NCBI GenBank assembly: GCA_013214355.1
Contig: JABSSL010000002.1
Location: 62,001-126,000, forward strand
From: Saprospiraceae bacterium
GTDB taxonomy: Bacteria; Bacteroidota; Bacteroidia; Chitinophagales; Saprospiraceae
Length of the DNA stretch: 64,000 bases
Reading direction: 5' to 3'
Positions within the stretch are counted from its first letter, which is position 1; each line of letters opens with the position of its first letter. The notes beneath the pieces were generated by a model. The model was given only the letters and a program-made list of their open reading frames with translations, searched no databases and was not told the DNA's origin. Shown here one piece after another: positions 1 to 64,000 of the stretch. Position numbers and translations under genes: made by a program.

Positions 1-297
1 GGCTTGGTAATGCTTTTGATCCAAGGTGTCATATCGACTCTGCCATGCCGTTTCGATAGCAATTTTAGTGGGTTTGAACTTGGCTAGCATTTCTGCGACG
101 GCTTCCAATTCTTTTTGTCGGCGCTCGGTGGTAACATCGTCAGATTTTACATTATACATGTCTTGGTTAGGGTTGTTGAAATGCCAAGTCCCTAATACCA
201 TAACCTTGGCTTTTTTTGCGGTTTGAGCTTGTGCGCTCAGTAAAGAGGGTGCAATCATCACAAGCCCTAGCAGGACTAGATAGTAGATCGATTTCAT
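1..297 (-). CDS. DUF5694-like secreted protein, N-terminal part (runs off left edge)
   Basis: The frame is open from an ATG at 297 to the window edge and gives the first 99 residues. Residues 1-22 form a hydrophobic signal peptide ending near an Ala-Gln site, so the product should be exported. It is followed by the motif VMVLGTWHF at 32-40, then NNPNQDMYNV and a charged helix (ERRQKELEAVAEML). This opening, with the phrase KPTKIAIETAW, is what I recall of the DUF5694 family of Bacteroidota, which is distantly TraB-like. The family has no established activity. The C-terminal two thirds are outside the window, so the assignment rests on the N-terminal motif only. Confidence 0.7.
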   Translation of the reverse strand, partial: MKSIYYLVLLGLVMIAPSLLSAQAQTAKKAKVMVLGTWHFNNPNQDMYNVKSDDVTTERRQKELEAVAEMLAKFKPTKIAIETAWQSRYDTLDQKHYQA

Positions 298-520
298 AAA
301 TAACAGTGTTTTGGTGATTGTTATGACTGCTTTAAAGTAAGGCTGAGGGAAGGAGTAAGGCGAGTGTTGCAGGACGAAAGGCGCTTTTCAACCTTTCAAA
401 TGGGAAAAATTACTTCTGAAGATGTGGACCCATACCACCAAATTAACCTCACTGGGGAAACCTGGACATATCCTTGCGCTATTAATTTTCTCATCCGGCA
501 ATGACATAAAAAATGCCCGT

Positions 521-3145
521 TTATCTAAAGCGAAAGTTAAAAGTGAGCAGGAAGTATTGAGTAAGTGTATTCCATTGCCTTTGCATCAAAAAATTGGTGT
601 CTCCGATTCTTTGAAGCCCCGTATATTGATTCAGCAGGTCGAAACCACTAAGGGTAAGAGAGCCCTTTTCTGCTTGCAGGAAGAAATAACTGATATTGGC
701 ACTTATTAATGGAACACTAACCGCCTCATCAAAGCTTCTGGCATTGTAATTTACAATATTGGCTCTAGCCTCAAAATTCCATTTTTGAGTGGGTGTATAT
801 CGTAGATTCCCAGTGTAGCTGGTATTTAGGTAGATATTGTTTTGATCTTGCGCGATGGAGAATTTTGTTTCCGTCAGACTTATAGCAGCGCTTAATCTTA
901 TGGCAAAAATATCGTTCCTGCGATTTTCTATTGCGACATCAAGGCTATGGGTGAAGTTGGTGTTGATGTTTTCTTTTTGGTTGATAAAGACGATGCTTCT
1001 ATTCCAATTTTCATTGGAGGTAATATTCAGGTCGAGTCCCAGACTTCGTATCGGGGTGGAAAAGTCTAGGTAAGTGTTCAGGTTAACGTCATTGTCTACA
1101 TTGATGGGTTGACTTATCTTGACGAGCTCATCATTGATGCTTTGAGCCCATCTAATCTTGTCCTTTGTGTAATCACCTCCAAGGCGAAAGGACACAGACG
1201 TAAAGGAAAACTGATCAAACAACGTCCAACTGGTAGAAAGTCGATGCCTTTGTTCTGGAGCAAGGTTTGGATTGCCTTGGATAACATTCAAAGGGTTTAC
1301 TACATTGCGTACAGGAATTAGCTGGATGACAGTAGGCATATTGACTGTGCTAGCATAATTGATATTTATGCGTCTGCCGCTGCGGTATTCATTTCGATAA
1401 CTTATGGTAGGTGTCCAGAAAAAGTAGGTCTGCTGCTGAAAGCTGGATTGATTTAGAAGTTTATTGAAGTTATTGACAACCGCCATTAATTGTAGGTTGA
1501 ACTGAGCTTTTTTTCCAACTCGATTTAGGGTGAGGCTTGGCCAAAAGAATCTTTGTTGAGTGTTAAATTCTGGAATCTCAATTTCCTCTAATTCACTCCG
1601 ATCATTTATAAATCCTTCACCGCGATCTAAACCACTGTTTTCTACACCTATCCTTGCTCCTATCCCCATCGACCAGGAAGGGTTTAGTTTTTGTAAGAGA
1701 GTGGGTTCCAGCGCAAGGAAGAGTCGATCTTCATCGTTGCGTTGAATTTGTTGTAGTACTTCTTCGCTCTGTGGGTTGAAAAATCGGGTAGTATTTATCC
1801 AGTCTAGATGATTAGCATTTTCTTGGAGCGTACTCTGGAATTCTGTCTTGAACTGGGTTCTATCCTCATTGAATTTGGCGATGTAGGTTGCTCTTGACCA
1901 CAGATATAAGTTGTCGGAGACATCCTGGGTTGTATTATCTAGGGCATTGACTGCTTTTTCTTGGCTTTGAGTTGAGGTAAGGGTTTGGGTGAAAATATCA
2001 CTGGTTCGAATATTAGCTCCGCCGTCAAAGACGAGCCGCTGTTGCTTATTGAAACTGTGGCGCATGCCGAAGTTCAATTTGTGTGGACGATCTGTGTCCG
2101 TCTCCGTGATATCCTGATTTTGTTCGAAAGTAATATCAGAGAGGAAGTTCTCGGTATAGACTTCTTCCACTAGATCCTTAATTCGTCGATTACCGAGGTA
2201 GCTTAGGAAGTAGCGATTTTGACTACTCGGATTATAGGAGAGGTTGAGTCCTCCTGCTAAGGCCTCATTAATACCTTTGTTATTTAGGCCAAATTGCTGG
2301 TTGTCCTTATTGGTGAAGCCGAATTCATTGATGTTGTTGTAGCTACCTAGTAGCGCATGTTGTGTCTTTGGGGTAAAACGGTAGATTTTGGCTTCCAGCC
2401 TATAGGTTTCTTCCGTACCTGCCCCCGCAGCAAGCTCGCCAAAGTATCCCTTTTTATGATCTTCCTTAAGCTTGAGGTTAATGGTTTTCTCTCGAATCCC
2501 ATCGTCTATGCCTGAAAATAGGGCCTCTTCGGTCTTACGATCAATAACCTGGACCTTGCTCAATGCCTTAGCTGGTAGGTTTTTGGTGGCCACCTTGGGG
2601 TCTTCGTCAAAGAATTCTTTCCCATCTACTAAGACCTTGACCACTTCTTCCCCTTCTGCCTTGATATTCCCGGAGTTATCTACCTCTACTCCCGGAAGTT
2701 GCTTCAGGACCTCTTCAGCTGCTGCTCCAGGCCTGGTCTTAAAAGCCCTGACATCAAATTCCAGTGTGTCATTTTTGAATTTAATCGGGATCAACTCAGC
2801 TTCTACTACCACTTCTTCCAAGGTGCTGAGAGATAGCTGCCGGTCACCCAAATCTTCTCCGGAAGGTAAGGGGATGTCCAATTGCTCATAGACCGTTTGC
2901 ATGCCTACATAGGAGAACTGGATGAGATAGCTCCCTGCCCTGATACTTTTGATCTGGTATTCCCCTTTAGCATTAGTGACACCGAAATACTTCAGGAGTG
3001 AGTCCCCTGGGTTCAATAGGGCTACGGTAGCGTAATTGAGAGCTTGCTTATCCTGATCCAATACTCTTCCGCTAATAGTATGTTGGGAAAAACCAATGCT
3101 GTACAATAGAATACTCAATCCGAATGCTAAAAAATGCTTTACCAT
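521..3145 (-). CDS. TonB-dependent receptor-like outer-membrane beta-barrel protein
   Basis: The 874-residue product starts with a signal peptide (about 1-20), then a CarboxypepD_reg-like beta-sandwich (about 23-108, TISGRVLDQDKQALNYATV), the usual LEEVVVEA linker and a plug-like domain (about 125-235, with the VLVDGKEFF motif). The rest is a long beta-barrel of alternating aromatic strands that ends in an aromatic/basic strand. This matches the OMP_b-brl_3 receptor group of Bacteroidota rather than classical siderophore receptors. It lies 7 bases downstream of a GLPGLI gene on the same strand, so the two are almost certainly co-transcribed. Its substrate cannot be read from the sequence. No SusD partner is adjacent, which argues against a glycan SusCD pair. 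Confidence 0.9.
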   Translation of the reverse strand: MVKHFLAFGLSILLYSIGFSQHTISGRVLDQDKQALNYATVALLNPGDSLLKYFGVTNAKGEYQIKSIRAGSYLIQFSYVGMQTVYEQLDIPLPSGEDLGDRQLSLSTLEEVVVEAELIPIKFKNDTLEFDVRAFKTRPGAAAEEVLKQLPGVEVDNSGNIKAEGEEVVKVLVDGKEFFDEDPKVATKNLPAKALSKVQVIDRKTEEALFSGIDDGIREKTINLKLKEDHKKGYFGELAAGAGTEETYRLEAKIYRFTPKTQHALLGSYNNINEFGFTNKDNQQFGLNNKGINEALAGGLNLSYNPSSQNRYFLSYLGNRRIKDLVEEVYTENFLSDITFEQNQDITETDTDRPHKLNFGMRHSFNKQQRLVFDGGANIRTSDIFTQTLTSTQSQEKAVNALDNTTQDVSDNLYLWSRATYIAKFNEDRTQFKTEFQSTLQENANHLDWINTTRFFNPQSEEVLQQIQRNDEDRLFLALEPTLLQKLNPSWSMGIGARIGVENSGLDRGEGFINDRSELEEIEIPEFNTQQRFFWPSLTLNRVGKKAQFNLQLMAVVNNFNKLLNQSSFQQQTYFFWTPTISYRNEYRSGRRININYASTVNMPTVIQLIPVRNVVNPLNVIQGNPNLAPEQRHRLSTSWTLFDQFSFTSVSFRLGGDYTKDKIRWAQSINDELVKISQPINVDNDVNLNTYLDFSTPIRSLGLDLNITSNENWNRSIVFINQKENINTNFTHSLDVAIENRRNDIFAIRLSAAISLTETKFSIAQDQNNIYLNTSYTGNLRYTPTQKWNFEARANIVNYNARSFDEAVSVPLISANISYFFLQAEKGSLTLSGFDLLNQYTGLQRIGDTNFLMQRQWNTLTQYFLLTFNFRFR

Positions 3146-3152
3146 ACGGGCA

Positions 3153-3932
3153 TTAGTTTTTGGATTTACTTCCTGCCTTCTTTTCCGCGGCTCGAGTTTC
3201 CTTAAATTCCCTAGTTTTTTCTTCTACAATTTGGTCAAATTCTGTCTGGGACAACCTTCGCCCTTTGTTGAGTCTACTCGTCAAATCTTCTTGTGGTTTT
3301 TCCAGCTCAACCTTGGTAGCTAATAGAAAGACTTCATCGTTCTTCTCTAAGCCTAGGATAACGCCTGGGAGGCCATGGTAGGTGCCTGGACCTATAGCAA
3401 TGGGGATCTGAGGAGTGAACCAGGCGGTAATTGTTTCATTTCCTACCTCAAGCTCAGCTCCCATACATATGTAGTCCAATACTTTTTTCTTTCTAGTGGT
3501 CAGCTTCCATGCTTTGGGTGCATACCCTTTTTTGATCAAGAAACTTCGGGTCATGAACTCCACCTGCTCGAGTTGTTCCTTTTTGTTCAGATCGACAAAG
3601 GATTGTTTCACTTTCGGTTTTGGCGCTTTGTAGTAGTTGGCCTTCATGATCGCCGTTTTCAAGTGCTCAGAGGCTACTTTTTTGCTAGACCGGTCTTCCT
3701 CATACAAGGCTTGATGTAATGTAAATGAAAGTTGGTGAACAGATTTTCCTTTCTTAGGTAAGTCCGCAATGTAGTTATCCCAGAGCGGGTCATCGTAGGC
3801 CCCCACTAGCTGGTAATCGATGATTTGTTCATAAGTAATGACGCCTCCGGTTACGTCTTGTGCTACTAGGCCAAAAGGATAGGTTAATAGTGTTATCATA
3901 CTTCCGAAGAGAAGACTTACTAGATGTTTCAT
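3153..3932 (-). CDS. GLPGLI family secreted protein
   Basis: The 259-residue protein has a signal peptide (about 1-24). It carries the signature that names the family: the segment AWFTPQIPIAIGPGTYHG runs straight into GLPGVILGL (residues 187-195). GLPGLI proteins are confined to Bacteroidota, are exported, and are usually encoded beside an outer-membrane receptor; their molecular role is unknown. Here the gene is the promoter-proximal member of a two-gene unit with the receptor at 521-3145. The C-terminus is strongly basic and charged (EKKAGSKSKN), as in several relatives. The family call is secure, while the function is not. Confidence 0.92.
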   Translation of the reverse strand: MKHLVSLLFGSMITLLTYPFGLVAQDVTGGVITYEQIIDYQLVGAYDDPLWDNYIADLPKKGKSVHQLSFTLHQALYEEDRSSKKVASEHLKTAIMKANYYKAPKPKVKQSFVDLNKKEQLEQVEFMTRSFLIKKGYAPKAWKLTTRKKKVLDYICMGAELEVGNETITAWFTPQIPIAIGPGTYHGLPGVILGLEKNDEVFLLATKVELEKPQEDLTSRLNKGRRLSQTEFDQIVEEKTREFKETRAAEKKAGSKSKN

Positions 3933-4130
3933 GCCAAGGTATTTGTTAATACCTAAAGATATATAAGCCTAGCATTAATTGAACGTGTGTATGGTACAAG
4001 GTGCAGCAAAAGAAAGAGATTGGCATATAATTCAGCCCTAAGTTACCCCCCTGGATAACCGCCTACTACTTATATGCTCTAATTCAGAACTCTTGAAGAT
4101 ATCATTCCGATGAAGGGGAACTGAAGAAGA

Positions 4131-5030
4131 TCAGAAAATCCTCTCCTGAAACTTTTGGATAATGCTTTCAATAGAACCGGCAGCCTGCTTTTGATACTCA
4201 AGACAATTGAGGCAACCTAGGTAGTTCTTTTCTTTGTACTGTTGCAATACGCGAGGATAACAATCGTGATACTTCCTGGCTTCTTTATAAATATCTGGGC
4301 CAAGCCAAAATTTATTTTGTTCGAGGATCATATCTGCCTTCTGATAGTCTAGATATACGATTTGCATTTTTTGTAAGAGATCGTCATGAATATCTTCTTT
4401 CAGCTTCCCGTTTTCTAGCAAGGGCTTTAGTTCTGAGTGCACGAGCAGATTATAGAGGTTGTCGAGATTTCGGGTGTACTTAAAGCAACCCAAGACACCT
4501 TTAGCGGCCGGGGATACCTCACTGAAATCAACTAGATTAATGATGAATTCTTCTATCACTTTGAATAGTTGATTTTCGAAGGTGTACATGGAAGTCCAGC
4601 ACTCGCCCAGCCGATTGATTCGCTCTTTGGCAATTTCGATGTTGAGGGAAAGTTTAGCACTGAGCTTGGAGACCTGCAATTTGATGTCCTCAATCTTTTC
4701 GAAGTTCAACTTCAAGGTTCGTTGAATATCGAGGTTCTGGAGAAATTGCAGAAAATCATCGATGATCCTACTTAGGGTAGTAGCTCCTACTTCATCAGTG
4801 ATGAAATTTTTTCGCTTATCGTCTTTGTATTTATTGTATCTCGCCTCCAGATGCGTGACCCGGATTCGATAGCTATCATCTCCGATTAAACCAATCAATG
4901 TATTGGTTTCCTGAAAGGCTTCTTCCAGCCTAAATTTTGCTACATGCTTCCGAATGGAGGCACAATATTCGTGCAGTTCATTATCACTTAGTTTTTTCGG
5001 GTTTAGTTTTATGGGGCCTATGACTTTCAT
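4131..5030 (-). CDS. Helical cytosolic protein with an EAD11-like N-terminal domain
   Basis: The 299-residue protein has no signal peptide or membrane segment. Residues about 25-98 read as a three-helix segment: an E-A-F-x-E-T-N-x-L-I-G-L-I helix, a helix carrying H-L-E-A-R-Y-N-K-Y-K-D-D, and a helix after N-F-I-T-D-E-V. This order (short acidic helix, long helix with L-x-x-R-Y-N, then the turn before the last helix) resembles effector-associated domain 11 (EAD11). That adaptor is found in bacterial conflict and signalling proteins and is common in filamentous Bacteroidota. The remainder (about 100-299) is all-helical and not recognised; four cysteines cluster at the C-terminal half, including a CLNCLEY segment. 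No EAD-bearing partner or effector gene is adjacent. The EAD assignment is pattern recognition only. Confidence 0.6.
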   Translation of the reverse strand: MKVIGPIKLNPKKLSDNELHEYCASIRKHVAKFRLEEAFQETNTLIGLIGDDSYRIRVTHLEARYNKYKDDKRKNFITDEVGATTLSRIIDDFLQFLQNLDIQRTLKLNFEKIEDIKLQVSKLSAKLSLNIEIAKERINRLGECWTSMYTFENQLFKVIEEFIINLVDFSEVSPAAKGVLGCFKYTRNLDNLYNLLVHSELKPLLENGKLKEDIHDDLLQKMQIVYLDYQKADMILEQNKFWLGPDIYKEARKYHDCYPRVLQQYKEKNYLGCLNCLEYQKQAAGSIESIIQKFQERIF

Positions 5031-5196
5031 TGCTGTAGGGTTGAAGGTGTGGCTGTTTTATCTAAACAGGAAAAGCTTAGTTACTATAGTTAAGCTCCTA
5101 AAAGATAGTGTTCTTTCAGGTAGATAATGTCCAATTTATTCCGTAAAGGCTGTACATCTATCCTTCTTTTACTTAATCTTTTCAGCCTCAGTTTCG

Positions 5197-5988
5197 TTAC
5201 AAACCACTTTCTTCAGGATAGAGCTTCGGCAACAGCAAGGATAAGTTATGATACTCCTGCGAGCAGTGGTGAAACATCTTAGTTCCGATTTCTTTCGGGA
5301 GGAGTTGGCGCTTTACAAAGGGCTTGTTCAAGATAGCATTCAGAATAGCTTGTGCGATTCCACCCATGCGATAGATCTGGTGACCAATCCAAAATCGACT
5401 GCGCATTTCCACACCTGCTTCAGTAGCTCGCACGAAATGACACATCTCGGTGGCCCACACGCCTTTATTCGGAGCGCCTACTCTAGCGCAGATCACAGTC
5501 TGTTCCTCGGAGTGCAGCTGACTTCCGTCAAACCCAAAGTCGTCCGGCGACATGAAATCAATAAGTATTTTATCCTTCCCCACCCCTACATCTTCGGTTA
5601 CTAGATGAGTGCTTAGGTGCAAGCGTTCCCTAAAAGTCTTACCCTCATCATGATAATGTCCTTTGAAATCAGCAGAAATATCATAATGCATATCTGGATA
5701 CCAAATCTGATATCGTGGCCCCTCAGCAGCATGCCACCAGAACCACCAATCGATCATGTCAATACTCACCTGTGGCATTTGGGTGAGTACAGAGACAAAA
5801 GTACTGCCGTCTGCTTCTCTCCGAAATCCATTTTCTCCGATCAGATACCCCGGGGCTAAAAGTTTATTGATTTGACTTCTAGGGAGAACGGAGGCGCGGT
5901 CCAGCTCCTGACCTTGTTCAAGAATAGCAGCATGTTCGCTGGGAATGGGAGCATTGGGCGATTGTAAATATTTTGTATAAGAAGTCAT
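5197..5988 (-). CDS. PhlG-like (2,4-diacetylphloroglucinol hydrolase family) metalloenzyme
   Basis: The 263-residue product shows the hallmark WWFWWH (81-86), a following His (H101 in YPDMHYD), a glutamate at 132 and a C-terminal H-x3-E pair (H241/E245 in HHCSQEYH). In PhlG, a zinc-dependent hydrolase that cleaves a C-C bond of acylated phloroglucinols, the zinc is held by an equivalent His/Glu set, so the metal site looks intact. The length fits the family. It is cytoplasmic, with no signal peptide. It starts 10 bases after a sulfatase on the same strand, so the two likely form an operon. The substrate need not be diacetylphloroglucinol; any acyl-phenol or related ring compound is possible. 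Confidence 0.8.
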   Translation of the reverse strand: MTSYTKYLQSPNAPIPSEHAAILEQGQELDRASVLPRSQINKLLAPGYLIGENGFRREADGSTFVSVLTQMPQVSIDMIDWWFWWHAAEGPRYQIWYPDMHYDISADFKGHYHDEGKTFRERLHLSTHLVTEDVGVGKDKILIDFMSPDDFGFDGSQLHSEEQTVICARVGAPNKGVWATEMCHFVRATEAGVEMRSRFWIGHQIYRMGGIAQAILNAILNKPFVKRQLLPKEIGTKMFHHCSQEYHNLSLLLPKLYPEESGL

Positions 5989-5998
5989 TGGCTTAGAG

Positions 5999-7594
5999 TT
6001 ATGGATTGGTAGATCGGGTACGGATTTGTTGAATTAGCTTGAAGCCTACTCCAATTACTAAGGAAAGGAAGGCAAGCATGATCAAGGGGAAGAGGTATAA
6101 ATTGGGGTGCAATGGCCCTGCGATTTTGCCTTCTACCCCAGCGAAGGGTTCACGATCTTCCTCTCCGCCAAAAAGATCTGGGTCCACAAAAACCTTCCAT
6201 AGAGGATCATCTACTGTTTCGCCTCTAGGGAAATCCTGTAAGGCAGCTTTCAAGTCACCAACGATCTCTGGATGTTCTAGCGCCAGGTCCATCGCTTCAG
6301 TGGGATCTTCTGCTGGTTTATACAATTCGGCTTCTCCGTCGTTCGGTAATACCAGTTTCCAGTCACCTTGGAAATAGGCTTGGTTAAATCGAGAAACGGC
6401 TATAAAATCCCTGGACGGCGCAGCTGCTTCCTGTCTTAGATACGGCCATTGGCTGATACCATCGGCAGCTGTATGATCAAAGGAATTGAAGCCAGCTGCA
6501 CTGGCCAAGGTGGGTAGGACATCATTCACTGTAATCCGCTGATCGATTTTTTGTTGGTTAAGAAATTTCGGAGCGTAAATGAAGGCCGGTACCCGTATTC
6601 CACCTTCGTAAGCTGTATTCTTCCCTCCTTTTAATGGACTATTGTCCGCTGCACCATTTACGACATTATCCCGAACGAACTCGAGGAAAGGAAAGGGGAT
6701 GGGTTCACCAAATAATTTAGTCAATCTCGCCAGAGGTTTTAAGACAGCATCTGGTGATCCTGCTTTATTTTGCCCTCCATTATCGCTCATCACCCAGATG
6801 ATGGTATTATCCAGTTGTCCACTGGATTTCAAGGCTTCATAAATCTGCTGAATGCCATCGTCTACTTCCGTTACCATGGCTGCGTGGAGCCGTCTGTTCT
6901 CATTGTCAAGTTGCTGATAAGTAGCTACGGTTTGAGCAGGCGCCTCATTTGGCATATGCGGAGCAGCATAGCATAGTTCCAAGAAGAAAGGTTGGGTAGA
7001 CTTTTGATTTTGAATAATCTTGATCGCTTCATCTGTTAACAAATGAGTGGAATAGCCTTCTTCCCTAATGGTTTCTCCATTTCGCTGCCAATCTAATCCG
7101 CCTCCATGGATATGATCATAGTGTCCGACTCCCCCCGTCAAATAGCCATAAAAGTGGTCAAATCCTCGGTTATAAGGCCAATACTCTTTTTTGAAGCGCC
7201 CCAAATGCCATTTGCCAATTAGGTTAGTGCTATATCCCTTTTCCTGAAAGTATTGTGGCATTATTTTCTCAGATAAGGGCAGGCCCTTCTCATTATTCTT
7301 CCCTAAGGGGTTGACAAAACCTAAGCGTACTGCTGCCTTACCGGTCATTAAAGCACTGCGCGTGGGTGAGCAAGCTGGATGAACGTAAAACCGATCTAGC
7401 TCTACACCCTCTTTTGCCAATCTATCCATTGTCGGAGTACGAATTTCACTGCCATGATAACTGACGTCATTCCATCCCATATCATCAATCACGATCAGAA
7501 GGACATTGGGAAGTGTATCTCTCATTATTTCCTGAGCTATCAGTGATCCGCTGATGCTAAAAAAGGCAACTATGCTTAGCAAATGAGGTTTCAT
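5999..7594 (-). CDS. Sulfatase (type I, formylglycine-dependent) with C-terminal membrane anchor
   Basis: The 531-residue alkaline-phosphatase-fold enzyme has a signal peptide (about 1-20), metal-binding DD at 37-38 (LLIVIDDMGWND) and the formylglycine consensus C75-S-P-T-R79 followed by SALMTG. CSPTR is an accepted variant of CxPSR, matured by a formylglycine-generating enzyme that is not in this window. WHLGR and the later SDNGG motif are also present. The C-terminus carries a hydrophobic stretch (about 499-520) and a short basic tail (QQIRTRS), which predicts a membrane anchor and is unusual for secreted arylsulfatases. It is the first gene of the unit with the PhlG-like gene, and a 23-bp palindrome sits just upstream. 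It hydrolyses a sulfate ester of unknown identity. Confidence 0.9.
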   Translation of the reverse strand: MKPHLLSIVAFFSISGSLIAQEIMRDTLPNVLLIVIDDMGWNDVSYHGSEIRTPTMDRLAKEGVELDRFYVHPACSPTRSALMTGKAAVRLGFVNPLGKNNEKGLPLSEKIMPQYFQEKGYSTNLIGKWHLGRFKKEYWPYNRGFDHFYGYLTGGVGHYDHIHGGGLDWQRNGETIREEGYSTHLLTDEAIKIIQNQKSTQPFFLELCYAAPHMPNEAPAQTVATYQQLDNENRRLHAAMVTEVDDGIQQIYEALKSSGQLDNTIIWVMSDNGGQNKAGSPDAVLKPLARLTKLFGEPIPFPFLEFVRDNVVNGAADNSPLKGGKNTAYEGGIRVPAFIYAPKFLNQQKIDQRITVNDVLPTLASAAGFNSFDHTAADGISQWPYLRQEAAAPSRDFIAVSRFNQAYFQGDWKLVLPNDGEAELYKPAEDPTEAMDLALEHPEIVGDLKAALQDFPRGETVDDPLWKVFVDPDLFGGEEDREPFAGVEGKIAGPLHPNLYLFPLIMLAFLSLVIGVGFKLIQQIRTRSTNP

Positions 7595-7622
7595 ATCTAT
7601 TGGGTTTATTTAGGATATGTAA

Positions 7623-7645
7623 TTTATTTAATACTATTAAATAAA
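7623..7645. promoter_or_regulatory. 23-bp perfect palindrome, candidate TetR operator of the sulfatase gene
   Basis: Eleven-base arms (TTTATTTAATA and its complement) flank one central base, 28 bp upstream of the sulfatase start. The core TTTAATA-N-TATTAAA is repeated upstream of the TetR gene at 8278-8294. Two copies of one palindrome at the regulator and its neighbour are the expected layout for a locally acting TetR repressor. Binding is inferred. Confidence 0.7.
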
Positions 7646-7668
7646 GATTTAAAAAAAATTGACCTTTC

Positions 7669-8262
7669 TTAGATTTGCTGAATGTATCTACTCAAGGTTT
7701 GCTCAAACAGTTGTTGAAAGGATTGATCATCCCCAATCGGAATTCGATTATTCATTTTGATAGAAATAAAGCCATGAATTAAACTATGAAACCCTTGGTA
7801 CACTTGGAAGGCTTCCTCATCACTTGTAATTTCTGGGTTGATCGCTTTGATAGTGTCTTGCATGATCTTGATATTGGCAAGAATGAGTTCTAGCTCTAGT
7901 TTTTTCTGACGGATATGAAACATCAAATCGTACAATTCTTCATGCTCTACCGAGAAATTCCAGAACTGCATGCCCATTTCAAAGAGTTTTTTGCGATTGT
8001 CATTGAAGGTTCTGGCTTCGATAATCCGTAGCTTAGTACCGATGATGGTTGACCCTCTTTGACATAAATGGAACAAAATATCATCCTTGTTTTCAAAGTA
8101 GTGATAGATATTTGGCGGGGTGTAGCGCATTATTTGGGCGATCTTATTGACAGACACCATTCCCCAATTCTTCTTTTCCCGCATTAAGTCTACCGCCGTA
8201 TTCAAAACCGTCCGCTTAAAGTTCTCTATATCTTCAGCTCGTCGAATCTTGTTAAGCTTCAT
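7669..8262 (-). CDS. TetR/AcrR family transcriptional regulator
   Basis: The 197-residue protein has a TetR-type helix-turn-helix at about 32-68 (MVSVNKIAQIMRYTPPNIYH followed by YFENKDDILFHL), which is the family signature. An all-helical ligand-binding and dimerisation domain fills the rest. It reads towards the sulfatase/PhlG-like genes, with 74 bases between its stop and the sulfatase start. A palindrome lies 16 bases upstream of its own start and an almost identical, longer one precedes the sulfatase. That suggests autorepression plus control of the downstream pair, with a small-molecule inducer related to their substrate. The inducer cannot be deduced. Confidence 0.92.
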   Translation of the reverse strand: MKLNKIRRAEDIENFKRTVLNTAVDLMREKKNWGMVSVNKIAQIMRYTPPNIYHYFENKDDILFHLCQRGSTIIGTKLRIIEARTFNDNRKKLFEMGMQFWNFSVEHEELYDLMFHIRQKKLELELILANIKIMQDTIKAINPEITSDEEAFQVYQGFHSLIHGFISIKMNNRIPIGDDQSFQQLFEQTLSRYIQQI

Positions 8263-8277
8263 GGATAGTGTTAAATT

Positions 8278-8294
8278 ATTTAATAGTATTAAAT
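8278..8294. promoter_or_regulatory. 17-bp palindrome, candidate autoregulatory TetR operator
   Basis: ATTTAATA and its complement flank a single G, 16 bp upstream of the TetR start. The core is the same as in the palindrome before the sulfatase (7623-7645). The position suits repression of the regulator's own promoter. Confidence 0.68.
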
Positions 8295-8491
8295 GAATAC
8301 AATATACACCGTGTTTTTTGAAATTCCTATTCCCTTTGTGGATTCTGGTGAGTAAAGGGGTAAGGTTAACCGTATACTTGGGAATAAGAAGGAGCGGAAA
8401 ATTTTGTAGTTCAAGAAGACAAGCGAGGCCTTGGCCCCGTTTGCCGATTCTTTGAGTAGAGTAAGCGATTTTGAAGGATCACCCCCAAGAG

Positions 8492-8956
8492 CTATTCTAC
8501 TCCGTTAAAAGACTTCTGAAATCCTATGATGACATATACGGATGCGATCAATGCCAGAACGATTCTTACCCAGTGTAATAGTACCCAAAGATTTAACCGA
8601 TGGGAGGCTTCTTCGATGGTATAGCTTTGCTGGATAAAAGCAAGATTGGTGGGCAAATGGTATGCCAGGGTGAGTGCAATGGATATCAGACTCGCATAGA
8701 GTGCTATCTTCCAGTAGCTGCTTGCCTTCTTATTCCCTTTGTTTAGGTAGATGGAGGCAATTATGCCGATAAAACCGGGTAATAAGGTGAAGCCGACGGT
8801 AGGGAGTAGCAATAGAAATGTGGTTTCAAACCCCTGCATGAATGCCATGGTATCCATTCTTTGCCAGGCAACCGCATAAGTCAGACCAATATTGAGTATG
8901 TTACCGAAATAAGCGATGGACCCAATAACAGCTATGAAGCCAAATGTTCTTTTCAT
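8492..8956 (-). CDS. Four-helix membrane protein, DUF1772/anthrone-oxygenase-like
   Basis: The 154-residue protein has four predicted membrane helices (about 5-25, 48-68, 82-102, 124-146). The order of landmarks is that of the DUF1772 family: an early N-x-G-x-T-Y segment, a P-T-N-L after helix 3, then W-V-L-L-H-W-V-R-I before the last helix. Some eukaryotic members are called anthrone oxygenases, but bacterial members have no established activity. It is transcribed alone, upstream of nothing obvious, and faces away from the sigma factor region only by spacing. Similarity was judged by eye, so a generic small membrane protein remains possible. Confidence 0.6.
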   Translation of the reverse strand: MKRTFGFIAVIGSIAYFGNILNIGLTYAVAWQRMDTMAFMQGFETTFLLLLPTVGFTLLPGFIGIIASIYLNKGNKKASSYWKIALYASLISIALTLAYHLPTNLAFIQQSYTIEEASHRLNLWVLLHWVRIVLALIASVYVIIGFQKSFNGVE

Positions 8957-9035
8957 AATTCAAAGTTTTGCATTGTTACAGATTCATTTACCCCTTAGAC
9001 AGGAATAATCTCGATGTGCAAAGACTTTGAATCCA

Positions 9036-9911
9036 TTAATTTAGATGTAGTCGATTTTTCCAATTGACGTCATCCAGTATTTGAAGCAAGAAATTCTTTT
9101 TGGAGAAGTCTGTTTTATAACTATGATCGCGATGTAACTCTACATACTTAATTGTGGATTCATCTACCAGGTAATTAGCATCCTCTTCTAATTGTTGACG
9201 AAAAGTGGAGAATTCCTCTCGATTGTAAAGTAGCTGCTTGGCATCAATGATGCCCGCTTCCAATGAAATGGTCACCTTCTTATGGCAGCGACAAGGGTTA
9301 GCCTTGTCAATCAAACCACATTTTTTTTGCATAAAGTGACTCAGGTCTTTCCTTGCTTTGCTCAGCTTCATTCTGAAATTGGCCTTACTTAATGCCATAA
9401 TTTCAGATCCAACGGTATGATCTGCACCAAACATCTCACCGATAATGAAGATCATGCGTTGTTGTTTGGTCAGGCAAAGCAACATGCCTGAGAGGCAGGT
9501 TAGGCGTAACTCTCTAGTAATGGCTGCTTTTTCCTGCTTTTCGAATACTGTTAGTTCCACGTTTGGAATAGCATCTAGAGCTGCTCCCAGTTCCTGAAAG
9601 TTGGCAGCAAATTGCTTAGCCGGTTTTTTTTGATCATTCAGGAAATGGTGTCGTACTATACTATAGGCCCAAGTACGGAAGGAACTGTCAAAGTTGAATT
9701 TTTCGAGATTGGAAATGATCTTGATCAAAGCTTCTTGACTTAGATCCGCTGCTTCATCTGGATTACCAACCATCTTCCAAGCTATATTATAAACATAGGG
9801 CTGATGTCGACTAAGCAATTCGTTTAATGCTTCCTTTTGGCCATCTAATATTCTTTTGATGAGTTGTTTGTCGGATTTGTCCTGGTCGGTCAAGTTAGAA
9901 AAGGGATTCAT
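9036..9911 (-). CDS. ECF-type RNA polymerase sigma factor with Cys-rich C-terminal extension
   Basis: The 291-residue protein has a clear sigma region 2 (about 28-96, with DLSQEALIKIISNLEKF and FRTWAYSIVRHHF) and a less typical region 4 (about 140-192). An extension follows that starts C198-G-L-I and contains N-P-C207-R-C209-H210, a possible metal-binding knot. It then continues for about 80 residues ending in a segment rich in His, Asp and Asn. The extension makes it longer than the usual ~180 residues. No anti-sigma gene is adjacent, and the extension could take over regulation. Its start ATG overlaps by four bases the stop of a truncated flavin-monooxygenase frame, so translation may be coupled. 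Confidence 0.85.
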   Translation of the reverse strand: MNPFSNLTDQDKSDKQLIKRILDGQKEALNELLSRHQPYVYNIAWKMVGNPDEAADLSQEALIKIISNLEKFNFDSSFRTWAYSIVRHHFLNDQKKPAKQFAANFQELGAALDAIPNVELTVFEKQEKAAITRELRLTCLSGMLLCLTKQQRMIFIIGEMFGADHTVGSEIMALSKANFRMKLSKARKDLSHFMQKKCGLIDKANPCRCHKKVTISLEAGIIDAKQLLYNREEFSTFRQQLEEDANYLVDESTIKYVELHRDHSYKTDFSKKNFLLQILDDVNWKNRLHLN

Positions 9912-10291
9912 ACGAGCTTCTTGATTAATGAGACATCCTGATAGATTTCAGGCTTTGAACTGATGTTATTCGGACCAATGTTTAAGTCAGTTCTTTGATT
10001 AAAGGTATCACTTTGGATCCAATCAATTGAATCGGCTGCGCTTAAGACGGTAACTGCACTACGCAACTTGATACGCTGGGTGCGTGCCGCTGCTGCTGCC
10101 AGGATAATGGCCGGAGCGGAATCCAAAAATTCTTTGCGATAATGCTCTCCCATTCCAAACACATCGATGCCAACTTTGTCAGCTAGCTCTATTCTTTGCA
10201 AGAGCTCGGCCAGAGCTTGGGCATTGTCGTCGTGTCGCAAGGTCTCGCCTTGGCTAGGTACCGCCGCGAAAGTATCTACTCCTATCTCCAT
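9908..10291 (-). pseudogene. Truncated LLM-class flavin-dependent (luciferase-like) monooxygenase
   Basis: Residues 1-87 match the N-terminus of bacterial luciferase-like monooxygenases: an initial MEIGVDTFAAVP, then LAELLQRIELADKVGIDVFG, GEHYRKEFLDSAP and RIKLRSAVTVLSAAD. The family is normally about 330-350 residues. Here the similarity stops after AAD and is followed by about 40 unrelated residues and a stop, so two thirds of the barrel are missing. The protein cannot fold as a functional enzyme. The 3' end overlaps the sigma-factor start as ATGA. The best explanation is a deletion that joined the gene's 5' part, perhaps with its promoter, to the sigma gene. Confidence 0.75.
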
Positions 10292-10506
10292 GATTACTTA
10301 GGTTGATCAACAGGTACAAAATTACGGGCTGTTAGCAAAAGGAAGCAATAATATAGATTAAGAACTCATCCAGCCAATAGGATATAGATCACAAATTTTT
10401 TCAGGTAAAATGAAATGTTTGTATTGGATTTACTCATAATATAAATGTAGCAGATAGAGAACTTGCCAGAAGTCTAGCATGCCATAAGAACCACAAAACA
10501 TACCTT

Positions 10507-11208
10507 ATGAATCGTAAGTTCCTATTTTTTGTTCTTATCCTCTTCGCCCTGCCTAGTTGTGTGACTACAGAGAAGAGCCCATTTGAGTGCCCATTTGATC
10601 TCCTACAAATTCAACAAGATACCTACTACAGTGAGGATGAGTCTAAGCTATTTCTGACGGAATTTGAATCTTCCCTAAATGCACTCAACCAGAAGATCAT
10701 CGGTGGCAAAATACGCTCCAAAGCTAGTACCTCCTTGAAAGATGTGCTGACTAGGTTCGAGTCAAAAGTTTTTGGCGGAGATTCCCTTTTCATTAGCTAT
10801 TATAATGGTTTAGCTAACAATATATGCATGCTTTGGCGGCTATACGAGGATCGTCCCGATGATAGAAATAGAGATAATCTCGAGCAATCGATTCGAGACC
10901 TACAAGATTTTGTGACGAATTATTATGACCAGGGTAGGCCATCCCCAGGAGCTGTTGAAGAGATCCAGGTGTTGCTTAGTTCCATTAGACAATTGAAATC
11001 GAAGTTACAGTCCTACATTACTCAGCTAGACTACGCCAGAGCAGAAGAGATACGCCTGGAAAACCACAGTAGGAAGCTCGCTTATCTTGAATTAAAACTA
11101 GAACAACTAAACCCTGTAGACCTGAATCAGAATGACCTACACCTCATTACCGAAATCAGAATGAAGTTTAACCCTTTGGCTAAGGAAATAGAAGCCGAAA
11201 TCAATTGA
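10507..11208 (+). CDS. Predicted lipoprotein, helical, unknown function
   Basis: The 233-residue product has a lipoprotein signal: a hydrophobic segment followed by LPSC with the lipidated cysteine at 18. The mature part is almost wholly helical and charged, with a predicted coiled coil at about 135-215 (IRQLKSKLQSYITQLDYARA onward). I recognise no family. The gene is divergent from the truncated monooxygenase/sigma pair, and 22 bases separate it from a second coiled-coil protein on the same strand, so the two probably work together in the periplasm. The start is supported by the signal peptide. Confidence 0.75.
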   Translation: MNRKFLFFVLILFALPSCVTTEKSPFECPFDLLQIQQDTYYSEDESKLFLTEFESSLNALNQKIIGGKIRSKASTSLKDVLTRFESKVFGGDSLFISYYNGLANNICMLWRLYEDRPDDRNRDNLEQSIRDLQDFVTNYYDQGRPSPGAVEEIQVLLSSIRQLKSKLQSYITQLDYARAEEIRLENHSRKLAYLELKLEQLNPVDLNQNDLHLITEIRMKFNPLAKEIEAEIN

Positions 11209-11230
11209 AAACCTAAACCTCTACGACGCT

Positions 11231-12088
11231 ATGAAAGTACAGTTGCTTTTGCTCGTCCTACTGCTGTTTGACGCTATAGGAATGAGCCAGGAACCTACGC
11301 TGCCAGAGATTGATCAAGTTTGGCGGTACCTGAATGAAATCTCTGAATTGAAAGAAGAAATCTTAGTCCTTGGAGACCAAAGTACAATAAAGGATAGGAA
11401 GATAACAAGACTGGAGTTTTTGTATAAACAAGCTGCCAAATCCATAGCGGAACTCAGCAAAATCAATCACACTTTGCAAGTGGAGATAGAATACAAGGAG
11501 GAACGCATCACTGAGCTGGAGGAAAACGGCCAAGCCAAACAGCTGGAACTTGACAAGTTGCAGAAGGAAAAGAATGAGCTTCAAAGTTTGATCGGAAGTC
11601 TCTGTCGTGAAATGGACCGAATTAAAGAGGAGTATACGGCCAGAAATGATCAGTTATTAACCCGTATTCAGATCTTGAAGCGAGAAGCCGTGGAACAGAG
11701 AAAGGAGAGCCTGCAAAAAAGTAATGTTATGTACATTAATGGGTTGAACCCGGTCCTATCCAGTAGAAAGATATCAAAGCCCAAGACTATTTCGTTCCAA
11801 CTCTATTATTATCCTTTACACGATGAAGACATTGAAAAAGAAGTAAAAGCCGAAGTGTCCATTCGCAAGCTCAGGGAACAATCCTTCATGACTCATTCTG
11901 TGGATTTAATTAGGGAGATCAAGGAGGAAATAGTCGGTGGGGAGAAGATAAGAACCGTTTCTTACAGCAACTTAAATCAAAAGCAGGGGCGAATGCTAAC
12001 AACCAAATTCGAGAAGAACACGACCTATCGAATTTATGTCAAAATAAAAGGGGAAGAGATTGTTTCCAAACAATTTCAATTCCGCTAG
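11231..12088 (+). CDS. Secreted coiled-coil protein, unknown function
   Basis: The 285-residue product has a signal peptide (about 1-19). A long coiled coil follows (about 30-165; repeated L/I at heptad spacing, as in ITELEENGQAKQLELDKLQK). A C-terminal domain of about 110 residues (175-285) has alternating hydrophobic strands (FQLYYYP, TTYRIYVKIKGE, IVSKQFQFR) and is probably beta-rich. The layout, coiled coil plus small beta domain, suggests an envelope-spanning or oligomeric scaffold. It follows the lipoprotein at 10507 by 22 bases. No family was recognised. Confidence 0.75.
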   Translation: MKVQLLLLVLLLFDAIGMSQEPTLPEIDQVWRYLNEISELKEEILVLGDQSTIKDRKITRLEFLYKQAAKSIAELSKINHTLQVEIEYKEERITELEENGQAKQLELDKLQKEKNELQSLIGSLCREMDRIKEEYTARNDQLLTRIQILKREAVEQRKESLQKSNVMYINGLNPVLSSRKISKPKTISFQLYYYPLHDEDIEKEVKAEVSIRKLREQSFMTHSVDLIREIKEEIVGGEKIRTVSYSNLNQKQGRMLTTKFEKNTTYRIYVKIKGEEIVSKQFQFR

Positions 12089-12105
12089 GGGTGCTTAGAA
12101 GTAAG

Positions 12106-13743
12106 CTACTCAGAGGCAGCTACAATGGCTGGCCAGTTGCTAGGGATTTCTAGTATTTGCTGACTAGCAGATAGTAGTTTTTTTAGCTCAGAATAAAGGA
12201 TGTCTTGTACTGGTATTGCCTTGTCGATGGCCAGGGAAGCTGCTGCTGCTACGCTTTGTCCCATAATCATGAAAGTTGGTACGATTCTGATGCTACCGTA
12301 GCCGATATAGCTAGAAGATAGGCAGGTAGGGGTGAGGATGTTCGTGCACTCTGATGTCTTTGGCACTACCGCCCGATAGGCAATCTTAAAGGGTTTCCAA
12401 TCTTCATTACCGCCTACATGCGTGAAGCCTTCATTATAGGCAAAGCCATCCTTCACGATCCTTCTGGCGTGATGTACATCTGGTGGCCACCAAGCAATAG
12501 CAATGGGATCAGTGACGGTGTCTGGCTGATTCTTAGCTGTATGGTGTTCCGTAATGATGTAATCGGAAACCATGCGTCGTCCGCTGCGGATATACAATCT
12601 TCGGGGCCAGTTCCCATTGTCTGTAAATTCATCTTTGGGTAAACCCCAATCGGTCCAGTTGGCACGAGTCAGGCTATCGACGCTCGGGTCATGTTGCAAA
12701 AACCAGAGTAAACCCAGCGTGAAATCTCGATGATACTGAATGATACTATCCTGCTGGGCATAATTGCCAGTAGGGTATTGCCAATTCTCACCGTATAAAT
12801 TGGCGGAAAGATCATGCCAACTGCCGATGTCCGTTTTACCATTATGGCGATTTGGGTAGGGTTTAAATAACTTCCCGCCTGCCTTGAGATACCGTCGGTA
12901 GATCTCATATTGTTCCGGGTCATAGTTAGGCGGTTGACTAATGTGGATGCGATTTTCTTCGATATTAGTTAAGCACATTCGGAAACAGAAGCCTTGGATG
13001 TACCGGCTCGGTTCGCCGTGTTGTCCTAAACTGCCAGTTTGTATGGTAGGGATTAATCCACTAGTAGAATCTCCCTCAATTTGGTAAGGGTCAACTTGTA
13101 CTGAAAATTGTCGGAAGGTGTTTTCCCCCTGCACACCATTGAGCTGTTCTCCATAAAGCGCATTTCCTTCTCGGATCGTCTCTGTACTTACCCCAGCCAG
13201 GTTTAGTAGATGGCCCTCAATGGAAGCGTCAATGTATATCTTGGCTTTGATTTGGGTTCCGTCTTCCAAGGTGATGGAAGAAATCGAAGTGCTTACCATC
13301 TCCACTCCATTGGTCTCCTTTATTCTTTGTTTGCGGATAAGCCGGATATTCTCTTCTTGGGCGAGTAGACTGTCAATTGTCTTTTCGGCAACGGAGGGTT
13401 CATATTTAGAATACCATTTTGGATCGGTGAAATCTGGGGTTAAACCATATTGTTTTTCCAAGACTATATAAAATTCCCTGGCTATTCCGCCAATCACGTG
13501 GGCATTGCCAAAGCGAATGTCCTTCCCCAAGCCTTCCACCAGCATGCCTCCTGGATGTCCTGTGGGTTCCAACAGCACAACACGCTTGCCCAGTCTAGCG
13601 GCTTGAATGGCTGCGGTGAAGCCAGCCTCACTTCCCCCTAGGATGAAGATGTCTGTTTGGAGAATGGGTTCGGAAGAGGTAGGAGAGGAGGAGCAGCTGA
13701 GCAGGATTAGGCTAAGTATAAGGCCAATTATCTTGGGGTACAT
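12106..13743 (-). CDS. FAD-dependent oxidoreductase lipoprotein
   Basis: The 545-residue product has a lipobox (LLSC, cysteine 17) and then an FAD-binding Rossmann motif (GGSEAG at 36-41, with the acceptor Glu of VVLLEP at about 59). The phrase HPGGMLVEGLG is typical of the FAD_oxidored (PF12831) group. A second conserved part is the C-terminal GYGSIRIVPTFMIMGQSVAA. Members are often encoded with polysaccharide-degradation genes and sometimes mislabelled xanthan lyase; their substrates are mostly unknown. The enzyme should sit on the outside of the inner or on the outer membrane. It converges on the coiled-coil gene at 11231 and is followed at its start by a two-component system on the same strand. 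Confidence 0.85.
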   Translation of the reverse strand: MYPKIIGLILSLILLSCSSSPTSSEPILQTDIFILGGSEAGFTAAIQAARLGKRVVLLEPTGHPGGMLVEGLGKDIRFGNAHVIGGIAREFYIVLEKQYGLTPDFTDPKWYSKYEPSVAEKTIDSLLAQEENIRLIRKQRIKETNGVEMVSTSISSITLEDGTQIKAKIYIDASIEGHLLNLAGVSTETIREGNALYGEQLNGVQGENTFRQFSVQVDPYQIEGDSTSGLIPTIQTGSLGQHGEPSRYIQGFCFRMCLTNIEENRIHISQPPNYDPEQYEIYRRYLKAGGKLFKPYPNRHNGKTDIGSWHDLSANLYGENWQYPTGNYAQQDSIIQYHRDFTLGLLWFLQHDPSVDSLTRANWTDWGLPKDEFTDNGNWPRRLYIRSGRRMVSDYIITEHHTAKNQPDTVTDPIAIAWWPPDVHHARRIVKDGFAYNEGFTHVGGNEDWKPFKIAYRAVVPKTSECTNILTPTCLSSSYIGYGSIRIVPTFMIMGQSVAAAASLAIDKAIPVQDILYSELKKLLSASQQILEIPSNWPAIVAASE

Positions 13744-13774
13744 GCGGAATGATATTCTTCTTAAGAGCTGTGTT

Positions 13775-14458
13775 CTAATCAGCTTCTAAAATAAAGCCTT
13801 TTCCATGCACATTGCGAATTTGTACGCTATTATCTTTTTCTAAATATTTGCGCAATCGAAAAATAAATACATCCATACTCTTACGACTGAATTCATCATG
13901 CGTACCCCAGATTTCTTTCAGGGCCTTTTTCCGGGTGAGCAGTTGATTTTTGTGTTCACACAGGAGCTGAAGTAATTTGCACTCCCGTTCGGTTAAGATC
14001 TTTTGATCAGTATCATTGATCAGCCGCTGATTCGAGACATCTAACTGAAAGTGCCCAATCTCAAAACATTGCTGTGTATTGCTCCCTTTTCCACGCTGCG
14101 AACGATGGATAATGGCTTGGATCCTAGCGATCAGTAATTCTTCGTCGATGGGCTTAACGATAAAGTCATCACAACCTAGCCTAAAGCCTTTTAGCTTATC
14201 CACTTTCAAGGATTTGGCAGTGACAAACATAAAAGGAAGGTCGGGCTCTATAGTTTGAATTTCCTTGGCTATGGTGAAACCATCCTTGCCTGGCAACATG
14301 ATATCAAGCAAGCATACATCAAAAGTATGGCGCTCGACCAGTTGTTGGATATTCTTTCCGTGCGTCATGAGGGTGACGTTAAAGCTATTCATCTCGAGAT
14401 ATTCCTTGAGAATATACCCGAAGCCTGGGTCATCTTCTACTACAAGTATCTTATGCAT
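13775..14458 (-). CDS. OmpR-type response regulator
   Basis: The 227-residue protein has a receiver domain (1-120) with acidic residues at 9-10, the phospho-acceptor D52 (CLLDIMLPGKDGF) and the conserved Lys in FIVKPIDEE. A winged-helix DNA-binding domain follows (about 130-225, ILTERECKLLQLLCEHKNQL). The gene overlaps the 3' end of the sensor kinase gene by 8 bases, so they form one transcription unit with the kinase first. The target genes are unknown; the nearest candidate is the oxidoreductase immediately downstream (31 bases). Confidence 0.95.
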   Translation of the reverse strand: MHKILVVEDDPGFGYILKEYLEMNSFNVTLMTHGKNIQQLVERHTFDVCLLDIMLPGKDGFTIAKEIQTIEPDLPFMFVTAKSLKVDKLKGFRLGCDDFIVKPIDEELLIARIQAIIHRSQRGKGSNTQQCFEIGHFQLDVSNQRLINDTDQKILTERECKLLQLLCEHKNQLLTRKKALKEIWGTHDEFSRKSMDVFIFRLRKYLEKDNSVQIRNVHGKGFILEAD

Positions 14459-15752
14459 AAGTCGGGGTTTCTATTACTGAGATGGTTGGAAAATTGAGCT
14501 GAAACTGGGTGCCTACTCCAGCTTGACTACTTACTTGAACCTCTCCTTCGTGTGCGTCTACCATTTTCTTGACATAGCTTAAACCCAAGCCAAACCCTTT
14601 AACATCATGAGAGTCGCCAGTTTCGGAACGATAGAAGGCGGAGAAGATTTGTCGCTGTACCTCTTTACTCATTCCGATCCCATCGTCTTCAATGAATATG
14701 TTTAAACTGGGCGTATTGCAGGTTCGAATTCTGATGTAAGGTACTTCGGGACTATATTTGATAGCATTATCTACAATGTTGTATAGGATGTTAAAAAAGT
14801 GAAGTTCATCAGCTTGAATCAAGGAGTCCTCGGCTTCTAAGTACAATTCTAGCCTCGCTCCCTTTTTTTCGATGATTAGCTGTAGGCTTTGCAGTACTTG
14901 CTCAATGGTTTGGTGAGCATCTACCGTTTTCAAATCAAGCGAGAAATTACCAGCATCAATCACGGCCATTTGTAAGATCTTATCTACCTGATTTTCTAGT
15001 CTTTTACTCTCTTGATCGATTAGGCTGGCATAGGCTTTAGTCTTTTGGAAATCGGCGCCTGGCCCCATGCGATTGAGGGTGCGGGCGGCGAGGGATATCG
15101 TGGCGATTGGGGTCTTAAATTCGTGTGTTAAGTTGTTGATAAAGGCACTTTTCATTTCAGAAAGCTTCTTTTGCCGACGGATGGTGACTAGCGTATAGGC
15201 AAAAGCACCGATGAGCATTAAAATGAAAAGAATGGAACTGCCTATGGCTAGGCCAAGCTCTTTAAAGATAAAGAATGATTTCCGTGGTAGGATGGAATAG
15301 AAGTGTAGATGCTCGCCTGAAGGAGAAGTATGTAATTTTCCACATCCCCCTAAGCGCACGGTGTGCCCTTCCATGATATTTTTCTCTAGCTGTAGGTTGC
15401 TATACCACTTGAATCGATCGCTCCTGCAACTAATCAAACCATACTCAAAGTTTGCATTTAGTCCTTCGTTGCGTAGCACTTCTTTGAACATCTGATCGAA
15501 GTGGGTCAGGAAGCGTTGCCGCTCATTTTTGTTTTGTTTGATCATCATGGCATCGATATTATACTGACCCTCCATTTCTGCTTCATAGTACTGATTGACT
15601 ACTTCTAGTAGCTTTTCCATACGATCCGTCAGCTTTTCCTCTCTTTCCTGGAAAACACCTTTTAGCCAATTCAACTGAATAGCGACCAGCCCGATTAAGG
15701 CACTTGCTGCTAAGGCACTGATGATCCAGATATGTGATGAACTAAATTTCAT
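14451..15752 (-). CDS. Membrane sensor histidine kinase
   Basis: The 433-residue protein has membrane helices at about 8-30 and 166-190 with a ~135-residue extracytoplasmic sensor between them. There is no HAMP domain. The dimerisation domain has the phospho-accepting H210 (FINNLTHEFKTPIATISL). The ATPase domain has the N box (YNIVDNAIKYS), G1 box (EDDGIGM) and G2 box (GFGLGLSYVKKMV). The sensor region contains three cysteines, two of which (GCGK and ISCR) could form a disulphide. Kinase and OmpR-type regulator overlap by 8 bases. The signal is not known. Confidence 0.95.
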   Translation of the reverse strand: MKFSSSHIWIISALAASALIGLVAIQLNWLKGVFQEREEKLTDRMEKLLEVVNQYYEAEMEGQYNIDAMMIKQNKNERQRFLTHFDQMFKEVLRNEGLNANFEYGLISCRSDRFKWYSNLQLEKNIMEGHTVRLGGCGKLHTSPSGEHLHFYSILPRKSFFIFKELGLAIGSSILFILMLIGAFAYTLVTIRRQKKLSEMKSAFINNLTHEFKTPIATISLAARTLNRMGPGADFQKTKAYASLIDQESKRLENQVDKILQMAVIDAGNFSLDLKTVDAHQTIEQVLQSLQLIIEKKGARLELYLEAEDSLIQADELHFFNILYNIVDNAIKYSPEVPYIRIRTCNTPSLNIFIEDDGIGMSKEVQRQIFSAFYRSETGDSHDVKGFGLGLSYVKKMVDAHEGEVQVSSQAGVGTQFQLNFPTISVIETPTYA

Positions 15753-16025
15753 GTTTGATCTGCTTCATTTACTATAAATTCTCGTCTCTAGATAATGCTT
15801 GCCTATAAAGACAGCTAAAAACGAAATAGTAGGCTTCCCATGGCCAGATATCTAAATATACAGCTAGAATGAGGCATTGATCGGACTATTAAGTTTTCAT
15901 TAAGTCATTTAACTACCCTTTAGCCAGCTTTAAGAGATAGCTATCCCACGGCCATTCAGATTTCTACCAATTTGCCCCTGTATTTCATCATCCAGAGCTA
16001 TCCCAAGCTCGCAAAATCAAGCAAC

Positions 16026-16469
16026 ATGAAAAGCATATTTCTTTCATTCAGTCTTATGGTCATCCTAGCCTTTTTAACTGCCACCCCATTGGTCGCTCAG
16101 TCTTGCTCCGCGCCACCACGAGTGGATAAATCCAGCTTAATTGGAGAATGGGAAGGAAGCTTTACCTATAACAATGAGATCCTGCCTTTACAGATTCAAT
16201 TGCTGGATAAGAATCAGGCTAGGCAAATGCGAGCCATCACGCAGATCAAGGCACTGAATATTCCTAAGACTGAAATGGATGCCTGGTTGTGTAATTCTGG
16301 TGAGTTGCATATGAGAGTGGATCTAGCCGACAATAGAGTTTTAAAGCTGATTGGAACACCTGATAATGGCAAAATCGTCGGACGCGTGGTCTACTATGGT
16401 ACCGATGGGCAGATCGCCTCTAGAGAAGTATTTACCATGGCTCACCGAACCGCTAGTCTATTTAAATAA
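16026..16469 (+). CDS. Small secreted protein, unknown function
   Basis: An open frame begins further upstream, but the ATG at 16026 (MKSIFLSFSLMVIL) is preferred because it places a clean signal peptide (about 1-24, ending LVAQ) at the N-terminus. The product is 147 residues. The mature ~120 residues form a likely small beta-barrel (LIGEWEGSFTYNNEILPLQI; VLKLIGTPDNGKIVGRVVYY), with two cysteines that could pair. The WEGSF opening is common in calycin-like envelope proteins, but I cannot name a family. It precedes the receptor at 16554 by 84 bases on the same strand, with a hairpin between them. Confidence 0.75.
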   Translation: MKSIFLSFSLMVILAFLTATPLVAQSCSAPPRVDKSSLIGEWEGSFTYNNEILPLQIQLLDKNQARQMRAITQIKALNIPKTEMDAWLCNSGELHMRVDLADNRVLKLIGTPDNGKIVGRVVYYGTDGQIASREVFTMAHRTASLFK

Positions 16470-16479
16470 CCCGAAGAAT

Positions 16480-16525
16480 GAGGGCGGAAAACCTAAGAAA
16501 TCACCCGCTACTTCATTCCGCCCTC
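16480..16525. terminator. Hairpin between secreted protein and receptor genes
   Basis: Ten-base perfect arms (GAGGGCGGAA and complement) surround a 26-base loop, 11 bases after the stop at 16469. There is no long T-run, so it is a weak terminator or an mRNA-processing/attenuation hairpin that sets different levels for the two genes. Confidence 0.45.
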
Positions 16526-16553
16526 TTCTATCCACTCGACTAAATTCAATTCA

Positions 16554-18893
16554 ATGGCACGCTTTTACTTGACTACTGTCCTCCTTTGTACCTTCTTCAC
16601 CTTACTAGCGCAGCACCCAGTCACCCTAGCTGGAAGTATAAAAGGCGATGAAAACGGAGCGTTCTTACCACTCGTAACCGTTGTAGTGAAGGACGATAAA
16701 GGCGAATTTCAGGCAGGAACCTCAACCGATGAATATGGTGCTTTCGAAATCAAGATAGCCCCGGGAAAGTATCTTTTGACCTATAGCTACGTGGGGTATA
16801 ACCTGCAAGAACAACGACTAGAGTTGAAGGGGGATACCACCCTTGAGGTATATTTACAAGCTTTGGCATTGGATCTGGAAGAAGTAGTGGTACAGGGTGA
16901 GCGCAGTACCACTGAATACTTGCTTGATCGTAAAGTGATTAATGTGGGGAAAGACCTACAGTCTATCGGTGGCGATGCTAGCGAAGTATTGCAGCAATTA
17001 GCCGAAGTGCAAACCACTTCCGATGGAGAAGTGATGTTGCGAGGTAGTAATAATGTGAATATTCTCATTAATGGAAAGCCTTCTCCGCTGTCTAGTGCAG
17101 AGGTACTGCGTCAAATTTCTGCTCAGGAGATGGTCCAGGTAGAATTGATCACTACTCCCTCGGCTAAATATCAAGCTGATGGATTGACGGGCATTATCAA
17201 TATAATAACTAAGCGCAAAAGTGAATCTGGCTGGGTAGGCTCTTTCAATGGAAGAGTGAATACCAATAGTGCCTTCAACAGTGGACTGCAACTGAATTAC
17301 GGTGGGGCAAAGGTCAATCTAGGGCTATCTGCCAACTATCGAGAGTCTTGGAATCGGACGCAAAGAACGCGTGCAAGGATCGGAGGAGAATCTCCGTATG
17401 CACAAGCAGGATATACTGAATTTGATGGTTTCGTCAAAAGTTTAAAAGGGAATATAGACTGGTTTATGGATAGCAAAAATGAATTGTCCTTGTCTCTGGC
17501 TTTTACGGATAATTCCCATGACATTCCCGCCAGGGTAACAGGTCAGGAGCTGCACGCTGATAATCAATGGATTCCTTTCGAGTTTTCTACCATCAATACG
17601 CACCAGCATTTGACAGGAGAATACAATCTCAACTATCGAACCTTCTTTACTGGTAAAGACCATTTCCTAGAATTTGATTTTCACCTTTCGGACAACCGTA
17701 ATGCCCTACCGGCTACCTTTATGCTACCCGGGGATACTGCTCAGAACAACATTCAATACGATGCGCGGATTGCTAATTGGGCATTGGATCTGGAGCAACC
17801 TATTAAGCCCTTAGGCGCGCAGCTCGAAGCGGGGATATTATGGACGAACAAGGCCATTGACAATAGCCAAGATTTTATTGCCAACTTAAATGCGCCCGAA
17901 GTCTTCAATACTACCTTTTCCTACACCGAAAACATACTGGGGACCTATGGCTTGCTGAAAAAGAGATGGTCAAAATGGCAGATCCAGGTGGGCTTACGCT
18001 GGGAATGGTATGAAAATGGCGGAAGGTTTACCTCCGCTCAGTCCTTTGTAGGACAACAATTTCAGAATTTTTTCCCGTCGGCCCACTTGAACTATTTCTA
18101 CCATGATAAGCTCACCTTTAACCTAGCCTACAACCGCCGCATTTCCCGCCCCAACCTTTACCAAATCAACCCCTTCAACAACTCAAACGATCGATTTTTT
18201 CAACGAGCTGGAAATCCAAATTTGCAGCCTGAGTTTTCTCAAAATATCGAATGGAGTGCTCGATTTAGCGATAAGGTTTGGTCCTTTACCCCAACCCTAT
18301 TCTATCGAGCCAAGACCAATTTGCTCCTCTCGACCTATGTCTTTAGTGAAGCAGATCAGCGAACCTTCCAGCGGTTTATCAACGAAGGGCGAAGTGACGC
18401 TTATGGTGTGGAAGGAGCGCTGGCCTTTTTCCCGAAGGGTTGGACACGCACTACGATCAACCTCAACTACTACCTCGAGTATTTGAGTGATTTAGAAAAT
18501 GATTTTGGGGCCCGTCGTCTAGCTCGATTTAATGTCACGGCTAATCAGCAGTTTACAATGGGCGAAAGATGGCGCTTGGATTTCCGTTGGTTTTATTGGG
18601 GGAATAATCGTACTCGGTTTAGTTTTTACGCGGCGCGTACAGCATTGGATGTGGCAGCGAATGTAAAAATCCTGCGCAAGAAGGGTAGCTTGGGGCTAAG
18701 GATTACGGATATCTTCAATATCTACGAAGGCTTCAATGTTTCAAATGGGCAAGGGTTTAGAGAAGAAAGTTACCGTAAAGGTATCACTCGAGTCGCCTAT
18801 CTCACTTTCACTTATCGAATGGAACAAGGAGAAAAGGGTAAACGAAGAAATCGGAAGAAGCGCTCCTTCAATGAGCCTGGGGCGCGGGAGTAG
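16554..18893 (+). CDS. TonB-dependent receptor-like outer-membrane protein
   Basis: The 779-residue product has a signal peptide (about 1-19), a CarboxypepD_reg-like domain (about 24-108), the LEEVVVQGE linker and a plug (about 125-225; NNVNILINGKPSPLS, then ADGLTGIINIITKR). A beta-barrel follows. It ends with a normal strand (VAYLTFTYRME) but is followed by about 22 strongly basic residues (KGKRRNRKKRS region), an unusual addition for an outer-membrane protein whose last strand is normally C-terminal. It resembles the OMP_b-brl_3 group, whose members carry peptides, metals or unknown ligands. There is no SusD or GLPGLI partner beside it. Confidence 0.9.
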   Translation: MARFYLTTVLLCTFFTLLAQHPVTLAGSIKGDENGAFLPLVTVVVKDDKGEFQAGTSTDEYGAFEIKIAPGKYLLTYSYVGYNLQEQRLELKGDTTLEVYLQALALDLEEVVVQGERSTTEYLLDRKVINVGKDLQSIGGDASEVLQQLAEVQTTSDGEVMLRGSNNVNILINGKPSPLSSAEVLRQISAQEMVQVELITTPSAKYQADGLTGIINIITKRKSESGWVGSFNGRVNTNSAFNSGLQLNYGGAKVNLGLSANYRESWNRTQRTRARIGGESPYAQAGYTEFDGFVKSLKGNIDWFMDSKNELSLSLAFTDNSHDIPARVTGQELHADNQWIPFEFSTINTHQHLTGEYNLNYRTFFTGKDHFLEFDFHLSDNRNALPATFMLPGDTAQNNIQYDARIANWALDLEQPIKPLGAQLEAGILWTNKAIDNSQDFIANLNAPEVFNTTFSYTENILGTYGLLKKRWSKWQIQVGLRWEWYENGGRFTSAQSFVGQQFQNFFPSAHLNYFYHDKLTFNLAYNRRISRPNLYQINPFNNSNDRFFQRAGNPNLQPEFSQNIEWSARFSDKVWSFTPTLFYRAKTNLLLSTYVFSEADQRTFQRFINEGRSDAYGVEGALAFFPKGWTRTTINLNYYLEYLSDLENDFGARRLARFNVTANQQFTMGERWRLDFRWFYWGNNRTRFSFYAARTALDVAANVKILRKKGSLGLRITDIFNIYEGFNVSNGQGFREESYRKGITRVAYLTFTYRMEQGEKGKRRNRKKRSFNEPGARE

Positions 18894-18906
18894 GCCTCCA
18901 TCCATC

Positions 18907-18948
18907 ATCCACACTTCCGAAGTCTTACAAGACTTCGGAAGTGTGGAT
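18907..18948. terminator. Long perfect inverted repeat between convergent genes
   Basis: Two 20-base arms (left arm ATCCACACTTCCGAAGTCTT) are exactly complementary across a two-base centre. The hairpin lies 13 bases after the receptor stop and 7 bases before the Crp/Fnr stop, so it could end both convergent transcripts. It lacks a T-run. The perfection and the inner CTTCCGAAG palindrome suggest a dispersed repeat of the genome. Confidence 0.6.
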
Positions 18949-18954
18949 CGGCGC

Positions 18955-19602
18955 CTAATGAAACGCCTCCATCGCCTCTCTTAATCGCTCCGTAGAAGAT
19001 ACGACCAAGGCCTGTTCCTCCGCTTGCACAATGCCCCGTTCTCTCAGCTGTTTCAAGACGCGATTGAGGCTGCGCGTTGAGATACCCATGTAATCAGCCA
19101 TATCTTTTTTGGAAATGGATAGCTCGTTTTCGGAGAAGACGTATAGAATCTTTAATACTGCATATTCTAGAGGGTAGACCTGTTGGTAAGCGGCGCGCTC
19201 GGCCGTTTGTGTGACCCTATTCGCCAGCTCCACCAGAATAAGTTTGTTGAATTGTGGTAGCTTTTCTAGCATGACCATGAAGTCGGGGTTACTGATTTGA
19301 TAAAGGCTTAGATCCGTAATAGCTTCGATGCTAGACATATACTCCTTTTCGCGCAGCATCTCTAATTCTCCAATAATCTCACCTTCCGCCAGGAATTCCA
19401 ACAAAAAATCTTGCCCATTCTCTTCTGTGATGAAGCACTTAGCTAAGCCATCAATTAGACAGTAGACATGCTTGGGCGCGTCCCCTTGCCAAATCAAACG
19501 CTGTCCCGCTTTCACCGTACGTTTGATGATCCGCCAATCGGAAGAAGGGATGGTAGCAAGGCGCCGAATCTCTTCAAGAATATGGGTATTGGTTCTTATC
19601 AT
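18955..19602 (-). CDS. Crp/Fnr family transcriptional regulator
   Basis: The 215-residue protein has a cyclic-nucleotide-type beta-roll (about 22-115; RLIWQGDAPKHVYCLIDGLA, GEIIGELEML), a long dimerisation helix (about 120-150) and a Crp-type winged helix (about 165-205; SISKKDMADYMGISTRSLNR). There is no Fnr-type cysteine cluster, so oxygen sensing by an Fe-S cluster is unlikely. It is divergent from the purine-salvage pair at 19759-21678. The intergenic region holds an AGGACA-AA-TGTCCT palindrome that is a plausible binding site for it. Confidence 0.93.
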   Translation of the reverse strand: MIRTNTHILEEIRRLATIPSSDWRIIKRTVKAGQRLIWQGDAPKHVYCLIDGLAKCFITEENGQDFLLEFLAEGEIIGELEMLREKEYMSSIEAITDLSLYQISNPDFMVMLEKLPQFNKLILVELANRVTQTAERAAYQQVYPLEYAVLKILYVFSENELSISKKDMADYMGISTRSLNRVLKQLRERGIVQAEEQALVVSSTERLREAMEAFH

Positions 19603-19623
19603 TAGCGTGTCAAAACAGTATAT

Positions 19624-19637
19624 AGGACAAATGTCCT
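19624..19637. promoter_or_regulatory. Palindrome AGGACA-AA-TGTCCT, candidate Crp/Fnr site
   Basis: Six-base arms lie around two bases, 22 bp upstream of the Crp/Fnr start and about 120 bp upstream of the nucleoside hydrolase start. A 14-bp dyad fits a Crp/Fnr dimer. Its place next to the regulator suggests autoregulation and perhaps control of the divergent purine genes. Confidence 0.5.
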
Positions 19638-19758
19638 TGACATACCTTTATATTATAGGAGAAAGGACTACAGGTAACCTTTCAATCTCTTGCAATTTGC
19701 AAATTTTCAGTTGAATTTGAACCATACTGTAAAGACCTAAAAAACATATTTCTACCCG

Positions 19759-20685
19759 ATGAGACACTTCTTGATAGATACCGATACCGCCTCCGATGAC
19801 GCTGTTGCTCTTGTGATGGCCCTGATGGATCCTAAGATACAAGTAGAAGCGATCACCTTGGTAGCCGGTAATGTCCCACTAGACCAGGGTCTTCAAAACG
19901 CCCTTTACACCTTGGAACTTTGTGGAAAACAAATTCCTACCTACGCCGGAGCTGCTCAACCTTTACTTAGGGAACTCCACACTGCTCAGTTTGTACATGG
20001 TACAGATGGTATGGGAGACATTGGATTACCCCTCCAAGGCCGTACCCCAACTCCCGGAAACGCAATCGATGTGATCATTGATACGATTAAAGCCTTTCCA
20101 AATGAAATTGAATTGGTCACATTAGGTCCACTGACCAATATTGCACTAGCACTGGCCAAGGCCCCCGAAATTGCTCCGCTAGTGAAGCAATGTACGATCA
20201 TGGGAGGCGTAGGGAAAGGAAGAGGCAATATCACACCTGTCTCAGAATTTAATATTTGGGTAGATCCAGAAGCCGCTAAGATAGTCTTCGATTCAGGCAT
20301 GAAGATGAAGATGGTCGGCTGGGATATTTCCCGCAATCACGCCTGCATCGACCTGGAACTTTGTGAAGAGATTAAAGCGATTGGCACGCCTTTAGCGGAG
20401 TTTAGTATGGATATTCAGAACATCGTGAAGAATTTCTCTTCAACTATAACGAAATTGCCAGGCTTTGATCTTCCTGATCCCATTGCCATGGCCATTGCCT
20501 TGGATGAATCGGTGGCTACAGAAACGGCTTATTTATATGTAGAAGTGATTATCGCGGATGGCTTGACTCGCGGACAAACCGTGGTGGACCACGTCAACGT
20601 GACCCAAAAAGCACCCAATATGGAAGTCGTATTTGAAGCATCTAGAGCAAAGTTTTTATCAATGCTAAAAGCGGCAGTAAAGTAG
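19759..20685 (+). CDS. Nucleoside hydrolase (inosine/uridine-preferring type)
   Basis: The 308-residue enzyme hydrolyses the N-glycosidic bond of nucleosides, releasing base and ribose. The calcium-binding motif is D7-T-D9-T-A-S-D13-D14, the family's DxDxxxDD pattern. The segments VTLGPLTNIALAL, IMGGVG and EFNIWVDPEAAKIVF (canonical form NFxxDPEAA) are all present. The C-terminal DPIAMAIALD supplies the last catalytic Asp region. It has no signal peptide and is cytosolic. It lies 6 bases before adenosine deaminase, which together indicates purine nucleoside salvage. Substrate preference cannot be read. Confidence 0.93.
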   Translation: MRHFLIDTDTASDDAVALVMALMDPKIQVEAITLVAGNVPLDQGLQNALYTLELCGKQIPTYAGAAQPLLRELHTAQFVHGTDGMGDIGLPLQGRTPTPGNAIDVIIDTIKAFPNEIELVTLGPLTNIALALAKAPEIAPLVKQCTIMGGVGKGRGNITPVSEFNIWVDPEAAKIVFDSGMKMKMVGWDISRNHACIDLELCEEIKAIGTPLAEFSMDIQNIVKNFSSTITKLPGFDLPDPIAMAIALDESVATETAYLYVEVIIADGLTRGQTVVDHVNVTQKAPNMEVVFEASRAKFLSMLKAAVK

Positions 20686-20691
20686 AATATC

Positions 20692-21678
20692 ATGGATTAT
20701 AGCAACTTCCCAAAAATAGAATTACACCTACACCTTGACTGCTCCCTAAGCTATAAAGTAGTGAAGCAGTTTAAGCCTTCCGTTACAGAGGAAGAATTTA
20801 AAAGAGAGTATATAGCACCAGCTAAATGTAACGACCTAGCAGATTACATTAGCAGAGCCGCTAAGGGGATAGAACTTATGCAAACTGCTGAGCAGCTATG
20901 GGCTGTTACGCTTGACTTGTTTGATCAGCTCAAGGCGGATAAGGTGATTTATGCAGAGATTCGCTTTGCTCCACTTTTACACATTGAGCAGGGCCTTAGT
21001 CCACAAGAAGCGGTGCAGATCGTTAATGCTGCCACTATAGAAGGCATGGAAAAAACAGGTGTAAAGGCCGGATTAATCTTAGCCACTCTACGCCATTATA
21101 CCGAAGCGCAAAGTATGGAGACGGTGAAGTTGGTAGAAGCCTTTAAAGGGACTAATGTGGTCGGCTTTGATCTTGCTGCGGATGAGGCAGGATTTCCCAT
21201 CGATGAGCATATCAAGGCTTTTAAGTATGCGAAAAAGCAGGGTATTTCGTGTACGGCGCACGCAGGAGAGGCACGCGGGGCGGATAGCGTTTGGGAAACC
21301 TTACGTCATTTTCATCCCCAACGGATTGGACATGGAGTGCGTAGTATTGAAGATCCTGAGTTGATGACTTTTCTTAAAGCAGAGGGAATTCATTTGGAGG
21401 TTTGCCCCACTAGTAATGTGCAAACTACGGTTTATGATAAGATTGAGGATCATCGGGTGAATGACATCTACCAATCAGGGGTTTCTATTAGTATCAATAC
21501 AGATGCTCGCACCATTTCTAATGTAAGTTTAGCCGATGAGTATGGAACCCTAGAACGCGTATTTGCGTGGGGGAAAGAGCACTTTTTAAAGTGTAATCTG
21601 GAGGCGATTAAAAACGCCTTTACTGATGAGTCAACCAAGGAGACTATCAAACGCCAGCTTCTGGCAGCTTATAAGTAG
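20692..21678 (+). CDS. add: Adenosine deaminase
   Basis: The 328-residue zinc enzyme converts adenosine to inosine. The metal motif is H12-L-H14-L-D-C-S, with Cys instead of the usual Gly. Catalytic segments are TAHAGEARG, RIGHGVRSIED, EVCPTSNVQT and INTDAR. The last replaces the second Asp of NTDDP, as in several bacterial relatives. A related aminodeoxyfutalosine or adenine deaminase function is possible but less likely, given the nucleoside hydrolase six bases upstream. Adenosine to inosine to hypoxanthine would run through this pair. Confidence 0.85.
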   Translation: MDYSNFPKIELHLHLDCSLSYKVVKQFKPSVTEEEFKREYIAPAKCNDLADYISRAAKGIELMQTAEQLWAVTLDLFDQLKADKVIYAEIRFAPLLHIEQGLSPQEAVQIVNAATIEGMEKTGVKAGLILATLRHYTEAQSMETVKLVEAFKGTNVVGFDLAADEAGFPIDEHIKAFKYAKKQGISCTAHAGEARGADSVWETLRHFHPQRIGHGVRSIEDPELMTFLKAEGIHLEVCPTSNVQTTVYDKIEDHRVNDIYQSGVSISINTDARTISNVSLADEYGTLERVFAWGKEHFLKCNLEAIKNAFTDESTKETIKRQLLAAYK

Positions 21679-21937
21679 GGTACGGATGAACTAGTTCACG
21701 CTCTTGGGGGCTTGCATTTAGTAGCATATCCTTGAGCGTTAGTCTAGAATTATGCACTTCTTGTTCTATTTGGACTAAATTGTCGGTATTACAATTTGCA
21801 TAAGTAACCAAGAGTATGTTTAGAATTAATCCTTTCACTAATATGAACGCCTCTCTTTGCCGGGCTTCAGCTAATTTTTGGGCCGTATCTTCCAGATATG
21901 CCCCAAAAATGAAGCTTCGCGCGGCTGCGAGATCCAT
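21647..21937 (-). CDS. Small hypothetical protein, antisense overlap with the deaminase 3' end
   Basis: A 96-residue frame fills the otherwise empty 320-base gap after the deaminase gene and overlaps its last 31 bases on the opposite strand. It reads as an amphipathic, mainly helical protein (DTAQKLAEARQREAF; VQIEQEVHNSRLTLKDML) with one moderately hydrophobic segment (ILVKGLILNILLVTYAN) that could be a membrane helix. It is divergent from the glycine-zipper protein at 21999, sharing a ~60-base promoter region. No homologue is recognised, and a chance frame is possible. Confidence 0.5.
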   Translation of the reverse strand: MDLAAARSFIFGAYLEDTAQKLAEARQREAFILVKGLILNILLVTYANCNTDNLVQIEQEVHNSRLTLKDMLLNASPQERELVHPYPTYKLPEAGV

Positions 21938-21998
21938 TTCATATTACCGGAAAAACTAAATTTAATCATACTCTAAAAGAGAATAAACCTGAGCAAGT

Positions 21999-22457
21999 AT
22001 GGAAATTGAAAGTTTGAGGAATAGGCCAGAAATCACCGTCGACGAGAAATTAAGTAAGAAATATGGCTCTTTTCGAAATCTTCTTGCCGAACTTGAAAAT
22101 AGAGATATCCCCACCCACCTGGTGAGTCAGATCAATGAGAAGGTGAGTACAGTTAATGCCTTTCAAGGCCCTGCCAAGGGGTTGAGGAAAGTGCTCAGAA
22201 AGGAAAAAGACAGCGTCATGAAGCTGCTGGAAAAAGAACTTAAGCTAGTCCCTAAAGGGTATTACCGAAATATGTGGATGGCACTTGGTATGAGTGCATT
22301 TGGTGTTTCCTTCGGCGTAGCTTTTGGAGCCGCTATGGACAATATGGGCCTACTTGGTTTAGGTATACCTATTGGAATGGCGATGGGGCTTGCTATTGGT
22401 GCAGGTATGGATCAAAAAGCAGCTCAAGAAGGACGCCAATTGAATTGTGAAGTCTAA
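21999..22457 (+). CDS. Membrane protein with glycine-zipper segments, unknown
   Basis: The 152-residue protein has a charged helical N-terminal half (1-85, KLSKKYGSFRNLLAELENRD). Two small-residue-rich membrane helices follow (about 96-113 and 118-140), dense in G, A and M at 3-4 residue spacing (GVSFGVAFGAAMDNMG; GIPIGMAMGLAIGAGM). Such glycine zippers pack tightly and are common in small membrane-associated proteins. There is no signal peptide and no recognised family. Confidence 0.7.
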   Translation: MEIESLRNRPEITVDEKLSKKYGSFRNLLAELENRDIPTHLVSQINEKVSTVNAFQGPAKGLRKVLRKEKDSVMKLLEKELKLVPKGYYRNMWMALGMSAFGVSFGVAFGAAMDNMGLLGLGIPIGMAMGLAIGAGMDQKAAQEGRQLNCEV

Positions 22458-22597
22458 TCCGAATTGGAATTCATCTGGTTTTCATAAGGTGTTCATATCA
22501 ATCGGGTATGGAAAGGCCCTTTATGAAAAAAAGTAAAAAAGAACCAAACTCCTTATTGTACGTTAGTGCTTGTATCAAACCACCAAAGTAATAACGT

Positions 22598-23083
22598 ATG
22601 CCCCATCTAAGTTTTGAGCAAGTCATAGGTCAGTTAGAAAAACGTAAAGGCGGATATTTTTATCTCGGGATTCCTGCCGAAGAGGTCGCAAAGTTCGAGC
22701 AGGGAAAAGCCACACGCCTGGTCTGTACTATCGATCAAAAGGTATCTTATTCCTGTGGGCTAAATCATATGGGGGATGGTAATTTCTTTATCATCGTAGC
22801 TACGCGCTATATGAAGCAATTGAAAAAGCAAATTGGTGATATAGTTGCCTTCGAAATTACCGAAGATCCCAACCCCCTGGGGGTGAAGATCCCTGAGGCC
22901 TTAGCAGTTCTGTTGGAACAAGATGAGGCCGCTAAAGCCGTTTTTGATAAGATTACAGATGGCAAGAAACGATCCCTTATCTACTCCATTCAAAAGATCA
23001 AGGATATTGATAAGCAAGTGCAGAAAACCCTTGATTTCTTGGAAGAAGAGGATCGAAAATTGAAAAAGAAGACACGCGTCTAA
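22598..23083 (+). CDS. DUF1905 / YdeI-OmpD-associated family protein
   Basis: The 161-residue protein shows a DUF1905-like beta-rich N-terminus (about 17-95; GGYFYLGIPAEEVAKF, GLNHMGDGNFFIIVATRYMK) and a helical C-terminus. That tail has the pattern of the bacteriocin-protection/YdeI-OmpD family (about 100-155; LLEQDEAAKAVFDKI, then SLIYSIQKIKDIDKQVQKTL). These proteins are small and cytosolic and their role is undefined. It appears to be a single-gene unit. A 342-base gene-free stretch follows. Confidence 0.8.
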   Translation: MPHLSFEQVIGQLEKRKGGYFYLGIPAEEVAKFEQGKATRLVCTIDQKVSYSCGLNHMGDGNFFIIVATRYMKQLKKQIGDIVAFEITEDPNPLGVKIPEALAVLLEQDEAAKAVFDKITDGKKRSLIYSIQKIKDIDKQVQKTLDFLEEEDRKLKKKTRV

Positions 23084-23425
23084 TTGCTTACTGCGAGAAG
23101 GATTCCTTCCTCCCCTGGCAGCTTTTTTACAACCTTTGATTCGATAACAAGTTGTTCGCGAATAAGAGGTTTCAAGGTAGGCTTAGCGGGAAGATGGTGA
23201 CTTGATTAATCCACCTCTTTACTTTCCCACTCTCAATTCCTAGTTCCTGATTATTACAAGATTCCTAAGTTATGGGATTGATCGGCTGCAAACTGCTGTC
23301 AATTGGACAGTTTTGCAGGAAGAGGTCATACGGAGGTTTCGAAAAAAATCTTATCATTGTTAATGGAGTTAATTAATAATTCTCTCTCCTTTAGACTACA
23401 TCGCTTAAAATTTACCATATAAGAA
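23084..23425. other. 342-base intergenic region with one hairpin
   Basis: No frame of interest is seen. An interrupted hairpin at 23286-23318 pairs CTGCAAA with TTTTGCAG and CTGTC with GACAG around a small loop. It lies about 110 bases before the transporter start, so it may be in the leader of the transporter mRNA or be a regulator site. The last 90 bases are AT-rich and probably hold the transporter promoter. Confidence 0.4.
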
Positions 23426-24772
23426 ATGTCTTCAATATCCATCAATTCAAAAAAACCTAGACTATCCTTCTGGCAAATCTGGAACATGAGTTTTGGTTTT
23501 CTGGGGATCCAATTTGGCTTCGCACTTCAGAATGCTAACGTCAGCCGAATCTTTGAAACTTTGGGAGCCTCTAAAGACGAATTACCCATTCTATGGCTCG
23601 CCGCTCCGGTGACGGGCTTACTGATTCAGCCCATCATTGGTTATTATAGTGACCGCACCTGGCATCCAAAGTGGGGCCGCAGGCGACCTTTCTTTGCCAT
23701 TGGAGCTATTTTGGCTACTATCGCCTTATTCTTGATGCCGAACTCTACGGCGCTTTGGATGGCTGTGATTATGCTTTGGTTAATGGATGCCTCGATCAAC
23801 ATCAGCATGGAACCCTTCCGAGCCTTCGTTGGGGATATGCTTCCCAATGAACAAAGGACTAGTGGCTTTGCCATGCAGAGTTTCTTTATAGGGATAGGAG
23901 CTATTGTCGCCTCAGCGCTTCCGTACATTTTTACCAACTGGTTTGGAGTGAGCAATGCAGCCGAGCCAGGGACTATCCCAGATTCGGTTAGATGGTCTTT
24001 TTACTTAGGCGGGATAGCCTATTTTTTGGCCGTGATGTGGACCGTTTTTAAGACGGAAGAATACCCACCTGATGACATTGAAAAATTGAAAGCAGAAAAT
24101 GCAGAAGAAGGCATTTGGGATGGGTTGATTGAATCCTTTAAGGGGATTTTTAAGATGCCTAAGACCATGGTTCAATTGTCCTTCGTGCAGTTCTTCTCCT
24201 GGTTTGCCTTATTTGCCATGTGGATTTATACGACTTCTGCGGTGACTAGCCATATTTATGGCACGGAGGATACCACTTCTGCTCTGTATAATGAAGGGGC
24301 AGATTGGGTCGGAATCTGTTTTGCTTTATACAATGGGATAGCCGCATTTGTAGCATTTTTATTGCCCGTTGTAGCTAAAAAGACAAGCCGAAGAATGACT
24401 CATCTATTAGCTTTAGTTTGTGGAGCTCTGGGGCTATTGTCTATATACTTCATCACTGATCCAACGATGCTATTGATATCCATGTTGGGTGTTGGAATTG
24501 CCTGGGCTAGTATTTTATCTATGCCTTATGCTATGTTATCCAGTATTCTTCCGGCGGAAAAAATGGGGTACTACATGGGCGTTTTTAACTTCTTTATTGT
24601 GATTCCTCAAATTGTAGCGGCGGGCATTTTAGGGTTTATCCTAAAGAACTTTTTCGATAATGTTTCTGTATTCGCTCTGGTTATCGGAGGAGTATCCATG
24701 CTAATTGCTGCGGCACTCTGTTTAATTGTAGAAGATAACGAGGAGGATGCTGAACTGATAGTCAGTGAATGA
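23426..24772 (+). CDS. MFS sugar transporter (SLC45/GPH-like)
   Basis: The 448-residue protein has twelve predicted membrane helices. The N-terminal FWQIWNMSFGFLGIQFGFAL, the loop YYSDRTWHPKWGRRRPFFAIG between helices 2 and 3 (the SDRxxxxxGRRRP signature) and MEPFRAFVGDMLPNEQR identify the SLC45/GPH-type sugar-cation symporters. It is followed 66 bases later by a GH13 lipoprotein on the same strand, so alpha-glucans or maltodextrins are the likely import substrate. Other disaccharides are possible. Confidence 0.88.
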   Translation: MSSISINSKKPRLSFWQIWNMSFGFLGIQFGFALQNANVSRIFETLGASKDELPILWLAAPVTGLLIQPIIGYYSDRTWHPKWGRRRPFFAIGAILATIALFLMPNSTALWMAVIMLWLMDASINISMEPFRAFVGDMLPNEQRTSGFAMQSFFIGIGAIVASALPYIFTNWFGVSNAAEPGTIPDSVRWSFYLGGIAYFLAVMWTVFKTEEYPPDDIEKLKAENAEEGIWDGLIESFKGIFKMPKTMVQLSFVQFFSWFALFAMWIYTTSAVTSHIYGTEDTTSALYNEGADWVGICFALYNGIAAFVAFLLPVVAKKTSRRMTHLLALVCGALGLLSIYFITDPTMLLISMLGVGIAWASILSMPYAMLSSILPAEKMGYYMGVFNFFIVIPQIVAAGILGFILKNFFDNVSVFALVIGGVSMLIAAALCLIVEDNEEDAELIVSE

Positions 24773-24838
24773 TGGCCTCAGCAGGCCAGATTTGTTAGGC
24801 TAGAGGATATGATCTTTGTTATTGTTTAAAAGTCTTTC

Positions 24839-26515
24839 ATGAACTCACATAAATACTTAATCGCTAGTCTTCTATTCCTATTGACAGCTTGTGGTACCCT
24901 TAAGAATGGGGGAGTCCCCAAAGTGCCAGATGGGGAGACAGCTATTTCCAATTTTTGGAAAAATGCAACGGTTTATTTCCTATTAGCTGACCGATTTAAT
25001 AATGGAGATCAAACCAATGATTTATCCCTAAATCGAAAGAAAGATGGCGCTGTGTTACGGAGCTTTGAGGGAGGAGATCTTAAGGGGATCACCCAAAAAA
25101 TTGAAGAAGGCTATTTTGATAAATTGGGTGTAAATGCCATTTGGATGACGCCGGTTGTGGAACAAATTCATAGCTCCACAGATGAAGGGACGGGGAAGAC
25201 CTATGCTTACCATGGATATTGGGCAAAGGATTGGACCAGTGTAGATCCCAATTTTGGTACAGAACAGGACTTCGCGGCCTTGGTGGCTGCAGCCCACCAA
25301 AGAGGCATTCGAGTTTTAATGGATGTGGTTATCAATCATACCGGACCGGTTACCGATTTGGATACACAGTGGCCCGATAGTTGGGTACGTACCGAGCCTG
25401 CCTGTAGATATCAGGATTTTGAATCTACGGTTTCCTGCACGCTAGTCGAGAATTTGCCAGATATCAGAACGGACAGTGATACAGCTGTTGAACTGCCGCC
25501 TTTCCTGAAAGAAAAATGGGCAGCAGAAGGGCGGTTAGCAGCAGAAGAAAAAGCATTAGATGCCTTTTTTGAAAAAACGGGTTATCCACGAGCCCCTCGA
25601 TTTTATATCATTAAGTGGTTGACCGATTGGATTCGCAAATACGGGATTGATGGTTTCAGAGTGGATACGGTAAAACACACCGAAGCAGGAATCTGGAAAG
25701 AGCTAAAAGAAGCTTGCCGACAAGCTTTCTTTGAATGGAAGGCCGCAAATCCTTCCAAGGTATTAGATGAGGAAGAATTTTATATGGTAGGAGAGGTGTA
25801 TGGATACCAAATAGAGGCAGAAAAAATGTATGATTATGGTGATAGAAAAGTGGACTTCTTTGCCAACGGTTTTGAAAGCTTAATCAATTTTTCTTTCAAA
25901 TACGATGCTACCAATACCTATGAAAGTCTATTTAGCAAGTACAGTGAAATCCTAAATAAGGATAGCATGCAAGCTGTGGGTGTATTAAATTACTTGACTT
26001 CTCATGATGATGGAAGCCCTTTTGACCCTCAACGGGTGAAAAGCCATGAAACCGCTACCAAGTTAATGTTAGCACCAGGCGCAGCGCAGATATATTATGG
26101 AGATGAAACAGCTCGCCCACTGATTGTTGAAGGAGCAAATGGAGACGCCAATCTACGTTCCTTCATGAATTGGGCGGACCTGGATAAACAGTCCTACAAA
26201 GACCTGTTAATGCATTGGCAAAAACTAGGGCAGTTTAGAAAGAACCATCTGGCAATAGGTGCGGGTCAGCATCAGCAATTGCAAGCAACTCCCTACCTTT
26301 TCAAAAGGACACTTCCCGGAAATAAGAAGAAAGAAGACAAAGTCCTAATCGGTTTAGACTTGGACAAGGGGGTTAAGAATATCGCTGTTTACGACACTTT
26401 TAAAGAAGGTGCCAAGGTCAGAGATTTTTATTCGGGAACCGTGACTAAAGTTGAAGACGGCAAAGTTCGGATCGATAGTCCTTTTGAGATTGTCTTGATT
26501 GAATCAGCTAAATAG
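24839..26515 (+). CDS. GH13 alpha-amylase family lipoprotein
   Basis: The 558-residue product has a lipobox (LTAC, cysteine 18). The GH13 conserved regions are complete: DVVINH (162-167), GFRVDTVKH with nucleophile D276, MVGEVYG with acid/base E319, and TSHDD with transition-state D390. Between regions I and II sits an insert of about 100 residues (170-262, four acidic clusters and two Cys), as in periplasmic MalS-like or cyclomaltodextrinase-like members. It would be tethered at the periplasmic or cell surface and make oligosaccharides for the transporter just upstream. The exact subfamily is unclear. Confidence 0.92.
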   Translation: MNSHKYLIASLLFLLTACGTLKNGGVPKVPDGETAISNFWKNATVYFLLADRFNNGDQTNDLSLNRKKDGAVLRSFEGGDLKGITQKIEEGYFDKLGVNAIWMTPVVEQIHSSTDEGTGKTYAYHGYWAKDWTSVDPNFGTEQDFAALVAAAHQRGIRVLMDVVINHTGPVTDLDTQWPDSWVRTEPACRYQDFESTVSCTLVENLPDIRTDSDTAVELPPFLKEKWAAEGRLAAEEKALDAFFEKTGYPRAPRFYIIKWLTDWIRKYGIDGFRVDTVKHTEAGIWKELKEACRQAFFEWKAANPSKVLDEEEFYMVGEVYGYQIEAEKMYDYGDRKVDFFANGFESLINFSFKYDATNTYESLFSKYSEILNKDSMQAVGVLNYLTSHDDGSPFDPQRVKSHETATKLMLAPGAAQIYYGDETARPLIVEGANGDANLRSFMNWADLDKQSYKDLLMHWQKLGQFRKNHLAIGAGQHQQLQATPYLFKRTLPGNKKKEDKVLIGLDLDKGVKNIAVYDTFKEGAKVRDFYSGTVTKVEDGKVRIDSPFEIVLIESAK

Positions 26516-26574
26516 GACAGAAAAGAGAAAGGGGCCGGAAGTAAATTGCTTAGTGAATTACTCCCGCCTCCTTA

Positions 26575-27462
26575 TTATTTACTATCTATCTTCTTGGGGA
26601 TACCAGGTAGGGGATAGAGCTCTTCTTCCTCAAATCCGCCAAAGGTAAATTCCTTGATGGTAAACTGATGGAAATACTTGTCCAGCGATTTTTTCTTCAC
26701 TACTCCATCATCCAACAAGATGGGCATTTTGAAAGGAACTTGAAAGCCCTCAATAGCTCTATAATCTTGATAGGCAATGGACCCATACTTATGTCGGGTT
26801 AAAGCACTATTGTTGTCCCGCAAGGTGTAGATGCAGTAATCCACTAAGTGTGTATCCGTATTTATCCACAATACATACTGATCAAAGTTGGAGTTGGCCG
26901 TTTCACTGCTCCAAGTGGCGAAGATGAGATCGTACGTTTGACCTTTCCATTTCCGCTGACCATAATATCGCTTGATCGGGGCGTGATAGAGGCGATAAGG
27001 GAGTTCGAGGAAGTAATGGAATACCACCAAACCAAATTCTAATTTGTTGAATTTATCCCCCGTATCCGCATTTTGGATATTGGGGCTGTCCTTTACTTTT
27101 TCGTAATACACCCAGGATTGCAAGCCGATCAGGTCACCCTCTTTTTTCCCATCCAAGAACAGAGCGCTCCCGTCAAAGGTGTTGAAGTTATGTCTGAACA
27201 GGAAATTGGTGGTTTTATCAGGCCATATCTTGGCTAGCCCGCCGATCCAACCTGGCCAATGATCCGTAGCTTTAAACTGGTATAGGTTTTTCTGCTGTAG
27301 TACCTCAAAACCCTGCGCTTCAATCACTTCCTGAAGCTTGGTCATGGCAATGCGCTCAGATTCAGGGATGGGTAGGTTTGAATGCTCGCTAAGATCTGCC
27401 ATCTTACAAGAAGAAGCCACTAGCAATAAACCTAGATAAAGACTGCATTGGATGTTTTTCAT
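26575..27462 (-). CDS. Predicted lipoprotein, LolA/LppX-like fold possible
   Basis: The 295-residue product has a lipobox (ASSC, cysteine 19). The mature part is beta-rich, with the phrase YDLIFATWSSETANSNFDQYV and later VLWINTDTHLVDYCIYTLRD. This pattern (DLI..W..., then W-I-N-T-x-T-x-L-V-D) is typical of Bacteroidota lipoproteins with a half-barrel fold resembling LolA, often annotated DUF6503. The family name is my recollection and not certain. It converges with the amylase gene, and the 59 bases between hold an imperfect GC-rich dyad. Confidence 0.65.
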   Translation of the reverse strand: MKNIQCSLYLGLLLVASSCKMADLSEHSNLPIPESERIAMTKLQEVIEAQGFEVLQQKNLYQFKATDHWPGWIGGLAKIWPDKTTNFLFRHNFNTFDGSALFLDGKKEGDLIGLQSWVYYEKVKDSPNIQNADTGDKFNKLEFGLVVFHYFLELPYRLYHAPIKRYYGQRKWKGQTYDLIFATWSSETANSNFDQYVLWINTDTHLVDYCIYTLRDNNSALTRHKYGSIAYQDYRAIEGFQVPFKMPILLDDGVVKKKSLDKYFHQFTIKEFTFGGFEEEELYPLPGIPKKIDSK

Positions 27463-27633
27463 GATTATCTTTTTGCTGTAAGTAGCAGGATTTACAATTC
27501 ATAAAATTGATATTTTACGCCAAGTTGCTAAGCATGACTTGGAGAATGGTCTTGCCTACAGTTCAAGGGTGAAAAAGTCTATGCCTCTTTGTAAATTCAC
27601 GGAACATTAATCTCCAACTGGTAAAAGCCATTT

Positions 27634-28071
27634 ATGCTAGTAGAAAAACCCATACATTCCGATTTTTTGTATTACCTGAAGGATAAGGATCAAGCCTTGA
27701 TTGAGCTTTTTACCGCATTAAGAAGCTTTATCTGGAAGCTACATCCTGAGGCGAATGAATTGCTCTATCACACCCATGCCCTGACTGCTGTCTTCACTGT
27801 ATCCGAAAAGCTTTCTGATGGGTTTTGTCATATTCCCATTTACACGGAGCATCTGAACTTGGGCTTTAATAAAGGAAGCTTGTTGGATGACCCCCACAAT
27901 TTGTTGGAGGGGACCGGAAAGTGGATTCGACATATTCCAGTAAGAAGTGAGGCGGATTTTCGTCAAAATGGAGTCGAGGAATTAGTCCAGGCAGCTATTG
28001 CTCTCGCGCAGGAGGATCAAACGAAGCCTGGTAAAAAACAGGGGCAAAGTATTTCGAAGATCAAACGATAG
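27634..28071 (+). CDS. DUF1801 domain protein
   Basis: The 145-residue cytosolic protein has the DUF1801 pattern: an N-terminal helix pair (ALIELFTALRSFIWKLHPEA), a central strand set (HIPIYTEHLNLGFNKGSLL) and the family's most conserved part DDPHNLLEGTGKWIRHIPVR. A basic tail follows (TKPGKKQGQSISKIKR). DUF1801 proteins (YdhG group) have a frataxin-like fold and no firm function; iron or phosphate sensing has been proposed for some. It precedes the MBL-fold gene by 146 bases on the same strand. Confidence 0.85.
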   Translation: MLVEKPIHSDFLYYLKDKDQALIELFTALRSFIWKLHPEANELLYHTHALTAVFTVSEKLSDGFCHIPIYTEHLNLGFNKGSLLDDPHNLLEGTGKWIRHIPVRSEADFRQNGVEELVQAAIALAQEDQTKPGKKQGQSISKIKR

Positions 28072-28217
28072 CTTTATAGGTGACAATGAGGCAGTTTCCG
28101 CAGATGGGAAAAGGGAACTATTCAGTGCAGATGAAGATTTATTTCTGTGGAACGATCATGAGGCAAGTTCATTAAAGGACTTGATGAGACCCTTAAACAG
28201 ATTCAAATATTTAGAAA

Positions 28218-29099
28218 ATGGGAGCAGGTCAATTCACAATTACAGCTTACTCTACCGCACTTTTCTCTACTTGGTTTTTCATCGAGGAACTAGGCCTCTT
28301 GTTAGATGCTGGTGACGGTGTGTCTGCGGGCCTTTTACAGAAGAGTAGAAAAGTAAAGCAGGTGTTTATTTCTCACGCCGATCGGGATCACCTGACGGGG
28401 CTTCTTCAGTTTAATCAGTTAAATGCCCGCCCGGGCTTCCCTATCATTCATTATCCGGCAGACAGCGGCTCTTTCCCCGCTTTGGCAGATTTTGGTGGCA
28501 AGTTTGATCATCATGTACAATTGGCGGTCTGGGAGCCTTTGCGGCCAGGAGATGAGGTGGTTTTGAAAAAAGACATCAGCGTGCAGGCCATCCGCAATGG
28601 GCATGTCCAAGCCCCAGACGATAAAAGCAAAAGTCTTAGTTTCAAGGTTCTACAGAAAAAACGAAAAATTAAGCCTGAATTTGCGGATCTAGAAGGGAGT
28701 GAAATTGCGCGATTAGCCAATTCGTTAGGTAGAAATTTTATTTCAGAAGAGAACCAAGAAACCTTATTAGGGTATTCCGGAGATTCACCCGTAGAGGAAT
28801 ATGAGCGGTGGGACCATACGCCAATTTTAATCCATGAGGCTACCTTCTTGGATGATTCAACTACTATGAAAGAAACGGCCAACAAACATGCTCGCCTGGA
28901 TGAGGTAATGGAAATGGTCGCTTCAATAAATGTTGGTACCTTGATACTTAGCCATTTCTCGTCTCGCTATTCTCCGGCAGAGATTGATGAGGCTATTTTG
29001 CGGGAATGTAAAGCGCACAAAATTGACATTCCCGTATATCGGGTATTGCCCGGACAAGTGCATCGCGATATTTTGGCGCAAGATCCAATTAATGCCTAG
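28218..29099 (+). CDS. MBL-fold metallo-hydrolase, ribonuclease Z-like
   Basis: The 293-residue protein has the metallo-beta-lactamase layout: a beta strand with LLLDAGDG (28-34), then the metal motif H53-A-D55-R-D57-H58. The canonical motif is HxHxDH, so the second metal-binding His is replaced by Asp. Later landmarks are the Asp strand (GYSGDSP), ILIHEATF and LILSHFSSRYS, which follow the ribonuclease Z order. The RNase Z exosite arm is not evident. With the substitution, tRNA 3'-processing is doubtful and a phosphodiesterase or other hydrolase role fits equally. The start places no signal peptide. Confidence 0.85.
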   Translation: MGAGQFTITAYSTALFSTWFFIEELGLLLDAGDGVSAGLLQKSRKVKQVFISHADRDHLTGLLQFNQLNARPGFPIIHYPADSGSFPALADFGGKFDHHVQLAVWEPLRPGDEVVLKKDISVQAIRNGHVQAPDDKSKSLSFKVLQKKRKIKPEFADLEGSEIARLANSLGRNFISEENQETLLGYSGDSPVEEYERWDHTPILIHEATFLDDSTTMKETANKHARLDEVMEMVASINVGTLILSHFSSRYSPAEIDEAILRECKAHKIDIPVYRVLPGQVHRDILAQDPINA

Positions 29100-29219
29100 T
29101 AGGAATAGGTGGAATTAGGAGCCGATTTGATACTACTAGGAAAAGACTTCAAAGAAATACTTGCATTTCTGCCCTAAAAGGGATTTAATTGCCTGAGAAT
29201 CGGCTTAATAATCATTCCT

Positions 29220-30317
29220 ATGCGCTTTTTGTCCCAATTTTTTGGTGGTAGAGAAAGAGAAATTCAAACCTATGAAGACTTTTGGAGTTGGTTTCAAAAG
29301 AAAGAAAAGACATTCTTCAAGGCCGTAAAACAGCATTCAAGAATTGAAGAAGATTTCTTTGATCATCTCTCGCCAAGATTGGATCAGCTGAAGGAGGGGT
29401 TCTTCTTCCTAACGGGAATGTATGATGAAAAAACGGTGGAGTTGGTACTTACCCCTGATGGCAACATCAAGAACATCATTTTTGTAGAGGAATTAATTGC
29501 AGCCGCACCCCAGATTCGGGGTTGGAAGTTTACCGCATTGAAGCCCGCAGTAGATATAGAAGGATTGAGCATTAGTATGTCGGGGCATGAGTTTGATAAG
29601 CAAAAATTGTTCTTTTTTTCAAATGAACATGCCGAGTACCCGGATGAAATTGACATTACCTTGGTCCATCAAGACTATACCGAAGAAAATGAAAAAACCA
29701 TTACTAATGGGAGCTATATTTTCTTGGACAATTTCTTGGGGGAATTAGATTTTGTTACCAAAATCGACAGCATTGACGTGCAAGGTCCCAATGATGACCA
29801 CCCTCCTTTGGTACCGATCGGAAAACTGAAAGACTTTTTACGTTGGCGCCAAAAGGAATTCATTGAAAAGTACGAAGGCACTCGCTATGCTACCGAAAAT
29901 GATGAATACACTCTGTTTGAGGCCGAGCTGGAATCGGGTAACGTATTGGTGGCTTCTATGAATACCGATCTATTGCGTTGGGACAAGAAAGCTTCACACC
30001 CATGGATCCTTTACCTCGAACTCCCCTATGATGGCCAGTCTCGCAACGGCATGCCGGACGAAAATATTCAAGAACTACTCACCTCGATTGAAGAGGCCGC
30101 AATGAAAGAATTGAAAGACAGAGAGGGCTATTTAAATATCGGTCGACAGACGGGAGAAAACACCCGAAAGCTATACTTCGCTTGTAAAGACTTTAGAAAA
30201 CCGTCGCTCGTCGTCCATGTACTCCAACAACAATTTGGAGACCAGATCGCCGTCGACTTTGATATCTATAAGGATAAGTATTGGCAATCCTTTAATCGCT
30301 TCAAAAAGAGCTATTAG
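29220..30317 (+). CDS. DUF695 domain protein
   Basis: The 365-residue cytosolic protein has two parts. Residues about 15-205 form an alpha/beta domain resembling another DUF695-associated module. Residues about 220-335 match DUF695: ENDEYTLFEAELESGNVLVA, then SHPWILYLELPYD, GMPDENIQELLTSIEE and NTRKLYFACKDF. The tail FDIYKDKYWQSFNRF is typical of Bacteroidota members. DUF695 proteins have no known activity but resemble RraB-type folds. The gene stands alone, with a small membrane protein after it. Confidence 0.75.
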   Translation: MRFLSQFFGGREREIQTYEDFWSWFQKKEKTFFKAVKQHSRIEEDFFDHLSPRLDQLKEGFFFLTGMYDEKTVELVLTPDGNIKNIIFVEELIAAAPQIRGWKFTALKPAVDIEGLSISMSGHEFDKQKLFFFSNEHAEYPDEIDITLVHQDYTEENEKTITNGSYIFLDNFLGELDFVTKIDSIDVQGPNDDHPPLVPIGKLKDFLRWRQKEFIEKYEGTRYATENDEYTLFEAELESGNVLVASMNTDLLRWDKKASHPWILYLELPYDGQSRNGMPDENIQELLTSIEEAAMKELKDREGYLNIGRQTGENTRKLYFACKDFRKPSLVVHVLQQQFGDQIAVDFDIYKDKYWQSFNRFKKSY

Positions 30318-30382
30318 TACTGTTGTTCATCTTCTAATAGCAACGAAAGTGAGCACGATACATCCAATAAACTACCAAGCCT

Positions 30383-30601
30383 ATGTTTGATCGAAATAGT
30401 AAAGAAGGAAAGAATATTGAAATCAGTTTAGGACTATTAGTGGGGTATATACTAGCAGGTCTGATTAATTCTTGGGCCACTGGTACCCCTTTGAAATCCT
30501 CCTTTTTAGATGAGAAGATAATCACCGCCATTGCTGGAATTGGACTGACCTTATTTATTTACCACTGGAATAAGAACAAAGCCATCAAAGAAGAGGAATA
30601 G
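30383..30601 (+). CDS. Small two-helix membrane protein
   Basis: The 72-residue product has two predicted membrane helices (about 13-30 and 45-61), a short loop of polar residues and a charged tail (WNKNKAIKEEE). No family is recognised. Both termini are predicted on the same side of the membrane. It follows the DUF695 gene by 65 bases. The frame on the opposite strand over this region is less convincing. Confidence 0.6.
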   Translation: MFDRNSKEGKNIEISLGLLVGYILAGLINSWATGTPLKSSFLDEKIITAIAGIGLTLFIYHWNKNKAIKEEE

Positions 30602-30653
30602 ATCATCTTATCCTGCCTATCAATTAAAATGTACGAGCATTAGCACAATTGCC

Positions 30654-30884
30654 ATGGAAAACCTCCAAACGTCAGCTTCTATTTCTATGCCTGAGGCACC
30701 TTCTACTGCCCAACCCGTTAAGGACAAAGAACGCATTGAATCCTTAGACCTACTGCGTGGCTTTGCCATGCTAGGAATTCTCTTGATAGTAAGCCCGATT
30801 TGGCTCAAGTATTATCGCTTTGGCCCCTTGGAATGGCTATGGAGGAGCCTCTCCTATCGGAAACTACAGCCCATGCGGAGATAA
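30654..30884 (+). pseudogene. DUF418 protein remnant with internal deletion
   Basis: The 76-residue frame joins the first part of a DUF418 membrane protein (DKERIESLDLLRGFAMLGIL) to the C-terminal conserved part (WLKYYRFGPLEWLWRSL, then KLQPMRR). Normal family members are about 380-420 residues with several membrane helices. Here about 320 residues between the two ends are absent and the frame is kept. The junction falls near codon 46 (around base 30790). The product retains one membrane segment and probably has no function; the alternative, a short paralogue, would need expression data. Confidence 0.75.
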
Positions 30885-30999
30885 CTGGCTCCCTAAAAGC
30901 ACGATTATTCACCCGCGTAGCAGGGGATTGAAGTTTTCGGCGTTCGAATCCTTAGATGTTTGATTTCTTGCTTCGTTTATTGAAAAATAGGAAATCAGA

Positions 31000-31593
31000 A
31001 TGTACCGACTGTTTTTACCCTTACTTTTACTGTTAGGAGCATGCCAGCCTAATAGCTCTAGACTGATTGACATTGATGGAAATAGTTACCCCACTAAAGA
31101 ACTGGGAGACCTCCTATGGATGACCGAAAACCTTCGCGTTACGAAGGATGCTTCAGGCAAGGCTATCACCTACTTCCATCCAAATGACGATCCAACTCAG
31201 ACTAAAGCTTATGGCTTATTATATGATTACCCGACCGCTTGCCAGGTCTGTCCAGAAGGTTGGCGTTTACCGACCAATGAGGATTGGGAGAATTTACTGG
31301 TCCTTGGCGAGGATGATATAGCCCCACTTTGGAAAGATGTTGATTATTGGCCTGCCGAGGAAGGTACCAATAGCACTGGTTTTTCGGTCCGTCCTACGGG
31401 CTACGGGAATAGCGGCGAATTTGATAATGGTTTCGGAGAAAAGACCTTATTCATGTCCAAGACTAAGGACAATGAGCATGATATCTGGACCTATATTTTT
31501 GAAAAAGGTAAAAGCTCGATCCGGAAGGCACCACAGCATCCCACCTATGGGTTTTCGGTGCGTTGTGTAAAGGGGGGAAAGGACAAAAATTGA
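31000..31593 (+). CDS. FISUMP-domain lipoprotein
   Basis: The 197-residue product has a lipobox (GAC, cysteine 15). It carries the Fibrobacter succinogenes major paralogous (FISUMP) pattern: IDIDGNSYPTKELGDLLWM, TENLRVTKDASG, YGLLYDYPTA, CPEGWRLPTNEDWENLLVLG and the C-terminal YGFSVRCVKG. The domain is common on the surface of Bacteroidota and Fibrobacteres, with no proven activity. There is one domain only, with the usual Cys residues in the CQVCPEGW segment. The gene stands alone. Confidence 0.9.
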   Translation: MYRLFLPLLLLLGACQPNSSRLIDIDGNSYPTKELGDLLWMTENLRVTKDASGKAITYFHPNDDPTQTKAYGLLYDYPTACQVCPEGWRLPTNEDWENLLVLGEDDIAPLWKDVDYWPAEEGTNSTGFSVRPTGYGNSGEFDNGFGEKTLFMSKTKDNEHDIWTYIFEKGKSSIRKAPQHPTYGFSVRCVKGGKDKN

Positions 31594-31785
31594 TATCCTA
31601 AGTTTTACTTGTGTATGCCGAATTAAACCATTGGGCTCAAGATTCTCTTCGATTTAGTGTTGCTTTCAAGACGAAGATGTCTTACCTTTCAAGCATAACA
31701 ACTACTGCACTCAGATCGACATTTTCTCACGGGAAATGACTGGGCCCCGTCTTCTGGCCGCCCATTCTATTTCAAAAGATATGTC

Positions 31786-33024
31786 ATGGTGCATCCTAAA
31801 GTAAAGGAAAGCTCTTCTATTGTTACTATCCTTCAAGCTGCGCTTCAGCTCAATCCTAAACAGGCAAAACTACTTGGGGAACTTGAATATGAGTGGTATC
31901 GATCCTATCAGTTTGATGTACCAGAATTCTATTCTTCAAAAGTAGCGACGATGCGAAGTTTACGTCGACTATTGCCGGTTCTAGAAAGAGAGCAGATAAA
32001 GAAATGGAAAGCAATACTTCAAGAAAATCGAAAAAAGAAGAACATCTATGACCCAGCCGAGATGGAAAGGCAAAGTTATAGAAATCTATTCGATGCACTT
32101 ACATTCTTAAAGCTGAGGCCAGCGCAAGAAAAGCAGGTTAAGCAGCTTTGGCAGGAAAAGGACCACCTGGGCATAGAGGAATGCCTTAAACATTTGGAAT
32201 CTACCTTAGATGCAAGTCAGGAAGTGAAACTCAAAAAGTACTGGGAGAAGCAAGTCCGTTTGTTTCGGGAAGGTCAAGAAAATCATGTACGATTTGTCTT
32301 TGATTACCTAATATTGAATGAGGAGCAATTTCAAGCGGTGGTGGAATATCATCTTGAAAACTACTGGCGAGAATGGTTGCCTTTGGAAGAACTCCAGGAG
32401 GAGGCTAGATTGATGCAAAGGGTCTTGAATAAAGAACAATGGGGGAAATACAAAACAGATTGGGACAGACGAATGGCAAGTGCAGAAAGGCAAATGCTTG
32501 TTGAAGAGGAAGGCAATAAGTTTAACTTACGTTGGGTGCAGGGGGTGTACAAGTATACTCGAGATGTTTTGTATCCAAAATATCAAACGTATCGTCAAGA
32601 TTTTGAGCAATACCTCAGCAGTGAGGAGCGAATGCTCATCGGCCATATTCGGGAAGAAGTAAAGGCTTTTAACAATGATCGATTTAAAAAGCGGGGTGGT
32701 GAGCACTCTTCAACGGTAATGGAATCGAATAGAATCTTGAGTGCTCGAGCAAATTTAATGCCTTCATTAGGTTCCAGAAACACAAAAGAGCTGGAACCGT
32801 CTTTAAAGAAGATGGCTTCCCAACACGCAGAAGCACTCAATGAATATTTCGTCAAGTTAAAGGAAGTCGATAGAGCCTATCGGGAGTTTACAGCTTCCTT
32901 TTATGAGGAAATTGGAGGGACCTATGGTCCCAATGTAATGGTGCATAGGGATGAAGATGAGCGAGCGAACGAAGTATGGAAAATGAATTTTCTGCTTTTG
33001 GATCCGAAGGCTATGCCAAAATAG
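31786..33024 (+). CDS. Helical protein with LTxxQ-like repeats, unknown
   Basis: The 412-residue protein is rich in Glu, Lys, Arg and Gln. Short motifs of the form L-x-x-x-Q recur at intervals in a paired pattern: LNPKQAKLL and LEREQIKKW (22-80), LRPAQEKQV and LDASQEVKL (110-143), LNEEQFQAV and LNKEQWGKY (178-222). This recalls the LTxxQ motif of Spy/CpxP-like proteins, but there is no signal peptide and the length is about three times Spy. The C-terminal ~150 residues are also helical. It could be a cytosolic helical repeat scaffold. No neighbour indicates its role. Confidence 0.7.
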   Translation: MVHPKVKESSSIVTILQAALQLNPKQAKLLGELEYEWYRSYQFDVPEFYSSKVATMRSLRRLLPVLEREQIKKWKAILQENRKKKNIYDPAEMERQSYRNLFDALTFLKLRPAQEKQVKQLWQEKDHLGIEECLKHLESTLDASQEVKLKKYWEKQVRLFREGQENHVRFVFDYLILNEEQFQAVVEYHLENYWREWLPLEELQEEARLMQRVLNKEQWGKYKTDWDRRMASAERQMLVEEEGNKFNLRWVQGVYKYTRDVLYPKYQTYRQDFEQYLSSEERMLIGHIREEVKAFNNDRFKKRGGEHSSTVMESNRILSARANLMPSLGSRNTKELEPSLKKMASQHAEALNEYFVKLKEVDRAYREFTASFYEEIGGTYGPNVMVHRDEDERANEVWKMNFLLLDPKAMPK

Positions 33025-33044
33025 ACGCCCGTCTGAGAATGATG

Positions 33045-33078
33045 AATAGGTCATAGTTCTATTTTACCATGACCTATT
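33045..33078. terminator. Bidirectional hairpin between helical-repeat gene and kbl
   Basis: Ten-base arms (AATAGGTCAT and complement) surround a 14-base loop, between two convergent gene ends (33024 on + and 33114 on -). It is followed by CTTTGT on the plus side. It can serve both transcripts. Confidence 0.6.
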
Positions 33079-33113
33079 CTTTGTACTAATGCTTATGGAA
33101 AAGGGATTTAGGC

Positions 33114-34301
33114 CTAAATCACCCCCAGCTTCTTGCCCACCTTCGTAAAAGCGTCCACTGCTCGATCCAAATGGTGTAGCTCATGTCCAGCAGATATCTG
33201 TACCCGAATCCTCGCCTGTCCTTTGGGTACGACTGGGTAGTAGAAACCGATTACGTAAATGCCCTCATCCAAGAGTGCATTGGCGAAATCCTGAGACAGC
33301 TTCGCATCATATAACATGATGGGTACGATCGGGTGTACTCCTGGTAGTATATCAAACCCAGCCTCCGTCATGGCTTTGCGGAAATGTTGAGTGTTATCTT
33401 CCAGCTTATCCCGAAGTTCGGTAGTGCTACTAAGCAGATCGAGAACTTTAATGGAAGCACCGACGATGGAAGGCATCACGGTATTAGAAAAAAGGTATGG
33501 TCTTGATCGCTGGCGCAGAATATCTACAATTTCTTTCTTGGCAGCGGTGAAACCACCCGATGCTCCCCCCAATGCTTTTCCGAAGGTACCGGTAATGATA
33601 TCCACCCTTCCCATAGCATCGCAATACTCATGTGTACCACGTCCAGTTTTTCCAACAAAGCCAGTAGAATGGCATTCATCCACCATCACCATGGCGTCGT
33701 ATTTATCCGCCAAATCACAAATCTTGTCTATTTGAGCGATAGTGCCATCCATCGAGAAAACACCATCAGTGGCGATTAATCGCCTTCTGGCACCTTGAGC
33801 CTCTTGCAGCTTAAGCTCTAGATCTGCCATGTCGTTGGTTTTATACCGATAGCGAGCAGCCTTGCACAGGCGAATCCCGTCGATGATAGAGGCGTGGTTG
33901 AGGGTGTCGGAAATAATAGCATCTTCCTTGCCAAGAATGGGCTCAAATAGTCCTCCGTTGGCATCAAATGCTGCGGCGTAAAGAATAGCATCCTCCATCC
34001 CCAGAAAATCAGCGATCTTACGCTCTAGCTCCTTATGGATATCCTGTGTTCCACAGATGAAGCGTACGCTGGACATACCAAATCCGTGGGTGTCAATGGC
34101 TTCTTTAGCTGCCTGGATCACGTCTGGATGCGAGGATAAGCCTAGATAATTGTTGGCACAGAAGTTAAGCACTTCTAAGCCTTTATCCGTCTTGATTACC
34201 GCTGATTGGGGCGTGGTGATTACCCTTTCTTCTTTATATAAACCCGCTTCCTTAATGGCTTGAATTTCCTCCTGCAAAACGGGAGCAGTACGATCAAACA
34301 T
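33114..34301 (-). CDS. kbl: Glycine C-acetyltransferase (2-amino-3-ketobutyrate CoA ligase)
   Basis: The 395-residue PLP enzyme splits 2-amino-3-oxobutyrate with CoA into glycine and acetyl-CoA, the second step of threonine catabolism. The alpha-oxoamine synthase fold is shown by [46 protein letters not shown] and the PLP lysine K242 in [14 protein letters not shown]. The start codon overlaps the end of the threonine dehydrogenase gene by 8 bases, which fixes its role as threonine-specific rather than biotin or serine palmitoyl synthesis. Confidence 0.95.
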
Positions 34302-35250
34302 ATTGTAAAGTTTTTAGCTTATTTAGGTTGCTGATCATGTCAGCCGTCATTTGTTCTAGATTGAATTCCGGTTCCCAGCCCCAGTCTTTTCGCGCCATCG
34401 AATCATCGATGCTGGAGGTCCAGCTATCGGCAATCTGCTGTCTAAAATCTGGCTGGTATGAAATCTGGAATGCCGGATAATGGACTCGGATGGCGTCAAA
34501 GATTTCAGCGGGTGTGAAACTCATTCCCGCCAGATTGTAGCTGGTTCGAACTCGTATTTGTTCCCTTGGCGCCGCCATTAGTTCTACGGTAGCTCGAATG
34601 GCGTCAGGCATGTACAACATCGGCAAGCGGGTATCCTCTCGCAAGAAGCAGTAGTACGGCTTCTCCTCCACGGCTGCATGATATATTTCCACGGCATAAT
34701 CGGTAGTACCACCGCCTGGAGGATGTAAGTAGCTGACGATGCCAGGGAAACGCACGGACCGCACATCAACCCCATATTTCAAGAAGTAGTAGTTACACCA
34801 ATCCTCCCCTGCAGCTTTGCTGATTCCATACACAGTAGTCGGGTGCAAAATGGTGTGCTGAGGGGTATTGTTACGTGGTGTTTTATCACTGAAAACGGCA
34901 ATGGAACTAGGGAAGAATACTTTCTCCACCTGGTGCTGACGAGCCGATTCCAAGATGTTGAACAAACCCTCCATGTTAACCTGCCAGGTCCAGCGAGGGT
35001 TGGTCTCTCCTTTGGCGGAAAGGATGGCGGCGAGGTGGTAGATCTGCGTGACCTTGAAATCTCTAATGATCTCAGCTAAGCGTTGCTGATCCCGAATATC
35101 AAGGATCTCAAACAGGCCGTTTTCTTCGGCGGGAGGTCGGATATCGGTGGCTAATACCACTTCCGAACCATAATATTCACGCAAGGCGGCGGTCAATTCC
35201 GAGCCAATCTGACCGTTGGCTCCGGTGACCAGGATGAATTCCTTTTTCAT
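34294..35250 (-). CDS. L-threonine 3-dehydrogenase, SDR/epimerase type
   Basis: The 318-residue NAD-dependent enzyme oxidises threonine to 2-amino-3-oxobutyrate. The N-terminal nucleotide motif is GANGQIG (9-15), followed by the acidic D of ATDIRP; the catalytic pair lies in [13 protein letters not shown] (Tyr and Lys). It belongs to the short-chain/epimerase-like Tdh type of Bacteroidota and archaea, not the zinc alcohol-dehydrogenase type of E. coli. A longer frame exists upstream, but the ATG at 35250 places the GxxGxxG motif at the family position. It overlaps kbl, so one operon runs threonine to glycine plus acetyl-CoA. Confidence 0.93.
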
Positions 35251-35626
35251 GGTTAGGACTTCTAGGTTATGGTAGTTGAGCATCCTGTGGTTAGGAGGAT
35301 ATTTTGCGCTCAGGACCAAATGTTGTTCTGATTATTGATTGTTTCTTACACAAAGAAACAACTATAGTGGGAATTAGGATGGTAAGTTCAGCTAAAATTT
35401 TCCCCCTTCTTCGACAAATCTCCTGGACAACTCTAAAATGATTTGAATAAGCGAGTGATACAGATGTTTACGGTTTCTAAAGCGTTGAATTTCATTTCTT
35501 AATGCCTGCAAACAAGGGATTAGTCGAAAAACCATCTTCCTAAGGAGAACGGCTTAGGGTGTTTTAGTAGCTTAGGCAAAATTTAAGCCATGCCTATTGG
35601 GCAATTTAACTATTAACCATACCATC
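35251..35626. other. 376-base divergent intergenic region
   Basis: It separates the tdh-kbl operon from the S9 peptidase gene and must hold both promoters. The only clear structure is the 9-base inverted repeat at 35339-35361. The stretch towards the peptidase has AT-rich segments but no recognised element. Confidence 0.5.
35339..35361. promoter_or_regulatory. 9-base inverted repeat upstream of tdh
   Basis: Arms TTGTTTCTT and AAGAAACAA flank five bases, about 90 bp upstream of the tdh start. It is a candidate operator for the threonine-degradation operon, and no regulator gene is adjacent. A simple hairpin in the leader is the alternative. Confidence 0.45.
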
Positions 35627-37510
35627 ATGAAAAACCTAAGTATTTTAGGTCTACTCTTCCTCACTCTGTCGTGCTCAACGGAAGAGGCAGAAACAGTCAA
35701 GACCTACTCAATCGAGCAGTTTTATCAAACGACAAGCATTGCTGGAGGTGTCTTCTCAGATGACGAGACTAAGCTATTAGTAAGCGGAAATGAAACAGGC
35801 ATTTTTAATGCTTATGAAATCAATGTCGCTGACTCCAGTCGAAAGCAGATTACTTTCTCCGAAGATGAATCCATCTTCGCCATTGACTATGTTCCAGGAA
35901 CCAATGAGATTCTTTATTCTTCTGATAAAGGAGGAAATGAAAATAGTCACATCTTCCATTTAGCAGCAGATGGCACAGTTACAGACTTGACTCCAGGAGA
36001 GCAAGAAAATGCCCAGTTTGGTGGTTGGAGTGAGGATGAGAAATCCTTATACTACTTATCCAACAAACGGGATCCTCGGTTTTTCGATTTATATAAGATG
36101 AGCATCGAAAGCTGGGAGTCGGAACTTATGTATCAAAACGATTCGGGCTTAGATGTTGGAGCTATGACCGAAGATGAAAGCATGTGGAGCGTTTCCCAAC
36201 CGATCACGACCAGTAATGTTAAGTTGTTCCTATACGACCGAGAGAATGACAAAATGACGGAGATCTCACAAGAGCCTGGGAGTTATTCTAGTTCAGGTTT
36301 TAGTAAGGACAATCGTTTTTTCTATTACATCACTGACGTCGGGAAGGAGTTTGCCTACCTAGTTCAGTACGAAATAGCTACTGGAGAACGAACGACTCTG
36401 TATGAGGCAGAATGGGATGTGATGTATAGTTACTTAAGTGATAACGAGACTTTCCGGGTGGTGGCAGTTAATGAAGATGGAAAGAACACCTTAGCGCTCA
36501 TCGATAATGCTTCCGGGGATAATATCGATCTCCCATCGATTCCAGATGGAGACATTACTTCCGTAAGTATGGCCGATAGCGAAAAGCAAATTCGCCTTTC
36601 CGTTGGTACCTCTAAGGCTTCCAATAATCTATACGTTTATAATCTGGAAAGCAAAGAACTCAAGAAATTGACAGAGACCTCCAATCCTGATATTAACCCA
36701 GATGATCTCGTGGCAGCAGAGGTGGTGCGCTTTGAGTCTTTTGATGGTCTAGAAATTCCGGCTATCTATTATAAGCCACTTAATGCCTCAGCTGATAATC
36801 CGGCACCTGCTTTAGTTTGGGTTCATGGTGGACCAGGGGGGCAGTCTCGCGTGGGCTATCGTCCTTTACTCCAATACCTTGTCAATCACGGCTACGCCAT
36901 TCTTGCCGTCAATAACCGAGGAAGTAGCGGGTACGGAAAAACCTTTTTTCAGATGGATGACCAAAACCATGGTGACAAGGATTTGAAGGATTGTATCTGG
37001 GGAAAGAAATGGCTGCAGTCTCAAGACTATATCGATGCTGAAAAGATTGGAATTATCGGAGGTAGTTATGGTGGCTATATGACGATGGCAGCTATGACCT
37101 TCTATCCAGATGAGTTCAATGTAGGAGTCAACTTCTTCGGTGTGACCAATTGGTTGCGAACCTTGAAGTCTATACCTCCTTATTGGGAGTCTTTCCGGGA
37201 AGCATTATATGCGGAAATGGGTGATCCTCACACGGCGGATTCAGTGCGCTTGTACAATATCTCTCCCCTTTTCCATGCAGAGAAAGTGAAAAACCCAATT
37301 ATGGTACTGCAAGGCGCGAACGACCCTCGAGTGTTGCAGATCGAGTCTGATGAGATTGTGGAGGGGGTGATGAAGAATGATGTACCAGTCGAATACATCG
37401 TTTTCCCGGATGAGGGGCATGGCTTTATCAAAAAGGAAAATGAGATAAAGGCTAATAGTCAGATCTTGACCTTTCTAGATAAATACTTGAAAAAGGAGAT
37501 CGCGGATTAA
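35627..37510 (+). CDS. S9 family (prolyl oligopeptidase-type) peptidase lipoprotein
   Basis: The 627-residue product has a lipoprotein signal (MKNLSILGLLFLTLSC, Cys 16). The N-terminal ~350 residues form a beta-propeller (WD/TolB-like repeats such as TNEILYSSDKGG and EKSLYYLSNKRD). The C-terminal alpha/beta-hydrolase has catalytic S480 in GGSYGGY, D566 in NDPRV and H598 in DEGHGF, plus the oxyanion segment VWVHGGPGG. It cleaves short peptides at the cell envelope. A longer frame begins at a TTG at 35597; the ATG at 35627 is preferred for the lipobox. It stands alone, ended by the hairpin after 37510. Confidence 0.93.
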   Translation: MKNLSILGLLFLTLSCSTEEAETVKTYSIEQFYQTTSIAGGVFSDDETKLLVSGNETGIFNAYEINVADSSRKQITFSEDESIFAIDYVPGTNEILYSSDKGGNENSHIFHLAADGTVTDLTPGEQENAQFGGWSEDEKSLYYLSNKRDPRFFDLYKMSIESWESELMYQNDSGLDVGAMTEDESMWSVSQPITTSNVKLFLYDRENDKMTEISQEPGSYSSSGFSKDNRFFYYITDVGKEFAYLVQYEIATGERTTLYEAEWDVMYSYLSDNETFRVVAVNEDGKNTLALIDNASGDNIDLPSIPDGDITSVSMADSEKQIRLSVGTSKASNNLYVYNLESKELKKLTETSNPDINPDDLVAAEVVRFESFDGLEIPAIYYKPLNASADNPAPALVWVHGGPGGQSRVGYRPLLQYLVNHGYAILAVNNRGSSGYGKTFFQMDDQNHGDKDLKDCIWGKKWLQSQDYIDAEKIGIIGGSYGGYMTMAAMTFYPDEFNVGVNFFGVTNWLRTLKSIPPYWESFREALYAEMGDPHTADSVRLYNISPLFHAEKVKNPIMVLQGANDPRVLQIESDEIVEGVMKNDVPVEYIVFPDEGHGFIKKENEIKANSQILTFLDKYLKKEIAD

Positions 37511-37532
37511 AGGCTATCCAGATTAAAAGTAT

Positions 37533-37567
37533 AGAGGCCCAATCGTTTCCATTTCGATTGGGCCTCT
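37533..37567. terminator. Bidirectional terminator hairpin
   Basis: Thirteen-base perfect arms (AGAGGCCCAATCG and complement) surround a 9-base loop, followed by GTAATTTTT on the plus strand. It lies between convergent ends of the S9 peptidase (37510) and TPR gene (37590). Confidence 0.8.
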
Positions 37568-37589
37568 GTAATTTTTGATTTGTAAGAGA

Positions 37590-39905
37590 CTAGGAGGCGG
37601 CTAATCCCAATTTTTGGGCTAATTCTTTCGCCCTTTGATAAGGGATATAGTCCGCATCGGCTTTCGCCCAAAACTGAAGGGCAATGCCTAAGTTTTCCTT
37701 GGCAGCTTCTGCATCCTCATCCGCTAATATGCTAGCCATTTGGTAGTATACCATCGGATCATCAGTTTTCTGGTCTATCAGCTTTTGCAGTAGCCCTAGG
37801 GCATGTTTGGTGTCTCCCGCTCTGGCATATACCTTGGCAAGGAATAAACCTCCAGAAATCAGAAATCTTTCAATCCTTCCATCATCCGCTGCTAAGATTT
37901 CAACACATTTCTTATAATCCTCTTGAAGATAGTAGGCCAATACGTCAAAGTACTCAGTAGCCCCATTCCCATAGACACCATAGGCAGCCCGACAGTTTAT
38001 AAATTCTTCTTCACTCATGGGCATCTGATAATCATAGATCAAGGCTTGACTATTGGCTGTACAATCATAGATTACCTTTGATTCTGGTGAATATTTAGCC
38101 AGTTCTGTCAATAGCTCATTGATCCTCTCCGCTTGGCCCGTAGAGAGATACATGTCGGCTTTTGTGGTGAAATAGGTGACTACTAGTCTATTGATGGGGG
38201 CTCTTTTAAGCTGTTGTTTTTTGTGGTCGTCCAAAGCGCTAAAGGCCTTTTGAATCTGCCCCGTTTTTTGGGCAAAAAACATTTTAATCCATAAGAAGTT
38301 GAGACTGTCAACCAAGGTAGTAGATTGTTCTATACCTTGTTGTACTCTCCTGTTAGCCTCCTCAATCTTCAAGTCTTTGAAGTCCAAATAGGCTAAGCTA
38401 GTTTGTATCCTCATGTTCAACGGATCCATGGTTTCTTGTTCTACCAGGATTTTTTTTGCCTCTTCAATCCGGCCCTGCTTCTCGTAGATGGTGGCATACT
38501 TCAACTGATCTTCCTCTCGATCTGGAAACGCTTCATTTAGCTGATCAAGTGTTTTTTCGGCTTCCGTAAATTCTTCATTTTCTAGCTGTAGATTGTACAT
38601 CCCTAAGAGACCTCTTTCCAAATTGCCGTATTCAATCGCTTCTTGTAGCAATGCCTTTGCACTGTCTACCCCATGATTGAGTTTATAGATAGACACTAAA
38701 GCTTGATAGGCCTGGAATTCGAAGGGGAACATTTTCCGGCGTACTTCCTGTAATTTTAAGTAGGCATCTTGGCGGTTAGTGATACTGTACAACACGGATT
38801 TAGCTCTGAATTGCATTCTTTCCGGCAGGGAGGCGCCATATTTTATCGCATTTTTGACATAGGAGATTGCCTCATCCCTTTTCCCTTGACCATATAAAGG
38901 ATCCCCCACAAAGAAATGGCAAAGAGAGCAGGCAGGATCTATTTCTACGGCCATTTTTGCTAGACGGACGACTTCATCCAAGCCGGTGGGATTCTTGTAG
39001 TAGGCAATTCGGGATAAGGTAAAATACTTTAGTGCTTCGGTGTTGCTAGTAAACAGTGCTGAAGAGGGGAGATTAACTTGGTTCTCAATAGGCTCAAAGG
39101 CATTTGGGATCTTGTTGAAGATCTGTTCCTGAATTTCATCAATAGCGGCATAGGGATCCGCATTGCTGATGTCAATATCGAATATTGATTTTCCATCTCG
39201 GGTGTTGTAAAGACCTCCTTTGAAGACAAACTGTTCATCCTCAATTGTATAAGAAATTCTGCTGAAGTAATCATTACGTGATTTCCGAGCAATTTCTCTC
39301 TGCATCCCGATATTGGGAGGAACAAAAGACGGGAGTCCTAGCCCATTGTAATACCCACTCAAACCGAATTCTGCTGTGGTATAAAATTCTGGCCTTTGCT
39401 CGAGGTTAAAGGCTAGGAGATTGGAAAAGGCTACGCCCCACCAATCTTGCTCTCGATCGCCAGTTTGGTTTTCAAATTGAAAACAGGCAATCGTCTTTAT
39501 TTTTTGTAGTGAAGGAACCACAGCCTGAACCGTATTCCCATCCTCATCGGTCATTTGGACGATTTCACTCGCATCGGAAGAGGAGTCATTAAATAGAAAA
39601 ATGCCAGCGCCTATAGCGACAAGTAGATTTGTCAGTATGATGAATTTAGGCCACTTCAAATCATTCAAGGAGGATATCGGACGAAGGGGACTACCATAAT
39701 AAGCCAAGATAGCTATAGCCGGTACCAGGGCGATCCATACAACTAGGTATTTATCAACCCAATGCCCACCTAAATCATAACGGTTGGTCGTGAACTCAAG
39801 GAATTGCAAAAGACCGAAGCCTACCGCTAAGTAAGTGCCTAAGGATTGGGGAACTTTCCGTTCCCAAAGATCTTCTAATCCAGTCTTATTCGTTTCAGTA
39901 TTCAT
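37590..39905 (-). CDS. Membrane-anchored TPR protein with FlgO/TolB-N-like domain
   Basis: The 771-residue protein has three N-terminal membrane helices (about 15-33, 43-62, 80-98). A ~130-residue domain follows (about 130-265) that begins IKTIACFQFENQTGDREQDWWG, the opening of the FlgO/TolB-N-like domain often fused to adenylate-cyclase or regulator proteins. Seven or more TPR-like helix pairs extend to the C-terminus (about 290-760; DEVVRLAKMAVEIDPACSLC and similar). A longer frame begins upstream, but the ATG at 39905 (MNTETNKTGLEDLWERKVP) is preferred because it gives the usual start of this family. It may be a signalling scaffold. Confidence 0.75.
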   Translation of the reverse strand: MNTETNKTGLEDLWERKVPQSLGTYLAVGFGLLQFLEFTTNRYDLGGHWVDKYLVVWIALVPAIAILAYYGSPLRPISSLNDLKWPKFIILTNLLVAIGAGIFLFNDSSSDASEIVQMTDEDGNTVQAVVPSLQKIKTIACFQFENQTGDREQDWWGVAFSNLLAFNLEQRPEFYTTAEFGLSGYYNGLGLPSFVPPNIGMQREIARKSRNDYFSRISYTIEDEQFVFKGGLYNTRDGKSIFDIDISNADPYAAIDEIQEQIFNKIPNAFEPIENQVNLPSSALFTSNTEALKYFTLSRIAYYKNPTGLDEVVRLAKMAVEIDPACSLCHFFVGDPLYGQGKRDEAISYVKNAIKYGASLPERMQFRAKSVLYSITNRQDAYLKLQEVRRKMFPFEFQAYQALVSIYKLNHGVDSAKALLQEAIEYGNLERGLLGMYNLQLENEEFTEAEKTLDQLNEAFPDREEDQLKYATIYEKQGRIEEAKKILVEQETMDPLNMRIQTSLAYLDFKDLKIEEANRRVQQGIEQSTTLVDSLNFLWIKMFFAQKTGQIQKAFSALDDHKKQQLKRAPINRLVVTYFTTKADMYLSTGQAERINELLTELAKYSPESKVIYDCTANSQALIYDYQMPMSEEEFINCRAAYGVYGNGATEYFDVLAYYLQEDYKKCVEILAADDGRIERFLISGGLFLAKVYARAGDTKHALGLLQKLIDQKTDDPMVYYQMASILADEDAEAAKENLGIALQFWAKADADYIPYQRAKELAQKLGLAAS

Positions 39906-40253
39906 AAGCTTGCTGGGTTTTAAACCGCATTTTGTAATTGGATTTTCCCTGCGTAAGGAGGATATCACGTTCAAGCGTGTAGGTAAGTAGTGTGACAATA
40001 GATATTCCTAACTTTTAGCTGCGTCTTTCGGGACCATGCTTCGTTAGTAAAACTCTCACGTAGCCTGCGGCTATCCAGCCTGGCGGCTCGACAGGTGCTC
40101 GATTTTACTGCCTCACCTGGCCTCGAAATACACTACCTAAAAATTTTACGACTACTTTTGTCGCACTACTTATTGCTGTATAACGATACCCAAATTGCGG
40201 CCCAAAGATAAGGAAACGAATTTGTAGGCAAGTTGTTCTTGACTAGCCTCAGG
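39906..40253. other. 348-base gene-free region with compact inverted repeats
   Basis: No frame with homology is seen. Positions about 40047-40119 are GC-rich compared with the flanks and can form nested stems: GTAAAA (40047-40052) with TTTTAC (40103-40108), TAGCC-TGC-GGCTA (40061-40073) and CAGGTG (40092-40097) with CACCTG (40114-40119). This resembles a dispersed palindromic repeat or small structured RNA. It sits between two genes on the minus strand, after the sialidase stop and before the TPR start. Confidence 0.4.
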
Positions 40254-41534
40254 CTATTTCAGCAGAGCATCTAGTTCTGAGACTTTGAAACGGATACTGA
40301 GGATATAAGGAGATGCTCCTTTTTTCCAATGCCCATAGGTAGTAGCAAGGATATTCCCATCGGGTAGTACTTCCAGGGCAGGATAAGCACAATCACTCCC
40401 CTTCTTATTATCTTTTAATCGTACTCTGTACTGGCCCTCTCTACCTTCTACTAGGTCTTCATAGGTGCCTACCCAGCCTACCCAATCCCCAGCGGTGGGA
40501 CTGACAGGACCTGCTTTTTCATACAACTGATCTTCCTTACAATTGCTACAAGCAGCTTTTAATTGCCGATAGCGAGATAGAGCGGGAGAATTGTCACGAA
40601 AAGAAATGAATAGTCTTCCGTCCGGGGTGTAAACCGCCTGATGTCGATCTCCAGTTAGGGAATTGGGTAGTTCCCGAGGAGTGGTCCAGGTCTTGCCCTC
40701 ATCATTGGAGAAGATGATGAAGGAATTCATTCGGCGTGAATTTTCTCTTAACAAGACTGCCAGTTGGCGTCCATCCGGGGAACGGATGATACCGGGTTCG
40801 CAAAGATGGACCATGCGACTACTATAAATGGGGGAAGGATCTGACCAACTGAGTCCACCGTCAAAAGAGAGACTCTTGTACAAGGTGAATAATGCCTGGT
40901 TATTCTGCGTCAAGGCTTTGTCCCCTGTATTTCGACCATCAGCCGTAAAGAATCGTTGGTCATCATGGAATAGAGCCATGTAGTGCCCTTTCCCAGTACG
41001 CAGTGGAACCACATCACTCATCACTACGATGCCTCCCCAGTCTCCCACTTGCTGTAAGGGAGACCAACTCTTGCCCTCATCTTCCGATACGGCCATCCGG
41101 GTAGGATAAAGGCCGGAAAAAATGATGAGTCGCTTTTTACCTCCAGCATCTTCTACTGGGAACAAGGTGGGGACTTCCAAGGAGCTAGCCCAATTAGTAG
41201 GTGTAGGAAGCCGACCACTCCAGGTTTTACCGCCATCCATACTCTTCTTCATCACAATAGCCCCGCGACCATGTCCTTTAGGATATACACAATAAATCGT
41301 CTTACCATCTTGTAGTAGGTGAGTGGTAGGATGACCTAAATATTGGCCCTCCTCTATATCCACAACCACTTGTCGGTCCAGGTCTTCATCCAAATCAACT
41401 AGTGGGATGCTGTAATAGTTGGTAGAGAAATTAGAAAGATCAACGCCTTCGTTGGGGACGGTTTGTGCGTTGGATAGGCTGAGGGCGAGGAGTAAACTTA
41501 AGCCTATCCCCATGACTTTGATTTGTACTTTCAT
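40254..41534 (-). CDS. Sialidase-family (BNR repeat) secreted protein
   Basis: The 426-residue product has a signal peptide (about 1-23). It has four Asp-box repeats, at about 98-106 (SMDGGKTWS), 150-158 (SEDEGKSWS), 223-231 (SFDGGLSWS) and 276-284 (SNDEGKTWT), which mark the six-bladed sialidase fold. Active-site-like segments MVHLCEPGIIRSPDG and LFISFRDNSP supply arginine/glutamate candidates. Whether it cleaves sialic acid is uncertain, since many Bacteroidota members act on other sugars or bind only. A 35-bp tandem repeat lies 21 bases upstream of the start. No sialic-acid genes are nearby. Confidence 0.85.
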   Translation of the reverse strand: MKVQIKVMGIGLSLLLALSLSNAQTVPNEGVDLSNFSTNYYSIPLVDLDEDLDRQVVVDIEEGQYLGHPTTHLLQDGKTIYCVYPKGHGRGAIVMKKSMDGGKTWSGRLPTPTNWASSLEVPTLFPVEDAGGKKRLIIFSGLYPTRMAVSEDEGKSWSPLQQVGDWGGIVVMSDVVPLRTGKGHYMALFHDDQRFFTADGRNTGDKALTQNNQALFTLYKSLSFDGGLSWSDPSPIYSSRMVHLCEPGIIRSPDGRQLAVLLRENSRRMNSFIIFSNDEGKTWTTPRELPNSLTGDRHQAVYTPDGRLFISFRDNSPALSRYRQLKAACSNCKEDQLYEKAGPVSPTAGDWVGWVGTYEDLVEGREGQYRVRLKDNKKGSDCAYPALEVLPDGNILATTYGHWKKGASPYILSIRFKVSELDALLK

Positions 41535-41555
41535 TTTAAAGTTGGTTTTGCATGC

Positions 41556-41633
41556 TCACTCCCAGACACTATTGACCCCTAGGAACGCAATCACTCCCAG
41601 ACACTATTTATTCCTAGGCGTGTAATCACTCCC
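41556..41633. repeat. 35-bp tandem repeat, 2.2 copies
   Basis: The unit begins TCACTCCCAGACACTATT, has four variable bases, then CCTAGG (itself a palindrome) and seven more. Copies are at 41556-41590 and 41591-41625, followed by a partial TCACTCCC. The first 18 bases and the CCTAGG are identical; the variable parts differ. It lies between the divergent sialidase-like gene and the GreA-like gene, where it could bind a regulator in phase. Confidence 0.75.
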
Positions 41634-41729
41634 TAATATACGAATTGAAGTCGGTTACGCTAAACACCAACATTTTCCAAGAACCTTCTTATTTTGGTTG
41701 TTTGACGATTCCAAATGTATCATCCTTTA

Positions 41730-42173
41730 ATGAAGCAAGAAATCCACCAGCTCTGCCTCGAAAAACTAGAGGCTAACATCCAGCAATTGGAAAAAGCAAT
41801 TGCCGATATACAGGATGCCGCGAATCAAGAGACAAAGAGCAGTGCCGGAGATAAATATGAGACAGGGCGAGCCATGATGCAACAAGAAAAAGACAAGCTA
41901 AATGTTCGCTTGACTACTAATCAGAACCAATTGTCTAAACTCAAGCAATTGAAGCCAGCGCAGCGCCAAGAGCAAGCGGAAAATGGTAGCCTCGTACAGA
42001 CCAACGAAGGCTTGTTTTACTTCGCTGCCGCTATTGGTAAGCTACCGTTGGGAACCCAAAAGTGTTTTGTGATTTCTCTGGATTCCCCTCTAGCAAAGGC
42101 CCTATGGCACAAGAAAGAAGGAGAAATAATTAATTTTCAAGGAAGAAAAATCCGGATTGTCGCTATTCAGTAA
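41730..42173 (+). CDS. GreA/GreB-like transcription elongation factor-type protein
   Basis: The 147-residue protein has an N-terminal coiled coil with the family phrase SSAGDKYETGRAMMQQEKDK (about 41-60). An FKBP-like C-terminal domain follows (about 85-147), ending SPLAKALWHKKEGEIINFQG. Bacteroidota members are often mislabelled 3-oxoacyl-ACP synthase. The coiled coil is shorter than in GreA and lacks an obvious acidic tip pair, so anti-pausing or backtracking activity is uncertain; binding at the RNA polymerase secondary channel is the likely role. ATG 41730 (MKQEIHQL) is chosen; an upstream in-frame ATG at 41715 adds five residues. Confidence 0.78.
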   Translation: MKQEIHQLCLEKLEANIQQLEKAIADIQDAANQETKSSAGDKYETGRAMMQQEKDKLNVRLTTNQNQLSKLKQLKPAQRQEQAENGSLVQTNEGLFYFAAAIGKLPLGTQKCFVISLDSPLAKALWHKKEGEIINFQGRKIRIVAIQ

Positions 42174-42220
42174 ACCATCCGCTTCCTCAGGTGTATTGAA
42201 AATAGGAACGTAATCAATCT

Positions 42221-42781
42221 ATGCCGCTACCTGACACCCTACTTCCGTATTTTGAAGCCCTCACTTTTGCTGCGGAGCAGCACAAATATCAGCGGCGCGG
42301 TGGATACGACCCCCTCCCTTATATCAATCATTTGATCAAAGTAAGTACGGCCATTATCCAAATTGGGAATGAAGAGAATCCGGATATCATCCTGGCATCC
42401 ATCCTACATGATATAATTGAAGATTCGGATACTAGTCATCAGGACTTGAAGGAGCGCTTTGGCGTAAAAGTAGCTGATATCGTAATGGAATTGACTGATG
42501 ACATGGCTCTTCCCTACCAGGAGCGAAAAGCCTTACAGATTAAAGGGGCACAGCAGCTTTCTGCTGCTGCTCGCAAGATTCGTATTGCAGACAAAGCCAG
42601 CAATATTCAAGACATCTTTACTTATCCTTTAGACTGGAAAGAAGAAAAGAAAATAGCCTATCTGGAGAATTCCCTAAATATCGTGGATCAAATTCGGGGG
42701 ACGCATGCGGCCCTAGAAGCCTGGTTTGATCAAAGCGTTCAATTTGCCCGAAAGGTTCTTTCTCAAACACCTAATAATTAA
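42221..42781 (+). CDS. HD-domain phosphohydrolase (MESH1/SpoT hydrolase-like)
   Basis: The 186-residue protein has the HD fold of (p)ppGpp hydrolases: an early H in AAEQHKYQRRGG, the HINxL-like PYINHLIKVS, the metal pair in ASILHDIIEDSDTS and the later DKASNIQDI. That pattern and length fit small alarmone hydrolases (MESH1-like), though the substrate may be another nucleotide. It has no synthetase domain. It ends 8 bases before a pyruvate-kinase-like gene, so they are co-transcribed. Confidence 0.82.
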   Translation: MPLPDTLLPYFEALTFAAEQHKYQRRGGYDPLPYINHLIKVSTAIIQIGNEENPDIILASILHDIIEDSDTSHQDLKERFGVKVADIVMELTDDMALPYQERKALQIKGAQQLSAAARKIRIADKASNIQDIFTYPLDWKEEKKIAYLENSLNIVDQIRGTHAALEAWFDQSVQFARKVLSQTPNN

Positions 42782-42789
42782 ATCTACTC

Positions 42790-44655
42790 ATGAATTCAAC
42801 TGCCCAGCGAAAGAAAACGAACAAGCGTGCCCTAAAACTGAAAGAAATGATCCAGCAGATCGAAGAGATCATCAAAGAAGCTAAAGCAGCTGAGACCGCC
42901 GCCGCTGATTTGCTGGAAACTATTCATCCTGACTATAAGACGAGTGCTAAGAATCTCATACATTATCAAGTGTTTCGTCGATATGACCTGACTAAACTAC
43001 AAAAACGCTTAGGGAATATGGGGCTCTCTCGCTTAGCGAAGGCGCAGTCCAAGGTGATGGCAAGTTTGAAGACCAATCGAGCGCTTTTGAAGTCGATGTT
43101 GACGGGGACACATGTGAAGAAAGCGGTTGGAGAGCTGTCTTTTAAGAAAGGAGATCGACTATTAAAGGAGAATGCCACGAAGTTGTTAGGCTATAAAACG
43201 GAAGGGAGGAGGACTCGAATTATGGTGACTATGCCCAGCGAAGCGGCCTCCAATTATAAAATGGTCTATGATATGTTAGCGGCTGGAATGAATTGCGCTA
43301 GAGTTAATTGTGCGCATGATAATCCAGAGACTTGGGCAAAGATCATTCAAAATGTTAGGAAGGCAGCTGAAGAATTGGGCAAAGATTGTAAAGTGGCGAT
43401 GGACCTAGCTGGGCCAAAGATTCGAACGGGTGCGCTAGAACCAGGACCTCAGGTGTTGAAGATTCGACCGCCAAAAGATATCTGGGGCAACATCATGGAG
43501 CCTGTTCAATGTTGGTTGGGACTAGAGCCAAAGCCGGGCTTGGTTCATGTTCCAATAGCGGCAGCGCATTTATCTGCGATACGAGAGCATTCCAGTTTGT
43601 ACTTGAAAGATACGAGAGGTAAAAAACGGAAATTTAAGGTTAAAGGGAAGCAGGACGGTGGCTATCACGCTACCTGTGACCGCACGACCTTCATCGCGAC
43701 TAACCTGCATTTATACCCCACTAAAGAGCATGGTATTAAGGGGATTCCAATTGCAGACTTGCCTAGCTTAGAAGTACCTTTATTTCTTCAGGTTGGTGAC
43801 CGACTGCGTCTGGATAAGGACCCAATTGCTGGCCAAAATGCCTTGAGAAATGAAGAGGGAGAGCTATTGGAAATGGCACATATCTCCTGTCGTGCTCCAG
43901 AAATCTTCCGGGAAGTGAAAGTCGATGAACGAATTCTCTTTGACGATGGGAAGATAGAGGGGCGAATCGCAGAAATTCTGGATGACCACCTCCTAATCGA
44001 TATTGTTCATACCGTTGAAGGAGGAGCGAAGTTGCGGGCTGAAAAGGGCATTAATCTTCCAGATAGTGCCTTGACGATCAGTGGTCTCACCGCTAAAGAT
44101 AAGGAAGACCTAAGTTTTGTTGTCAAGCATGCGGATGTGATCAACTTCTCTTTTGTCAATCGACCAGAGGATGTTACGGAGCTCTTTGATCGACTAAAGG
44201 AGTTGGAGGCAAGAGAAGGAATAGGGCTGGTATTAAAAATAGAAACACAATCTGGCTTCAATAAGCTTCCTGAGATCTTGTTTAGAGCGATGAAGATGCA
44301 TCCCGTTGGGGTGATGATTGCCAGAGGAGATCTAGCTATAGAGACGGGCTGGCGTAATATCGGACGTGTGCAAGAAGAGATTCTTTCTCTTTGTCAAGCA
44401 GCACATATCACGGACATTTGGGCGACCCAGGTTCTGGAAAGTCTGGCCAAACGTGGATTACCTTCTCGGGCAGAAATTACGGATGCAGTGATGTCTCAAC
44501 GGGCAGATTGTGTGATGCTTAATAAAGGTCCCTACATCGTCCAAGCTATCCAATTATTGGATACGATCCTGAAGGATATGGAGCCTTACCAGGATAAAAA
44601 TGCACCACTGACGCCTGCCATGCAGCGAGCCAATTCTATGTCGGAGAAAAGCTAA
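42790..44655 (+). CDS. Pyruvate-kinase-like protein with N-terminal extension and enlarged B region
   Basis: The 621-residue protein keeps the pyruvate kinase core: RVNCAHDN (171-178), DLAGPKIRTG (205-214), FDDGKI (384-389), KIETQ with K483 and E485, MIARGDLAIETG (509-520, metal-binding D514) and WATQVLES (544-551). There are three departures. A ~140-residue helical N-terminal extension is present. About 170 residues instead of ~100 lie between the DLAGPK and FDDG motifs. The C-terminal allosteric domain is missing, the usual VMLSGETAKG becoming VMLNKGPYIV and the chain ending 40 residues later. Catalysis with phosphoenolpyruvate/ADP is possible but unproven. It is joined to the HD gene by an 8-base spacer. 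Confidence 0.85.
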   Translation: MNSTAQRKKTNKRALKLKEMIQQIEEIIKEAKAAETAAADLLETIHPDYKTSAKNLIHYQVFRRYDLTKLQKRLGNMGLSRLAKAQSKVMASLKTNRALLKSMLTGTHVKKAVGELSFKKGDRLLKENATKLLGYKTEGRRTRIMVTMPSEAASNYKMVYDMLAAGMNCARVNCAHDNPETWAKIIQNVRKAAEELGKDCKVAMDLAGPKIRTGALEPGPQVLKIRPPKDIWGNIMEPVQCWLGLEPKPGLVHVPIAAAHLSAIREHSSLYLKDTRGKKRKFKVKGKQDGGYHATCDRTTFIATNLHLYPTKEHGIKGIPIADLPSLEVPLFLQVGDRLRLDKDPIAGQNALRNEEGELLEMAHISCRAPEIFREVKVDERILFDDGKIEGRIAEILDDHLLIDIVHTVEGGAKLRAEKGINLPDSALTISGLTAKDKEDLSFVVKHADVINFSFVNRPEDVTELFDRLKELEAREGIGLVLKIETQSGFNKLPEILFRAMKMHPVGVMIARGDLAIETGWRNIGRVQEEILSLCQAAHITDIWATQVLESLAKRGLPSRAEITDAVMSQRADCVMLNKGPYIVQAIQLLDTILKDMEPYQDKNAPLTPAMQRANSMSEKS

Positions 44656-44669
44656 GTACTAAGGCTGTT

Positions 44670-47600
44670 CTATTTCGACAATTTCCTTAAGTCTAACGTG
44701 TAAGGATAATCCTTGTCTACTTCAACTTTTTGTGTGTCGATGGGTGGTGTAGCCTGATAGTCATTGGTGATGTAACTACGACTGCCAGTGCTCGCTTGAT
44801 TTTTGAGTTGTTCGACACTTCTCGCACTATGGTTGTATTCCCAGAATCGGTTGATGCGACGCCCTTCCGCTTCAAAGCTGTTAACCGGGAAAGTTTCATA
44901 GTTCCTTCCGCCAGGGTGCGAAACGTGGTAGGTGCATCCGCCAATTGATCTTTGATTCCAGCGATCATAGATGTCGAAGACTAAGGGAATATCGGTACCA
45001 ATGGTCGGATGAAGAGCCGATGGTGGACTCCATGCTTTATAACGTATTCCCGCTACATAATGTCCAGCCATGCCTGTCGCACGTAGCGGGACAATGGCCT
45101 TGTTACAAAGTAGATGATATCGCTCGGGATTAAATCCTTCTAATGCCACTTCTAAGCGCTCTACCGAAGAATCAACAAACCGCGCCGTTCCCGTATTTGA
45201 CATTTCTTCCCCTAGAACATTCCAAGGCTCGATACCCGCCCGCAACCGCAACTGTGTCTCCCCGGCCTGAATCTGCCCCAAAAGCGGAAAGCGGAATTCA
45301 AAGAAAGGCTCAAACCAATCTAATTCGAATTCAAAGCCAGCTTCTTTAAGATAATATAGAACCTCTTTGATATCCTCCTTTACGAAGTGATGAATCAGGA
45401 ACTTATCATGCAGGCTGGTTCCCCAACGGATAAGGGGTTGACGGTATGGCTTTTTCCAGAAGGCCGCTACTAATCCACGAATCAGCAACAATTGCAAGAG
45501 ACACATCTGCTTGTGGGGAGGCATATCAAATCCACGCATCTCCAAAATGCCCAGACGACCAGAAGCCGAATCGGGACTGTATAGCTTATCGATACAGAAT
45601 TCAGCTCGGTGCGTATTTCCGGTGATGTCAATCAGTAAATTCCTGAAGATACGATCTACGAGCCAAGGGGGAGGATTTTCATGACGATCCAGCTCCGCAA
45701 AAGCAATTTCCAATTCGAAGAGGATCTCCTTTCGCCCTTCATCTACTCTAGGAGCCTGACTAGTAGGTCCTACAAAGGCGGAAGAAAAGAGGTAGGAGAG
45801 ACCGGGATGATTTTGCCAGAAATTCACGAAACTACGAAGCAGATCTGGTCGGCGTAGGAGGGGGCTTTCCGCAGGGGAACTTCCACCCAAGGTGATGTGA
45901 TTTCCGCCACCCGTACCCGTATGCTTCCCATCCAACATGAATTTTTCAGCACCGAGTTGGCTATCCTTGGCTAGATCAAAAAGCTTATCATAATTCCCCA
46001 CGATTTCACGCCAGCTTTTCGCCGGATGGATGTTCACTTCAATCACACCCGGATCTGGAGCCACTACGAGTTTTTGCAGCCTGTTGTCGCTAGGAGGATG
46101 ATAACCTTCTATGAGGACCGGCATCTCCAATTCAGCAGCTACTTTTTCAATGGTATTTAACAGATCAATGTAGCTTTCTAGGCTATTGAGCGGAGGCAGG
46201 AATAGATATAGTTTTCCCTCGCGCACCTCGGCGCAGAGCGCTGTTTTGATGGTTGTGGTCCGGAATGAGGGTTCGAATTCAGCCTTTTCCGCTGGAGAAG
46301 ATTCGGAGGTAGGCGTGAGGGACGAAGCCTGGCCTGCTCTTTCTGCTTGCTTGATGTCTAAGGCTTCTTTACTTGGAAGCGCTGGGAGCTTCTCCATTGG
46401 ACTAGCAGGAACCTCTTTGGTTTCTTGTTCGGGCACCATGTAAGGTAATCTGTCCAAGGGCAGACGTAGCCCTATGGGAGAGTTTCCAGGGAGCAAGAAC
46501 AGATGTCCTCGCTTGAAGACCCAAGGGCAAGTTTGCCAACTACTCTGATCTATATCCCATTGCAAGGGAAGGGCATAACCTGCTGCTTGATCGAAGCCTT
46601 TTTGCAATAGTTCTGATAGCTTTTTTCGTTCGAGTTTTTCTTTGGGATGTAAATGTAAGGGGTCGATATTGACCGGTAGGTTCTCTTCTTCCCACAGGAA
46701 ATAATAGACGTCTTCAAAAGCTGCAGTTATATGCTGAGCAGAAACGCCAAGGTAGTGAGCCATTCTTTGTAGGAAACTTCTAGCCTGGTCGGTTTCCCAT
46801 TGATAATCTTGGTTTGGGTTGGCCAGCAGCTGATTGTTTTCCCAAAGAATCTCTCCATCCTTACGCCAATAGATAGCATTCTGCCAACGGGGCAGTGCCT
46901 CACCGGGATACCATTTACCCTGCCCCACGTGCAAGAAACCGTTTGGCGCAAAATGAGCCTTTAATTTTTGAGTGAGTTGAAAGGCGAGTTGGCGCTTATC
47001 TATACCGTCCGCCGCCTCGTTCCATTGTTCGGACTCCATATCCATTGCGGAAACGAAGGTAGGCTCACCTCCCATCGTCAATTTCACATCTTGCTCTTGC
47101 AATTGCTCCTCTATCACATCCCCTAAACGCAAGATCGATTGCCACTGTTGATCCGTGTAAGGCTTGGTGACGCGAGGTGTCTCCTGGATCCGCTCGACGA
47201 TATTCTTATACTCAAACTCTACTGTTGCTGGTGCTGTATAGCCCGTGATGGGCGCGGCACTACTAGGATCCGGGGTACAGGCCAAGGGAATATGTCCTTC
47301 TCCCGCAAAGAGACCGGAGGTGGCATCAAGGCCAATCCAGCCTGCTCCTGGAATGTATACTTCTGCCCAGGCGTGCAAATCGGTAAAGTCTTCCTCCGGG
47401 CCCGCAGGTCCATCCAAGGGCTTCTGATCTGCTTTTAACTGTACCAAATAGCCGGAGACAAAACGTGCGGCCAATCCGAAGTGCCGAAGTACTTGAACGA
47501 GTACCCAGGCAGAGTCTCGACAGGAACCCAAAGCCTTCTGTAGGGTTTCTTCACAGCTTTGTATCCCCGTTTCTAGGCGAATCGTATAGTTGATATCCTC

Positions 47601-48062
47601 ACACAATTGCTGGTTGAGGTGGACTAAGAAATCCACCGTATTGACACCTTGAAAGGCATGAGCTTTTTTGATCCAATCTTTGAGCAAGGGCCCTGCCTCC
47701 TTGATTTCCAAATAGGGTAGGAGTTCTTTCTTCAGTTGATCATCATACGTGAAGGGGAATTTTTCGGCGTATTCTTCCAAAAAGAAATCGAAAGGATTGA
47801 TGGTCACCAAGTCGGCGATGACCTCTACACCAATGCTTAGGTGATCTGTAGGCTCTGGGAAGGTCACACGCGCTAGATAATTGCCGAAGGGGTCTTGTTG
47901 CCAATTGATAAAGTGCAGTTCTGGCTCTATCTGTAAGGAATAGGCTTCGATGTTGGTCCGTGCATGAGGAGCCGGCCGCAATCGGATTACTTGCGGGAAA
48001 ACTTGAATTGCTTTATCGTAATTGTACTTTGTATGATGTCGAATGGCAACTTTAATGCTCAT
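44670..48062 (-). CDS. Transglutaminase-DUF2126 fusion protein
   Basis: The 1130-residue protein has a Bact_transglu_N domain (1-90), a transglutaminase-like core with catalytic C181 (ALGSCRDSAWVLVQVLRHFG), H230 (DLHAWAEVYIPGAGWIGLD) and D246, and then DUF2126 from about 300 to the end. A Pro/Ser/Glu-rich linker (about 560-620) interrupts DUF2126. There is no signal peptide. Proteins of this build are encoded next to circularly permuted ATP-grasp, alpha-E and Anbu genes in many bacteria; here the gene is divergent from those three. It probably crosslinks, deamidates or cleaves a peptide/amide that the ATP-grasp enzyme makes. Confidence 0.93.
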   Translation of the reverse strand: MSIKVAIRHHTKYNYDKAIQVFPQVIRLRPAPHARTNIEAYSLQIEPELHFINWQQDPFGNYLARVTFPEPTDHLSIGVEVIADLVTINPFDFFLEEYAEKFPFTYDDQLKKELLPYLEIKEAGPLLKDWIKKAHAFQGVNTVDFLVHLNQQLCEDINYTIRLETGIQSCEETLQKALGSCRDSAWVLVQVLRHFGLAARFVSGYLVQLKADQKPLDGPAGPEEDFTDLHAWAEVYIPGAGWIGLDATSGLFAGEGHIPLACTPDPSSAAPITGYTAPATVEFEYKNIVERIQETPRVTKPYTDQQWQSILRLGDVIEEQLQEQDVKLTMGGEPTFVSAMDMESEQWNEAADGIDKRQLAFQLTQKLKAHFAPNGFLHVGQGKWYPGEALPRWQNAIYWRKDGEILWENNQLLANPNQDYQWETDQARSFLQRMAHYLGVSAQHITAAFEDVYYFLWEEENLPVNIDPLHLHPKEKLERKKLSELLQKGFDQAAGYALPLQWDIDQSSWQTCPWVFKRGHLFLLPGNSPIGLRLPLDRLPYMVPEQETKEVPASPMEKLPALPSKEALDIKQAERAGQASSLTPTSESSPAEKAEFEPSFRTTTIKTALCAEVREGKLYLFLPPLNSLESYIDLLNTIEKVAAELEMPVLIEGYHPPSDNRLQKLVVAPDPGVIEVNIHPAKSWREIVGNYDKLFDLAKDSQLGAEKFMLDGKHTGTGGGNHITLGGSSPAESPLLRRPDLLRSFVNFWQNHPGLSYLFSSAFVGPTSQAPRVDEGRKEILFELEIAFAELDRHENPPPWLVDRIFRNLLIDITGNTHRAEFCIDKLYSPDSASGRLGILEMRGFDMPPHKQMCLLQLLLIRGLVAAFWKKPYRQPLIRWGTSLHDKFLIHHFVKEDIKEVLYYLKEAGFEFELDWFEPFFEFRFPLLGQIQAGETQLRLRAGIEPWNVLGEEMSNTGTARFVDSSVERLEVALEGFNPERYHLLCNKAIVPLRATGMAGHYVAGIRYKAWSPPSALHPTIGTDIPLVFDIYDRWNQRSIGGCTYHVSHPGGRNYETFPVNSFEAEGRRINRFWEYNHSARSVEQLKNQASTGSRSYITNDYQATPPIDTQKVEVDKDYPYTLDLRKLSK

Positions 48063-48143
48063 TATTTTGCGATTGATACTTTTTTTAGAGGATTATTTGG
48101 TATTGCGATTAGTTGTTGAGAATGAAGCAGTTGAGGCTGTTAA

Positions 48144-48201
48144 AAAACTACTGAATTCCTGGTAAATATCTTAAAAAAACCGACTACTTTTCAGTAGTTT
48201 T
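48144..48201. promoter_or_regulatory. 12-bp inverted repeat in the divergent Anbu-locus promoter
   Basis: AAAACTACTGAA (48144-48155) and its perfect complement (48190-48201) are separated by 34 bases, within the 186-base region between the transglutaminase and ATP-grasp starts. Three-and-a-half-turn spacing fits two dimers or a regulator that controls both operons. A second, shorter dyad (CTAC...GTAG) lies inside the right arm. Confidence 0.5.
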
Positions 48202-48248
48202 AGAACGATTCGTTTCTTTCCATTCCAGATCCTACATTCTTTCTAGGT

Positions 48249-49706
48249 ATGCAAAATGACCTTTTTAATAGCTATGAGGTCCCTAATGGACTCTTAGACG
48301 AAGTTTATACCACATTTCCCAATTCCTACACATCTTATGGTCAGATCCGGGACCTGTTCTACTCTTTAAATCCTGCGGATTTTCAGAAGTTGAATGAGTA
48401 TGCTAAGCTGTCGTTTTTGAATCAAGGCATCACTTATGCGGTCTATGATGAAGACAATGGAGGTACGGAAAAAATATTTCCCTTTGATCTATTTCCTAGA
48501 GTAATCCATCAACAAGAGTGGGAACGCTTGGAGGAGGGCTTATTGCAGCGTAATAAGGCCTTAAATCTATTCATTGGGGATGTATATGGTGATCAAAAGA
48601 TTCTGAAAGATAAGGTGGTGCCAGAGGAATTGATCTTTAGTTCGCCACACTATGTAAACTTGATGAAAGGCTTTCAGCCTCCTGGTCAGGTCTACACCCA
48701 TATTTGTGGTACAGATCTCATTCGGCATACGGATGGAAATTTCTATGTGCTAGAGGACAATCTGAGGAATCCATCCGGTGTGAGTTACGTTTTGATCAAT
48801 CGCGAAACGATGAAGCGGACCCTGTCTGACATCTTCAAGGCGATCTCAGTTGAGACGGTGAATCAGTATCCTTCTGTTTTATTGCAGACACTACAATCGG
48901 TAGCTCCGGGCCGCGATGAAGATCCAACCTGTGTTTTGTTGACGCCTGGACAATACAATTCCGCTTATTATGAGCACTCTTTTTTGGCCCAGGCTATGGG
49001 GATTGATTTGGTGGAGGGGAAAGACCTGTACGTTGAACGGGATACCGTCTATTTGAAGACGATCCGTGGGGCACAAAAGGTAGATGTGATTTACCGTAGA
49101 ATTGACGATGCATTTCTTGATCCGGCAGAATTCCGGAAGGATTCTATGCTTGGAGTGGAAGGCTTGATGAGCGCTTACTTGTCAGGTAATGTAACGATTG
49201 TGAATGCTCCGGGTACGGGTGTATCGGATGATAAAGCTGTTTGTGCCTACGTACCCGATATGATTCGATATTACCTAAAAGAGGAACCGATAATTGCCAA
49301 TGTCCCTACCTACATTTGCAATCGGCCTGATGATCTCAAATATGTGCTTGAACACCTGGGGGAGTTGGTCGTTAAACCCGTTGACATGTCAGGAGGATAT
49401 GGCGTCACGATTTGTGATAAGCTGAGCAAGGAAGAACTGACTGAGCTAGCCAATACCATCAAGGCAAATCCGAGAAACTACATTGCTCAGCCTAAAATGA
49501 TGTTATCCTTGCACAGTACCTATATAGAGGATACCCAGTGTTTTGAACCACGTCATATTGATTTGCGAACCTTCACTTTACTAGGAGAAGATACTGCTTA
49601 CGTGCTGCCAGGGGGGCTGACTAGAGTGGCTTTACGAAAGGGGAGTCTAATTGTCAATTCCTCCCAAGGTGGCGGATCAAAAGATACGTGGATAATCGCA
49701 AAATAA
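48249..49706 (+). CDS. Circularly permuted type 2 ATP-grasp protein
   Basis: The 485-residue protein is of the DUF404/DUF407 type: an N-terminal helical part with NQGITYAVYDEDNGGTEKIF and FPFDLFPRVI, then HICGTDLIRHTDGNFYVLED with NLRNPSGVSYVL (metal/ATP-binding Asp, Glu, Asn of the permuted grasp) and a C-terminal PVDMSGGYGVTI with KANPRNYIAQPKM. It should form an amide or peptide bond using ATP. The gene is the first of a three-gene unit with the alpha-E gene (60 bases later) and Anbu (25 bases later). Confidence 0.93.
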   Translation: MQNDLFNSYEVPNGLLDEVYTTFPNSYTSYGQIRDLFYSLNPADFQKLNEYAKLSFLNQGITYAVYDEDNGGTEKIFPFDLFPRVIHQQEWERLEEGLLQRNKALNLFIGDVYGDQKILKDKVVPEELIFSSPHYVNLMKGFQPPGQVYTHICGTDLIRHTDGNFYVLEDNLRNPSGVSYVLINRETMKRTLSDIFKAISVETVNQYPSVLLQTLQSVAPGRDEDPTCVLLTPGQYNSAYYEHSFLAQAMGIDLVEGKDLYVERDTVYLKTIRGAQKVDVIYRRIDDAFLDPAEFRKDSMLGVEGLMSAYLSGNVTIVNAPGTGVSDDKAVCAYVPDMIRYYLKEEPIIANVPTYICNRPDDLKYVLEHLGELVVKPVDMSGGYGVTICDKLSKEELTELANTIKANPRNYIAQPKMMLSLHSTYIEDTQCFEPRHIDLRTFTLLGEDTAYVLPGGLTRVALRKGSLIVNSSQGGGSKDTWIIAK

Positions 49707-49766
49707 GAGACCTTATGCTGAAGTTGTCATGAGCGTAGTTTTAGACAACTGCTATAAAAGAAACCT

Positions 49767-50699
49767 ATGTTAGCACGAGTAGCCGACTCCTTATATTGGA
49801 CAGGCAGATATATAGAACGATCTGAGCATTTAGCTCGATACTTGAAGGTCCAGTACTTCACTATATTGGATGCACCCATGAGTCAAAACAAAGACTTCGT
49901 TTTTAAGTCTATTTTGAATATGTATGGGATTGAATATGATTCTCAATCGGAGGTGGATGAACAAGAGGTGCTATTTGAGGTGGGCTTAAGTCCGAGTAAC
50001 AACGTCTCTATTCTTTCTACCATTGCTGCGGCCAGAGAAAACGCCAGAACGTTTCGTTATTTAATTTCAACGGAACTCTGGGAGGTGATCAATCAGTATT
50101 ACTTGTTTGCCAAGGAATATGATCCAACCTTCTTGACGACAAGAGGCTTGTATGATTTCACGGTAAATTCAACAAAGCATTGTGCTATTGTCCGATCCTA
50201 CTTGGATCACACCGTGGTTCATGACTCCATCTGGATGTTCATTAAACTGGGAATTCGCCTGGAGCGGGTGATCCAGATTATCCGCATCCTGAAGAGTAAA
50301 CTCAATGATATTGAGGCCTTGACAGAGAATGGTTTTAATCAACCATTGAAGCAGTATCAGTGGACAACTACCTTGAAAGTGCTGGAAGGTTTTGATATGC
50401 ATCGGCGCGTCTATCGCAAAATTCCAAAGCAGCGATCGACTTTTGAGTTTTTGGTAACAAATCCGATTTTCCCGCGTTCTATAGCTTACAATTTCCGCAA
50501 AGTAGATGAATTAGTCACTAAATTGTGCGCCCAATATGATTCAGAGACCTTGTTGAAGTTCAAAGCGGGAAAACTGGCCCACTATTTTAAGTTTTTGGAG
50601 TACGAAGAAATTAAAGATGATCTTCCAGGCTTCTTAGATGAATCATTGAATAAAGTGTACGCGCTCCACAATCGTATTGGGGAGACCTTTTTTACTTGA
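49767..50699 (+). CDS. Alpha-E domain protein
   Basis: The 310-residue all-helical protein opens with MLARVADSLYWTGRYIERSEHLAR, the hallmark of alpha-E (DUF403) proteins (first residues 1-20). Further landmarks are ARENARTFRYLISTELWEVINQ and the C-terminal DLPGFLDESLNKVYALHNRI. Alpha-E proteins always partner with permuted ATP-grasp enzymes, as here, and may hold the substrate or scaffold the ligase. It has no catalytic motif that I know of. Confidence 0.93.
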   Translation: MLARVADSLYWTGRYIERSEHLARYLKVQYFTILDAPMSQNKDFVFKSILNMYGIEYDSQSEVDEQEVLFEVGLSPSNNVSILSTIAAARENARTFRYLISTELWEVINQYYLFAKEYDPTFLTTRGLYDFTVNSTKHCAIVRSYLDHTVVHDSIWMFIKLGIRLERVIQIIRILKSKLNDIEALTENGFNQPLKQYQWTTTLKVLEGFDMHRRVYRKIPKQRSTFEFLVTNPIFPRSIAYNFRKVDELVTKLCAQYDSETLLKFKAGKLAHYFKFLEYEEIKDDLPGFLDESLNKVYALHNRIGETFFT

Positions 50700-50724
50700 G
50701 TACGAGTTCTAAAACATATTTCTA

Positions 50725-51513
50725 ATGACCTATTGTCTAGGGATTAAAGTCAAAAGTGGCCTAGTCGCCATTGCTGACACCCGCATCACCTCTGGTAATG
50801 AAACAACTACCGCTAAGAAGATTTCAATTCATAAGAGCGGTAAAAAGAATCTATTCATTATGACCTCTGGCCTTCGCTCCATCCGTGATAAGGCCGTCAC
50901 CTACTTCGAGGAATTGCTGGAGTCTGAGGACTTTGCCTTTGATAAGATGTACAAAGCGGTCAATGCTTTTGGGGATCAGTTGCGTCGGGTAGCAAAGGAG
51001 GATAAACAGGCATTGGCAGAGTCAGGCCTCTTTTTTAACCTAAATACCATTGTCGGCGGGCAGCTTGAAAACGATACAGAACATAAGCTATATCTGCTAT
51101 ATCCCGAAGGTAACTGGATTGAAATTGGAGAAGCTACACCTTTCACCATCATCGGCAACTCCGGCTATGGCAAGCCCGTCTTGAATCGCGCCTTAACCTT
51201 CGAATCCTCCATAAAGTTTGCGTTGAAAACGGGGTTTCTCTCCTTTGATTCTACTAGGGTGAGTGCCAATGATGTAGGATACCCCATTGATGTCGTCATA
51301 TACATCAAGGATTCCAAGAAGATGCTGGAAAGACGATATACGGAAGATCAGACCGGCCATCTTGGAGAAATGTGGGCAAAACGCCTAAAGGATATCATCC
51401 ATGAAGTACCTGACGACTGGGCCGAAAAGTTGGTACAAGAAACGGAGCATATTCTGCAGCAGCAACAGCAAAAGCAGGATGAGCAGCAGCAACAGATGCA
51501 GCAGCAGCAGTGA
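50725..51513 (+). CDS. Anbu-type proteasome-like peptidase with Gln-rich tail
   Basis: The 262-residue protein matches Anbu (ancestral beta-subunit/peptidase). Removal of Met would expose Thr1 of TYCLGIKVKSG, with D17 in AIADTR and a Lys pair at mature residues 30-31 as the candidate active-site lysine. Later GLFFNLNTIVGGQLEND and TIIGNSGYGKPVLNRAL are typical. The last ~20 residues (about 243-262) are almost entirely Gln with a few Lys/Asp/Met, encoded by CAG/CAA repeats, an unusual extension. Anbu is known to form a ring-like open-helix assembly. It ends the ATP-grasp/alpha-E unit. Confidence 0.93.
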   Translation: MTYCLGIKVKSGLVAIADTRITSGNETTTAKKISIHKSGKKNLFIMTSGLRSIRDKAVTYFEELLESEDFAFDKMYKAVNAFGDQLRRVAKEDKQALAESGLFFNLNTIVGGQLENDTEHKLYLLYPEGNWIEIGEATPFTIIGNSGYGKPVLNRALTFESSIKFALKTGFLSFDSTRVSANDVGYPIDVVIYIKDSKKMLERRYTEDQTGHLGEMWAKRLKDIIHEVPDDWAEKLVQETEHILQQQQQKQDEQQQQMQQQQ

Positions 51514-51621
51514 GAGGGCTGACAGCTTGTTGCTAACTTCGTAATTGTATACCTCCCAAGGTGATTAGCCGACAACTCCAATTATGTAATCTACCTTCCA
51601 GATCTTAAGAGGATTTTCCGT

Positions 51622-54192
51622 TCACTCATCTTTTAAATGCGTTGCCGGATTCAAATTCATGACCCTGATTAGCAGCAGTGTAATAATGGTAAGAAATACG
51701 GCTGCACAGATAAAGGCACTGAGCATGGGAATGCCCCAAGACAGCTGTATCCGTTCCGGATAGTTATTCAACCAATTATTCAGGAAATAGATGGCCGGAA
51801 TTGTTCCGATGATAAAGCCGGAGACCAGCCATTTTCCAAATTTAGAAGAAAAGAGCAGATAAATATCCAAGGGCGTAGCACCATTCACCTTACGGATACT
51901 TACCTCCTTTAGTCGTTGCCGTACATGGGTACCGACCATGCCAAAGAGCCCTAATGATGCCAGCAGAATGGCAATCAATGAACCGGATCTCGCCAAGCGC
52001 TGAATCTGGGTCTCCGTTTGCATATCTGCTGCATTACTCTCTTCCAGGTAAGTGTAATTTATGGGTCGGGTTGGGTAAATCTGTCGCCAAAGCGCTTCTA
52101 TTTGACCAATTTCCTGTTGAGAAGATTGTGGATTGAGCTTAATCAGTAGCGTTTGCATCATGTACTCTGGAGCAGTGTATATCACTAAGGGCTGAATTTC
52201 CGATTGTAGCGCCTCGTAATGGAAATCTTTGACTACGCCTATAATCCGTGGATTCGTTAGGCGTCCATAATCAAATGGGATTACTTCCCCAACCGGATTA
52301 TTGAGTTGAGCACGCTTTACAAATGTTTCATTGACCAGGACCGCTCCAGCTTGATCGGCCTGAATCTCTAAGTCAAAATTTCTCCCTTCCACCATTTCTA
52401 TATTCAGTAGATCAATGAAGTTTTCATCTGTTCGCAGGTGGCTGGTGGAAAAGTCAATTTCGCCATCCTTGTAATCTGTGCCGTTATAGCCAGAATTGGA
52501 ACTAACGGACTGCACAAAAGCTAAACGCTCTAGTTCTCTGTGCATTTGATCCAGCCTTTGTTCACTAGTATCTCGGATGGATAAGGCCAGTACATTTTCA
52601 TCTTCATAGCCTAAATCAAAATTCAATAGATGATCCAGTTGCTGATTAGTGGTTAGCATACCAATGATTAGGAAAATGGTTATACTGACCTGCATCATGA
52701 CTAGGAACCAACTGAAAAAGGACTTCCCTCCTACTTTGAGTCGTTCTTTGAGCGCTAGGTTGGCTTTTTTTGCCGAAAGTACCACAGAAGGGTATAGCCC
52801 TGAGAGGAAAGTACTGATTAGTAGTACGAGAGCTAGGCCAGTTCCAAACCGCCAGCTGAGCAGATCCCGAAAGCCATATTCCACTCCTACAAATTGGGAA
52901 AAAACGGGTAGTAAGGCTTGGATTAGCAAGAAGGCCAGTACACCAGCCATGATTGTCCCTAAGAAAGATTCGCTCAGAAACTGTTGAAATATAGCATTTC
53001 GATTAGCACCCATGACTTTTCGTACAGCTACTTCTTGGGATCGACTCAAGAAATTGCCAAGCGCAAAGTTGGAGTAGTTGAAGCAGCTAATCAGCAAACA
53101 AAGCAAACCGACAAGCAAAACAACCCAAAGCACTTGTAGGTTAGCAGTGGCTCGGAGTCCATTACCCATTTCCAGCTTATCTGTATGCATCTTAGAGAAA
53201 GGTTGGAGGAATAGCTGTGGGTTGGCACTGGCCATATCGCTGTCTAAATTAGCTGCTAGGATCTCATTCATACCAGCTTCTACGTCCTCCAGAGCAGCGC
53301 CCTCTCTGCGTAGGACAAAAACATTCATATTGATGTCAAACCAACTCTCAGTTCTTCTCGCTGCTACCCTGCTTACCCAGAAGTTAAAGGGAATGATTAC
53401 GGAAGGTCTGAAAGTAGAGGTCATCGGAAAATCCTCATAGATTCCGGTCACAGAAAAGACTTTTTCTTCCTCCCCAAAAAGTAGCCGGAGTTCATTAGAA
53501 GCAGGTAACGTCTTGGCAAAGGATCTTGAAACCACTATATTTTCGGGATCTTCGAATGCTCCAGGAGTTCCCTTGATGAAGTTGAAATCGAGCATCTGAA
53601 ACATTTGCGGATCGGCATAGTGAAAAACCAAATAACTATAATCTTGATCGATTAAGCGTAGGGCAATACCATTTTTGACATGAGTTGCCATTTCAATTCC
53701 TGGAACTTCCTCTGGAAGGGTCTTCCCCATAATGTAGGATGCCCCTCCCATCTTTTCAGTTTCGCCTCGGAATTCTAGTTGCGCTCCAATTCTATACAGT
53801 CGGTCCGATTTATCATGGAAGCGATCAAATGAATATTGATCCGCCAGGAATAGATAGGCCATGGCAGCCGTGGCAATACCGATAGCTAGGCCGGACATAT
53901 TGATGAAAGAGTAGGTTCGAGTCTTCCAAATAAACCGGAAGCCCGTCTTGAAGTAGTTCTTCAGTAGGTAAAAGAATGGATTATTCATAAAGCCGGGTTT
54001 TCTAAATCGGAAAAGTCGAAAGGTCTTGAATGTTTCCAGGTAAAATTTGCGGCGGGCAAAAGGTAGTCCTTTGGTTTCCTCACGCCAGTAAAAGGCTTCG
54101 TGCAGATCGCCTTGGACTTCTTCCAAGTATTCCTCTGGGCAGATCTTTTCAATTAGCCAGTCCGCCCACTTTGGAGGTTTAGTTGGCCCCAT
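51622..54192 (-). CDS. FtsX/MacB-type ABC transporter permease with PadR-associated prefix domain
   Basis: The 856-residue protein starts with permease prefix domain 2 (about 8-65; PPKWADWLIEKICPEEYLEE), found in permeases encoded next to PadR genes. A first membrane helix (about 95-118) and a large MacB-like extracytoplasmic domain follow. Then come FtsX blocks (e.g. QEVAVRKVMGANRNAIFQQF and later KEVSIRKVNGATPLDIYLLF), giving two tandem copies. It likely couples ATP hydrolysis by an unlinked ATPase to transport or mechanical signalling. Its start overlaps the PadR gene by 14 bases. No ATPase gene is adjacent. Confidence 0.93.
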   Translation of the reverse strand: MGPTKPPKWADWLIEKICPEEYLEEVQGDLHEAFYWREETKGLPFARRKFYLETFKTFRLFRFRKPGFMNNPFFYLLKNYFKTGFRFIWKTRTYSFINMSGLAIGIATAAMAYLFLADQYSFDRFHDKSDRLYRIGAQLEFRGETEKMGGASYIMGKTLPEEVPGIEMATHVKNGIALRLIDQDYSYLVFHYADPQMFQMLDFNFIKGTPGAFEDPENIVVSRSFAKTLPASNELRLLFGEEEKVFSVTGIYEDFPMTSTFRPSVIIPFNFWVSRVAARRTESWFDINMNVFVLRREGAALEDVEAGMNEILAANLDSDMASANPQLFLQPFSKMHTDKLEMGNGLRATANLQVLWVVLLVGLLCLLISCFNYSNFALGNFLSRSQEVAVRKVMGANRNAIFQQFLSESFLGTIMAGVLAFLLIQALLPVFSQFVGVEYGFRDLLSWRFGTGLALVLLISTFLSGLYPSVVLSAKKANLALKERLKVGGKSFFSWFLVMMQVSITIFLIIGMLTTNQQLDHLLNFDLGYEDENVLALSIRDTSEQRLDQMHRELERLAFVQSVSSNSGYNGTDYKDGEIDFSTSHLRTDENFIDLLNIEMVEGRNFDLEIQADQAGAVLVNETFVKRAQLNNPVGEVIPFDYGRLTNPRIIGVVKDFHYEALQSEIQPLVIYTAPEYMMQTLLIKLNPQSSQQEIGQIEALWRQIYPTRPINYTYLEESNAADMQTETQIQRLARSGSLIAILLASLGLFGMVGTHVRQRLKEVSIRKVNGATPLDIYLLFSSKFGKWLVSGFIIGTIPAIYFLNNWLNNYPERIQLSWGIPMLSAFICAAVFLTIITLLLIRVMNLNPATHLKDE

Positions 54193-54508
54193 ACCTGAAA
54201 TTTTGTTGGACTATGCTCGCCCAAAGTTTAGACTTCGCTTCTTGTAATTTTTCGATAGCATGGTAACCGGCCGGCGTAGCCTTGTAGAGTCGTTTCCGGC
54301 GGCCCCCTCTTTTAGCTGTAGGTTCTCCAAACCTGGAATCCACCCATCCTTTTTTCTCCATCCGCTTTAGGACGACATGAATGGCTGGGAGAGATATTGC
54401 TTTACTTAATATGGCCTCATGATGTTGTGCAATCTGAACACCATGACATTCTTCATATTTGAGAAGAATCATTAGAATTATTTCTTCAAGCGCTCCAACG
54501 GATTCCAT
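54179..54508 (-). CDS. PadR family transcriptional regulator
   Basis: The 109-residue protein has a winged helix: MILLKYEECHGVQIAQHHEA, then HVVLKRMEKKGWVDSRFGEP and KRLYKATPAGYHAI, the PadR order of helix-turn-helix, wing and C-terminal helix. It is the first gene of a unit with the FtsX-type permease, overlapping it by 14 bases, so it probably controls the transporter and itself. The upstream 70 bases hold inverted repeats that could be its operator. Confidence 0.94.
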   Translation of the reverse strand: MESVGALEEIILMILLKYEECHGVQIAQHHEAILSKAISLPAIHVVLKRMEKKGWVDSRFGEPTAKRGGRRKRLYKATPAGYHAIEKLQEAKSKLWASIVQQNFRYGAN

Positions 54509-54573
54509 TTTATTAACAATTGTTTAAATAATCGTCTACAATATTATTAATAAATGTTTAAAAAATAAAATGG
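54505..54573. promoter_or_regulatory. Nested inverted repeats over the PadR promoter
   Basis: Outer arms CCATTTTATT (54505-54514) and its complement (54564-54573) enclose the palindrome AACAATTGTT (54515-54524). The outer left arm includes the PadR start codon. An AT-rich dyad at this place fits an autorepression site, but base composition makes chance matches likely. Confidence 0.45.
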
Positions 54574-54720
54574 ACGTGCCTTAGATTTGAGATTGCTTTG
54601 TTTCTGCCGGTATTTGCCAAGCCATTGTGAAGCTGATAATGGATCGATTAGGCGGTAGTGGGAAGCTAGCAGGTGGGGTAAAGCAAGGGAGGAACTTCAT
54701 GAATACTCGCCCAAAAAATA

Positions 54721-54755
54721 ATGCTTAATACATCTCTAGAGGATGTATTAAGCAT
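54721..54755 (-). terminator. Terminator of the TonB-C-like gene
   Basis: Fourteen-base perfect arms (ATGCTTAATACATC and complement) with a 7-base loop are followed on the minus strand by TATTTTTTGG. It lies 50 bases downstream of the stop at 54805. Confidence 0.8.
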
Positions 54756-54804
54756 GCTATCGTTGAAACCGACTTGAATCAGGTAAGTACGGAACGGCAG
54801 ATTT

Positions 54805-55608
54805 CTAACACCCTTCCAACCCAAAGAAGAAAGTCATTTCTTGATCTATTTTGTGACCGTTAGCATCCATGGCAGGCTTCCACTTGCCAGGAAGTTCCTT
54901 TAGTAGATTGATCAATACCTGATCGACTTCTTCATAGCCGGAAGTTGACTTCATTTCCACTTGCTCAAGCTTACCTTCTTTAGTAACCGTAAAGCTAAAC
55001 TGTCCCCCCTTTAATTGCTGTTTGTGGATGTGAGCGGTATGGTCCTTGCTGTTTTCCCGCAGGTAATTAATCAAGGCATCGTAGCCTTCCGCAAACTCGG
55101 CCTCCCTTGATGGAGTAATGCTGAGGAAATGCATGACTGCATCATAGGATCTATTTCGACCCTCTGGCCGTTCGTACTCGTAAAGAGCACTGACTTGAAC
55201 GTTGGAGGAATAGTCGGTGGATTGAAGCAGTTTGATCTGCGCTTCGGTGAGCACCGCATCTTCTGCCAGCTCAGTGGTTTTTACATCATTTTTGAAAACG
55301 GAAATGGTGGCATTCCGATAGAATCCTTTTGACTCGAATTCCTTTTCTGGAAGAATATCCGTAATCGACTTGGCCGCATGTAGATCAACTTTCGAGATGG
55401 TTTGAAGATATCTTGATCCCACCTTATATACCAAATCAGCATTCTTTATCGGTGCAATCAGATCTGTCAGATTGTACTCATATAAGGGGGCAGGCTTAGT
55501 TGTATCTCCGGGAGAGACCACTTCAGGTTTGTTTCGGTTTAGGAAACTGAATGCCATTAAACTCAAACCTACTGCCAAAGTGCCAAATATTAGGATACTC
55601 TTTTTCAT
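54805..55608 (-). CDS. TonB C-terminal-like membrane protein
   Basis: The 267-residue protein has an N-terminal membrane anchor or signal (about 5-22). A Pro/Thr-rich spacer follows, then a ~200-residue middle part. The C-terminal ~75 residues have the TonB_C pattern (FSFTVTKEGKLEQVEMKSTS, EVDQVLINLLKELPGKWKPA, then HKIDQEMTFFFGLEGC), in which the family signature is a strand, a helix before W-K-P-A, and a final strand. It may act as an energy transducer or be a periplasmic relative that binds peptidoglycan or a receptor. There are no ExbB/ExbD genes beside it. The C-terminal cysteine is unusual. Confidence 0.75.
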   Translation of the reverse strand: MKKSILIFGTLAVGLSLMAFSFLNRNKPEVVSPGDTTKPAPLYEYNLTDLIAPIKNADLVYKVGSRYLQTISKVDLHAAKSITDILPEKEFESKGFYRNATISVFKNDVKTTELAEDAVLTEAQIKLLQSTDYSSNVQVSALYEYERPEGRNRSYDAVMHFLSITPSREAEFAEGYDALINYLRENSKDHTAHIHKQQLKGGQFSFTVTKEGKLEQVEMKSTSGYEEVDQVLINLLKELPGKWKPAMDANGHKIDQEMTFFFGLEGC

Positions 55609-55820
55609 TTCTATTCCTTAGGTGATCAATGCTATCCAAATATAGGCTGGAAAGCCGCGCACTAGGTGAAATCGCTTGTAAAATTTTGTTAAGCAATTGT
55701 AAAGGCCCATATTTTTAGCGGATTAGCCCAGGAAAGGCAATAGAAATCCAGCTGGACGCCTGGGCGTCGGTGATTAAACCCGGAACAGCAGACGTCCTTC
55801 CATGGTTGCGAAAGACGATA

Positions 55821-56327
55821 CTAATACAATTCAAATTTAGTCTTCTTCAAGCCTAAATAGTCCAAATATTCCTTCACTTCTAGAGCCTCATCACCCCCCT
55901 TATTGGCATGATGCAACAAAGTGAAGCCATGTGGTCCTTTCGCACGTAATGTACTAGGGAAAGCTGCAAGCATAGGTTTGACAATTTCCATCTTACCTAA
56001 TAGGGCAGCAGTGAAAATATTGGCCTGCGCACCTTGCTCCAGCAGGTACTTGACGACGGCTTTATTTCCAACATGCGAGGCTGCTCCTAGGCCTGTCTCA
56101 AAGTCCCCTCGCCGCCAATCGTGGGCAGCATTGAGTAGGGTTGGGTGCTCAGCTAGCATTTCTTTTACCTTGTCCAATTGGCTATGACTCAGCCGCACAA
56201 ACTCCTCGACTATTTTTTTGTCCAATTGCGGTTCTTCTTGGATGTTTTGAGCTTTTGTAAAGATAGGATAGGCACTAATACCGACTAAGGCTAAACCGGC
56301 CTGTTTCATGAACGTCTTCCTGTGCAT
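55821..56327 (-). CDS. Secreted ankyrin-repeat protein
   Basis: The 168-residue protein starts with a signal peptide (MHRKTFMKQAGLALVGISAY) and then contains about four ankyrin-like units (e.g. LLNAAHDWRRGDFETGLGAA, NKAVVKYLLEQGAQANIFTA, GFTLLHHANKGGDEALEVKE). The ATG at 56327 (eight residues inside a longer frame) is preferred because it gives a clean signal. Ankyrin stacks bind other proteins; the partner is unknown. The signal opens with HRKTF rather than a twin-Arg, so Sec export is more likely than Tat. Confidence 0.8.
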   Translation of the reverse strand: MHRKTFMKQAGLALVGISAYPIFTKAQNIQEEPQLDKKIVEEFVRLSHSQLDKVKEMLAEHPTLLNAAHDWRRGDFETGLGAASHVGNKAVVKYLLEQGAQANIFTAALLGKMEIVKPMLAAFPSTLRAKGPHGFTLLHHANKGGDEALEVKEYLDYLGLKKTKFELY

Positions 56328-56532
56328 GTGGAGTGATTTATGGTTGAACAATCGAATGATCTTTAAATTACGAAATTGATGCTGAGCGTTGGCTGTTATT
56401 ATCCCAAGTGAAATTGTACTCGTGTGAAGAACCTTTTAATCGGGGCCAAGTTTGCGGTGATGTTGACATAGCTTAAGTAGCCTTTGGCATAAAAGGCCAG
56501 AGGAGATTGCTGGAATTGAGCTAAATTGCTTT

Positions 56533-57582
56533 ATGGATAAGTCGTTAAGACGCAGTCTTTTTCAGCATATCACGTTTTGGCTGATAGTAGTGTCCACTTA
56601 TGCTATTTCAGCATGGGGGTATAGAGACAATTTTCAACAGGCTATCATTTACGAGGCGCTTTATCTGCCTGCTCGGATGCTTGCGGTGTATTTCAATTGG
56701 TTTTTGTGGATGCCGAAGAAACTCTATCGTAATCAAGTAGGAGAGTACTTGCTCGGGATAGTGCTTGTCATTTTTTTGTTGGCGACGCTGCAACGTTACT
56801 TGATGTACTATTGGGCCTATGCAACTTTCTTTCCCACTTGGCAGATGCAATCGAGTGGGGCATTCGTTTTCTTCCGAGTGGTGCAGAATATGGTGGTGAT
56901 TGCTACTCCCGTAGCCTTGTCAACGGGAATGAAGTTATTCCTGGATTGGTATCACCAGAAAAATCGAGCACAACAGTTGGAACAGGAAAAGGTAGCTGCC
57001 GAGTTGCAATACCTCAAATCTCAAATCAATCCTCATTTCTTATTTAATACGTTAAACAACATTTATGGACTGGCCATAGAGCGGTCTGCTAAGGTCCCGA
57101 CTTTATTGTTGAAGCTTTCGGATCTGCTGAGTTATTCTTTGTATGAGTCAGGCGGAAAGTTTGTGGAAATTAGTAGAGAGCTTCAATTGATTAAGGATTT
57201 TATAGCCTTAGAGATGGAGCGGTCAGATAATCGAGTCCGGGTGGAATGGGGGGTGAAGGAGGAGTCTTTGCAAGGAATAGAGATCGCCCCTTTATTGCTG
57301 ATGCCATTAGTCGAGAATGCCTTTAAGCATGGAACGAGGGAGGAGATTCGACAGGCGGAGATTGTGATTCAGCTGGAAAAGAATGCTGGGCAACTTTTCT
57401 TTCGGGTACGAAATACTGTTCCAGAAGAAAAGCCCAGTAGTCAGGAGGAATCTGGCATTGGTTTGGCGAATGTAAAGCGGCGGCTAGCCATTTTGTATCC
57501 TAAGCAGCATGATTTCTCCATCCAGGAAAAGGCCAATTCTTTTGAGGTAACTTTAAAAGTAGATTTACATGAAAAGCATTAG
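56533..57582 (+). CDS. LytS/AlgZ-type sensor histidine kinase
   Basis: The 349-residue protein has four predicted membrane helices (about 12-30, 42-60, 72-96, 108-132), a coiled-coil linker and the His_kinase domain with phospho-acceptor H168 in LKSQINPHFLFNTLNNIYGL. It also has an HATPase (VENAFKHG, GIGLANVKRRL). It is not a HisKA-type kinase. The gene overlaps the following LytTR regulator by 14 bases, so they form one operon and signalling pair. No large sensor domain is present, so the signal is probably membrane-linked. Confidence 0.94.
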   Translation: MDKSLRRSLFQHITFWLIVVSTYAISAWGYRDNFQQAIIYEALYLPARMLAVYFNWFLWMPKKLYRNQVGEYLLGIVLVIFLLATLQRYLMYYWAYATFFPTWQMQSSGAFVFFRVVQNMVVIATPVALSTGMKLFLDWYHQKNRAQQLEQEKVAAELQYLKSQINPHFLFNTLNNIYGLAIERSAKVPTLLLKLSDLLSYSLYESGGKFVEISRELQLIKDFIALEMERSDNRVRVEWGVKEESLQGIEIAPLLLMPLVENAFKHGTREEIRQAEIVIQLEKNAGQLFFRVRNTVPEEKPSSQEESGIGLANVKRRLAILYPKQHDFSIQEKANSFEVTLKVDLHEKH

Positions 57583-58258
57583 ATGTTTGGTGGTAGATGA
57601 TGAACCGGTGGCCCAGCGGATCTTGCAAGGGTTTATTGATGATTTACCCGAATTGGCATTGGTGGAAAAATGTAGTTCTGCCATTGCAGCGCGCAGTGTT
57701 TTGCAACGGGAGGAAGTAGATCTAATGCTTTTGGATATTCAGATGCCAAAACTCAAGGGCCTGGCCTTTCTGCGAACGTTGGCTGATCCCCCGCCGGTTA
57801 TCATTACGACCGCTTATCGGGAATTTGCGCTAGATGGCTATGAATTGGAAGTGATCGATTATCTGGTGAAGCCCATAGCGTTTGAAAGGTTTCTAAAAGC
57901 CATAAACCGGTACAAGAAGCAATTCCAGCAGCAATTGCCCCCAGAAGAAAAGCTCGTGGACAAATCTTTCATCTATGTCAAAAGTGACCGTCGGACCATC
58001 AAAATCCCATCAGCTGAGATTGTCTACATTGAAGGGATGAATAATTATGCTAAGATTATCCTAGCGGAAGGCCAGCACATCATCTATAAATCTCTTATAC
58101 AACTCCTGGAGCAGTTACCAGACTATTTTATTCGAATTCATAAGTCTTATATCATTAACAAGAGAGCTATTCGCGCTTTCACTAGCGAATATGTGGAGAT
58201 TGAAGGAAAGCAAATCCCCATCGGGAAAACCTATCGGAATTTAATTTCTTATTTATAG
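57569..58258 (+). CDS. LytTR-type response regulator
   Basis: The 229-residue protein has a receiver domain (1-120) with acidic residues at 10-12, phospho-acceptor D56 (LMLLDIQMPKLKG) and the K-P of DYLVKPIAF. The C-terminal LytTR DNA-binding domain follows (about 135-229; FIYVKSDRRTIKIPSAEIVY, FIRIHKSYIINKRAI). It works with the kinase just upstream. Its target genes are not shown by the sequence; the region after it holds a long inverted repeat, not a promoter. Confidence 0.95.
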   Translation: MKSIRCLVVDDEPVAQRILQGFIDDLPELALVEKCSSAIAARSVLQREEVDLMLLDIQMPKLKGLAFLRTLADPPPVIITTAYREFALDGYELEVIDYLVKPIAFERFLKAINRYKKQFQQQLPPEEKLVDKSFIYVKSDRRTIKIPSAEIVYIEGMNNYAKIILAEGQHIIYKSLIQLLEQLPDYFIRIHKSYIINKRAIRAFTSEYVEIEGKQIPIGKTYRNLISYL

Positions 58259-58294
58259 AACGCTGTAGGAGGTTTTTTTGTGTCAATATTTTTC

Positions 58295-58404
58295 GTTCTC
58301 CGACAATTTTTATGATCAACGTTTTAGTTAGAAGAATAGCGCCCCGTGAAAGCAAGACGTTTAACTAAAACGCTGACTACAAAGCATAAAAATTGCCAGA
58401 GAAC
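58295..58404. repeat. 110-bp imperfect inverted repeat, possible miniature mobile element
   Basis: The left arm (58295-58330) and right arm (58362-58404) are near-complements. Matching blocks include GTTCTC/GAGAAC, CAATTTTTATG/CATAAAAATTG and CGTTTTAGTTA/TAACTAAAACG, and a 31-base centre separates them. TATTTTT occurs on both outer sides (58287-58293 and 58407-58413), a possible target duplication. There is no coding frame inside. A large bidirectional terminator between the convergent genes is the alternative. Confidence 0.55.
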
Positions 58405-58469
58405 CCTATTTTTAAAATGAGTTGATAAATCTCTTTGAATACCGGCAGGTCATATTCATGTGCGTCAAA

Positions 58470-60407
58470 CTATTGAAGTATTAATCTTTCTACAAATCGA
58501 AAATTACCCGAGACATACTCCACTATTATTATTCCCTTGGGCAGATGATCTGTGCGGACATCTGAACCAGGTAAAGATGGCATATTTCTTTCATCTAATA
58601 GTTTTCCACTTACATCATAAAAGCGCAATACACCGGCATCAGCAAAGTCTCCTTTAAAGCTAATCAAATTATTAGTCGGATTGGGGAACAATGTAAGTGT
58701 TTTGGGCTCTTGTAATTCTGTGGTATTTGTTACCGTCGATACTAAGGAATCTACCACTACAAACTGATGCATCATACTATTATCCTCATGTGTAAGGATA
58801 TGGCAATGATACATAAAACCATGAGTAAAGAGACTGTCCATATCATACGGGCTCGGAAAGCTGTCAAAGCGCGCTACATAAGTCATTTCGGCACCCCCTC
58901 GAATTAACTGTACATCCTTCCAACCTATGAGTTCATCTGGTAGATTGGGATAAGTGTAAACCGCTGGTTCATCCGTAAATCCCCCTTTACCATCTGGGAC
59001 CCCAACATCCCCAACATATTCAGTCACTTGGAACTGAACTTTATGTATATGCCAAGGGTGGGCTTTGGTGGTGGTGTTGTTAATAATCCATTCTTCCTTG
59101 GTATTTACAAGCACCGTGTCGTTGATCACGTTCATGACCATAGGTATACCGTCAATAGTCCAATGCTCCCCTGACCCGGGTGCCCCCAGTAAATTCTTGA
59201 CTCTTTTTTTAAATATTGATCCGGGTGCGATTTGATAAGGCTTTAAAGTGGCAGGTATTGATGTGACTGGCCTGTTTGGTTGGATCGTGTTATCCACTAC
59301 AAAAGCCATCATGGCAGAACTGTACCAGCTTTTCCCATATTCCGTATCAGCTGGCAACTTATTCTGAAAATGGGTTAGATATATGGTGTCCCCGGGGCTA
59401 TATTGACCAAAGTCTACAATAAATTCTCTTCGATCTCCCAGCGATAATAAATTATTTGGGATTGGTCGAGGATAATCTAAATAGCCTCCTCCAGTGGCCA
59501 CCATCCACATGTTTTCAAAATGTATTGAATCATTCGAAGTGGTATGATCATAAAGTAATTCCTTGGTCAATCCAATATTGAATATTTTAATCGTCGAACC
59601 ATTCAACATTCGCAAGCGGACCATTGATTGAGGAACATGCAACACCCCACCAACTACACCATTCACCATTCCCCAAGTTCCAGGTCCCGGTTTTTCACCA
59701 GCTTTAATGGAATTCACTTTTAGGACATTATTTATAGTGTCGAAATTAAAATTTTTGGCCTGAATATTTAATGGGATATCATTTACGCCATATTCATTTG
59801 GAAGCTGTGCATATAAAGGATCATTATTGGGATCTTGAACGTACATCATACCTGCCATTCCTCGCGTGACCTGATCCGTTGTCAAATCCATCAAATGGCT
59901 GTGATACCAGGCAGTTTGCACTTCATCGATAATTGGAAAAATGGAATTCCACGTTTGACCTTTTTTAATTCTTTGATGAGGACCACCATCTGATTCTGCT
60001 GGTAAATTCAAAGCATGCCAATGGAGGGTAGTAAGCGAATCTGCATTATTAGTGATGGGAAAATCAATCCGATCATTTGTTCTATTTACGATAAAAGTTG
60101 GTCCACTGTAGGTCATCGCTCCAGGGACATTGGTACTATCCGGGTTGTTATAAGCAAAAGCCTGTACCAAACCATTTAGATCAAAAATCAACTTATTACC
60201 ATTACGTTGATCTATAACGGTATCCACAGCTCCGTTGGGGTCAAAATTGTGCAAGGTATCAATAATGTTCAAGCGCCAATCCGGACCTTCTATCGCGTAT
60301 GGAATTGGTACGGGGTTAATAAATTTTTTCTGTGCTTGGGTCTCCTGTGTCCAAAAACACATTAGGATTAGAGAAAGTAGAGAAGTGAAAATGAATTTTG
60401 TTTTCAT
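58470..60407 (-). CDS. Multicopper oxidase with T9SS C-terminal sorting domain
   Basis: The 645-residue product has a signal peptide (about 1-25) and three cupredoxin parts. Copper ligands are in LHWHALNLP, WYHSHLMDL, HPWHIHKVQF and YHCHILTHEDNSMM, so type 1, 2 and 3 sites look complete. The final ~80 residues start LFPNPTNNLISFKGDF and end with a basic strand, matching the type A T9SS sorting domain, so the enzyme is predicted to be secreted or surface-bound through the type IX system. It oxidises phenols, metals or similar with oxygen. The ATG at 60407 is chosen over a longer frame, since it alone gives a signal peptide. Confidence 0.93.
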   Translation of the reverse strand: MKTKFIFTSLLSLILMCFWTQETQAQKKFINPVPIPYAIEGPDWRLNIIDTLHNFDPNGAVDTVIDQRNGNKLIFDLNGLVQAFAYNNPDSTNVPGAMTYSGPTFIVNRTNDRIDFPITNNADSLTTLHWHALNLPAESDGGPHQRIKKGQTWNSIFPIIDEVQTAWYHSHLMDLTTDQVTRGMAGMMYVQDPNNDPLYAQLPNEYGVNDIPLNIQAKNFNFDTINNVLKVNSIKAGEKPGPGTWGMVNGVVGGVLHVPQSMVRLRMLNGSTIKIFNIGLTKELLYDHTTSNDSIHFENMWMVATGGGYLDYPRPIPNNLLSLGDRREFIVDFGQYSPGDTIYLTHFQNKLPADTEYGKSWYSSAMMAFVVDNTIQPNRPVTSIPATLKPYQIAPGSIFKKRVKNLLGAPGSGEHWTIDGIPMVMNVINDTVLVNTKEEWIINNTTTKAHPWHIHKVQFQVTEYVGDVGVPDGKGGFTDEPAVYTYPNLPDELIGWKDVQLIRGGAEMTYVARFDSFPSPYDMDSLFTHGFMYHCHILTHEDNSMMHQFVVVDSLVSTVTNTTELQEPKTLTLFPNPTNNLISFKGDFADAGVLRFYDVSGKLLDERNMPSLPGSDVRTDHLPKGIIIVEYVSGNFRFVERLILQ

Positions 60408-60993
60408 AATGATGGATTTTATTCCTTCGATTATTTCGATGCTTAATAGCATGAACTGATTGAAGAATGCTTTAAAACTATCGGTTTTGAAAGTAATGGA
60501 AGTAGGTTAATGTATTGGATTTCTGGCTTACCATACAGTTGTTGAAATTTCACATTTTCGGCAATCTCCTTTCTTTATTAAAAACAAGATATGAGCATTC
60601 AATCTTATATTATATCCCATTTCTGCCAATGTTCTGAATGGGAGCTATGATTTTAGTATACCTTGTTTCCCAACGTATTATTTTGATCTTAACCCAATCG
60701 AGAATTGGATACATCAGCGCTATAGAATAGCATTAAGATAGCCTGATGTTGGAGTACTTTTTATTTTTATAGAATTAGATTGGGGGTGTTACGGCAAGAC
60801 AATACCCTGCCCCTATCCGAAAAGTCGTTCGAACTCTGAAAAAGCACCCAGCTGATAAGGGGGGTGATAGCATTTCTCATCTGGTGTCCAACATAGGTTA
60901 CCCCTCATTTTTCTTGCTCTGTACACCAAAATATTAGCAGAGATTAGCTCAGTTATCTGATAAAGCAAGTCGAACTACTTACCCACAAAAAAA
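60408..60993. other. 586-base intergenic region, no gene seen
   Basis: It lies upstream of the oxidase and downstream of the pyrophosphatase on the minus strand. I see no convincing frame. Short dyads are present (TCCCATT at 60615-60621 with AATGGGA at 60637-60643; ACATCAG at 60711-60717 with CTGATGT at 60743-60749), none with a T-run. A tRNA-like D-arm at about 60944 has no other tRNA parts. The oxidase promoter probably lies in its first ~150 bases. Confidence 0.45.
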
Positions 60994-61017
60994 AGCCCAT
61001 CCCAAAGGGGATGAGCT
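60994..61017 (-). terminator. Terminator of the membrane pyrophosphatase gene
   Basis: On the minus strand an AGCTCATCCC stem with one mismatch and a 4-base loop is followed by a run of eight T. It begins 44 bases after the stop at 61061, a classical factor-independent terminator. Confidence 0.85.
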
Positions 61018-61060
61018 CTTTTTTATCTTAAACGGAGGACTAAGCCTCACGTCTTTTTCA

Positions 61061-63223
61061 TTAAAGCATTGGAGCAATTACCAAAGCTACTACAGACATC
61101 AACTTCAACAAGATGTTCAAGGATGGTCCTGAAGTATCTTTGAATGGATCTCCTACTGTATCACCTACTACGGCTGCTTTGTGTGGATCAGAGCCTTTGT
61201 AGAATTTCTCGCCTTGGATATCTACCCCTTCTTCAAACATCTTCTTAGCGTTATCCCAAGCACCACCTGCGTTAGACTGGAAGATGGCCATTAGTACCCC
61301 ACATACGGTAACACCAGCCAACAATCCACCTAGCATCTCAGCACCTCCACCAAAACCGATAACCACCGGAGACAAAACAGCAATTAGACCAGGAACAACC
61401 ATCTCACGGATAGAAGCAGCAGTAGAGATCTCTACACATTTGCTGTATTCTGCTTTTCCATCTGCCGCTTGGAAGGTCTTCTTGTCAGCATCAGACCAGT
61501 CATCAAACTCCTTACCGTCATTGGCTTTCATTACTCCCAAAGCAGCTTTCAATTCAGGAATGCTGTTGAACTGGCGACGTACCTCCTGGATCATATCCAT
61601 AGCAGCGCGCCCTACTGCACCCATAGAAAGGGCAGAGAACAAAAATGGAAGCATACCACCAAGCAGTAGACCTGCCATTACGGTAGGATTAGCAATATTG
61701 ATAGCATCGATGCCAGCGGTAGTCATAAAGGCTGCAAACAAGGCCAAAGCGGTCAAAGCCGCAGAACCAATCGCAAAACCTTTACCAATCGCTGCAGTCG
61801 TGTTACCTACTGCATCCAATTTATCTGTACGACCGCGAACTTCTTTAGGCAATTCACCCATTTCCGCAATACCCCCTGCATTATCAGAGATAGGACCGTA
61901 AGCATCAACGGCCAACTGGATACCTGTATTAGAAAGCATTCCTACCGCCGCGATAGCGATACCATATAGTCCAGCAAATTCGTAAGCACCGATGATCGCT
62001 GCCGCTAAGATGATGATTGGAATAGCAGTAGATTGCATCCCTACACCCAAACCAGCGATGATGTTCGTAGCAGAACCAGTGATAGACTGATCTACGATTC
62101 CTTGTACGGGCTTAGTTCCGGTACCCGTGTAGTATTCTGTGATCATACCGATCAACAAACCAGAGGCTAGACCGATAATCACTGCCCAGAATACACCCAT
62201 AGATGAGTAGCTGGTATCTCCAGCTTCCCAGGTACCAGGAAGAATCTGTGTTACGATCAAGTAAGTGGCAACTAGCATGATTCCAGAAGAAATAAACTCA
62301 CCTCGGTTCAATGCTTTCTGAGGATCACCGCCTTCTTTAACTCTTACGAAGAAAGTTCCTAGAATAGAAGTTACGATACCAATCCCAGCAAGGATCAATG
62401 GAAGTAGGACGGCATTCAATCCACCGAAATCATTACTAGACTCGAATCCAGTAACACCGATGAAAGTAGCACCCAATACCATAGTACCGATGATAGAACC
62501 TACATAAGATTCGAAAAGGTCAGCACCCATACCGGCTACGTCCCCAACGTTATCTCCCACGTTATCCGCAATAGTAGCTGGGTTCAATGGGTGATCTTCA
62601 GGGATACCTGCTTCTACTTTACCTACCAGGTCAGCCCCTACGTCAGCCGCTTTGGTGTAAATACCACCACCAACACGGGCGAATAGAGCGATAGAAGAGG
62701 CACCAAAAGAGAATCCTGTTACAACAGTAATCACCTTGTTGATATCCCAACCCATATTGGAGTACAAAAGGAAAAGCGTACCTAAGCCTAAAACACCTAG
62801 TCCTACCACACCTAGTCCCATTACGGAACCACCAGCGAAAGCGACTTCAAGTGCTTTTCCTAGGCTATTTCTAGCTGCATTAGTTGTTCTAACATTTGCC
62901 TTAGTGGCGATTCTCATTCCGATGAATCCAGCTAAAGCAGAGCAAATTGCTCCTAATATAAATGATACGGCTACTAGCCAAGAAGAATCTTCAGATTGGC
63001 TACCACTCCATGCCAATAGTCCAGCTACCACTACCACGAAGATGGCTAGTACTCGATATTCTGCTTTCAAAAATGCCATTGCACCGTCTGCAATATTCTC
63101 GGCAATTCTCGCCATGCGATCTGTACCTACTTCTTGTTTTGACACCCAGGATGACCGCCAAAACGTATACAGTAACGCCAGCACACCAAATACTGGGATA
63201 GCATAAGTAATCGTTTGACCCAT
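61061..63223 (-). CDS. hppA: Membrane-bound ion-pumping pyrophosphatase
   Basis: The 720-residue protein has about 15-16 membrane helices and couples pyrophosphate hydrolysis to H+ or Na+ export. The substrate site is [20 protein letters not shown] (about 185-204) with [20 protein letters not shown] (220-239). The segment GNTTAA (473-478) has Ala where potassium-independent enzymes carry Lys, so it should be the K+-dependent type. A ~30-residue insert (about 590-625, [17 protein letters not shown]) is seen in Bacteroidota. Which ion is pumped cannot be settled by eye. Confidence 0.94.
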
Positions 63224-63275
63224 AATGCTTCTAAGTTTACGTTGAAATTATTTATTGGTTATGTCTATTAGTAAA

Positions 63276-63303
63276 GGCTTCATCTCTCCGAAGGGATGAA
63301 GCC
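63276..63303 (-). terminator. Hairpin between SPOR gene and pyrophosphatase gene
   Basis: Nine-base perfect arms (GGCTTCATC and complement) surround a 10-base loop, about 120 bases after the SPOR stop and 53 bases before the pyrophosphatase start. On the minus strand it is followed only by TTTACT, so it could end the upstream transcript or sit in the pyrophosphatase leader. Confidence 0.5.
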
Positions 63304-63424
63304 CTTACCCTAGCTTTTATTTGCGGGGGGCAAAGCTAAGGCAATTTTGCGGTTTGTCCTAATAGACAAGCGACTAGCTTTCAATTTTTTAGCTAAAAAA
63401 GGCTAATTCATAGGACTTTATGCA

Positions 63425-64000
63425 TTAATCTACTAACTGGATCAATCCGAAGACTGATTTTTTCTTGATCGTATTATAATGCTTTTGAGCGCTCGAAAAA
63501 TCGGGAAACTCTGCGGTGATGACTTTATATAGATTTTGATTCCGGACCACTGTCGAGATCAGGAATAGTTTTTCTCCTAGCCTTTCTTCCAGGTCCCTCT
63601 TTTCTTGTTCGGCTTCATCATAATTGCCATGTACGCTCAACTCGACGTAATATTTACGCGAAGAGCGGGGTGCCATGAAGTCTGTCGTTGGGATAAGCTC
63701 GGCCAGACTTGGTGGATTGGCCGGGGGCATATCTATGGTATGATAATACAGAGGCGTATCGGTTGTAGAGGCCGGTGCATTTTCTACCACGACTTCATTG
63801 GGCATGGTTTTGATTTTTGGCGTATTGTCATAGTCGGATGATGGCTCAGCTGTAGCTATTTGCTCGAATTCATCTTGAAATCCCTCACTAATGGAGTTGG
63901 GTTTCGCCGGGCTGGCCATATAAGTGGCAGGCGATTTTTCTGGCTGCAAGGCTGGCCGATGCAACACTAAATTGTGTTCCGGGCTGTTGAGGACTTCTTC
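63425..64000 (-). CDS. SPOR-domain protein, C-terminal part (runs off right edge)
   Basis: The frame stays open to the window edge, so the N-terminus is outside; the GTG that could start it inside the window is not needed. The visible ~190 residues have a long low-complexity Pro/Ser/Ala/Glu linker. They end with a SPOR-like domain (about the last 75 residues; YYVELSVHGNYDEAEQEKRD, then LYKVITAEFPDFSSAQKHYN), which in other proteins binds denuded glycan strands of peptidoglycan. An envelope or division role is likely. Similar C-terminal SPOR tails occur on varied Bacteroidota proteins, so the full identity is open. Confidence 0.8.
   Translation of the reverse strand, partial: EEVLNSPEHNLVLHRPALQPEKSPATYMASPAKPNSISEGFQDEFEQIATAEPSSDYDNTPKIKTMPNEVVVENAPASTTDTPLYYHTIDMPPANPPSLAELIPTTDFMAPRSSRKYYVELSVHGNYDEAEQEKRDLEERLGEKLFLISTVVRNQNLYKVITAEFPDFSSAQKHYNTIKKKSVFGLIQLVD

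Follow-up and report, generated by a model that had tools for sequence, protein, structure and literature searches.

Why should the gene for a formylglycine-type sulfatase directly adjoin one for a PhlG-type carbon-carbon hydrolase, with a TetR-family gene in front of both? This arrangement lies in a 64,000-nucleotide stretch of contig JABSSL010000002.1 from a Saprospiraceae bacterium (hereafter the window), and the initial annotation proposed that the two enzymes desulfate and then split acylated, possibly phlorotannin-like, phenolics. All three genes are uninterrupted reading frames on the minus strand at the positions given in Table 1, and a gap of 10 bases separates the sulfatase and PhlG-like genes. 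Sigma-70-like sites showed no excess over shuffled sequences (9 against 8.8), and terminator-like sites numbered 5 against 3.3 in shuffles.

Table 1. Features of the sulfatase-PhlG locus, in window coordinates
Feature	Position	Strand	Remarks
PhlG/phloretin-hydrolase-family C-C hydrolase (263 aa)	5197..5988	-	PF18089; no hydrophobic N-terminal peak
Formylglycine-type S1 sulfatase (531 aa)	5999..7594	-	N-terminal signal-peptide-like stretch, CSPTR motif, C-terminal hydrophobic helix
Second palindrome copy, identical on opposite strand	7627..7641		32 bases before sulfatase start codon; exact match
TetR-family regulator gene (197 aa)	7669..8262	-	PF00440 + PF13305; 95% identical in G196
Operator-like palindrome TTTAATASTATTAAA, 15 bp	8279..8293		16 bases before tetR start codon; exact match

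The trio is more than a chance grouping, given its conservation in genomes of the same genus. One of these (G196) keeps the neighbourhood, with identities of 95% for TetR, 88% for the sulfatase and 89% for the PhlG-like protein, and in another (G121) the sulfatase-PhlG junction is kept up to the contig end. A fourth genus member (G014, 80% complete) gave no PhlG-like match at E <= 0.001 and, among the best 3 candidates, no sulfatase match at E <= 1e-90. Conservation of the pair in relatives, which the initial annotation had made decisive, thus holds within the genus, and the pair recurs in distant lineages as described below, but two genomes depart from it. Outside the genus, the PhlG relative that comes nearest (G160, 66%) follows a queuine tRNA-ribosyltransferase gene on a 16.8-kb contig that stops 100 bases past the PhlG gene and carries no relative of the window sulfatase; a member of the family with a sulfatase of 64% identity (G738) has no PhlG downstream, its upstream side being cut off.

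The regulator matches both the TetR_N family (PF00440, 24.7 bits against a cut-off of 24) and a TetR C-terminal family (PF13305, 29.4 against 26.8). A search of the window that tolerated 2 mismatches found the two palindrome copies and nothing else (0.37 expected), and both copies stand at the same places in G196. These observations support the earlier suggestion of a TetR-controlled unit, in which tetR and the sulfatase-PhlG operon would be governed through the palindrome as a putative operator.

The PhlG-like protein scores 229.2 bits against the PF18089 family HMM, whose curated cut-off is 22.7. Its predicted model (pLDDT 94.4) has a Bet v1-like fold as in PhlG: a fold search gave Z scores of 30.7 to the phloretin hydrolase 5xey and 27.8 to PhlG (3hwp) over 245-252 residues, the next chain reaching 11.8. 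An alignment of 43 sequences shows no variation at H101, E132, H184, H241 and E245; among these residues, the presumed metal ligands H101, E132, H241 and E245 match H129, E160, H270 and E274 of PhlG, which we take to be its four metal ligands. Position 154 of PhlG had also been considered as a ligand but proved to be an N in PhlG numbering and was set aside. Of the zinc site, whose loss would have counted against the initial annotation, the presumed ligands are kept, as is the modeled fold. Phlorotannin specificity finds no support: the protein misses the NCBIfam model for DAPG hydrolase (NF047887, an equivalog) with 86.9 bits against a cut-off of 600, and N132 and Y229 of PhlG, presumably substrate-positioning residues, are I104 and F199 here, with Y121 kept as Y93. 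A second PhlG protein encoded in this genome, 711 aa in length, resembles a fusion of PhlG with an FAD oxidase and is large enough to be one.

The sulfatase scores 215.1 bits against PF00884 (cut-off 25), with C-S-P-T-R as its C-x-P-x-R formylglycine motif. Residues D37, D38, C75, R79, K128, H130, H213, D271, N272 and K325, to which we ascribe presumed catalytic roles, are invariant in 9/9 aligned members. The hydropathy profile has peaks at residue 5 and residue 499, and a helix at 497-528 appears in a model which, because of its low confidence (pLDDT 69.8, 9 sequences), was left out of the fold search; a C-terminal hydrophobic helix is found in three Bacteroidota members of the sulfatase clade. 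In sequence comparisons with solved structures, the window sulfatase comes closest to enzymes that act on sugars (N-acetylgalactosamine-4-sulfatase, S1_19, carrageenan). The genome holds 100 PF00884 segments among the matches listed, split pieces included, and 15 FGE-family matches, which we counted as means of sulfatase maturation. Compared with 29 other sulfatases of its own genome, the window enzyme reaches at most 226 bits, as against 528-785 bits to sulfatases found near PhlG genes at three loci (L030, L093 and L096), and by sequence it falls in a clade of its own, apart from the other sulfatases sampled. In a sample of the phylum, a clade sulfatase at E <= 1e-100 was present in at least 1 of 395 genomes (its own only); this and the other genome-search counts are lower bounds because the best 3 candidates per genome (10 in one search) were scored. 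Among plasmids, no close copy of either gene of the pair was found, the best identities being 38.5% and 34.4%.

Beyond the genus, sulfatases of this clade lie near PhlG genes in distant lineages. The locus of NOR5-3 reads TetR, PhlG, FAD oxidase, FAA hydrolase, sulfatase, MFS; that of CC_bin17 reads Crp, a PhlG-FAD fusion, a 152-aa protein, sulfatase; a locus found from the sulfatase side (G1224) reads PhlG, FAD oxidase, sulfatase; and in PL23a_bin.76 the two genes are loosely linked, 4.8 kb apart. In a PhlG tree of 43 rows that included 38 of the 80 PhlG loci (a quick tree without bootstrap), the clade's sulfatases lie near PhlG at four separate places, the PL23a one loosely, and 4 changes of the sulfatase-link label are forced. 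PhlG-linked sulfatases likewise do not form one clade in the sulfatase tree, also a quick tree without bootstrap, which requires 4 changes. A single origin of the link was considered and set aside, each tree needing these 4 changes, with gains and losses indistinguishable.

Evidence on substrate comes from the other neighbours of the clade. An aromatic hydroxylase, VOC dioxygenase-like or FAA-hydrolase gene lies within 6 kb at 10 of 15 core loci found from the sulfatase side and at none of 40 control sulfatases (Fisher p = 1.0e-7), or at 11 of 15 against none when PhlG is counted too (p = 1.1e-8); the marker families were chosen after the core loci had been viewed, queries from a locus were excluded from its own count, and the 15 loci are not independent because 14 come from the order of NOR5-3. 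As controls we used other sulfatases of 10 related genomes, namely NOR5-3 and 9 of the 14 that supplied the core loci. Three of the 40, which had no recognised sulfatase, were entered as zero, and against the remaining 37 the p values become 1.9e-7 and 2.3e-8. Control stretches were hand-picked on long contigs, with a mean flank of 11.0 kb against 8.5 kb for the core, a bias against the enrichment. One core locus (L192) is a fragment of 353 bits, and outside the 15 are the PhlG-first loci L157, L158 and L159, tallied separately, as well as L026/L027 and the window itself. PhlG lies within 6 kb at only 1 of the 15, and all 7 outer sulfatase loci have a hydroxylase, VOC or FAA-hydrolase gene within that distance. 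Companions present at control loci too, namely TonB (8), SDR (8), FAD4 (1) and GST (1), were for that reason not taken as evidence. The contrast between core and control loci speaks for a phenolic sulfate as substrate without drawing on PhlG, on which the initial annotation had based it; so the phenolic part of its desulfate-then-split scheme gains ground, although the phlorotannin part does not. A phmmer search of the window's 52 open reading frames gave no match to a hydroxylase, VOC dioxygenase or FAA hydrolase at E <= 1e-5, so that this aromatic context is known only from other organisms.

Based on these results we consider it somewhat probable that the locus is an inducible two-enzyme unit of a Lewinella-like bacterium acting on a sulfated, C-acylated phenolic. 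Judging from its hydropathy, the sulfatase would be exported, with its C-terminal helix anchoring it in the inner membrane, and would remove sulfate from a phenol in the periplasm. The desulfated acyl-phenol would then enter the cell and release TetR from the two copies of its operator, so that both tetR and the sulfatase-PhlG operon would be turned on, and the cytoplasmic zinc enzyme of the PhlG/phloretin-hydrolase type would, as its family suggests, hydrolyse the bond that joins the acyl carbon to the ring, yielding a carboxylic acid and a simpler phenol.

An FAD_binding_4 oxidase adjoins or is fused to PhlG in 37 of the 80 loci, which fits a different and, in our judgement, unlikely course of events: the sulfatase acts on an alcohol sulfate, the oxidase of the relatives first makes a ketone from the freed alcohol, and the hydrolase cleaves a 1,3-dicarbonyl-like compound that is non-aromatic or not strictly phenolic, for instance a steroid-like one or a polyketide. 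The 711-aa protein, the many hydrophobic ligands accepted by the Bet v1-like fold and the replacement of N132 and Y229 by I and F point the same way, but no FAD_binding_4 oxidase was found in the window, and the sulfatases of this clade are accompanied by aromatic hydroxylases and VOC proteins. It is improbable that the unit serves self-protection rather than growth, recycling or inactivating a sulfated acyl-phenol that either the bacterium or a competitor produces, much as PhlG and PhlH deal with DAPG in Pseudomonas (PMC8003664). The lack of detected ring-cleavage genes in the window would suit that role, but no acyl-phenol biosynthesis gene is present among the 9 window proteins given to Pfam (3 of them the unit's own), and the catalogue of relatives' sulfatase loci looks catabolic. 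Least probable is that a sulfatase for sulfated polysaccharides and an unrelated PhlG-like gene are chance neighbours, which would not be absurd for this genome alone because of its 100 listed sulfatase segments, and with which the sugar-sulfatase relatives and the unpaired genes of G160 and G738 agree, but against which stand the genus-level conservation, the 10-base gap, the palindrome pair, and a distinct clade that is rare in the phylum sample yet near PhlG at four separate places in the PhlG tree.

Sulfatases can be numerous in Bacteroidota and are usually linked with sulfated polysaccharides; near this one, no SusC/SusD pair or carbohydrate enzymes were found among the 9 Pfam-scanned proteins (3 the unit's own; the protein at 521-3145 lay outside the scan). 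Both enzymes of the sulfated-phenolic unit are of known kinds, and what is new is the sulfatase clade near PhlG and aromatic-catabolism genes. Searches of the open-licence literature on PhlG and DAPG hydrolase, phloretin hydrolase, arylsulfatases and phenolic sulfates gave no description of the pairing among the papers listed, and on phlorotannins and sulfatases the available part of PMC9296495 was not on point. Tentatively, and with more doubt than confidence, we suggest that a dedicated periplasmic phenol-sulfate sulfatase clade in Bacteroidota and Gammaproteobacteria may be an entry gate for marine sulfated aromatics, such as seagrass flavonoid sulfates and sulfated algal phenols, behind which ring-opening (hydroxylase, dioxygenase, FAA hydrolase) and PhlG-type de-acylation, as in the window, would be interchangeable modules. 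A clade travelling with aromatic-catabolism and PhlG-type genes would flag the turnover of sulfated phenolics from seagrasses and algae in sequence data, and would supply a concrete enzyme set for testing it.

Among known systems, the phloretin hydrolase of Mycobacterium abscessus (5xe5/5xey) has the same fold over its full length (Z 30.7, 245 residues, rmsd 2.1) and shares with the window protein the presumed metal ligands, the active-site His and an H-x-D-I stretch; the two are about 30% identical, and F replaces Y at RSR(Y/F)W. We know of no sulfatase partner for it. PhlG, the Pseudomonas 2,4-diacetylphloroglucinol hydrolase (3hwp), likewise has the same fold (Z 27.8, 252 residues) and presumed zinc ligands, but identity is 24-25%, N132 and Y229 are replaced and the NF047887 cut-off is missed. 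In Pseudomonas, according to PMC8003664, the TetR regulator PhlH controls phlG from an operator before the gene, and PhlG acts on DAPG. The likeness of the window to that system lies in a TetR gene with an operator-like site, although here the palindrome precedes the operon-leading sulfatase instead. With the S1 sulfatases (1fsu N-acetylgalactosamine-4-sulfatase, S1_19, carrageenan) the window sulfatase shares sequence family and catalytic motifs; unlike the 40 other sulfatases examined, its clade often adjoins aromatic-catabolism genes. A further comparison is with gammaproteobacterial ring-cleavage clusters (FAD_binding_3 hydroxylase, VOC dioxygenase-like, FAA hydrolase, GST), several of which include a sulfatase of the same clade; ring-cleavage genes were not found in the window, where the role of carbon-carbon cleaving enzyme would fall to PhlG instead.

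The initial annotation had proposed that a TetR gene, a sulfatase and a PhlG-like hydrolase form one unit, and we found all three where it placed them, on the minus strand, with 74 bases between the end of tetR and the sulfatase gene and a gap of 10 bases from the sulfatase stop codon to the PhlG-like start. The window is part of one contig of an 11.19-Mb genome in 224 contigs. The PF19964 protein that adjoins the PhlG-like gene keeps this position in two same-genus genomes (87-93% identity). The Anthrone_oxy protein is 90% identical to its counterpart in G196 (same genus); any role as part of the unit would be putative. Because the luciferase-like fragment covers the N-terminal part only (TIGR03858 positions 1-89 of 337) and the matching place in G196 has no luciferase-like open reading frame of at least 80 aa, it looks like a remnant; it overlaps the start of the sigma-factor gene. 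The FAD_oxidored protein is absent from the otherwise colinear G196 stretch.

Features of the unit, its surroundings and related loci
Feature	Position	Strand	Remark
PF19964 protein	4131-5030	minus	effector-associated domain 11
PhlG-like gene	5197-5988	minus	
S1 sulfatase gene	5999-7594	minus	
Palindrome TTTAATASTATTAAA, copy 2	7627-7641		32 bases before sulfatase
TetR gene	7669-8262	minus	
Palindrome TTTAATASTATTAAA, copy 1	8279-8293		16 bases before tetR
Anthrone_oxy (PF08592) protein	8492-8956	minus	small membrane protein between tetR and sigma-factor gene
Luciferase-like monooxygenase	9908-10291	minus	
FAD_oxidored (PF12831) protein	12106-13743	minus	
PhlG-FAD oxidase-like protein	L024:8287-10422		own genome, contig C208; 711 aa
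Nearest extra-genus PhlG relative	L014:14713-16671		another genus; directly behind queuine tRNA-ribosyltransferase gene
Cyclase-family (PF04199) gene	L188:6392-7327		genome G1224; beside sulfatase, FAD oxidase and PhlG genes
Long sulfatase	L194:2386-5475		outer group; 1029 aa
Long sulfatase	L199:9292-12345		outer group; 1017 aa

The sulfatase carries a CSPTR motif and a signal-peptide-like stretch at its N-terminus; it shares a C-terminal hydrophobic helix with L156 and L158, also from Bacteroidota, which is missing in the four other members tested. Its genome holds 15 FGE-family matches and at least 100 PF00884 segments, and of the 29 other sulfatases in this genome with which it was compared, the best scored 226 bits, versus 528 to 785 bits for the sulfatases near PhlG in loci L030, L093 and L096. 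In a phylogenetic tree it falls among the core sulfatases (support 89) and away from the others included, 10 of them controls and five from its own genome. Close homologues are rare, occurring in at least 1/395 genomes of the phylum (its own), at least 4/398 of the family (its own included) and at least 4/390 in the order of the gammaproteobacterium NOR5-3 (NOR5-3 included); a threshold that admits the outer group gave at least 18/140 in the NOR5-3 family. Its neighbours in gammaproteobacteria often include aromatic hydroxylases of the FAD_binding_3 type, dioxygenase-like proteins of the VOC family (PF00903), FAA hydrolases, GST, SDR, TetR and TonB receptors. Taking hydroxylase, VOC or FAA hydrolase within 6 kb as markers, we found at least one at 10/15 core loci extracted from the sulfatase side (two or more at seven), at 7/7 outer loci and at 0/40 other sulfatases from 10 related genomes (core against control, Fisher p 1.0e-7); with PhlG added, the core count was 11/15 (p 1.1e-8). 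L156, L184, L186 and L192 have no marker, and a contig ends on one side of L156, L184 and L192. An FAA-hydrolase-like gene also adjoins each of the long outer-group sulfatases, whose reading frames carry an extra half. This aromatic-gene company of the core clade is our main new result, and it points to a phenolic sulfate as substrate independently of the PhlG family name, on which phenolic specificity had originally been based. Against this reading, none of the three markers was found among the 52 ORFs of the window (phmmer, marker queries), PhlG lies near only 1/15 of the core sulfatases taken from the sulfatase side, the closest sulfatases of solved structure are sugar sulfatases, and the sulfatase of G738, a family member, has no PhlG downstream.

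Conservation of the pair holds in part. The unit is complete in G196 and kept as far as the contig end in G121 (same genus); neither sulfatase nor PhlG-like gene was found in G014, a same-genus genome that is 80% complete. From the PhlG side, in one scan of species genomes of which the best 80 of 468 relatives were analysed, a sulfatase lay within 6 kb in 6/80 loci, five of them (L026 and L027 from the same genus, L030, L093 and L096) in the clade of our sulfatase and one (L094) distant from it. In one locus reached from the sulfatase side, L188, PhlG and an FAD oxidase again adjoin the sulfatase. Counting against conservation and, like G738, against the phenolic reading, the L014 contig, whose PhlG-like protein is 66% identical, holds no relative of our sulfatase and stops 100 bases past the PhlG-like gene. 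Mapped onto the PhlG tree, the link to a sulfatase requires at least four changes; the combination was therefore gained or lost several times. Among the same 80 loci, the commonest scored companion was an FAD_binding_4 oxidase (37/80), often fused to PhlG, and nearby regulators were Crp-like in 18 and TetR in 10. The L024 protein joins a PhlG domain to an FAD_binding_4-oxidase-like second half, with a Crp-like gene nearby; with the frequency of that companion, this architecture suggests a putative enzyme for oxidation followed by C-C cleavage.

The PhlG-like protein scored 229.2 bits against its Pfam family model (cut-off 22.7), and its nearest solved relatives by sequence are Mycobacterium abscessus phloretin hydrolase (E 5.6e-30) and then PhlG (6.5e-22). 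An AlphaFold model built from 43 sequences (pLDDT 94.4) matches 5xey (Z 30.7) and 3hwp (Z 27.8) over nearly the full length; the next chain, thebaine synthase, scored 11.8. H101, E132, H241, E245, H184 and Y93 align with PhlG H129, E160, H270, E274, H214 and Y121, in a numbering whose offset matches the structure comparison, and are invariant in 43/43 aligned sequences. The first four PhlG residues we take to be metal ligands, so that the presumed zinc ligands are preserved. Given the fold and these residues, the protein is a PhlG-fold C-C hydrolase with a presumed metal site. Identity as a 2,4-diacetylphloroglucinol hydrolase is unsupported: the score falls far below the NCBI PhlG equivalog threshold (86.9 versus 600 bits), and N132 and Y229 of PhlG, presumably substrate-positioning, are replaced by I104 and F199.

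Read along a single strand, the two palindrome copies are unlike at the central base only; when one of them is read from the opposite strand, they match exactly. Nothing else in the 64 kb matches, even if two mismatches are permitted (0.37 matches expected), and two matches were reached in 5/100 shuffles. G196 has both copies in the same places, and the exact palindrome occurs in 5/239 loci examined, all stretches of this region from our genome or G196. On the simplest reading, the palindrome is a putative operator of an autoregulated TetR that would also control the sulfatase-PhlG operon, and the two copies are candidate binding sites.

We observed the order of the genes, the palindromes, the fold, the conserved residues, the sulfatase clade and the counts of neighbouring genes. 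To these we would add a scheme in which sulfate would be removed from a phenolic sulfate in the periplasm, the freed phenol may be taken up and sensed by TetR, and a zinc-dependent reaction in the cytoplasm would split the ring from the acyl group. Since seagrasses often accumulate sulfated flavonoids, according to PMC11840769, flavonoid- or dihydrochalcone-type substrates are as plausible as phlorotannins. In open-licence papers, preprints excluded, we found neither the sulfatase-PhlG pairing nor a sulfatase clade linked with PhlG and the catabolism of aromatics. The enzyme families are all known singly, and Pseudomonas PhlH-PhlG (PMC8003664) offers a precedent for a PhlG gene under TetR control.
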